The notes beneath the pieces are model-generated. The model was not told the origin of the DNA and did not search any database. It was given only the letters and a program-made list of their open reading frames with translations. Below, one piece after another: positions 1 to 36,656 of a stretch of DNA of 36,656 nt. Numbering within the stretch: the first letter of the stretch is position 1; each line of letters begins with the position of its first letter. The translations under genes and the position numbers were made by a program. The stretch covers positions 1 to 36,656 of the forward strand of contig JAFAXQ010000115.1 in assembly GCA_019240835.1 (NCBI GenBank), in the 5' to 3' direction. The stretch comes from Ktedonobacteraceae bacterium (GTDB taxonomy: Bacteria > Chloroflexota > Ktedonobacteria > Ktedonobacterales > Ktedonobacteraceae).

Positions 1-117
1 TTATGGCTGGCCGAAGAGACCCTTGTCTCATTTTTCCAGGGGGTTCTGCGGTTCTCTCCATTTTCTCAACTCATCCCCTTTCTTGATGGGGTTTTCTGGG
101 CTTGACATAGAGGATCT
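1..117. mobile_element. Terminal part of a second IS110-family element copy (window-edge truncated), inverted relative to 17971-18087
   Basis: Bases 1-117 are the exact reverse complement of 17971-18087, which lies just downstream of an IS110-type transposase; identity stops at 118/17970. Confidence 0.85.
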
Positions 118-156
118 CCTTTGTGACAAAACGGGTGGTTCCTGCTGGAAGAGCGT

Positions 157-2526
157 TTATTGATCGTCATCACTGCGTTTCCCAGACGGCGTGTCAAAGA
201 GCAGGCCAAGCTCGGAACTATACGTTTGCAGCACGACACAACGCTTGCGCATGGCATCACCGAGTGGCCGAACTTTGCCACAAGAGGCCAACTGCTGATA
301 TCTGCCATGACTGATGTTCACAAACAGGCGTGAGGCGTCGATGAACGCATCGTGTGCCATGTGCTCAAGATACTGCTCTTCAAAACACCGTGGAAGCACT
401 TCCACCCCGTCGAACAGCTCCTCAAACGCTGCTTCGCGTTGCGCATCAGAGTTGAATGGACGCAATCCACGCAAATGGGAAGCAACCAGTCGAAATTGGT
501 CGGTGTACGTCTTCATCCAGGGATCGTGTATCTCTGGTGCCGCATAAATCTCGTCAAGCCATGCTCCAAGAGCAGCCTCGTCAATATCTTCCTCGTTATG
601 TGCCTCAAGCACGTCGAGCGTTCTCTGTACCAGTGCCTCAAGGTAGACCTTCTGCCCATCACGCGGCTGGCGAAACACGTGGACAGGGACAATGTGCTTC
701 TTGCGTGCGCGATTGACGCGTCCAAATCGTTGTACGAGTGCATCGAGCGGGGCGGGATCGCTATAGATCGTGTCTACATCGATATTCAAGCTGACCTCAA
801 CTACCTGGGTGGCAACGACGGCGAGAGCAGTGTGAGCCGCGTCTACTGCGCAGCGAGCACGAATGGTTGCTTCTCGTTCCAGTCGATCTTTCATCGTGAA
901 GCGGCTATGAAGCAGTTCCACACACTCTGGCGGAAGCTGCTTGAGTAATGCCTCGCGCATATCTTGTGCTCGCTGAATAGTAGTGCAGCAAACCAGAACG
1001 GATTTTCCCTGGCGCACATCAGAGATGATTCGTGCAATCCCTGCTTCGAGTAGGTCACCGTCCAGGAGCCGGAGATGATGGCGCTTGAACTGCGCAAACA
1101 ACGCTTGTTCTGCCATGATTGGCTCAGAAATCCCGAGAATAGTAGGCATGATCTCGCGCAGAAGAGACGGGAAGGTGGCAGACATCACAAAGAACCGTGC
1201 CCCATAGGAGTCTCGCAGGTGCTTGACTAGAGCAAGAAGAAGAGCGAGCCGATTGGCGTCGTAGGCGTGAATCTCATCAAAGATGAAGGCGGCCTGTGTA
1301 TAGTCGGCAAGCATCCCTTCAAACCCTTTGATCTGGTAGACGGTCTTGAGCATCTGATAGGGACTCAAGACTTTTACCGGGCACGCGTGCAGTCGAGTGA
1401 GATGGTGTTGCCATTGTGCTGCCTGCGCGACAGATGATGGTCCGCTCTCACCTTGCATCAAGCGTTGATACAGCGCTTGCAGTGCTCGTCCGTGTTGTAG
1501 ACCCACCGCACTTTCCCCGAAGTACGAAGACAAGCGATCATACATGGCATTCATACTCGCTTGATAGGGCAGCGTATAAAAGAGACGTGATGTTGCCTCT
1601 GTGCCATTGCCAAGCGCCCAGAAGAGCGCCGCCTCCGTCTTGCCACTGCCAGTGGGAGCAACCAGCATAGCCGAGGTATGGTGATGCTGAGCACTCTCAT
1701 ACTGGTGAGCATAGAGCTGTGCTATCCCCTTCAACCCTTCTTGGGCAAATGCCTGCCAGGAACGCTCTATGCCTTGTGGCACCTGTTTCAGATGAGCCGA
1801 AGCCATGTGATCTGCTGTGGTAGTGAGACCACGCAGCATGACCAGCGTCGTGACTATACGGAGGTCGCGCTCTTCATCGAGATCTTCGATGAAGTGACGA
1901 TAGCTGGTAAGCCAGGCGTGTGTCCGTTGTACGCCTTCCACACACGTCATACGTACTGCCTGCTCTTCATCGACCAGTGGAATGGGCTGCACTGCAAACT
2001 GATGCAGAGCAAGAGCGTCAATCCATGCCGCAGAACATTCCTGGAGCCAGCGCCATAGCCCTCGCACAGTGCCCTCGTCAAGTTGGGTAAGCATATCTTC
2101 CACCAGTTCTGGATTGGCCCGTTTGTCGTAGGTGGAGGTAATCTCGTGAGCGTCGCGATGGTGCGACACGATTGCCGCGAGCACCCACTTTTGCTCGACC
2201 GATGAGAATGCGGGCACTATCCAATCGAGGAAGGCCAAGGAAAGAACCTCGTGACGACGCGCCCATCTCTCTCGTGTACGGAGCATGCTTTGAAAACCAC
2301 TAGCAGCCTTGCCGAAGTCGTGCAGGAAGCACGCCCAGAAAAGGCACTGCCAGAGACGAGGCACACCAAGATAGGTGGCCAGATGTGGGCGCAGGCGTCC
2401 CAATTCGGCCAAGCGACTCAGTACCAGCCACGTATGCTCAGCAAGGCTCTCGCCTGGGTGTGCCTTGTCCGTGCTCCTCTTCGCCCAGAGCGTGGCTAAC
2501 CAGTCAGGCCAACGAGATGGTTTCAT
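157..2526 (-). CDS. cas3: CRISPR-associated helicase/nuclease Cas3 (HD + DExH)
   Basis: HD region (SLAEHTW...CFLHDFGKA...IVSHHRD), Walker A (APTGSGKTEAALF), DEIH box (FIFDEIHAYD), motif VI (QRFGRVNRARK); adjacent to cas5. Confidence 0.95.
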   Translation of the reverse strand: MKPSRWPDWLATLWAKRSTDKAHPGESLAEHTWLVLSRLAELGRLRPHLATYLGVPRLWQCLFWACFLHDFGKAASGFQSMLRTRERWARRHEVLSLAFLDWIVPAFSSVEQKWVLAAIVSHHRDAHEITSTYDKRANPELVEDMLTQLDEGTVRGLWRWLQECSAAWIDALALHQFAVQPIPLVDEEQAVRMTCVEGVQRTHAWLTSYRHFIEDLDEERDLRIVTTLVMLRGLTTTADHMASAHLKQVPQGIERSWQAFAQEGLKGIAQLYAHQYESAQHHHTSAMLVAPTGSGKTEAALFWALGNGTEATSRLFYTLPYQASMNAMYDRLSSYFGESAVGLQHGRALQALYQRLMQGESGPSSVAQAAQWQHHLTRLHACPVKVLSPYQMLKTVYQIKGFEGMLADYTQAAFIFDEIHAYDANRLALLLALVKHLRDSYGARFFVMSATFPSLLREIMPTILGISEPIMAEQALFAQFKRHHLRLLDGDLLEAGIARIISDVRQGKSVLVCCTTIQRAQDMREALLKQLPPECVELLHSRFTMKDRLEREATIRARCAVDAAHTALAVVATQVVEVSLNIDVDTIYSDPAPLDALVQRFGRVNRARKKHIVPVHVFRQPRDGQKVYLEALVQRTLDVLEAHNEEDIDEAALGAWLDEIYAAPEIHDPWMKTYTDQFRLVASHLRGLRPFNSDAQREAAFEELFDGVEVLPRCFEEQYLEHMAHDAFIDASRLFVNISHGRYQQLASCGKVRPLGDAMRKRCVVLQTYSSELGLLFDTPSGKRSDDDQ

Positions 2527-3247
2527 GCTGCTCTCCTACAAATGTGTGAAACATCAGACCGAGATGGCTCCCATTATCTTGCGCAGAGGTGGGGTCAATC
2601 CAGAATAGGGTCTGCTCTTTGCTGTCCAGAGACCAGAATGTGGTGCTCTGGACGCGGTTTTCCAACAGCAGATAGCGTGCGAAGGTTGGGGTGCGCTTGC
2701 GCTCATAGTCGAGATAGCGTGGGAGCAGTTCGGTGATGCCCTCCCCCACCTGTACTGCCATCTCATACGGGAGCAGCGTATGTTCAAAGTACGCATGCTC
2801 TGCTTGGTGTACCTCAATCACCTCGATAGAGGTGTAGGTAAACAAGTCTTGAGAGCGACCCAGCACAACAGTATAACGAGGGCTACGAAAAGCGTCTATC
2901 CATTCAGGACGGTTGAGATACAGCGTGAGCCGTGGCTGAAAGAGCAACGCACGCTTGAAGGGATTGACTCCTCCCTCCAGCACCTTGGGGTAGTTGGTTC
3001 CCGGTAGCTTCCCAGTGGAGATCGCCAGCATGTGGGTGTGTTCGATGTCATCAAAGCCAGCACGCGAGGTGAAGTGGTAGGCAAAGGCGATTCCTTCGGG
3101 AGGGATGACCTCTCCAAGCGCGCTACAGAGATGCCCATAGATGGTAGCTGGGGGTGGCATGCGAAACGACGGTTGTATGCCATGCATAAAGTGTGGTCGG
3201 CGAAAGGAGGTGGTAAGCCCCTCCGCTACAACTTTCAGGACGCGCAT
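2504..3247 (-). CDS. cas5: CRISPR-associated protein Cas5 (type I-B/Tneap-like)
   Basis: N-terminus MRVLKVVAEGLTTSFRRPHFMHGIQPSFRMPPPATIYGHLCSALGE is typical of Cas5; overlaps the cas3 start by 23 nt. Confidence 0.9.
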   Translation of the reverse strand: MRVLKVVAEGLTTSFRRPHFMHGIQPSFRMPPPATIYGHLCSALGEVIPPEGIAFAYHFTSRAGFDDIEHTHMLAISTGKLPGTNYPKVLEGGVNPFKRALLFQPRLTLYLNRPEWIDAFRSPRYTVVLGRSQDLFTYTSIEVIEVHQAEHAYFEHTLLPYEMAVQVGEGITELLPRYLDYERKRTPTFARYLLLENRVQSTTFWSLDSKEQTLFWIDPTSAQDNGSHLGLMFHTFVGEQHETISLA

Positions 3248-3259
3248 AGAAGCACCTTC

Positions 3260-4333
3260 CTATGCCAGCCAAGAGGCATTCTCTGCACGAGCCAAGTCTG
3301 CCACAAAATCGCGATGGGCATCCCTTGGATGACGGAGAATGACGGCACGTTTCGCACTCTCTCTGACGAACTGCTCGAATAGTTCACGCTGTTCATCCAA
3401 GTAGCCTTGCACCCATCCCACGTATATGGGAGAGAGCATTTCATCATCCATCGTCGTTAAGGCCTCTCGCACCGCCTCCAATTTGATTTCTGGCAACCCT
3501 TTGTTGTTAGCCCCAACGATGTGGCCAAAAAGATGATTGCCACCACGGGTGACTGCCAGAATACAAAACGCAGGCATCACGTCAGTGTAGTGGATTGCCT
3601 GTTTCGCTCCACCTTCTAAGAGCGCGAAAGCCTCAAAGAGTCCTTGCACGCGTCTGATACGCTCTCCCAGAGGAAGCCTGTATGCTTTCTCTTGTTCAAG
3701 ATGTTCCAGGTTTTGCTGCTGAGCAAGAGTCGTACGAACAGCATCAAGATTACGATAGCCAGCTTTATTGCGGTAAGAAAAGGTGCCGCACGCATGCAGG
3801 TCGAGTGAGAACATCCCTTGCAAGGTGGTACGGTACAGTTGGTGTTCATATGGGACAGGGTTGCCCTCATGCCGGGACATCACACCAAAATTAGTGGTGA
3901 TGTTAACTGGAGCGATAGAGACCAGCGTGCTCACCCGGAACGGTGAGACACGTGTCACTGGCTCTGCACTCTCTGTCTCTTTCGCAGGTGACATGCCTGT
4001 TTGCTGCTGTTCTTTTGCTGCTTTCTTTGCCGAAGGCATACGCATGTATCCAAGTAGATCATCATCCCACCAGAGAATCGGGTTACTATCGGTGTAGGCG
4101 ATCTTCTCCTCTCGATAGACAGGTGCCGCTCTCCAGCCTTCAACACGGTTCTGAGCAGTAGTACGTAGCCAGTAGCGAAATGCCTGAGCAGAGACATAAG
4201 GATAGGCTCCTTCACGTGTGCGGATCACTTTTACCCCGCTCGTGTTCTGATCTCGTTCGCCGACGATATTGCCAAGATTATTGAGAGCGGATGCTGGTGC
4301 ATTAATAAGTAGTAGTCCTGTGACAAATGCCAT
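3260..4333 (-). CDS. cas7: CRISPR-associated protein Cas7 (Cst2/DevR-like)
   Basis: LLINAPASALNNLG...VKVIRTREGAYPYVSAQAFRYWLRTT matches the Cst2/DevR Cas7 N-terminus; operon position. Confidence 0.9.
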   Translation of the reverse strand: MAFVTGLLLINAPASALNNLGNIVGERDQNTSGVKVIRTREGAYPYVSAQAFRYWLRTTAQNRVEGWRAAPVYREEKIAYTDSNPILWWDDDLLGYMRMPSAKKAAKEQQQTGMSPAKETESAEPVTRVSPFRVSTLVSIAPVNITTNFGVMSRHEGNPVPYEHQLYRTTLQGMFSLDLHACGTFSYRNKAGYRNLDAVRTTLAQQQNLEHLEQEKAYRLPLGERIRRVQGLFEAFALLEGGAKQAIHYTDVMPAFCILAVTRGGNHLFGHIVGANNKGLPEIKLEAVREALTTMDDEMLSPIYVGWVQGYLDEQRELFEQFVRESAKRAVILRHPRDAHRDFVADLARAENASWLA

Positions 4334-4345
4334 GGAAAACCTCCT

Positions 4346-5890
4346 CTAGAGTGTTGTTGCATTTGAATCAAGCGTTGTTGTATCAATATCCGCAGTATCT
4401 GGAAGCGCATCAGGATGATCGCTAAACCAATTCAGTTCATAAAGCCGCTCAATCATGCGGATGAGTACGAGATCACGAGCGAACTTCCAGTTAGGCTGCA
4501 TCATCTCGTAGCCTTCTTCAAAAACTGCTAGGTATGGCTCAAGTTTGATGAGCGGAGTGTGCCCTGCTTTCACATACTTGTAGTTTGCCCTGATAAGAAG
4601 CGTACGAAAGTCATCAGGCCAGCGTACCTTATAGAAGTTATGGAAGAAACCCTTGTCATCCTGCTCTTTCACATACGACGCAAGAGTATCCCCTAATTGG
4701 CGAATTTCTTCAATACGTTGCTTGTCCATATGTATCACCTCTTCTAAGAATAAGGCTGTAAACTGCCAAGAAATGAGGTTTACCTCTTGACGCAGATTGT
4801 ATTCACTGCGAGGATCTGCTTGTGGCACATGACGTTTTGGGATGCGTAGCAGATACGTCATAACAAAAGCGCGTGCAGTATCGGGCAAGCGAAAAATATC
4901 CTCGTACAGATAATTGCGCCGACCTTTGTGGGCAAGTGCATTCTCCTCCTCTCCTTCCCCTGCTTTCTTGGGTGGCTTTGGGCGCTCCCATCCACGCTCC
5001 ACAAGCCTCTGCCACACCTGTGTATAGTCAGGGTGATGCTTTGTACGAAGAAACCGGACGATGTTCATGGGAAGGTGATAGATCCTCAGTGGAGGACTTT
5101 TCTCGTCAAGGGGTGATGTCTGGCCACTATTCGTAAGGTGATATGCTGTAATAGAATAGGGCTGTTTTTCCTCATGTGCATCGAGTCGACGTAGCTCCAT
5201 AGCTAAGAGTGTTTCAACCAGCAGAGTTTGGGGTGACGACGAAGCATCAGGAAGTTTTGTCTCTCCTCCTGCCCTTGCAAGCGTTATTGCCTCCTTATTC
5301 TCGCGCAAAGCTTCGCGAGCCGCAGCCAGAAGAATTTTAGGGTTATCAGAATGTATCGCCAGCAGCCGTCCACTACACTTGCGGCAGCCCATCGGAAAGA
5401 ACTGTAGACATAAGAGAGCCTCACCCGACACGGGAAGACCAGGATCACCTCCCGAAGAGAAGTTGATAATAGCTTCACCAGTAACAAGAGGAATGTGTTG
5501 CCTGTACGCTCTTCCAGGAGGCAGCTCATCCTTGCCTTCCTTATCTTTCTTAAGGGAAAGCGAACGACCTAGCGCTGGCCATCCTGTGAAAACACATATC
5601 TCTTCAGTTTGAGGCGCGTCTGCACCAAAATTCTTTGCCACAAGCCGAGCATACTCGCGTCTGCGCTCAGCTTTGTCCTTGAACGCTGGCTGAGTGAAAT
5701 CAGAGTTCATCAGCGACACCGTGAGAAATGAGGTCAGTGGCTGTTGTGTGTAGTAGGTCTCAATGTACTCTGCAACACGGTAAAGGTCATCCTCAGTCAA
5801 GTCAAGAGGATGGCTCTTCTCCACATAGGCAACGATAGTCGCAAGACCTATATCGAAGAAGGGGTGACCCGTGTATTGCAATGCTAGCAT
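4346..5890 (-). CDS. cas8: CRISPR-associated protein Cas8 (Cst1/Cas8a1-like large subunit)
   Basis: 514 aa, first gene of the cas operon next to the array; CxxC segment (FFPMGCRKCSG) and Cst1-like layout. Confidence 0.8.
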   Translation of the reverse strand: MLALQYTGHPFFDIGLATIVAYVEKSHPLDLTEDDLYRVAEYIETYYTQQPLTSFLTVSLMNSDFTQPAFKDKAERRREYARLVAKNFGADAPQTEEICVFTGWPALGRSLSLKKDKEGKDELPPGRAYRQHIPLVTGEAIINFSSGGDPGLPVSGEALLCLQFFPMGCRKCSGRLLAIHSDNPKILLAAAREALRENKEAITLARAGGETKLPDASSSPQTLLVETLLAMELRRLDAHEEKQPYSITAYHLTNSGQTSPLDEKSPPLRIYHLPMNIVRFLRTKHHPDYTQVWQRLVERGWERPKPPKKAGEGEEENALAHKGRRNYLYEDIFRLPDTARAFVMTYLLRIPKRHVPQADPRSEYNLRQEVNLISWQFTALFLEEVIHMDKQRIEEIRQLGDTLASYVKEQDDKGFFHNFYKVRWPDDFRTLLIRANYKYVKAGHTPLIKLEPYLAVFEEGYEMMQPNWKFARDLVLIRMIERLYELNWFSDHPDALPDTADIDTTTLDSNATTL

Positions 5891-6022
5891 CTCAACACCT
5901 CCTTTTCATGAGTTGGAATGAAGTGCATACATTATAGCAATCCAGATGGCAATAGACTAGGTTACAATAGAGTTGCGGATTACTTCTGCAAAGGATACCG
6001 GGCAGACATATGATAAAATAGG
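5891..6022 (+). promoter_or_regulatory. Putative CRISPR leader / divergent promoter region
   Basis: AT-rich intergenic segment between the cas8 start and the first repeat; repeats in + orientation end in GAAAG (8-nt handle side), so the leader is expected on this side. Confidence 0.5.
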
Positions 6023-6207
6023 GTTGCAGAGGCGCTGCCCCGTGTGGGGGGTCTGAAAGTCTTAGTAGAGACGGCAAAAGAAGCCATCCGCGCCCAGTTG
6101 CAGAGGCATTGCCCCGTGTGAGGGGTCTGAAAGTTTTTCTTTAAGGATGGAGCTTTGACCGGCATCCAGCGTTGCAGAGGCATTGCCCCGTGTGAGGGGT
6201 CTGAAAG
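6023..6207 (+). CRISPR. CRISPR array A: three 37-bp repeats, two 37-bp spacers
   Basis: GTTGCAGAGGCATTGCCCCGTGTGAGGGGTCTGAAAG at 6097-6133 and 6171-6207 (identical), variant at 6023-6059; spacers 6060-6096 and 6134-6170. Confidence 0.95.
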
Positions 6208-6228
6208 CTATGTTGCTCAAATAGAATG

Positions 6229-6258
6229 GTTGCTCTGACTTGCGCAAGTCAGAGCAAC
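6229..6258. promoter_or_regulatory. 30-bp perfect palindrome upstream of the BRO-like gene
   Basis: GTTGCTCTGACTTGCGCAAGTCAGAGCAAC is its own reverse complement. Confidence 0.8.
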
Positions 6259-6284
6259 TTTCCACATTTTGTGGAAAGTTGCTC
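6252..6284. promoter_or_regulatory. Overlapping inverted repeat with 15-bp arms upstream of the BRO-like gene
   Basis: GAGCAACTTTCCACA-TTT-TGTGGAAAGTTGCTC; shares GAGCAAC with the preceding palindrome and ends 12 nt before the ATG at 6297. Confidence 0.8.
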
Positions 6285-6296
6285 GTCAGGAAGAGG

Positions 6297-7220
6297 ATGG
6301 AACAGATCATGGCTTATGAGGAAGAAAAACAGCAGGCAGTCACGCTGCTTGAAGGAGTCGAACGCATCCGCCGGGTCATACATGAAGGCCAAGAGTACTG
6401 GAGTGTGATTGATGTGGTGGGCTTTTTGACAGAGGCCGCCCATCCCAGTAAGTACTGGCACACAATGCGCAGCCGCATGCAAAGCGAAGGAGCGCAGGAG
6501 ACGCTCTCACAGATGGTCGAGCTCCCAATGAAATCTGCTGATGGCAGGCTCCGCAAGACAGACGCCATGAACCGACAAACTTTGTTGCGGCTGGTGCAGT
6601 CCATTCCGTCACCCAAGGCAGAGCCATTCAAATTATTTCTGGCTCAGGTTGGCGATGAAAGGCTCACTGAGATTGAGCAACAGAGTGAGACGTTAGAAGC
6701 CATGCGTGACCACTACCGTCAGCTCAAACGCGATGAAGAGTGGATCACGGCTCGGATCATCTATATTGCTACACGTAATGCCTGGACGAGTGAAATTCAA
6801 CTGAGAGGTATCAACGACAGTCCGAGCATTGCTCGGCTCACTTCGCTCTTAAACCTGCGAACCTTCGGGCTCACAACGGCACAGCATAAAGCCACGAAAG
6901 GATTGTCATCGAAACAGAACCTGGCAGATCATAAGACACGGATGGAACTTATTCTCTCCTCGCTTGCAGAAGAAACAGCAACCGGGCTTCACCAGAAAAA
7001 CGATAGCCAAGGATACGATGAGATTGAGCAGGATGTGAAAGAAGCTGGAGACACGGCTGCGGATGCTCGACGTGCGGTGGAACAACGGTTAGGTGAGCCA
7101 GTTGTCAGCTCTCAGAACTTTCTTGAGCCGTCTAAGCGCAAACGAAAGAAGCAGGCACTTCCACCGTCGAGTCAACAACACAAGAATCCGGAGGAGCCTG
7201 AGCAACAGACACTTTTCTAA
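6297..7220 (+). CDS. BRO-N / DinD-like (phage antirepressor-family) protein
   Basis: SPKAEPFKLFLAQVGDERLTEIEQ, AWTSEIQLRGI, FGLTTAQHKATKGLSSKQNLADHKTRMELILSSLAEE and C-terminal GDTAADARRAVEQRLGEPVVSSQN resemble the Bro-N/DinD family; AGGA-type SD precedes the ATG at 6297. Confidence 0.8.
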   Translation: MEQIMAYEEEKQQAVTLLEGVERIRRVIHEGQEYWSVIDVVGFLTEAAHPSKYWHTMRSRMQSEGAQETLSQMVELPMKSADGRLRKTDAMNRQTLLRLVQSIPSPKAEPFKLFLAQVGDERLTEIEQQSETLEAMRDHYRQLKRDEEWITARIIYIATRNAWTSEIQLRGINDSPSIARLTSLLNLRTFGLTTAQHKATKGLSSKQNLADHKTRMELILSSLAEETATGLHQKNDSQGYDEIEQDVKEAGDTAADARRAVEQRLGEPVVSSQNFLEPSKRKRKKQALPPSSQQHKNPEEPEQQTLF

Positions 7221-7249
7221 TCTGGTAGGAAGCTTGAAGTGAGGTGACT

Positions 7250-7431
7250 GTTGCAGAGGCATTGCCCCGTCTGAGGGGTCTGAAAGTCTTTGGCAAAACG
7301 AAACTGGCTCTGTTTCCACACTGTTGCAGAGGCATTGCCCCGTCTGAGGGGTCTGAAAGATTTATGACTACGCGCCAGGAAGCACCGGAGCAAGGTTTCA
7401 GAGGCATAGCCCCGCGTGAGGGGTCTGAAAG
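7250..7431 (+). CRISPR. CRISPR array B: three 37-bp repeats, spacers of 36 and 35 bp
   Basis: Repeats 7250-7286 and 7323-7359 (identical, CGTCTGAG variant) and degenerate 7395-7431 (GTTTCAGAGGCATAGCCCCGCGTGAGGGGTCTGAAAG), same orientation as array A. Confidence 0.95.
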
Positions 7432-7468
7432 CCAGCGCTAGTGTAGCATATTGCCCTGTTGCCTCCTA

Positions 7469-7494
7469 TTTGCGGAAACAATCGTTTCCGCAAA
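7469..7494. repeat. Dispersed palindrome, copy 1 (TTTGCGGAAAC-AATC-GTTTCCGCAAA)
   Basis: 11-bp arms; same architecture as 17516-17541, 22605-22630 and 24585-24606. Confidence 0.75.
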
Positions 7495-7926
7495 AAATCC
7501 TGCCTCTCCCCTTCCTCTGCGTTTCTCTTTCCCCTGAGAACTCTCCCCTGTGGGGAGAACATGAGGGAAGTTTCCCTCTCAAAGTCACGCAACAAGCCGA
7601 AATACACATAGCAGTAACCTAAAATACCCCCGCAGGGGAGAACATGGGGGAAGCTTCAGTCCCCCAACAATTCTAAACCCAGAGCAAGACGAGAAAGTTT
7701 CCCCAGAGGGGGGAGACCATCTCCCTGCTACTTCGGCAATCAGTTGGGCTTGCTCCTGTTCCTCCCGAAACACGCCACCAAGGGTTCTTTCCTTCTTCTC
7801 GTTCTACCTTCACTTTTAAGCATTTCACCATAGGCTGTGGTCGTGATATTCTGAAACTCCGCTTCATTGCTCCCATCGGTGCTTTATGCTTGTGTGCAAG
7901 CGTTCTGAGAAGCGATGCCTGCATAA

Positions 7927-7963
7927 GCGAGAATGGCATGGCCCCGGTCCGAGGGACTGAAAA
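7927..7963 (+). repeat. Possible decayed CRISPR repeat
   Basis: GGCATGGCCCCGGTCCGAGGGACTGAAAA resembles repeat core GGCATTGCCCCGTGTGAGGGGTCTGAAAG, with an offset in the centre. Confidence 0.4.
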
Positions 7964-7972
7964 TTGGGTGGC

Positions 7973-9235
7973 TCAGGTAGTTAGCCTCGATAGATACCTC
8001 AAAACGGTACGAGCATAAATTTCAGTGACGCTTCGCAAACTGTCCAAGTCTACCCACTCGTCAGCCCCGTGTACGCCGCCACACTCAGCGCCATATCCAC
8101 AAATCGTCTGGATACCCCGCGTACTAAACATCCATCCATCGCACGCTGGTCCTGCCCCCTCCAACCTTAAGGATTTCCCGGTTACGTCTTTTATAGATCG
8201 AGAGAGTGCTTCGACAATTGGCGCATCGGGAGATGTCTCTACTGCCGGTATGTAAGCAATCTCTTCCAGCTCGTAGGAAAGTGCGAGAGGCGCGAGGGAA
8301 CGCGTAATTGTCGCTCGGATCTGTTCTGCTGAGATATGGGGTAGAAGACGAGCATCTCCGTATGCTTCACAGGACTCGGGAACGATATTTATTCCCCCGC
8401 CTCCTTGAAGTAAGGTCGGGAACGTGAGCACGCTCTTTCTGTCCGGAAACGCAGCAGAAGGGATATGAGGCAACTCGCAGGTAGAAAGCGCTTGGATGAT
8501 ACGTGCCATATCGATAGTAGCATTATGTCCTCTGGTTTTGAATTCCCACTCTTTAAGACCTGTATGGACAGCTTCGCCTCTCGTCCGAATCTTAAATCGG
8601 TAGACACCTCTATGCCCAACGGCAATTTTGCTCTCTCCAGGCTCACCAACAATGGCAGCATCTCCATCAAGCAAACCTCGTTCCAGCAAAAAACGGGTTC
8701 CGTACGGTGAACAAGCTCCTGTCTCCTCATCAACCACGAATGCGAGCTTAATAGTACCTGCAAGTGCAACATCTGCAATTTGCAAGGCACGAACGGCATA
8801 CACAAACGCAGCGATTTGCGCCTTTGCATCCGCAACACCAACGCCGTAGAGCCGTCTCCCATCAATCTCTGCCCCCCAGGGGTCACGTGTATAGCTGGAG
8901 CTTGCTGGCACGGTGTCCATATGAATCGTGAGGATGAGCGTCCTTCCAGCAGGCTCGGTGCCTGACAACGTACAGAGGACGTTTTGTCGTTGGCTAGAGA
9001 CACCATGCAACTCTGGTTGCCAGTCGAGTTGCTGCATCTTCTCAACGATGATAGTCGCTACTTCAGCTTCAATTGGAACGTTCGCCGGAGAGGTATCAGC
9101 AGTGTACGTGTTCGCACTATTGGCACGGACCAATTGCTGAAGAAATTCGACTTCCTCCTCAAAATGTTCGCTCACGATATGCGATAGTGCTTTGTGCTGT
9201 CTCAAGATGTTTTGCTTCATGTGTAATAGCAACAT
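7973..9235 (-). CDS. M20 family metallopeptidase (ArgE/DapE/ACY1-like)
   Basis: LILTIHMDTVP...GVGVADAKAQIAAF...VVDEETGA...AIVGEP...GHRGVYRFKIRTRGEAVHTG are M20 metal-site/dimerisation motifs. Confidence 0.92.
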   Translation of the reverse strand: MLLLHMKQNILRQHKALSHIVSEHFEEEVEFLQQLVRANSANTYTADTSPANVPIEAEVATIIVEKMQQLDWQPELHGVSSQRQNVLCTLSGTEPAGRTLILTIHMDTVPASSSYTRDPWGAEIDGRRLYGVGVADAKAQIAAFVYAVRALQIADVALAGTIKLAFVVDEETGACSPYGTRFLLERGLLDGDAAIVGEPGESKIAVGHRGVYRFKIRTRGEAVHTGLKEWEFKTRGHNATIDMARIIQALSTCELPHIPSAAFPDRKSVLTFPTLLQGGGGINIVPESCEAYGDARLLPHISAEQIRATITRSLAPLALSYELEEIAYIPAVETSPDAPIVEALSRSIKDVTGKSLRLEGAGPACDGWMFSTRGIQTICGYGAECGGVHGADEWVDLDSLRSVTEIYARTVLRYLSRLTT

Positions 9236-9253
9236 GTAAGATTCCTCATCATT

Positions 9254-9930
9254 CTATAACTTTTGCTTTAATGTCTGTCGGAGTTCAGTGATAGAGCGAG
9301 CAATCTCTTCTTGCTCTCTCCAGTCTCCCCACTCTTGCCCGCGTTTGGCTAACCGCTCAAAGGTGGCACGTGTCGTTTTCCCTACTGAGCCGGGAGGCAT
9401 GTATTGTAACGGAGTACCAGGTAAAGGCATACATGTGTGACTGTGAACACAGACTTTTGGGCTGATGCGGGTTAATCGCCCCACCAGTTGTTGGCTTAAC
9501 ACCTCTTCCTGGGGTGCCTCACCTGGAAGACCAGCAATAAAATCCACGTATATCTTTTTGAGTTTGCGGCAATACTTCGCCAAATACCCCACGGCACGCT
9601 CTACTGCTGCCACATCGTGTTCGCGGTGCATAATCTCAAGCATTCGTTCGCTTCCTGATTGCGCTCCGATGGCAAGATAGGCGGCATCTGAATAGGCATC
9701 AAGCAGTTGAGCCAGTTCCGCTGTAATATATTCAGGACGCATCTCACTTGGGAACTCGCCAAATTTGATTTTGGCACTTCCTGCAACGTGCTTCATCGCC
9801 CTCAATGCCTGTTCCAGATGTTCATAATTGGGATGTAGTACCTGAATAGTTTCTAAAAAGAGGAAGGAGGAACTGAGCCAATGAGGAACTCGGTACTCAC
9901 GGTCTTCTATCAGTGGTTTGATTTTTCCTC
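9254..9930 (-). pseudogene. C-terminal fragment of a radical SAM (B12-binding-type) protein
   Basis: FGEFPSEMRPEYITAEL...AIGAQSGSERMLEIMHREHD...IYVDFIAGLPGE is the C-terminal part of radical SAM methylthio/B12 families; no CxxxCxxC N-terminal core, and an in-frame stop is met near 9930. Confidence 0.75.
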
Positions 9931-9946
9931 ACATTTCATGTATACT
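9918..9946 (+). promoter_or_regulatory. Sigma70-like promoter: TTGATT (9918-9923) - 17 bp - TATACT (9941-9946)
   Basis: Near-consensus hexamers with 17-bp spacing upstream of the kinase-helicase gene. Confidence 0.6.
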
Positions 9947-9957
9947 CAAGAAATAGA

Positions 9958-9982
9958 TCATCTGTCCCATAGGGACAGATGA
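9958..9982. promoter_or_regulatory. Perfect inverted repeat, 11-bp arms (TCATCTGTCCC-ATA-GGGACAGATGA)
   Basis: Starts 11 bp after the -10 box; a second inverted repeat ACACGT-TCTTG-ACGTGT follows at 9982-9998. Confidence 0.75.
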
Positions 9983-10091
9983 CACGTTCTTGACGTGTGA
10001 CTGGTTTCGCTTTGTTTCGCGAGAGGGTGAGATCGAACACACAACACACCCATCATTTTCAGAGGACTGTTTCCTCTCAGATGGAGGACGT

Positions 10092-13000
10092 ATGCCACAG
10101 GAGGGAGCCATCCCCGGACCAGTAGCTGGGCGCTATGTGTTGATCGAACGTGTTGGCAAAGGCTCAATGAGCACGGTGTACCGCGCACACGATCGTCTCC
10201 GTGATCAGCGGGTCGTAGCAGTGAAATTGCTCAACAGCGAGCACGGCGACGAGTTGCGACAGGAACTCTTTTCACGAGAGGTCCGCGCCCTTTCGTGCGT
10301 GAACCACCCCCACATCGTCGAGGTCCTCGATTCGGGATGGTCCGAGATACACCAGTGTTCCTACTTGGTCCTCGAGTATCTTCCTCGCACGCTAGTGCAC
10401 CTCATTGAGGAGCATCGACACGATCCCGATCATAGTTGGTGTTGGCCGCTCATGCGCGATATGGCGAGCGCCTTGGCTCATGCCCATAGTGAAGGGATCG
10501 TTCATCGCGATGTCAAACCGTCCAATGTGCTGCTTGCGGCAGATGGGTCTGCACATCTGGCCGACTTTGGCATAAGTTGGCTGCGCTATGAACTGAGTCA
10601 GCATGGCATCACCGTCTCCTCCTTCTGGTCAATTGGCTACGCAGCCCCAGAACAACGGAGTGCCCAGCAGGCTGATGAACGAAGCGATATCTATTCCCTG
10701 GGTTGCGTCTTCTACCATATGTTCTCCCGGCGCGAACCTCCACGAGATGGCCTCACCTCTGAGCTTGTGCGCGGCCTCTCTGGCGTACCCAAGCAGGTTC
10801 TCCGGGTCTTGGAGCGGATGCTTGCCACCGATCCCGCTCATCGTACTCAGAAGATGACCGAAGTCTGTCGGCAGTTGGAGATCACGCGCAATCTGGAGCT
10901 ACTACCAGAAGTGTTTCTCAAGGTTACTGATCAGGCCAGGCGCGATCTCTACACGCTGGGCCTCACAGAAAACACGCTGATGGAGACCGCCTGCCAGTAT
11001 CTCTTGGAGGAGGAACTGGGAGGAGATAACCCACACGAGGTTCGGTGTATGCTTGAGCGGGAAGGAGCGATCCGTCTCTACACAGAGACGCTGCGCCTGA
11101 TCTGTAAACAGGATCAGACTCTCCTTCTGTTAGCGGTCGCCGCTGTCCATGCCCCCTACCAGGCGCAGTTTGCACAGCAAAAGGAACAAGCGTCGCCCGT
11201 GCGCTATCTCTGGCAGGTCATTGGCGAGCAAGAAACGCGTCAGATTCCTCCGTCCCAGTATGCTGAGCTCAAACACACCCTCACCCAACTCGTGGCTCGA
11301 TTGAGCCAGCAGGCAAGCCAACATCTATCCGAACGAAAAAAGATCCGTGAGCGCCGGGACTTTCTGGCGACCTGGAGCAATGTCCTGGCATATCTGCGCG
11401 AACAACTTGATGCGGTGCCCCAGCTTCGATACACCTCACGGACCTACGATGCAGAAACCGTCGCCTTTGTCCTTGCGCAACCGGTGCCTGACGATCTCAA
11501 CTGGCCTCCCAACGCACCCATCATTGCACTGAATCCTGAGCAGGCCAATCAGGTGTATTTTGTCGGTCATGTCATGAGTAGTAGTGGCAAAACCATCGAG
11601 GTGAGCCGCGACGCCGGCGACGTGACCCGCGCCCTTGATCCTCCAGAGACGTTGCCCCCACGGGGAATCATCACCGTTTTCCAACAGGAAGCCACGGTGG
11701 CGCTTGAGCGGCTGGAAAGGGCGCTCGACCTGCTCTTGTGGGGAGGGACCGCGAATCCGCGCATGCCAGAAGTGCTCCGTGACCTGGCACAGGCTGCCTT
11801 CCTTCCGATTGACGAGCGTCTGCATTTCTTCCAGCCTGAATTGGGGGTGGATCAGCAGCAGGCGGTTCGTCAGGCGCTCTCCACCCAGGATCTCTTTCTC
11901 CTGCAAGGCCCGCCCGGTACTGGGAAAACGACGACGCTTGCTGAAATCGTCCTGCAGATCCTGCGCAAAACGCCGAACGCACGCATCCTGATTACCTCAC
12001 AATCCAACGTGGCTGTCAATCACTTGATCACACGCATTGCTGAACTGCCGGCAGATCAACCTATTGAGATTGTCCGCGTTGGTCGAGCGGAAAAGATCGG
12101 ACATGGGGCTCAGGCCTGGATCGTTGACCAGCGGCTCGCCGACTGGCGAGAGCAGATCCTTGCCAAGACCGAAACGGTCCTCCAGGTACTACAGGAGCGC
12201 GTGACGGCCCGACGACAGGCTCACAGAGCACAGCGCAGTGAGGCTAGCGAAGACACGCTGCTCCTCAGTCAGCAGTGGTTAAAGGAACTCGATCCACGCA
12301 TCCAGTCGCTTAACCAGCAGGCTCAGTCGAAACAGGAGGCTGAGGAGCAGGACCTGTGGGAAACGTTGGACTTGATCAGGCAGACGCTGCCCGAGGAGGC
12401 CCGCCCATCACAGGCTGATACGCTTGCTGAGGAACATCGGCGGCTGACTGCCCAGGTCACACGTTTGCTCTCCCCTCAGTTCCCCGGCTGCCAGGAAGAG
12501 GATCTCGTTGCGCTGGTCAAACAGTGGCGTCGCATCTTTGGTCGCGATTTTACCTTCGCCCGCCCCATCCTGGAACGCGCTAGCGTACTGGCCTCGACCT
12601 GTCAGATGACTGGCGGCTACTATCTGAAGGAGCAGCAGTTCGACTGGGTTATCATCGATGAAGCCGGTCGTGCTACCACGGCGGAACTGCTGGTCCCCCT
12701 GGTACGAGCCCGGAAGGCGATTTTAGTCGGCGATGAGCGTCAGCTGCCCCCTATGCTCGACGAAGCACTCAATGAACAGGTCCTTTCCCGGCTGGGCACC
12801 AACCGGGAGGAGTTGACCCAGAGCCTGTTTGCCTCCCTAGTAGCCCAGGCAAGGGAAGAGAACCTTCCCTCCGTTCAGATGCTGGCCACCCAGTTCCGCA
12901 TGCACCCAGCGATCGGAAAGATGGTGAGTACGGTCTTCTACCAGGGGCAACTGACTCACCAGGTCAGCCTTGGGGATCGGGCACATCATCTGCCCTGGTT

Positions 13001-13544
13001 AGAGCGACCTGTCGCCTGGTTGACCACCAGCAGGCTCCCGGAGGCCAAAGAAACCCGGCGGGCAAAGAGCTATTATAACCGCGTCGAAATCCAAGCCATT
13101 AGTACCCTGCTTCATCGCATGGAACGGACCTATCTCGAATCTGAGCAACACCGAACCGTGGCGGTGATTACCCCCTACAACGCCCAGATTGTCGAATTGC
13201 AGGCGGAAATTCTGCCCGGAAGCAGTTTCTGGCGGGCATTAACCATTGACATCTCAACCATTGACGCGATTCAGGGAATGGATCGCGATATCGTCATCTA
13301 TTCTACCGTTCGTTCGAATCCAGAAGGCCAGATTGGCTTTTTACGGGACCGACGTCGTCTCAACGTGGCGCTCTCACGGGCCAGACAGGCCCTGCTGCTG
13401 GTAGGAGACATCATGACGCTGGAGCGGGGAAGAGCAGGGGCCCTTGGGAACCCCTATCAGGAATTGATCCGGTACTTACGCAGCCACCCCGAAGAGTGTT
13501 GGATTGCCCCCTTGAGTGAAAAGGATCTGGTACCTCATGGATAA
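10092..13544 (+). CDS. mkoA: Ser/Thr protein kinase - Upf1-like SF1 helicase fusion (Mokosh type I MkoA-like)
   Basis: Kinase: VGKGSMSTVY, HRDVKPSN, ADFGIS, YAAPE. Helicase: QGPPGTGKTTT, IIDEAGRA, GDERQLPPML, TQFRMHP, STIDAIQGMDRDIVI, RRLNVALSRAR. ATG at 10092 has an SD (ggagg); the ORF track also opens upstream from a TTG at 9990. Confidence 0.85.
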   Translation: MPQEGAIPGPVAGRYVLIERVGKGSMSTVYRAHDRLRDQRVVAVKLLNSEHGDELRQELFSREVRALSCVNHPHIVEVLDSGWSEIHQCSYLVLEYLPRTLVHLIEEHRHDPDHSWCWPLMRDMASALAHAHSEGIVHRDVKPSNVLLAADGSAHLADFGISWLRYELSQHGITVSSFWSIGYAAPEQRSAQQADERSDIYSLGCVFYHMFSRREPPRDGLTSELVRGLSGVPKQVLRVLERMLATDPAHRTQKMTEVCRQLEITRNLELLPEVFLKVTDQARRDLYTLGLTENTLMETACQYLLEEELGGDNPHEVRCMLEREGAIRLYTETLRLICKQDQTLLLLAVAAVHAPYQAQFAQQKEQASPVRYLWQVIGEQETRQIPPSQYAELKHTLTQLVARLSQQASQHLSERKKIRERRDFLATWSNVLAYLREQLDAVPQLRYTSRTYDAETVAFVLAQPVPDDLNWPPNAPIIALNPEQANQVYFVGHVMSSSGKTIEVSRDAGDVTRALDPPETLPPRGIITVFQQEATVALERLERALDLLLWGGTANPRMPEVLRDLAQAAFLPIDERLHFFQPELGVDQQQAVRQALSTQDLFLLQGPPGTGKTTTLAEIVLQILRKTPNARILITSQSNVAVNHLITRIAELPADQPIEIVRVGRAEKIGHGAQAWIVDQRLADWREQILAKTETVLQVLQERVTARRQAHRAQRSEASEDTLLLSQQWLKELDPRIQSLNQQAQSKQEAEEQDLWETLDLIRQTLPEEARPSQADTLAEEHRRLTAQVTRLLSPQFPGCQEEDLVALVKQWRRIFGRDFTFARPILERASVLASTCQMTGGYYLKEQQFDWVIIDEAGRATTAELLVPLVRARKAILVGDERQLPPMLDEALNEQVLSRLGTNREELTQSLFASLVAQAREENLPSVQMLATQFRMHPAIGKMVSTVFYQGQLTHQVSLGDRAHHLPWLERPVAWLTTSRLPEAKETRRAKSYYNRVEIQAISTLLHRMERTYLESEQHRTVAVITPYNAQIVELQAEILPGSSFWRALTIDISTIDAIQGMDRDIVIYSTVRSNPEGQIGFLRDRRRLNVALSRARQALLLVGDIMTLERGRAGALGNPYQELIRYLRSHPEECWIAPLSEKDLVPHG

Positions 13545-15054
13545 CCTGCTTTCCCTGGCACAACAGGAGTTTGATGGAGCCGAGGCCACCCATCTCTTTG
13601 AGGCCGCAATCCCGCTCGCCTTTCTCGATATTCTGGTTGAAGCCTTGGAAACACAGAAGCTGAACAGCTTCGAAAGCTACTTTCTGCATGCGCTCGACAA
13701 ACATGTGCGAACGCTCTCGGAGATCGCCTGGCTCTACGGCCTGGAGGAAAGGGATCTCTACGCATCGGGTGCCAATTTACTTCGCTATGGCTACATCTGG
13801 GAAGGGGCTCCCAAACCCGAAGGAGGGCGTCCCCTCTTCCTGACGGAAAAAGGAGAACACGTCGTCAGGACGCAGAAAACGCCACCTGTTCCGGTGCGAC
13901 GCAATGCGCACCTGCATTTTAACCTGCTCACCTGGTCTGCTACGCCGCTGGAAAAGCAATGTGCCCTCTCTGCCGATCAGATGACTGCAGAAGGCCTTTG
14001 CATTTTGCCAGCCCAGCGACCGGAGCAACCAACTCTGGTGGATCTCACGCCAGAAAAAATCACCGTAGCGTTGCACGAGGTTCCTTTTTTCAACAATAAG
14101 CGGATCCTTGCCCTGCTCGCGCTTGAGCGCTCTCGTGCAGAGTACCTTGCCCCTGTTCAGGTGGTCTATCAGAGCGAACAGCGACGCTTGGCGGTCTTCC
14201 GTCGCGGGCTCGTTCTGCGCAACGAAACCGATGTCCTGCAGAGATTCTTAGAAACCGGGAAGTTCCACCTGCCCGATGACGCGATTTCGCTCACCCCTCA
14301 GCCGCCGCTCATGTCGTTGTCACTGCCGGAACCCCTTGCGGCAGCGGCTAGCCGCCTTTCAACCAACGAAACGACGAAGCGCCGCGTGGATGTGGAGTTG
14401 CAAGAACAAAAGAATCAGCTCGGGACGACGCAAAGCGAACAGGAACGCGTGCAGATGGAGCGACGCATTCGTGATCTGGAAGCAGCCCTACACACCCTCC
14501 AAGCAGAAAGCGGTACCCTGCGTCGCCGGATAGAGCAGCAACAAGGGGCGTTTCTCAAAACGGAAGAGCATCGTGCGTTCCTCGAACAGGCGCTCTCTGA
14601 AGCGAGAGACGAGATCATCATCATCTCTCCCTGGCTCAATCGCAGAACCTGCGATGATGCGCTCTGCCAGCGCATCGCCGAGGCCACAAAACGCGGAGTC
14701 AAAGTGCGCATCGGTTATGGAATCAATGAGCAGCCAGGCTCCCCCGACGCGGGGCGGAACCGATCGAATGCCCAGCGGGTGATCCGCGCCCTGCAAGAGG
14801 CAGTTGCGCAGGCAAGGGCGGCACCCGAGTTGCTCGATATCCAACGCGTGAGCGATACCCACGAAAAGATTCTGGTCTGTGATCGGCACTATGGGACCTT
14901 GGGAAGCTTTAATTGGCTGTCCTACCGTGGTGAGTTAGATCGGCAGTACCGGAGTGAGACTAGCACGGTCCTACGAGATCCCCAGACTGTTGAGGAGCTG
15001 GCGAGGATCGCACTCAGTGGCTGGCCAACGGCCCGGCCACGAGAACAAACGTGA
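13537..15054 (+). CDS. mkoB: PLD-family nuclease protein (Mokosh type I MkoB-like)
   Basis: PLD-type HxK(x)4D motif (THEKILVCDRHYGTLGSFNW) preceded by coiled coil and ISPWL strand; start overlaps the kinase-helicase stop (ATGGATAA). Confidence 0.8.
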   Translation: MDNLLSLAQQEFDGAEATHLFEAAIPLAFLDILVEALETQKLNSFESYFLHALDKHVRTLSEIAWLYGLEERDLYASGANLLRYGYIWEGAPKPEGGRPLFLTEKGEHVVRTQKTPPVPVRRNAHLHFNLLTWSATPLEKQCALSADQMTAEGLCILPAQRPEQPTLVDLTPEKITVALHEVPFFNNKRILALLALERSRAEYLAPVQVVYQSEQRRLAVFRRGLVLRNETDVLQRFLETGKFHLPDDAISLTPQPPLMSLSLPEPLAAAASRLSTNETTKRRVDVELQEQKNQLGTTQSEQERVQMERRIRDLEAALHTLQAESGTLRRRIEQQQGAFLKTEEHRAFLEQALSEARDEIIIISPWLNRRTCDDALCQRIAEATKRGVKVRIGYGINEQPGSPDAGRNRSNAQRVIRALQEAVAQARAAPELLDIQRVSDTHEKILVCDRHYGTLGSFNWLSYRGELDRQYRSETSTVLRDPQTVEELARIALSGWPTARPREQT

Positions 15055-15292
15055 CGCTTTGAGCATGAAGGACAGCGAAACAGTGCGGCTACGCCTTATC
15101 AACTGGTTTATCTCGATTTTGTGCTTGCGAACCTGTCAATGACGTTTACGACGAAGCGTTTCTGCCCGGTCTGTGTGTAGCAGGAGAGGAGATGCCTAAC
15201 TGTGTAGCGGAAGTAACAATCAGGTGAATGAGATCAATACGAGCACTCTACTTTGCTTCCGCATCAAGTCCCTCACATACACTTTCCACGAC

Positions 15293-15461
15293 GTTGCAGA
15301 GGCATAGCCCCGTGTGAGAGGTCTGAAAGTCGTTACGGCATGCAACTGTTTAGCGTGCGTCTTGTGTTCTATACTGAAGCAATGGCGAGAGAAGAGACAA
15401 ACTCGTAAGCCAAACGTCTTGGTCGTTGCAGGGACAGAGTCCCGTATGAAGGGTCTGAAAG
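15293..15461 (+). CRISPR. Two orphan CRISPR repeats (15293-15329, 15425-15461) separated by 95 bp
   Basis: GTTGCAGAGGCATAGCCCCGTGTGAGAGGTCTGAAAG and GTTGCAGGGACAGAGTCCCGTATGAAGGGTCTGAAAG: same 37-bp repeat family and orientation as arrays A/B. Confidence 0.8.
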
Positions 15462-15720
15462 TCACATAGGGCAACGCGCTAAGTATTTGCGTTGTAGCAT
15501 CGTTGGAACTGACCTTTTGTTGGGCTGCTGCAAAGGAGAGTCACAAACTCGTCAATTCAATTACGTACCTATTCTCATTCCTAGAAATAGTGTATAGTAA
15601 GAATCAAACAACCTCACCAATTATGATTGGGCAGGTGAATCCTCAAGCGGCCATGTAGTAAAAGCATGTGCCATCAATGAGAATGTTACTCTCTAATTGG
15701 AGATGGAAGAGAATAGACCC

Positions 15721-17359
15721 ATGTTGACCAAACAACAGCTTCATGGAATGAAGGAAGATCCTCTTACAAATGATGTGCTGATTCCATTGCTTCGAGCAAA
15801 GGGATATAAAGACGTGCTAAAACATCATGGAGGTGTAGGTGAACTAGGCAAAGACATTGTTTGTTGGATAGCAGATGAACTAGGCGACCGCATGAATATT
15901 GCTGTTGTTGGTAAGGCTGTACCCATCACAGGGGCAATCGGTATCGCCACAGACGTGGCAGGTCAGATTATGCAATCTTTCGGAGCGAGCTTCCGGGATA
16001 AACGAACTGGAGCGGAGCAATACGTTGCAAAATGCTATGTGATCACCAATAAAGAAATCACAAAGGATGCTAGACCAGCAATTCAATCTATCATAAGCAA
16101 CCTCACAAGATCGGTACTAGCAAATATCAGGTATATAGATGGTGACGAGCTTTGGGACTGGTATCAACAGTATTTGGCTGAGCAGCCACTTTGGCAAAAG
16201 CTAGCAGAAATCAACCAGGAATTGGATACCATTGATCCGTATCATCGCCCAGAGGCTCGTTTAACGAACGAAGGTATTCAACTCACTACCGTTGAAAAGT
16301 ATCCGGGAGCATCAGCAGAAAATCCCATTCATAATAAAATCGAAGTTTGTGTTTCCAGCAGACACAGAAGAGGGACGGACCCTAGCAAAAGATATGGACC
16401 AATTTTTGGCAACTGGAGCTCCAGTGAAGATCCCCATGTCATATGTCCAAGACCTCGAAATTCCGGAATTTATCAAAAAGAGTTTACCAGAGATCACCAA
16501 GGATGGTTTTTTTGCTCTGGGACCTGCGCATAATCCCAAGCCGCTACTTATGCGTTTTGAGTTCGTAAATGATCTCGGCGAGCAATTTACTCTTGAGTAT
16601 GTCCACCTAGAAGTTATTCAGGCAGGTCAGGAAGAAATAACACTTACTAATGATGAGCAACCAGTTCCTATTAAAGTCAGGTTTATCGTCTGTCCAAATA
16701 GCCCTTCATGGACAACTTATTTGACATTCCAGAGTACTCCTGACATGAATGTTCATCAAATTCTCATGCAGTTTGAAATGATGAGATGTTTAAGCAGACC
16801 GTATACAGGGCGCTTTACTAATTTAGAGATGGGTTTTTCTGGCACTATACATGCTGCACAACCTCCGCTGACATTTGATGCCTCTCATCAACACGCTCTC
16901 GAAGTTATAAGAGCCTTGGATGCACTTCAAGTAAAAATCGGTAAATTAGTCTTCATTCCAGAACGTGAGCTTACAGCTGAAGAGGTGCAGAAAACTGAAG
17001 AGTTACGATGTATTTTTCTTACGGGCAAGCTGGAAAGGGCGTGGGATGGTTTCACCGTAACGGTAGCTAGTACACCAGAAGCCCTAGAAGACTTAAAACA
17101 GTGGTTGGATTCTGCGGAAAAGATACTGACGAAACCAATCCATTTTGAAGAGGTCATAACACTATTCGGGCAAGAGTATCCACTAGGGAAAACAAACCCT
17201 ATTTATCTTGAAGGAAAGTTGGCGAATGAGCAAGAAGTGAGGGAGATGTTAGCAACCCAAGAAGAGTGCCAAATAAAATTGAAATTTGTTCCAAATGGTG
17301 ATTCTACTTTCGTAAAAGAGTACGTCGATTGGCTACCTGATGCAGAGAGAACCGCTTAA
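15721..17359 (+). pseudogene. Mrr-like restriction endonuclease-fold protein, frameshifted (15721-16533 and 16292-17359)
   Basis: GYKDVLKHHGGVGELGKDIVCW...NIAVVGKAV resembles PD-(D/E)xK/Mrr catalytic layout. Frame 1 gives plausible protein to about 16320, then the +1 frame continues as FIIKSKFVFPADTEEGRTLAKD to 17359. Confidence 0.6.
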
Positions 17360-17515
17360 TATCCAGCTTCGACGGCCTGTGGTATGTATGGAGCAATTTG
17401 CTGGTTGAGCTTGTTCAGCGAAAGAAGGCCAGTGTGATCGACCAACAGCAGGAAAGGAGGCGGCACTTCCCCTGAGGTCGCGCGGGTACCTGTGCTGTGA
17501 TTTTTATAGCGCTCT

Positions 17516-17541
17516 TTTGTGGAAACAATTGTTTCCACAAA
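17516..17541. repeat. Dispersed palindrome, copy 2 (26-bp perfect)
   Basis: TTTGTGGAAACAATTGTTTCCACAAA is its own reverse complement. Confidence 0.85.
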
Positions 17542-17970
17542 TTTATATTGGCACAGATGTATGGCTCGCACTGTCCCTTGCATCTCCCTGTAGGGGGAAA
17601 AGGTGTCCTTGCTGGCTCGCAAGACGGCTTTTTGTCGGTGTCTGACCATGTTCCCTAGTTGGTTTTCCCCCCGTAGGGTGATGGAAGAGGCATCCTTGAC
17701 AAGGTGTCCTCATTCTGGTAAGAAACTTGTACGAGTATTGTATTTTTATCATGGTTCCTGGAGAAATTCACAGGATGGCGTAGAGCTACAGATCAGTCAC
17801 CAACCGCAAAGGAGTATGAGGCAGATCCTAACTGCGGTATATGACTGCTGATGGTGTCAGATTTCTAGGCCGAGAGATGGAAATTGTTTTTTTAATACGT
17901 CTTCACCAGACGCCCGTCTCACCGCTCAGTCGCTGACGATGGAAGCACCCTTTTACTAGGAGGAGAAAGA

Positions 17971-19600
17971 AGATCCTCTATGTCAAGCCCAGAAAACCCC
18001 ATCAAGAAAGGGGATGAGTTGAGAAAATGGAGAGAACCGCAGAACCCCCTGGAAAAATGAGACAAGGGTCTCTTCGGCCAGCCATAACAGCTCAAAGAAG
18101 AGCTGGCAAAAGAGAAAAAGCAAGACTGAGTGCAGCGTCTTCAGGCAGCCATCAGAGCGTGATCATGACGAGCCTTTTCAAAGACGGCGGGATCGTATGG
18201 CCTACGGGTACGCCACATGGCGTAAATGATGCGAACCCAGATGTTCCAGAGAGCACGCAAAGCCACCGAGTGGCTTTTTCCCTCCTTTCGCTTGCGCTGG
18301 CAATATTCCCGCGCCCAAACTTGAGAACGGGTACTCTGCCAGGCAAATTGGTAGAGAGCGTTGCGCAAATGCTTCAAGCACGCATGACGGCGATGCGCTT
18401 TGCTGAAGTTGCCACTTTGGTAGAGCACCGGAGCAGTCCCGGCCAACGCCGCAAGGCCCTGCGCGTTGGGGTAACGTTCTCGATCATCTCCGATCTCCGC
18501 CAGCAATCGGGGAGCCAAACGCTGACCTGCTCCGGGCAGGCTGGCAAAAAGGGCGTTGTCAGCGTGGCTCAAAAAAAGGGTTTCAATGGCCTCTTCATAC
18601 TCAGCAATCTGCTCCACCAAGGGCAGCAATTGCAGCACCAGAGCTTTCATCAGACGGGCTTTCGTGCGGATCGTGACTTCATCAGCCGTCAAAGAAGGCT
18701 GGCGAAGGTGCTGAAAAATCTTTGCCGCAACCGCCTGGGCTTTGGGATGCTTCCCTTGTTTGAGCGTTTGCGCCAAGTGTGCCTCGGTGGCAGCCAAAGC
18801 GTCAGCAGGAGTGGGAGAGGCTTGCAAAAACAGCAAGGTCGAGCGCTGCTGCAACTTCGTGAACAAAGAAAGCGCGACTGGGTAGTAGCCTTTGAGGCAA
18901 GCGGTGAGCTGATTGACCAGGCGGGTTTGCATTTCAATCAGGCTCTCCTGATCGCGGGTAAGGGCTTTGAGTTCAGCTATCCCCGGCGAATCGGGTTGCA
19001 GCTTGCGCAAGTCGGCCAACTCTGCTCGGCCATACTTCGCCAACAGATAGGCATCAATCTGGTCGGTCTTCCCGCCTGCTGCTCCACGACGGCGATCTAC
19101 TGTTTTGGGGTGAACCGGATAGACCGCAAAACCTGCTTCCAACAGGGTTGTGATGAGCAATCCGTGATTGGTTTCCACGACACATGCCATCTGCTCTTTT
19201 GGCTCGGAGCCGAGAATGCCTTGCAACAGTACTACCAACTGGTCCAACCCGGCTTTGGTATGGGCCACTCGCTTGGAGACCACTTGCTTGCCGACATCGT
19301 CGATGACCATGACATCATGATGGGTATCGCTCCAATCAATCCCTGCATACCACATGTCCTGTCTGCTCCTTTCGTGCAAGTAACTCAAATGATCTCTCTT
19401 GATGCGTGGAGTTCTTTTACAACGGTGCTCGAAGCACGATCCTCCAATGGTCCATGTGCTCAAGAGAGCCGCCAGGGAGGCACGTTCTCCTTTTATCGGT
19501 CGAGCCGAAATCGTCATGAGGTCTTTCCCTGGCAGTTCATTCCATGTCCTCAGTCTATGCTGGGGACGGCCCTTTGTCGAGAGGGCCTGGATTTAGTTTA
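17971..19600 (-). mobile_element. IS110-family insertion sequence (right boundary approximate)
   Basis: Inner boundary at 17971 defined by the inverted copy at 1-117; contains an intact IS110-type transposase with non-coding flanks (17971-18140, 19356-~19600). Confidence 0.8.
18141..19355 (-). CDS. IS110 family transposase (DEDD/RuvC-like)
   Basis: MWYAGIDWSDTHHDVMVIDD...VVETNHGLL...KTDQIDAYLLAKYGRAEL...LASLPGAGQRLAPRLLAEIGD...AALAGTAPVLYQSGNF...KHLRNALYQFAW; SD aggagcagacaggac before the ATG. Confidence 0.95.
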   Translation of the reverse strand: MWYAGIDWSDTHHDVMVIDDVGKQVVSKRVAHTKAGLDQLVVLLQGILGSEPKEQMACVVETNHGLLITTLLEAGFAVYPVHPKTVDRRRGAAGGKTDQIDAYLLAKYGRAELADLRKLQPDSPGIAELKALTRDQESLIEMQTRLVNQLTACLKGYYPVALSLFTKLQQRSTLLFLQASPTPADALAATEAHLAQTLKQGKHPKAQAVAAKIFQHLRQPSLTADEVTIRTKARLMKALVLQLLPLVEQIAEYEEAIETLFLSHADNALFASLPGAGQRLAPRLLAEIGDDRERYPNAQGLAALAGTAPVLYQSGNFSKAHRRHACLKHLRNALYQFAWQSTRSQVWAREYCQRKRKEGKSHSVALRALWNIWVRIIYAMWRTRRPYDPAVFEKARHDHALMAA

Positions 19601-19615
19601 AGGTAAAAGAACGTC

Positions 19616-20461
19616 ATGGCTCACCATGAGAATTCCGACCAAGTGCAACAGATTGGGGACTATACGGTCACCGCCACAAAGCACTCCTTGGAAATTCGCC
19701 GGGACACCACCACATTTACCTTTACCCCAACCGAAGTGTGGGACTTGTTTGACTTGATCCACGACCAAATCTACGCCTACTACTTGCAGATGCGTGAGCT
19801 TGGCCTTGGTCCCTACCCTGCAACAGACATGAGCATTCATCTTCCCTGCTGTACCTACTTGCTGGAAGGCTTCCTCCGGCGCGGAGAGGTCATCCCTAGC
19901 CCGCCAACCGAAAATGGCGTCACCGTCCCATTCATCGTTGATTTTGTTGAGCAAATGCACCTGAAGGAAGAACGAGAGCGGGATCGTCTGGCGGGCTGGC
20001 CGTCCTCACCGCAGGAGCCCATTACTGCTCATTGGACCCGTATGAACGATACACTGATGCTCTGTGCAGGCACCATCGCTGCACGCTATGGCACACAGCG
20101 AGCACAAAGCTCCTCACCGTGGCGAGTCGTGGTCAACTACACCATCCTAGCCGAGCAGGAGGTTGCTATACAACTTGGCTTCTGGCGTATGAGCCATCCA
20201 GGTGCCGATCGTGAGCGTTTGACTCATGCTCGCCAAGATATCATCGCACAGCTTGGGTTGCGTGAAGGAATGGCAGTGTATACTCCTGAAGAGTTCTTGA
20301 AACGTGCCTCTGAATGGTCGCAACCAAGTGCGCCTATGATTTTAGAGTACGATGCCACTGGCAAGCATGCAGAGCACAGAGAGGAGCGCCTCGTGGTCGC
20401 CAAACTGTATCCAGGCGGACATCTCGAGCCATGCGCGTTCGTCTACCAAAGCCTTCAATAA
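19616..20461 (+). CDS. Hypothetical protein
   Basis: 281-aa ORF with protein-like composition; no family recognised. Confidence 0.7.
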   Translation: MAHHENSDQVQQIGDYTVTATKHSLEIRRDTTTFTFTPTEVWDLFDLIHDQIYAYYLQMRELGLGPYPATDMSIHLPCCTYLLEGFLRRGEVIPSPPTENGVTVPFIVDFVEQMHLKEERERDRLAGWPSSPQEPITAHWTRMNDTLMLCAGTIAARYGTQRAQSSSPWRVVVNYTILAEQEVAIQLGFWRMSHPGADRERLTHARQDIIAQLGLREGMAVYTPEEFLKRASEWSQPSAPMILEYDATGKHAEHREERLVVAKLYPGGHLEPCAFVYQSLQ

Positions 20462-20726
20462 GCTCAACGGAGAATGAGCGCCTGACGGGCGACAACCCGG
20501 CAGCACGTGACAGGCGCTATGAAAGAAACGATTGAAAGGAAGTTCGTCGTCGAGTACCATGCAGACGCCATTACTGGTTGAACACTTTCATACTGCCCGG
20601 CGGGTTGACGTAGAACAGCAGGACGCACACGTGCGCGAGCTGCTTAAAAGCATGCCAAGGAACGAAGAAAACCATGGTCCATCTTGACGCTTTGGAAGCA
20701 GACCTTGAAGAGCGAAAGGGAAGAAG

Positions 20727-21095
20727 ATGCCAGAACAGAATGCAAAGCGGCACAGAATCTTAACGTTTTATGGATATCGTACTGTACGCGTGGATAACTC
20801 TGCTGATACTGAGAGCAATATGAAGTCAATCGTCAGAGGGTATGCTTCGCTCAATGGGAAGATCAACCAAATGTTGAGCTTAAATCCTGGGATGATCATT
20901 TACAGTGTCAGCCATACAACAACATCCCTGCCTCCAGAAAGTGAGGCTTCTACCATGCTAGCAATTATGCAGTCAGCAACCATTGTGTATTCCGGCTCGC
21001 TCACACAAGGAGTGAAGTCTGTTCGCACAGATGGGCAGCACATTGACGACAATTCGGGGTATGGTGCCCTTATGGAAGTTGACCTACAAGGATGA
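20727..21095 (+). CDS. Hypothetical protein
   Basis: 122-aa ORF preceded by a gggaagaag SD-like sequence; no family recognised. Confidence 0.6.
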   Translation: MPEQNAKRHRILTFYGYRTVRVDNSADTESNMKSIVRGYASLNGKINQMLSLNPGMIIYSVSHTTTSLPPESEASTMLAIMQSATIVYSGSLTQGVKSVRTDGQHIDDNSGYGALMEVDLQG

Positions 21096-21188
21096 ACCTA
21101 GGCGAAGGAGGCACCCCCTTCGCCTAGTACCGCTTCACAGAAAAAGGGGTCGAGTTGGAGAGGGCACCAGAAGCGGGAGGGAAAGAAT

Positions 21189-21425
21189 ATGGATAGCCAG
21201 ACGCGAAAAGGGTTGTTGCAGTGGCGCGGTTTACGAGGGCGGCGGGTGAGTCAGATTGGTGCAAATCGGTGGGTGGCAGAGCAACGCATCGCTGGCAAGT
21301 GGCGGACGCTGCGTGATAAGCAGCAGCAGTTTCGTATTTTTGCGACGCTTGATGAAGCGCTTGCTGCCTCTGAGGCTGATCGGCTAGAGTGGGAAGTGCT
21401 AGAGCAGCGTTTGGAGGATGAGTGA
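21189..21425 (+). CDS. Hypothetical protein
   Basis: 78 aa; GGGAGGGAAAG SD; overlaps the next ORF start. Confidence 0.6.
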   Translation: MDSQTRKGLLQWRGLRGRRVSQIGANRWVAEQRIAGKWRTLRDKQQQFRIFATLDEALAASEADRLEWEVLEQRLEDE

Positions 21426-21688
21426 GGACGAGTATGGAGAAACCGACGGATCGTCTTCGGCGTCTAGCGCGAGAAGCCAAGCAAGATGGCCTGACGCAAC
21501 CCTGGGCGATGACATATCTAATGGAGCGACTGGAGTACAGCGAGCAACGTCTGGCGCATGCTCGTTCACAGGACACACGCGGCGGGGATGCGGATGCGCA
21601 AGTAATACGCCTGGAAAATGAAGCGCTGGCCCTTGTGCTCTTGGCGGTACTCAAAGCCTATCCAGCTGGCGCTGACGTGGAACTATGA
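21422..21688 (+). CDS. Hypothetical protein (small, helical)
   Basis: 88 aa (GTG start; alternative ATG at 21434), overlaps the preceding stop. Confidence 0.55.
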   Translation: MRTSMEKPTDRLRRLAREAKQDGLTQPWAMTYLMERLEYSEQRLAHARSQDTRGGDADAQVIRLENEALALVLLAVLKAYPAGADVEL

Positions 21689-21701
21689 GCAAGGGAGAGG
21701 A

Positions 21702-21896
21702 ATGTGGGGCATACGGCCTTCATCGTGTTTTGACATGACAGAAGCCGCATGTGGAGCAATTTGCAAGTTGAGCTTAAAAAAGGAGAAATACGTTCGCTGG
21801 TCTGAGAGGCATTTGTGCCACGAACTCTCTATTGAACTTGATGAGCTGGGGCGTAGGCAGATGGTAGAGGTACTTGAAGCGTGGCAACACTTGTAG
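21702..21896 (+). CDS. Hypothetical protein
   Basis: 64 aa from an ATG with SD aagggagagg (the tracked ORF opens at 21618). Confidence 0.5.
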   Translation: MWGIRPSSCFDMTEAACGAICKLSLKKEKYVRWSERHLCHELSIELDELGRRQMVEVLEAWQHL

Positions 21897-21945
21897 CCAA
21901 TTTCTCGTCGCGTTGATCACATCGAGCAGAACAGGAGTATATCTG

Positions 21946-22581
21946 ATGAGTGAGCAAGAGGATGAAGAAGCACAGGTGGGAACTCCTCTTTCTCAGGGAG
22001 AGGAGCTTTCCCGTGAGAAGTTGGAAGATGAGATTATGAAGATGCTCGCCTGCTTGCACCCGCTTCCGATCAAGATAGAGCGGGTGAAGGGTGTTCACTA
22101 TCCCGAAGGACACGGATTCATGATCGTCGATGAGAAAAGCCGTGAAGAGTACGGCCTGGAGGGGAAAGACACCGTCTATCGGTGGGATGTGGGCAATGAG
22201 CAGTGTAACGGCCTCGATATGCTCTTTACAGTGGCGCTCTATGGATCCCTGAACTATCGAACAGAGAAGCTGCTGGAAGCACAAGCTAGGGAGTGGTCTG
22301 ACGGACGGCTGCGTTCAGAGGAACGGGAGCGGCTGAGAAAAGAAGTGCAGGGAATGCATAAGGTATCTATAAAACTCTTTGATGGTGCAAGGGTTGAGCG
22401 GGTTATTCGTCGCAAGTCAATAATTATGTACAAAGAACGTATTATCCATATTATTGCCTTTTTTACTTTACATGGGAAGAAGCATCGAGCTTGGTACACG
22501 CTGACTGATGGATGGCATGAGATTCCAGTTGATGTTCCGCTCAACACCTTGCAGAATGAGCATGGCACCATCGACCTCTGA
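21946..22581 (+). CDS. Hypothetical protein
   Basis: MSEQEDEEAQVG... ORF, about 211 aa, protein-like composition. Confidence 0.65.
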   Translation: MSEQEDEEAQVGTPLSQGEELSREKLEDEIMKMLACLHPLPIKIERVKGVHYPEGHGFMIVDEKSREEYGLEGKDTVYRWDVGNEQCNGLDMLFTVALYGSLNYRTEKLLEAQAREWSDGRLRSEERERLRKEVQGMHKVSIKLFDGARVERVIRRKSIIMYKERIIHIIAFFTLHGKKHRAWYTLTDGWHEIPVDVPLNTLQNEHGTIDL

Positions 22582-22604
22582 GAGGGGCTTGTCTTTCTAT
22601 CCCG

Positions 22605-22630
22605 TTTGTGGAAGCAGTGGTTTCCACTTC
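22605..22630. repeat. Dispersed palindrome, copy 3 (degenerate)
   Basis: TTTGTGGAAGCAGTGGTTTCCACTTC, same layout as the perfect copy at 17516. Confidence 0.6.
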
Positions 22631-22702
22631 TTTCTTTAGGATTTGGGTTGCATGATTTGCGTGGGTGTAGCGTCCTACAAATGCTGTGGGGCGTTTGGAG
22701 GT

Positions 22703-22865
22703 ACTTCTTATAGGCGATAGTAAAGAGGACAATGGGGGTGATATTCAGGTGTTGTTAGTTGAGGTTAACGGATAGCGGTGGTCTCGCTGCGACAATTTTG
22801 TGATTACCTGGATGTGGACTGGTCAGGGCAGCGTCAACGTGTGTTGCGAGATGACGTTCTTTGCG
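22703..22865 (+). pseudogene. Decayed partial duplicate of the downstream antirepressor 5' region
   Basis: Reads DIQVLLVEVNG*... then, in another frame, VSLRQFCDYLDVDWSGQRQRVLRDDVL, paralleling ELQVLLVEVEGERRVYVPIRQFCDYLKLDWSGQRQRMVRDETL of the intact gene. Confidence 0.8.
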
Positions 22866-22936
22866 TCGATTTCGGGTTAGGTGTACAAAGAGTTTTATGT
22901 GGGTGTAGCACCCACACCGCCTACGGAAAGGTAGTG

Positions 22937-23962
22937 ATGGTCATGGTTGACAATATGGAAAACGCTGGCGATGGCTTAGAAGGTGTACAGGAACAGGAGA
23001 AAGCTCTGATCCCCATACAGGAGGGCCGGACAGATTTTCATGGAGATGAGCTTCAAGTATTACTAGTAGAGGTTGAGGGTGAGCGTAGGGTCTATGTGCC
23101 AATTCGGCAGTTTTGTGACTACTTAAAGTTAGATTGGTCAGGCCAGCGTCAGCGTATGGTTCGTGACGAGACATTGGCAGAAGAAATGACCAGCGTGGTT
23201 ATTACACCCACGATGGTCCCTGGCCAGGGATACAAGCAACGATATACAGTGATTTGCTTGCCCTTAGAAATGTTACCTGGCTGGTTGTTCGGCGTCACGC
23301 CCTCACGCGTTAAGCAAGAGTTTCGAGAGAAAGTACGTCTTTACCGGAAAAAATGCTATCGCGCCCTATGGGATTCCTTTCTGCGTGGTGAGCTTTTTCC
23401 CGAAGAGACGGCTGTGGTCATCTCTTCCACGATGGGAGCGACGACCATTGTTCCCTCCGGCGATCCCAGGATCGACGCATTAACCGAGCAGATTGATTTC
23501 TTAACCAGTATCAAGGCGTTCCTAGAAGAGCATCGTGCGGCGCTGCTGCAAGAGATCGGTGTGGTTCTCGAAGCAGGTCAGCAGCAGCTTCTTCGGCAAG
23601 GCAACGAGCTCTCTGCCCAATTGACGTATATTACCTCGTTGCTTGAAGGGCTGGTTGGCCGCCAGGCAGCGACGGAGGCGCAGTTGACGCGGGTTGATGA
23701 GCGAACCAAGCGCTTGACTCCTGCACACGCACGGGCCGTTCAAGGCATGGTTGAGCGGATTGTCGAAGCACATCGGCGGCGTCATCCGCGTGGGCCGGAG
23801 GTCACGCACATGCACGTGTATAGTCGGCTGAAAACGCGGTTCCGGGCCGGGAAGTTTGATGAGATTGATGATGCGCGTTATGGGGAAGTGGAAACCTTTC
23901 TGCATGAGATGCTTCAGCAGGTGATGAGCGGCGAGGAGCCGACGCAGGGGAGTCTTTTCTGA
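22937..23962 (+). CDS. Phage antirepressor-type protein (P22_AR_N + ORF6C-like)
   Basis: YVPIRQFCDYLKLDWSGQRQRMVRDETL is P22_AR_N-like; C-terminal VYSRLKTRFRAGKFDEIDDARYGEVETFL resembles ORF6C. SD ggaaagg before the ATG at 22937. Confidence 0.85.
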   Translation: MVMVDNMENAGDGLEGVQEQEKALIPIQEGRTDFHGDELQVLLVEVEGERRVYVPIRQFCDYLKLDWSGQRQRMVRDETLAEEMTSVVITPTMVPGQGYKQRYTVICLPLEMLPGWLFGVTPSRVKQEFREKVRLYRKKCYRALWDSFLRGELFPEETAVVISSTMGATTIVPSGDPRIDALTEQIDFLTSIKAFLEEHRAALLQEIGVVLEAGQQQLLRQGNELSAQLTYITSLLEGLVGRQAATEAQLTRVDERTKRLTPAHARAVQGMVERIVEAHRRRHPRGPEVTHMHVYSRLKTRFRAGKFDEIDDARYGEVETFLHEMLQQVMSGEEPTQGSLF

Positions 23963-23964
23963 AC

Positions 23965-24282
23965 ATGTGCAGAGAAGTTGTGGAACCAATCGCGTTCGCA
24001 ATGCATGAAGGAAGCAGAGGTATAGAAGACGAGTTTTTTGAAGAAGCACTCGAGCCTGAGAACTGGGCGGAGGAGCATGTTCTTCAGACAGATGGGACGC
24101 TTTATTTGCGGAGTGCAGCGCGACGCGAGGGATTTTCCCCTGAGGCAACACAAGCTCTGGCGCGTTTTCTTTCTGAGCATATTACGTTACCGAATCTCAC
24201 GCCGACTTCAGCGACTTTACCCCTCGCTGGGTTGATCTGGGCGGTGAGAATGCTGAAATTCAGCATTCTTGAGTGTCTTTGA
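23965..24282 (+). CDS. Hypothetical protein
   Basis: 105-aa ORF immediately after the antirepressor; no family recognised. Confidence 0.5.
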   Translation: MCREVVEPIAFAMHEGSRGIEDEFFEEALEPENWAEEHVLQTDGTLYLRSAARREGFSPEATQALARFLSEHITLPNLTPTSATLPLAGLIWAVRMLKFSILECL

Positions 24283-24300
24283 TCTTGAAAGGAGCAACCG

Positions 24301-24579
24301 ATGCTACGGAATATCAATTCGTTTATTCCAGTCCTCGTCATTGACGAGGATGGTGTGATTTCTGATCCAAAAACTGAGGTACTTGTGCATCTTCCTGCTG
24401 TCCTCTGTAAGGGAGATACCATCACCTTGCAAGCACATGATCGGGAGGAACGTTCTGATGCTGTCGTGACAGACATTGCCTACTATACGCGCGAGTCTTC
24501 TCCGACGCCACTGCAAGCCTATATTCAGGTGTTTGTGAGTTACACACGGACCCGCAGGCAGGTCGAGGCACAAGGGTAG
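24301..24579 (+). CDS. Hypothetical protein
   Basis: 92-aa ORF with upstream gaaaggag SD. Confidence 0.6.
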   Translation: MLRNINSFIPVLVIDEDGVISDPKTEVLVHLPAVLCKGDTITLQAHDREERSDAVVTDIAYYTRESSPTPLQAYIQVFVSYTRTRRQVEAQG

Positions 24580-24584
24580 TGAGA

Positions 24585-24606
24585 TGCGGAAACAATTGAT
24601 TCCGCG
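24585..24606. repeat. Dispersed palindrome, copy 4
   Basis: TGCGGAAACAATTGATTCCGCG, same GCGGAA...TTCCGC layout, 11 nt before the serine hydrolase start. Confidence 0.65.
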
Positions 24607-24617
24607 AAAGGAGTGTT

Positions 24618-25967
24618 ATGATAGCGGACCTCAAGGAGCGTGTTGAGACCTACCTTGCCCAAGTTCAGCGTAATTTACACCTGCCGGGTCTGTCGATCTC
24701 GATAGTCCAGCACGGAGAAGTTGTGTATACTGCGGGTCTGGGGATGGCTTCCCCTGGCCGGGCCGTGTCTCCGCGCACACCGTTTATCCTGGGGTCGCTC
24801 TCGAAGTCTTTCACTGCCCTAGCCATTATGCAGCTCGTCGAGTGTGGAAAGCTGCGCTTGGATGATCCAGTGCAACAGCATATTCCCTGGTTTACTGTGG
24901 CTTCTCCGGATGTGGCTCATATGACGGTTCGGCATTTACTCACACACACAAGCGGGTTATCCTGCTACGCTGGCCGGAACCTGCTTTCTGGCCGGGGTAA
25001 TAAGTCAGTCGAACAGTCGGTGCATGACTTGGCTGGTGTGAAGCTGGTACACACGCCTGGAGCACACTTTGAGTATAGTAACTCGAATTACCTCATGCTG
25101 ACGCTCCTGATAGAAGTCGTGTCAAGGCAGTCTTACCCGTCCTATATGGAAGAGCACGTTTTCAAGCCGCTCTTGATGCATGACAGCTTTGTCTCTCACG
25201 TGGCTGCTGCCCCTGCACTCGCGCAAGGCTACCGATGGTGGTTCGGCTTGCCTCTGCCATTTCATGCTCCTTATCTGTATGATGCACAAGGGGCTGCATT
25301 TCTGATCTCTAGTGCTGCCGACATGGCACGGTGGCTCTTGTTGCATCTAGGGGATGGATCACTTGACGGTGTTCGTCTGCTCTCGCCTGCCGGAATGGAG
25401 GAAATGCATCGGCCTCAGATGAACACGAAGAAGGGGGGATCACAGGCTGCACTGGGATGGCGCGTGAAGAAGCTGACGGGTGAGTCCCTTCTCAGACATG
25501 GCGGCGAGGTCTCAAATTTCCGTGCTGAGATGATGATCTTACTTGGCCGAAAGCTGGGTGTGGTCGTGCTGGCAAATTGTAATAATGGGGTGGTCGCGCA
25601 CCTCGGACTTGATCAGATGGCTGACAACGTGATGCGACTCCTGCTTGGCCTGCCAGTCCCAACACCACGCCTGACCTTCTCGCGCTTTTATGCGGGGCTG
25701 AATGTCGTGCTGCTCTTGCTCACACTGCTACAGGTAGGAGTATGGACTTTCTTGGCGCTCTCCGCAGGACCTACGATGGCTCTCGCGCTCATCCTGACGC
25801 TTGATCTGCTTTGGCCTTTCCTAGTGCTCTTCTGGTTTCCATGCATAGTAGATATGCCTTGGCGTGGGCTTCGGCTCTATGTCCCTGACCTAGCGTACTG
25901 GTTGGGTGGGATCAGTGTCGTGACTGTGGTGCTGAACGTGATGATCCTCTTGAAATGGTTCTTGTAG
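24618..25967 (+). CDS. Serine hydrolase (beta-lactamase class C family) with C-terminal membrane region
   Basis: SLSKSFTALAIMQLVE (SxxK), FEYSNSNYLML (YxN), LLRHGGEVSNF; hydrophobic C-terminal segments. Confidence 0.92.
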   Translation: MIADLKERVETYLAQVQRNLHLPGLSISIVQHGEVVYTAGLGMASPGRAVSPRTPFILGSLSKSFTALAIMQLVECGKLRLDDPVQQHIPWFTVASPDVAHMTVRHLLTHTSGLSCYAGRNLLSGRGNKSVEQSVHDLAGVKLVHTPGAHFEYSNSNYLMLTLLIEVVSRQSYPSYMEEHVFKPLLMHDSFVSHVAAAPALAQGYRWWFGLPLPFHAPYLYDAQGAAFLISSAADMARWLLLHLGDGSLDGVRLLSPAGMEEMHRPQMNTKKGGSQAALGWRVKKLTGESLLRHGGEVSNFRAEMMILLGRKLGVVVLANCNNGVVAHLGLDQMADNVMRLLLGLPVPTPRLTFSRFYAGLNVVLLLLTLLQVGVWTFLALSAGPTMALALILTLDLLWPFLVLFWFPCIVDMPWRGLRLYVPDLAYWLGGISVVTVVLNVMILLKWFL

Positions 25968-25982
25968 GAGTGCGAGGTCTGC

Positions 25983-26088
25983 GTTCCCCCTTACGCTCCC
26001 CTAATGGGGGAACGCGCTCTTTTGAAGAGCTTGTAAACCAAAATAAGGAGGGTATATTCCCCCTTGCGGCTCCCCTGTGGGGGAACTA
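25983..26088. repeat. Two C/G-rich imperfect hairpin units
   Basis: gttcccccttacgctcccctaatgggggaac and ttcccccttgcggctcccctgtgggggaac, about 70 bp apart. Confidence 0.55.
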
Positions 26089-26519
26089 GTCTCTTCGTCT
26101 GGACGTGAGGAAGGTGTTCTGATGCGCACAACGGCTTCAACACACGCTGGCCCTGAAGTGGCCGTTCTGGGTTATTTCCCTTCGTGTACATTACATTGCG
26201 CATCATAGTTTTGACAATTCGATGTCGTAGAACAGTTATTTTAGTGAGAAGGAAAAGTCTCACAACTCATCTCATTGTGCAGGTTTTCGAGGTTGATTTG
26301 TGGACGGCGATAGATTTCGCCTTCTAGAAGGGACTTGAAGGGCTTGAATAGATGAGTAAAAAAAGCGAAGTTATGGAGCCGCTTTCCTCTCTCTTATGTG
26401 TGCCAGAAATCTTGTACTAGAGATTTTAATACGAGTAAGAGAAAAGAGATGTAGTGTTCCTCTGATCAAAGAAGAAACATGTAAACAAGAGAGCGTTTTT
26501 CTTTGTTTCGCCTCTGCTG

Positions 26520-26700
26520 GTGGAATCTCCTCCAACACCGCTTGCAGGTGCTCGTGGGTCTCTTTGGTTTTGGGATGGAGTGAACCGTAGACCGCTTTGC
26601 GGATCACAAGAGCACGCTGATACAGGGCGGCAGCGTCTTGAAGGTTGCCCTGTGCTGCTCGGAGAGCAGCGAACCCATCCAGTGAGGAACACCGCTTGTC
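26520..26700 (-). pseudogene. TPR-protein C-terminal fragment
   Basis: DGFAALRAAQGNLQDAAALYQRALVIRKAVYGSLHPKTKETHEHLQAVLEE is a TPR_12-like repeat; no complete gene. Confidence 0.6.
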
Positions 26701-27936
26701 GGGCGAGCACTGGAGGACGAGGAAGCTGATCGGGGACCTCTTGATTCTTCCTGCCCTCTGGAAGGAAACGAACAAGCTGCTCATAGACTGACCAGTAGGA
26801 GTGAGTGTAGCCACGAGCTACCAGTTCCCGATACAACTCTCGGATATTGTGGCAGCCAGCTTCCCATCGTTGGCGAAGATAGGACAGGTGTGAATCCAAC
26901 TCCTTCTTTCGCCGACGCGGTTGTTGTTCGGGGAAGGTGCCACAGCTCAACCAGCGCGAGACCGTGGAATGGGCGACTCCCACCTGCTGGGCGATAGCGG
27001 TCTGCGAGAAGCCCAGCTTGCGGAGGGTGACCACTTGCTGGTAGCGAGCCAGGCGCTCCTCTCGCTTGGCCTGTTTGATCTCGGCTTGCTTTGGCTTGAG
27101 CTTCGGTGGGTAGACGGCGTGCAAGGTTTCCAGAGGGGTGGCTCGTGACTGCTGCGCTACGTGGTTGCGATGAGCGGCTAGATGACGTGCCAGCACGGCC
27201 TGCAGAGCCTCACCAAGGTTTTTGAGCAGGTGGAACCGATCCGCACATTGTCTGGCTTGAGGAGCGCTACGAGCAGCAGCAGAGGCATAGTCTCCGGCGC
27301 GATCACGACTGACGAGCCTGATTTCCTGGTGCGCCTTCATCCAAGCTGAGACGGTTTCGACTGATCGGTCAGGCAAAAGGTCAATGACCTGCCGACTTTG
27401 CAAATCCACCAGGATGGTGCCGAACGTTCGTCCTCGTCGGAACGAGAAGTCATCTATTCCAAGCTGAACCACCTGCTCAACTGATGCACAAGGACGTGCC
27501 ATCATGCGGCGGAGAACGTCATCCAGGAAGCTGGCATGCCAAGCCGCTTGCCTAAACGAGCCCCAAGCATGCCACTGGTCGCAAGGCCAATAGCCTCCAT
27601 CGCTTGAAAAAAACGCGTGGTGACCCGTGCCCACGGTTGAATGAAGGGGACAAGCCGCTCGGTAAAGATTCTGCGCACACAGGTCTTCTCATCGCAAAAG
27701 AATTTGCGCAGATGCAAGAGGAAGCGAACACGCCGTCCCGCGCACGACATATCTGTTAGTTGACGACGGTAATGGCTATGGACACGGGAGGCACTGTTTC
27801 CACACAGCGGGCAGCTTGGCTTCTGCTGGGTGGAAACGAGTGTCAGCGTGATCTCCTGATCGGCAACATCGCCGCTGACGACCTCCAATCCTTCTGGCAA
27901 GCCCAATATGGCTTCGATTTTCATCAACGTTTCCAC
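26700..27936 (-). pseudogene. ISL3-family transposase, frameshifted and C-terminally truncated
   Basis: N-terminal zinc-finger part (CPLCGNSASRVHSHYRRQLTDMSCAGRRVRFLLHLRKFFCDEKTCVRRIFTERL) in ORF 27502-27936; DDE part (LGIDDFSFRRGRTFGTILVDLQSRQVIDLLPDR...DRAGDYASAA...QCADRFHLLKNL) in another frame (26426-27634). Confidence 0.85.
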
Positions 27937-28254
27937 TCTCCTTCCACACCTCTTTTTTCTCTAGAACACACGTTTTAGCCGTTCTATTCCCCTCGTCGAT
28001 GGTCTGAGCCACCTGGGTTGATGCCTTCATCGGAAGGTCTGTAAGTTCTTCCTTCACCAAAAGTGGGTAAGAACGAAGTCTCACCCAATTTACCACCTCT
28101 TTCAGCAAGCAACCACTTTGTCCCCGTCCTGCAATGGTCTCATCTATTCTTGTCTTTGACATGAGCTTTGTGTTACACTACTCATGAACATTTCTAGTAA
28201 TGGAGAGAACAGATAGAGGCGCACCGGGAAGTCGGGTCGGTACATGGAGTCTTT

Positions 28255-29529
28255 ATGCTTAACTTCAACAAGATGCTTGATGATTATCGTAGAACGCTTC
28301 TCAACACCTTCTGGTTCGTTCCTGCTCTAGTCTCGCTCACGGGTCCACTGCTGGCCTTCCTTTTTTTAGGGATTGACGCCAACCTCTCGACTGTGCAGGA
28401 ACAGTTCTTCTTTCGTGGAGGAGCGGCGGAAGCGAGCACCATCCTCTCCACTATTGCAGGTTCACTCGTTACTGTCGCCGGACTTGCCTTCTCAATCACC
28501 ATTGTGGTGTTGCAACTTGTGTCAAGCCAGTATACGCCACGTGCTCTGCGAGGGTTTCTGCAAGACCGTGTAACCCAGGTGATTGCCGGAGGTTTCTTTG
28601 CGATTTTCGCCTACGCTCTGATTGTGCTTTCTGCTCTCATTGAGTCTTCTGCTACCGATCGCGGCTTTCTTCCTGGGGTCAGTATTCTCGCTGCTATTGG
28701 TCTCGGCTTCTTGGGTTTGGCCTTCTTACTGATCTTTGTTCATCATATAGGACGTGTGATTCAGGTATCAGACATCGCAGCACATCTTGCAGAGCAAACG
28801 CTTCAAACCATTGAACATCCCTATCCACAGTGGGAGTATGAGGAGGATGAGGAAGAAGCAACATCTCGCATGATCCAGACGTGGTATACAGGGGAAGAGC
28901 CAGTTCGTATTCGAGCACTCCGTCCAGGCTATGTGCAAAGAATAGAATTTGCTGGTCTGATGAACTATCTGCGGTGCCCTGGCTTTCATCTGCGCTTGCT
29001 CGTCTGCTCAGGCGATTTTGTGACTGAGGAGACCATCATCGCCGAGGTGCGACCCATGCGTATGGCAGATGTTGGCTGTGTACACGCTCTTCAGCATCAT
29101 ATTACGATTGAACGTGAACGCGATATTGCTCAAGATGCGCGCTTCGGGGTGCGCCAACTGGCGGATATTGCGTTACGCGCCCTTTCACCTGCCATTAATG
29201 ATCCGACAACAGGAATACTCTGCATGAAGTACTTACAAGCGGTCTTTGAACGCCTCGTACGTCATCTCCCACAGACAAGCACCTATCGCTTTGCAGGCGG
29301 CACGAGTAGTCTGGAGATTCGTCAACCAGCATTTGAAGAGTACCTTGAGGTGTTCGTTGAGATTGCACACTACGCGGGAGGCAACGTGCGCGTCGTCAAC
29401 ACGCTGCTTACAGCTCTCACAAGTGTGATGGAGATAACCAAGCTGCAGGAGCGACAAGACCTCGTTGTTGCTATAACCGCGACGCTGGATGGTTTGTCTA
29501 CGTCCCATACAGGACTCATTGTAGAGTAA
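28255..29529 (+). CDS. DUF2254 family membrane protein
   Basis: STILSTIAGSLVTVAGLAFSITIVVLQLVSSQYTPRALRGFLQD, ISPAINDPTT-like segment (LSPAINDPTTGILCMKYL); multiple N-terminal TM helices. Confidence 0.85.
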   Translation: MLNFNKMLDDYRRTLLNTFWFVPALVSLTGPLLAFLFLGIDANLSTVQEQFFFRGGAAEASTILSTIAGSLVTVAGLAFSITIVVLQLVSSQYTPRALRGFLQDRVTQVIAGGFFAIFAYALIVLSALIESSATDRGFLPGVSILAAIGLGFLGLAFLLIFVHHIGRVIQVSDIAAHLAEQTLQTIEHPYPQWEYEEDEEEATSRMIQTWYTGEEPVRIRALRPGYVQRIEFAGLMNYLRCPGFHLRLLVCSGDFVTEETIIAEVRPMRMADVGCVHALQHHITIERERDIAQDARFGVRQLADIALRALSPAINDPTTGILCMKYLQAVFERLVRHLPQTSTYRFAGGTSSLEIRQPAFEEYLEVFVEIAHYAGGNVRVVNTLLTALTSVMEITKLQERQDLVVAITATLDGLSTSHTGLIVE

Positions 29530-30010
29530 CGAAGTAGTCATCCCGCTCAGTTGGACGCGAGACAGTATGACCCTTGTGCTTTCATACCCTGCTTCATTGT
29601 TTTGTGCTATCCCGCCTCTGTTCTCTTTTCTTGGCAACAATATGACAAAACAACGCTGTCGTACCAACAATGTAACACACAATACATGCTCCTATATCGA
29701 CAGCATACTTTTCGAAGACGCCGATCGCGAGAAGATCAGCACTAAGGAGTAGAAAGAGCAGAGCTATCCACAAAGCATTTATCACTCAATTATCTCCTTT
29801 AGGACGTCGTGTAGTATGCATACTCTAACACTCCCACCGTCAAAAGACGCTCAAGAATCTCTGGATATCTGTACGAGGTTTCTCAGAAAAAAGCGGGTAG
29901 GCTTCTAGGACATATGACACCTGTGTAGTAACAAAAGCTTGCTGTATACTCAGTAAAGAGAAGACGCTCTCCCACAATACAGGGCACGTCTAGATTGTTT
30001 ATGAGGGGCC

Positions 30011-30193
30011 ATGATGTTACGCAGTCTTTATCGCTTTTATCTCTACACGGTGTTCATCGCCATGTTGCTCTTCGCAGTGTTCGGGATACGGCAACTCGTA
30101 GACATACTGCTGGGGCAAACCATCTTCAAAGATCCATACTCTACACTCACGGTTCGCTTAAATGACAGACCGAAATTACGAATCATCGGTTAA
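30011..30193 (+). pseudogene. N-terminal fragment of a small membrane protein (possibly DUF5671-like)
   Basis: RSLYRFYLYTVFIAMLLFAVFGIRQLVDILL; reading frame ends at 60 aa where transposase-derived sequence begins. Confidence 0.4.
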
Positions 30194-30720
30194 TCGAGTA
30201 TAGACGGCGGGAGAAAAGCCACAGAGGGCTAAAATCTGCTGTTGCAGCGCAGAGAGAGGAGGGAGATGCCGTTGTACAAACCCAGAGCCAGACAGTGATC
30301 TCGTTGAAGGCTTCCAGCAGTCGCTCGGTGGTAGGCTGAGCCGTCCGGCGTTTGGGGTTGCCGGCAAACAATCCTGCGATCTGCTGGCACTGCTCAGCCA
30401 GAGCGGAACGCACCACGCCTTCCAAGACGGTGACGACCCGCAAAGCGATGGTCAAGAGGCGGATGAGACCGACGCGATGATCATCACGCTGCACATACAA
30501 CGGCCCCAGAGCCAACGGGTGACCTTTGAGTCGGTCAAAGTTGCGTTCGGCCAAGTATTCGCGATAGGCTTCGACTGCCCCGGCCAGACCCTGAGCACCG
30601 GTCTGCTAGTTGGTGGCATAGACCCGCCAGCTCAACAGCTTCATCGCACGCTCAATGGCTTGCTGGTTACCCTCGACCTGGACTTGGAAGCTCCAGATCT
30701 GGTGCCGAGATGACCCAGCC
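30183..30720 (-). pseudogene. Degenerate transposase fragment
   Basis: LAERNFDRLKGHPLALGPLYVQRDDHRVGLIRLLTIALRVVTVLEGVVR with an upstream in-frame stop (RVYATN*QTGAQGLAGAVEAYREY). Confidence 0.6.
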
Positions 30721-30738
30721 TGTTGAAAAAGTCACTGG

Positions 30739-31483
30739 TCAGCTTCCAGGGAATGTTCGAGCTTGAGAGCACAGAGCTTTCTGGTGAAGGGGGGATTGGG
30801 AGTGATAGCTACAATAAATGGCAATACTTGTACTACAGTGTAGTATCAAAAATAGTGACACCCATGTAAAAAGTTTTTGAGATACTAGAACGTGTCCATC
30901 TGGGCTGTGAGATCGGTCAAAGGAGGCCACGGCGACGCTCGGTCTGTAGGGCATCTCCTCATCAGGTCTTGCAAACCCATCTGTCTCTTGGTCGGGAGGA
31001 GGCATTGCCATCACTGCCTCAGTGGGAAATGGACGCCGCCCCCATCCTCGCTCCCGTAACAGGCGTTTGAGATTCTGTCCAGTGGCGGTCACCAGGGCTT
31101 CACAGTTGACGCGCCAGAGCCGTCGCAGGCGAAAACGTCGCATTCCATGCCATTGTTTGGCCTCTGCGAACAGAGGTTCGATCCACACTTGGCGCTTGCT
31201 CATGGCTTTCTAGTAGGCGAAGGTCTGATGAACCCTTTCACACGCTCCAGGTAGTCAGCGTAAAAAGAACGGTGTAGTTGCCTACCAGAGTCGCTTTCCG
31301 TACACTTGGCTTTGACTGGACAGGCGTTACAAGTGGCTGGGTTTGCACGATATCCGACTTGTTCGCGACACTCTGACCGGCAAAAAAGGCGTAATGGCTG
31401 CCCCTGGGGACAACGGTAGAGATCATTGGCACGATCATAGCTGAATTGAGCAGAGCCATAAAAGAAGCGATCTGCTTGCGCAC
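30739..31483 (-). pseudogene. Degenerate IS1182-like transposase C-terminal remnant
   Basis: RQVWIEPLFAEAKQWHGMRRFRLRRLWRVNCEALVTATGQNLKRLLRERG is typical of the IS1182 group C-terminus; remainder broken. Confidence 0.65.
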
Positions 31484-31828
31484 GGTTCGCAGGGAGACGG
31501 CTAGAAAAGGGTCCGCAGGGATACCTCGCCAGCCGTCTCCCCTACAGCTATACCCCTCCTGAGCTTTTTAGAATGGGAAGGCCCTGGCTCAGTATACAGA
31601 GCTTTCCAGTGCTCATTGCATTGTGAGACTTTGTTGACTACATGGTTTTCTCTTCAGAGACTATTCAGAGGGAAAAATGCACTATCCAGAACAAATATTG
31701 ATCTGTTTTCAACTATACTACGTGTGTATCTTAGCTGAAAACCTTCTACTAGTGAGCGAGTCGATTTTGCGCAGCGCTACTCTTTTCAGGAGGAAGGTCA
31801 GTATTGTGAACAAGGAGAGAGTGTTTCT

Positions 31829-32635
31829 ATGAGAAAGAGTCAAATTCCGCAGAGAGAAGAAGCAGGTGAGAGGAAGTCTGTTGCCTGGCGAAACTGGTTG
31901 GGCAAAGAGATGCACGAAATCGGGCAAGAGTCCTGGAACGCCTGCAAGGTTTTGCTGGTTCTGCTGCTGATTTGCGGCGTGCTTTTTCCCCTGGTCGTGG
32001 GTATCATTGGGCAGACCTTTTTCCCTTTCCAGGCCAATGGGAGTCTACTGGTCAATCAGCAGAATCAAGTTATTGGCTCCAGTTTGATTGGACAGTCTTT
32101 TACCAGCCCGGATTACTTCCATGGGCGTCCCAGTGTGACTGGCTATGATGCCAGCAATACAAGCGGTTCCAATCTTGGCCCAACCAACCCTCAGTTGATC
32201 ACAGGAACCTGGAATCAGGTGACAGTGGCGGCAGGCACTCCGGTTCCGGCAAACGCTACTCCGGTGCCAGGGCAGCCGCATACCTACATGGTTCCTGGAA
32301 CCTACGCCGGGGTCAAAAACTATGCCGAGCAATTTCGCAAAGAGAATCATCTTCCACCCAATACGCTCCTGCCGACTGATATCGTGACCGCCAGCGGGAG
32401 TGGGCTGGACCCTGAGATTTCGGTAGCAGCCGCGCGGCTCCAAGTGAACAGGATTGTCCAGGCTCGCCACGCGTTGGGGGGGAAAAACGCGAGACTGAGA
32501 GCAGCGGACCTGCTCGCACTGATCGACAAAGATACAAGTGGGCGCGAGCTTGGCTTTCTCGGTGAGCCGGGGGTGAATGTCCTGCAATTAAATCTTGATC
32601 TTGATACACGCTACGGTGCGCTTTCCCTGAAGTAG
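31829..32635 (+). CDS. kdpC: Potassium-transporting ATPase subunit KdpC
   Basis: ITGIIGQTFFPFQANGSL-like N-terminus, GSSLIGQSFTSPDYFHGRPS, SNLGPTNPQL, DPEISVAAARLQVNRIVQAR, PGVNVLQLNLDLD. Confidence 0.95.
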   Translation: MRKSQIPQREEAGERKSVAWRNWLGKEMHEIGQESWNACKVLLVLLLICGVLFPLVVGIIGQTFFPFQANGSLLVNQQNQVIGSSLIGQSFTSPDYFHGRPSVTGYDASNTSGSNLGPTNPQLITGTWNQVTVAAGTPVPANATPVPGQPHTYMVPGTYAGVKNYAEQFRKENHLPPNTLLPTDIVTASGSGLDPEISVAAARLQVNRIVQARHALGGKNARLRAADLLALIDKDTSGRELGFLGEPGVNVLQLNLDLDTRYGALSLK

Positions 32636-32717
32636 AGATTGAATGCACTGACCAGTTAAAAGGCTCTGCGAGTTTTTGTAAGCATTGTTTGTCTCTTTTG
32701 TGTGAAAGAAAAAGAGT

Positions 32718-34414
32718 ATGAGTTTTCCAGCTTTCCTCCAGGATGTGATCTTTCTTGTGATCATATTCCTCTTGGTCAAACCAGTGGGCATCTATTTGAA
32801 GCGGGTTTTTGTCGGTGAGCATACCCTTCTCGATCCAGTCTTACGTCCCTGTGAGCGCCTGATATATCGAGTGGTCCGGATCAATCCCGACAAGGAGATG
32901 GATGCCAGATACTATGCCATAGCTTTTCTTCTGTTTAGCCTAGCGGGCACTCTAGTTTTGTACCTCATTCTCCGTGTGCAGCAATTTCTGCCTTGGTTCG
33001 ACCCTGTCCATATGACAACCCCGATGACGCCTGACTTGGCGTTCAATACGGCGATTAGTTTTTCCACTACCACCACCTGGCAAGCCTATGCTGGCGAGTC
33101 GACCATGAGCTATCTGTCACAATTGTTGGGGTTGGCTGCTCAGAACTTTCTGGCAGGCGCGAGCGGCCTCGCCGTCGGCATGGCTTTTATTCGCGGCTTT
33201 GCGCGCCAGCACACTACATCCCTAGGGAATTTCTGGGTTGACTTGGTGCGAGCCATTTTGTGGGTGCTGCTCCCTATCTCGCTGATCGGCAGCATTGTAC
33301 TAATCTGGCAGGGCGTGCCGATGAATATGAGTGCATATACGCACGTGACAACCCTTGAGGGAGGAGTACAAACGATTGCGCAGGGACCGGTAGCCACGCT
33401 GGAGTTTATTAAAAATCTCGGTACCAATGGCGGTGGTTTCTTTAATGTCAATGGTGCTCATCCGTATGAAAACCCGACTCCTCTAACCAATTTTCTCGAA
33501 ATGCTGGCGATAGCGGTTCTGCCAGCCTCGCTCCCCTATACCTTCGGGTTGATGGTTGGCAATACACGCCAGGGATGGACCCTCTTCTGGGTCATGATGG
33601 TGCTTTTCGTGATTGGTCTGAGCATAGTCACCTGGGCAGAACAACAGGGCAATCCATTGCTTGCCCATTACATCACTGGTGGAAATATGGAGGGGAAGGA
33701 GGTGCGTTTTGGTATTGGCAGTTCCGCCTTAACGGCGATTACCACCTCGAATGGGGCAACTGGCTCCACGAACTCTATGCATGATAGTTATACCCCGTAG
33801 GAGGGAGTGTCCCTGTGGTCAATATGCTCCTAGGAGAGATGATTTTTGGCGGTCTGGGCACTGGTATCTATAGCATCGTCATGGTGGCCTTGGTCGGTCT
33901 GTTTCTGACAGGCTTGATGATCGGACGGACGCCCGAATATCTGGGCAAGAAGATCGAGCCGCCGGAAATGAAATTGTTAGCCATCTATACTCTGCTGGGG
34001 CCCACAGTTGTAGTACTGCTCACTGCCCTGGCCGTGGCAGTGCCAGCGGGCTTGGCAGGTCTGACGACCAATTCCGGGCCGCATGGACTCACCGAGATTC
34101 TCAATGCGTATGCCTCTTCCATGGCTAATAACGGGCAAACCTTTGCAGGACTGAGCGCAAATAGTCCATTCTACAATTTCACCACGGTAGTAGCGATGCT
34201 GGTTGGTCGCTTTGGCTTAGCTATTCCTGCTCTGATGATAGCGGGGCTTTTCGCCAAACAGACCAGTCGCCCGATGACTGCTGGCAAACTGAGTACCGAT
34301 TCGCTCTTGTTCGCTACTGTCATTATCTCTACTGCCATTATCGTCGTTGGGTTGAGCTACTTTACGGCGCTAGCCCTGGGTCCCATTATTGAGCATTTGC
34401 AGATGGTGGGATAG
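32718..34414 (+). pseudogene. kdpA: Potassium-transporting ATPase subunit KdpA with an internal frameshift at about 33795-33800
   Basis: FNTAISFSTTTTWQAYAGE, LGTNGGGFFNVNGAHPYENPTPLTNF (selectivity-filter region), then stop after MHDSYTP; the next frame continues PVGGSVPVVNMLLGEMIFGGLGTG... to 34414. Confidence 0.9.
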
Positions 34415-35303
34415 ACGGCCCTTCTTCACCTCGGTTTCTGACGACCATCGTTCCGCATCGGCGGTGCTGATCGAACTCATGTAAGAGAATGTGCGGTTCG
34501 CTGCCATCGACGATATGGACACAAGGAACCGCTTCGAGAGCTCTGAGACTACTGGTGACTTTCGGGATCATTCCCCCGTGAATCACCCCCTGTTCAATGA
34601 ACCGATGGGCATCTGCCTCGCTCAGTTCTGCAATGCAGGTGCTATCGGCACCACGAATGCCCTCGACATCGCTGAGAAACACGAGTCGCTCAGCGGAAAG
34701 GGCCTGCGCTAGTGCCGCCGCTACCTGGTCTGCGTTAATGTTCAGGCAATCACAGCCATCGCCTCGACCCAGTGGTGCAATGATTGGCAGGTAGCCTTGA
34801 TCCAGCAGGTGTTGCACGATGGTCGGATCAACCATATCGATTTCGCCCACAAATCCCAGATGTTCATCCGCAATATGGGCGTGCAGCATATTTCCATCCG
34901 TGCCACACAGTCCGACTGCCTTGCCTCCCATGGACGCTGCGAGCAGGACCAGGTGCTCATTGATCTGTCCACGCAGCACCATGCAGACCACTTCCAGGGT
35001 TTGTTCATCGGTGACGCGCAATCCTCGCTCAAAATGGGTCGGGATGTGCAGTGCCTCGAGCATCGCATTGATTGAGGGACCTCCGCCATGGACGAGCACT
35101 GGGCGAAGCCCCAGCCTTTGAAGACTGATCAGATCGCTGATCACCATCTTCTGGTGTGCGAGGGTGCTTCCTCCCAGCTTGACGACCAAAACTTTGCCTT
35201 TGAGGTAATGCGAAGCCCCAGTCTTTTCCAGACCAGTTGCCTCAGAGCTTGCATCTCCACATGTCTCGTCTTGTTGTGCTGGTATCGTGTAGCTGTTACT
35301 CAT
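34386..35303 (-). CDS. argB: Acetylglutamate kinase
   Basis: VVKLGGSTL...VLVHGGGPSINAML...FERGLRVTDEQTLEVVCMVLRGQIN...LNINADQVAAALAQAL...GGMIPKV. Confidence 0.95.
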   Translation of the reverse strand: MSNSYTIPAQQDETCGDASSEATGLEKTGASHYLKGKVLVVKLGGSTLAHQKMVISDLISLQRLGLRPVLVHGGGPSINAMLEALHIPTHFERGLRVTDEQTLEVVCMVLRGQINEHLVLLAASMGGKAVGLCGTDGNMLHAHIADEHLGFVGEIDMVDPTIVQHLLDQGYLPIIAPLGRGDGCDCLNINADQVAAALAQALSAERLVFLSDVEGIRGADSTCIAELSEADAHRFIEQGVIHGGMIPKVTSSLRALEAVPCVHIVDGSEPHILLHEFDQHRRCGTMVVRNRGEEGPSIPPSANAQ

Positions 35304-35645
35304 GAGTAAACACTTCTTTCTTACTAGCTAGTTGTTCTACTTGTTTGATCCCTATCTCTCTGTTCCGAATGCTTGTTTATTGCAGCCAATTGAGCATCCT
35401 GTGAGATGTGACTCTTCACTCATATATATACTCCAAGGGGAGTCAAGAAGGTGTCCAGAGAAGCATCCCATCTCTCAGAAGTGACTCAAAAGATTTGCCA
35501 CGAAGCTTTTTTTGCTCACTGGTGTTTACGCTAACGACCAGGGCGACTCATCCTCAATTTAAGTGTGTCCGCTTGCTTAGTTTTCAGGCCAGAACAGAAT
35601 CGACAAGAAAACATCCTAACATATGAGCTAGAGGCCATCACCGCA

Positions 35646-35820
35646 GGCTGAACCTACATTTTCTAGCAAGTGTGATTTTCCCCATAACCTGACCCACTTT
35701 CTGAAGCATAAACTGGCAACATAGAACCATCACACCTGCTTTTAGATGAAGCAAGCGGTATATGTCCTGAAAGATATTCTGACCACAAGTTCGATTTGTG
35801 AAGCATAAGCTGACCACAGG
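35646..35820. mobile_element. Putative Tn7-like transposon end with repeated TnsB-site-like motifs
   Basis: CATAACCTGACCCAC (35683), CATAAACTGGCAAC (35707), GATATTCTGACCACA (35773), CATAAGCTGACCACA (35804), weaker GGCTGAACCTACA (35646), all same orientation, just upstream of tnsA. Confidence 0.6.
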
Positions 35821-35980
35821 TATTCTCAGGCACTTTTGTCCTCTCACACAGGTTTTTCACCAACTTTCTGCCTCCGATATGCTACAAAACGGCCATGATA
35901 TCTTTCACAGAGTTGTTTTTTCTGCGCAGATCAGGTATTCTTAGCAGAAGAAATGGATGAGCAATCCCAAGAGAGGCTGT

Positions 35981-36656
35981 ATGTTAACGCCATCCGAGTT
36001 TGAAGAGTGGTGCAGAGAGCTTCAGCTTTCGCCAGCGGCACGCGAGATGATCGCTGCCATTCGCAGGTCACGACCAGTACGCCGCGTCACCTCTCGTGCC
36101 AAGAATGTGAGCGGAGCCTACCCGTCTCGCAAAATGGGCGTCACGATCCAGTTCGAGAGCCACACCGTCGAACTGTGGGCGATTTATCTCATGGAGCACG
36201 ACCCAGAGGTGCTCGAATTTTACGAGCAACCCCAGACCTTCAAGCTGCTCTACCAGGCCAAATCTGGTACGAAGATGCTGGGCCATTACTACACACCGGA
36301 CTTCCTGGTCCTACGCAAACAGAGCGTCGGCTTTGAAGAGTGGAAAACGGAAGATGAGCTGCACCGTCAGGCAGAAAAACAACCCTTTCGCTACTATCGC
36401 ATGGACGATGGCACGTGGCACTGTCCACCTGGTGAGGAGTATGCTCAGTTACATGGCCTCTCCTTCCGTGTCTGTTCTTCCGCCTCGCTCTCTCGGACCT
36501 ACATCGAGAACCTCATTTTTCTGGAAGACTACATCGGGTTCATGCCTACGGTGCCTCATCAGGTGCAGGCGCGTCTTGTCGAGCGGGTACAGGAGACGCC
36601 AGGGATACCACTGGCGGCTGTGGTCGGAGATGATGCAGGCATTCGTGCCAATGATG
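35981..36656 (+). CDS. tnsA: TnsA-like heteromeric transposase endonuclease (partial, runs off the window)
   Basis: Open from ATG 35981 (SD agagagg) to the window end: VTIQFESHTVELWAIYLMEHDPEVLEFYEQP...GHYYTPDFLVLRKQSVGFEEWKTE; E...D...ExK layout of TnsA. Confidence 0.8.
   Translation, partial: MLTPSEFEEWCRELQLSPAAREMIAAIRRSRPVRRVTSRAKNVSGAYPSRKMGVTIQFESHTVELWAIYLMEHDPEVLEFYEQPQTFKLLYQAKSGTKMLGHYYTPDFLVLRKQSVGFEEWKTEDELHRQAEKQPFRYYRMDDGTWHCPPGEEYAQLHGLSFRVCSSASLSRTYIENLIFLEDYIGFMPTVPHQVQARLVERVQETPGIPLAAVVGDDAGIRAND

What the first reader, a model, noticed from the sequence alone, without database searches (positions are those of the whole stretch)
6023..7431. BRO/DinD-like gene embedded inside a CRISPR array
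Three repeats lie immediately left (last ends 6207) and three immediately right (first starts 7250) of a 1,042-bp cassette encoding one BRO-N family protein with its own regulatory region, all repeats in the same orientation. The gene occupies a spacer position. The flanking repeats carry different diagnostic bases (CGTGTGAG versus CGTCTGAG), so these may be two sub-arrays. A phage-type regulator at this position could tie array transcription to phage signals or be a selfish insertion.
Basis: partly seen in the sequence, partly recalled or inferred. Interest (0 to 1): 0.75.

Follow-up and report, generated by a model that had tools for sequence, protein, structure and literature searches.

The report
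Defence-candidate gene inside broken CRISPR array
A common bacterial DNA-binding gene of a candidate phage-defence family, complete with its own conserved control site, sits between two three-repeat pieces of a fragmented CRISPR array; the arrangement is real but was seen only once, and it most likely reflects shuffling in a defence island rather than a new way to control CRISPR.

Summary
Three 37-bp repeats (6023-6207) and three more (7250-7431), in one orientation, bracket an intact 303-aa gene beside a divergent type I-B cas8b-cas7-cas5-cas3 operon. The protein has a Bro-N domain, but over its full length it is PADLOC candidate-defence family PDC-S13 (E=1e-83), a DinD relative. Its predicted fold is closest to DdrC.

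The gene is a self-contained module. A 27-bp palindrome just before its ribosome site recurs before four homologues only about 41% identical. A search of 61 genomes gave six sites, five of them at such genes. Among those homologues, DNA similarity starts exactly at this palindrome.

The embedding is not conserved: none of 29 relatives' loci has an array within about 1.5 kb, and none of 132 public loci has one flanking the gene.

The array is a decayed fragment. Neither block has the leader-like element found beside this genome's eight-repeat array; its only other copy lies at 15325-15421, beyond a Mokosh pair. The 'diagnostic' bases do not split cleanly (G,G,G | C,C,G).

Best reading: a passenger defence/DNA-damage-type gene in a rearranged CRISPR region. 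Control of array B through the gene's promoter is possible but untested.

The parts
6023..6207 (+). Array block A: three 37-bp repeats (6023-6059, 6097-6133, 6171-6207) and two 37-nt spacers; the first repeat is degenerate
6208..7249 (+). Cassette in spacer position (1,042 bp); no terminal inverted repeats and no target duplication longer than a 5-base chance match
6229..6258 (.). Perfect 30-bp palindrome P1 (GTTGCTCTGACTTGC/GCAAGTCAGAGCAAC), found nowhere else in the genome; overlaps P2
6252..6284 (.). Palindrome P2; core CAACTTTCCACATTTTGTGGAAAGTTG (6255-6281), conserved upstream of four diverged homologues; probable operator (or 5'-UTR hairpin)
6309..7220 (+). PDC-S13 / Bro-N / DinD-like gene, 303 codons + stop, intact
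7250..7431 (+). Array block B: three repeats (7250-7286, 7323-7359, 7395-7431), spacers of 36 and 35 nt; starts 29 bp after the stop codon, with no leader-like element upstream
4346..5890 (-). cas8b
   Evidence: PADLOC Cas8b 4e-176, Cas8b1/Cst1
3260..4333 (-). cas7b (DevR/Cst2)
2504..3247 (-). cas5b
157..2526 (-). cas3 (HD + helicase)
15293..15461 (+). Array remnant: repeat 15293-15329 (2 mismatches), leader-like element (15325-15421 matches the C24 array flank at 78%), degenerate repeat 15425-15461

Best explanation
The cassette is an ordinary single-gene PDC-S13 (Bro-N/DinD-like) module: one palindromic control site plus one gene. It came to lie between two leaderless pieces of a decayed, rearranged type I-B CRISPR array in a defence island. 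The protein probably binds DNA through its N-terminal Bro-N winged-helix region and represses its own gene through the palindrome at 6252-6284, then acts in a damage- or phage-triggered response (inferred). The CRISPR position is incidental: insertion into a spacer, or repeat-to-repeat recombination joining two array pieces around the gene (inferred). A possible by-product is that array B, which has no leader-like element and lies 29 bp after the stop codon, can only be transcribed as the 3' tail of this gene's mRNA or by read-through from the left (inferred).
For: Full-length match to PDC-S13 (E=1.1e-83) and phrog_15286 (5e-59). The same palindrome lies just before the ribosome site of four homologues that are about 40-42% identical to this protein. 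A pattern search of 61 genomes gave six sites, five directly upstream of such genes, and none with the reversed control pattern. In all six comparisons among those four homologues, DNA similarity begins at the first base of the palindrome (within one base), so the unit is palindrome plus gene. Homologues occur in 21 of 101 relatives: no array within the roughly 1.5-kb flanks of the 29 loci fetched, and none in eleven larger regions. None of 132 public genome or virus loci has an array around the gene; only two have a CRISPR array nearby. The leader-like element is next to the C24 array and at 15325-15421 only. Upstream of A or B there is nothing like other array flanks. Mokosh MkoA and MkoB lie between block B and the 15293 remnant.
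Against: The gene lies exactly between two intact repeats, the cassette leaves both repeat blocks readable, and all repeats keep one orientation, which could mean a still-functional arrangement. Autoregulation is inferred from palindrome conservation only; it could instead be an RNA hairpin in the 5' UTR. There is no empty-site relative to show the insertion. In the only other genome of the genus held, an E. coli-type DinD gene lies about 5 kb from a mini-array with the same repeat, so some link cannot be fully excluded.
Confidence: 0.68

Rival explanations
1. Functional coupling: the Bro-N protein controls its own promoter, and array B, now its 3' untranslated tail, is expressed only when that promoter opens, so part of the CRISPR memory is gated by a damage or phage signal. 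Cas6 cutting at the flanking repeats would trim the mRNA like a giant crRNA.
For: Same strand as the arrays; no predicted intrinsic terminator on the + strand between A and B; 29 bp between stop and repeat; no leader-like element for B; conserved palindrome at the promoter.
Against: Arrangement seen once; block B has only two spacers with no known target; repeats at both outer ends are decayed; no cas6 or cas1 on this contig.
Confidence: 0.12
2. Two independent small arrays happen to flank the gene; no insertion ever took place.
For: Different base at one position in most repeats of A and B; two further repeat sites at 15293/15425 show that repeats are scattered on this contig.
Against: Neither block has the leader-like element expected of an independent array; the last repeat of B carries the A-type base; a single base change is also what normal growth of one array would leave.
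Confidence: 0.13
3. Spacer-guided control as in CreTA or crRNA-like autoregulators: a degenerate repeat plus partly matching spacer directs Cascade to the gene's promoter or the cas promoter.
For: Degenerate repeats at both ends of the locus.
Against: No spacer has more than a 4-nt seed match to either promoter, and none matches the window better than shuffled spacers.
Confidence: 0.03
4. Assembly artefact joining two arrays.
For: Fragmented 313-contig assembly with a second array of the same repeat.
Against: The junctions are unique sequence, spacers in A, B and C24 are all different, and the cassette occurs once in the assembly.
Confidence: 0.04

Closest known systems
PDC-S13 (PADLOC candidate defence family) / phrog_15286
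   Same: Full-length profile match, single-gene unit
   Different: Lies between CRISPR repeats; antiphage activity of this family is untested here (PDCs are described as unvalidated in PMC12988326)
E. coli DinD (SOS-inducible; helps remove RecA filaments, cited in PMC4849656)
   Same: Related C-terminal region (NCBIfam PRK11525, E=7.5e-4)
   Different: 18.9 bits against a cut-off of 242; the N-terminal part differs; no SOS box was tested
Phage BRO/Ant antirepressors
   Same: Bro-N domain; viral Bro-N and repressor-domain models among fold matches
   Different: C-terminal half is not an Ant or KilA-C domain by Pfam; only four phage records match by tblastn, all unannotated faecal contigs
DdrC of Deinococcus radiodurans (DNA-damage response protein, DNA-binding)
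   Same: Best PDB fold match, E=1e-6, probability 1.0
   Different: 13% identity, TM-score 0.3-0.5; about 75 residues shorter
Type I-B CRISPR array
   Same: 37-nt repeats, 35-37-nt spacers, beside cas8b-7-5-3
   Different: Split by a gene and without the leader-like element; no cas1, cas2, cas4 or cas6 found on the contig

Membership tests
CRISPR array, type I-B | At least 3 near-identical repeats with unique spacers of constant length | tested here: met
   6 repeats, spacers of 35-37 nt, all different
CRISPR array, type I-B | Adjacent I-B effector genes | tested here: met
CRISPR array, type I-B | Leader next to the first repeat | tested here: not met
   No similarity to the C24 or sister-genus flanks; leader-like element only at 15325-15421
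PDC-S13 | Full-length profile match | tested here: met
   278.9 bits, residues 31-311 of the 326-aa ORF to 4-278 of 286
PDC-S13 | Antiphage activity | not testable with these tools
   needs plaque assays
E. coli-type DinD (PRK11525) | Score over curated cut-off | tested here: not met
   18.9 vs 242 bits
BRO / phage antirepressor | Bro-N domain | tested here: met
   26.8 bits, cut-off 25.6
BRO / phage antirepressor | Ant or KilA-C C-terminal domain | tested here: not met
   No such Pfam match; helical C-terminal domain
CreTA / crRNA-like autoregulator | Spacer with seed match to target promoter | tested here: not met
   At most 4-nt seeds
Transposable element | Terminal inverted repeats and target duplication | tested here: not met
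   No inverted match of 5 bases or more at the ends; only a 5-base direct match
Transposable element | Transposase in the cassette | tested here: not met
   Single Bro-N ORF

The most novel reading that the evidence does not exclude
Part of a CRISPR memory (block B) has been put under the operator of a damage- or phage-responsive DNA-binding gene, so that its crRNAs are made only when that gene is switched on, with Cas6 cutting the mRNA out of the array transcript.
Probability: 0.1. Interest if true: 0.75.

Novelty: new member of a known kind. Interest (0 to 1): 0.38.

Why it matters
As a CRISPR feature it is a single, probably incidental rearrangement, but it shows that repeat blocks in defence islands can be broken up by other defence genes without losing the repeats. 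The more general and testable result is the 27-bp palindrome fixed to a branch of the PDC-S13 family in Ktedonobacteria-type genomes. It gives a widespread, unvalidated defence candidate a concrete binding site and suggests a switch: repression until damage or infection.

Tried and rejected
Spacer targets: none in phage records beyond chance, none for four exact 20-mers in IMG/VR. Spacer-to-promoter matches: none. Palindrome P2 in IMG/VR: none. A similarity between the right flank of block B and the sister-genus array was a 17-base low-complexity match. A 20-base match of the leader-like element in G032 lies inside an apparent coding region and was judged chance. A gapped repeat-like hit near 7925 scored 15, below the reported threshold, and was not counted. 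Solved-structure search by sequence: no relative. The single protein found no relative in genome contigs, and the alignment of 14 homologues was too diverse for a collection scan, so a smaller one was used.

Full report
What is there. The window is one complete contig (C288) of a 4.34-Mb, 313-contig genome. From its relatives it belongs to the Ktedonobacteria: one genome of the same order, G031, has a chromosome of exactly the length of the 'Ktedonobacterales bacterium bin_006' record (5,069,607 bases). A divergent type I-B operon cas8b-cas7-cas5-cas3 begins 132 bp left of the first repeat. Repeats: block A at 6023, 6097, 6171 and block B at 7250, 7323, 7395, each 37 bp and all on +. A gapped scan finds repeat-like sequence only there and at 15293/15425, and none in shuffled sequence. 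The same repeat occurs in one other array of this genome (C24, eight copies) and as a two-repeat mini-array in the one other genome of the genus. It was found in none of the other 45 genomes of the class.

The gene. The ORF 6309-7220 is intact. Pfam gives Bro-N just over threshold. PADLOC gives PDC-S13 over nearly the whole length (E=1e-83), and PHROGs gives phrog_15286. NCBIfam shows only a weak tie to E. coli DinD. An AlphaFold model from 39 sequences (mean pLDDT 86.5) has a Bro-N-type start and a helical C-terminal half. Its only significant PDB matches are all DdrC, a DNA-damage response DNA-binding protein of Deinococcus. Among viral models the matches include Bro-N, KilA-N and repressor-domain proteins. 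PDC families are described as guilt-by-embedding candidates awaiting validation (PMC12988326), and DinD as a regulator that helps remove RecA filaments (PMC4849656).

The regulatory region. Two palindromes overlap at 6229-6258 and 6252-6284; folding of this stretch is stronger than in all 200 shuffles (z -4.0). The second is the informative one. Its core CAACTTTCCACATTTTGTGGAAAGTTG has counterparts CAACTTTTTACA-NNN-TGTAAAAAGTTG just before the ribosome site of four homologues, including the second copy in this genome. Those proteins are only about 40-42% identical to the embedded one. A search of 61 genomes with up to two mismatches gave six sites and none for the reversed pattern; five are directly upstream of PDC-S13 genes. 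Among the four homologues, which lie in unrelated surroundings, DNA similarity starts at the first base of the palindrome (within one base) in every comparison, and no match was found upstream of it. The two changed base pairs (CC/GG to TT/AA) keep the symmetry, which fits either a dimer binding site in DNA or an RNA hairpin. The site therefore belongs to the gene family and was not made by the CRISPR context. The first palindrome occurs nowhere else in the genome.

Is the embedding conserved? No. Homologues occur in 21 of 101 relatives, but none of the 29 other fetched loci shows an array, and larger regions around eleven of them add none. Of 80 genome loci and 52 viral loci, none has an array around the gene; two genome loci have one 1.4-2 kb away. 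Two relatives' cas8b loci have no array beside them in the stretches read, and those genomes have no match to this gene. The repeat-only search confirms that no other held genome of the class has this repeat around a Bro-N gene.

State of the array. The flank of the C24 array on its repeat-5' side is a 120-bp element. It has one other copy in the genome, at 15325-15421 (78% identity, E=2e-17; alignment score 111 against 19 +/- 4 in shuffles), and there too it is followed by a degenerate repeat with the same GACAGAG change. I read it as leader-like. The repeat hairpin CCCC-N6-GGGG followed by exactly eight bases fits transcription on +, from general knowledge of Cas6 products; but the degenerate repeat beside the element leaves orientation not fully settled. 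Blocks A and B have nothing similar upstream. Between block B and that remnant lie a peptidase-like ORF, a radical-SAM gene and the Mokosh pair MkoA/MkoB. So on this contig the repeats are broken up twice by other genes, in what looks like a defence island.

Diagnostic bases. The G/C position reads G,G,G in A, C,C,G in B and G at 15293, while C24 and the sister genus are C. This neither proves two arrays nor one; it fits a mixed, rearranged locus.

Mechanism. Shown: gene plus conserved palindrome form a unit; B lies 29 bp behind the stop codon with no leader-like element and no predicted + strand terminator in between. Inferred: autoregulation; damage- or phage-triggered release; arrival by insertion or by recombination between repeats; transcription of B only as a tail of this gene or by read-through. 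No transposon ends or target duplication were found, and no empty site is available.

Verdict. The regulatory-coupling reading stays open at about one in ten.

Noticed in passing
9990-15054: Mokosh defence pair: MkoA-like kinase/helicase (E=7e-205) and MkoB-like PLD protein (E=9e-49), lying between block B and the 15293 repeat remnant
   Followed up: partly
15293-15461: Leader-like element of the C24 array, flanked by two repeats, 8 kb from the cas-adjacent blocks; shares the GACAGAG degenerate repeat with C24
   Followed up: yes
7472-7491, 17519-17538, 24586-24605 (and 22608-22627 with 2 mismatches): Palindrome GYGGAAACAATYGTTTCCRC occurs at least three times on this contig and, apart from one 2-mismatch site, nowhere else in the 4.3-Mb genome; one copy is upstream of a P22_AR_N antirepressor gene (22778-23962), one just before the ORF starting at 24618. 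Possibly the operator of that regulator
   Followed up: partly
L065 (G001:C279) 164-3925: In the sister genome a two-repeat mini-array with the same repeat lies beside a TnsC/TniB-like ATPase (by reading) and a large TnsB-like transposase (PADLOC TnsB 9e-17); possibly a CRISPR-associated transposon
   Followed up: partly
L065 (G001:C279) 5214-5882: E. coli-type DinD (PRK11525, 274 bits, over cut-off) with amidase- and holin-like ORFs (by reading), about 5 kb from that mini-array: a second, different DinD-family gene on a contig with this repeat
   Followed up: partly
G014:C29:59288-59314 (L214): Close variant of the operator (CAACATTCCACATTTTGTGGAATGTTG) not beside a Bro-N gene but 21 kb from one on the same contig
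   Followed up: no
L208 (G000:C88) 3663-4411: Second CRISPR type in this genome: 11 repeats GTCGGAAAGGGGTTGGCTTCCTGGGCGGGATTGAGAC next to a Cas6-like gene
   Followed up: no
L207 (G000:C180) 925-3018: cas1 and a cas6-like gene of a different CRISPR operon; no adaptation gene was seen on the window contig, which ends 156 bp after cas3
   Followed up: partly
L114 and L127: Two distant PDC-S13 homologues (Treponema, Eubacteriales MAGs) with a CRISPR array 1.4-2 kb downstream; the L114 repeat ends in a Cas12a-like AATTTCTACTGTTGTAGAT
   Followed up: no
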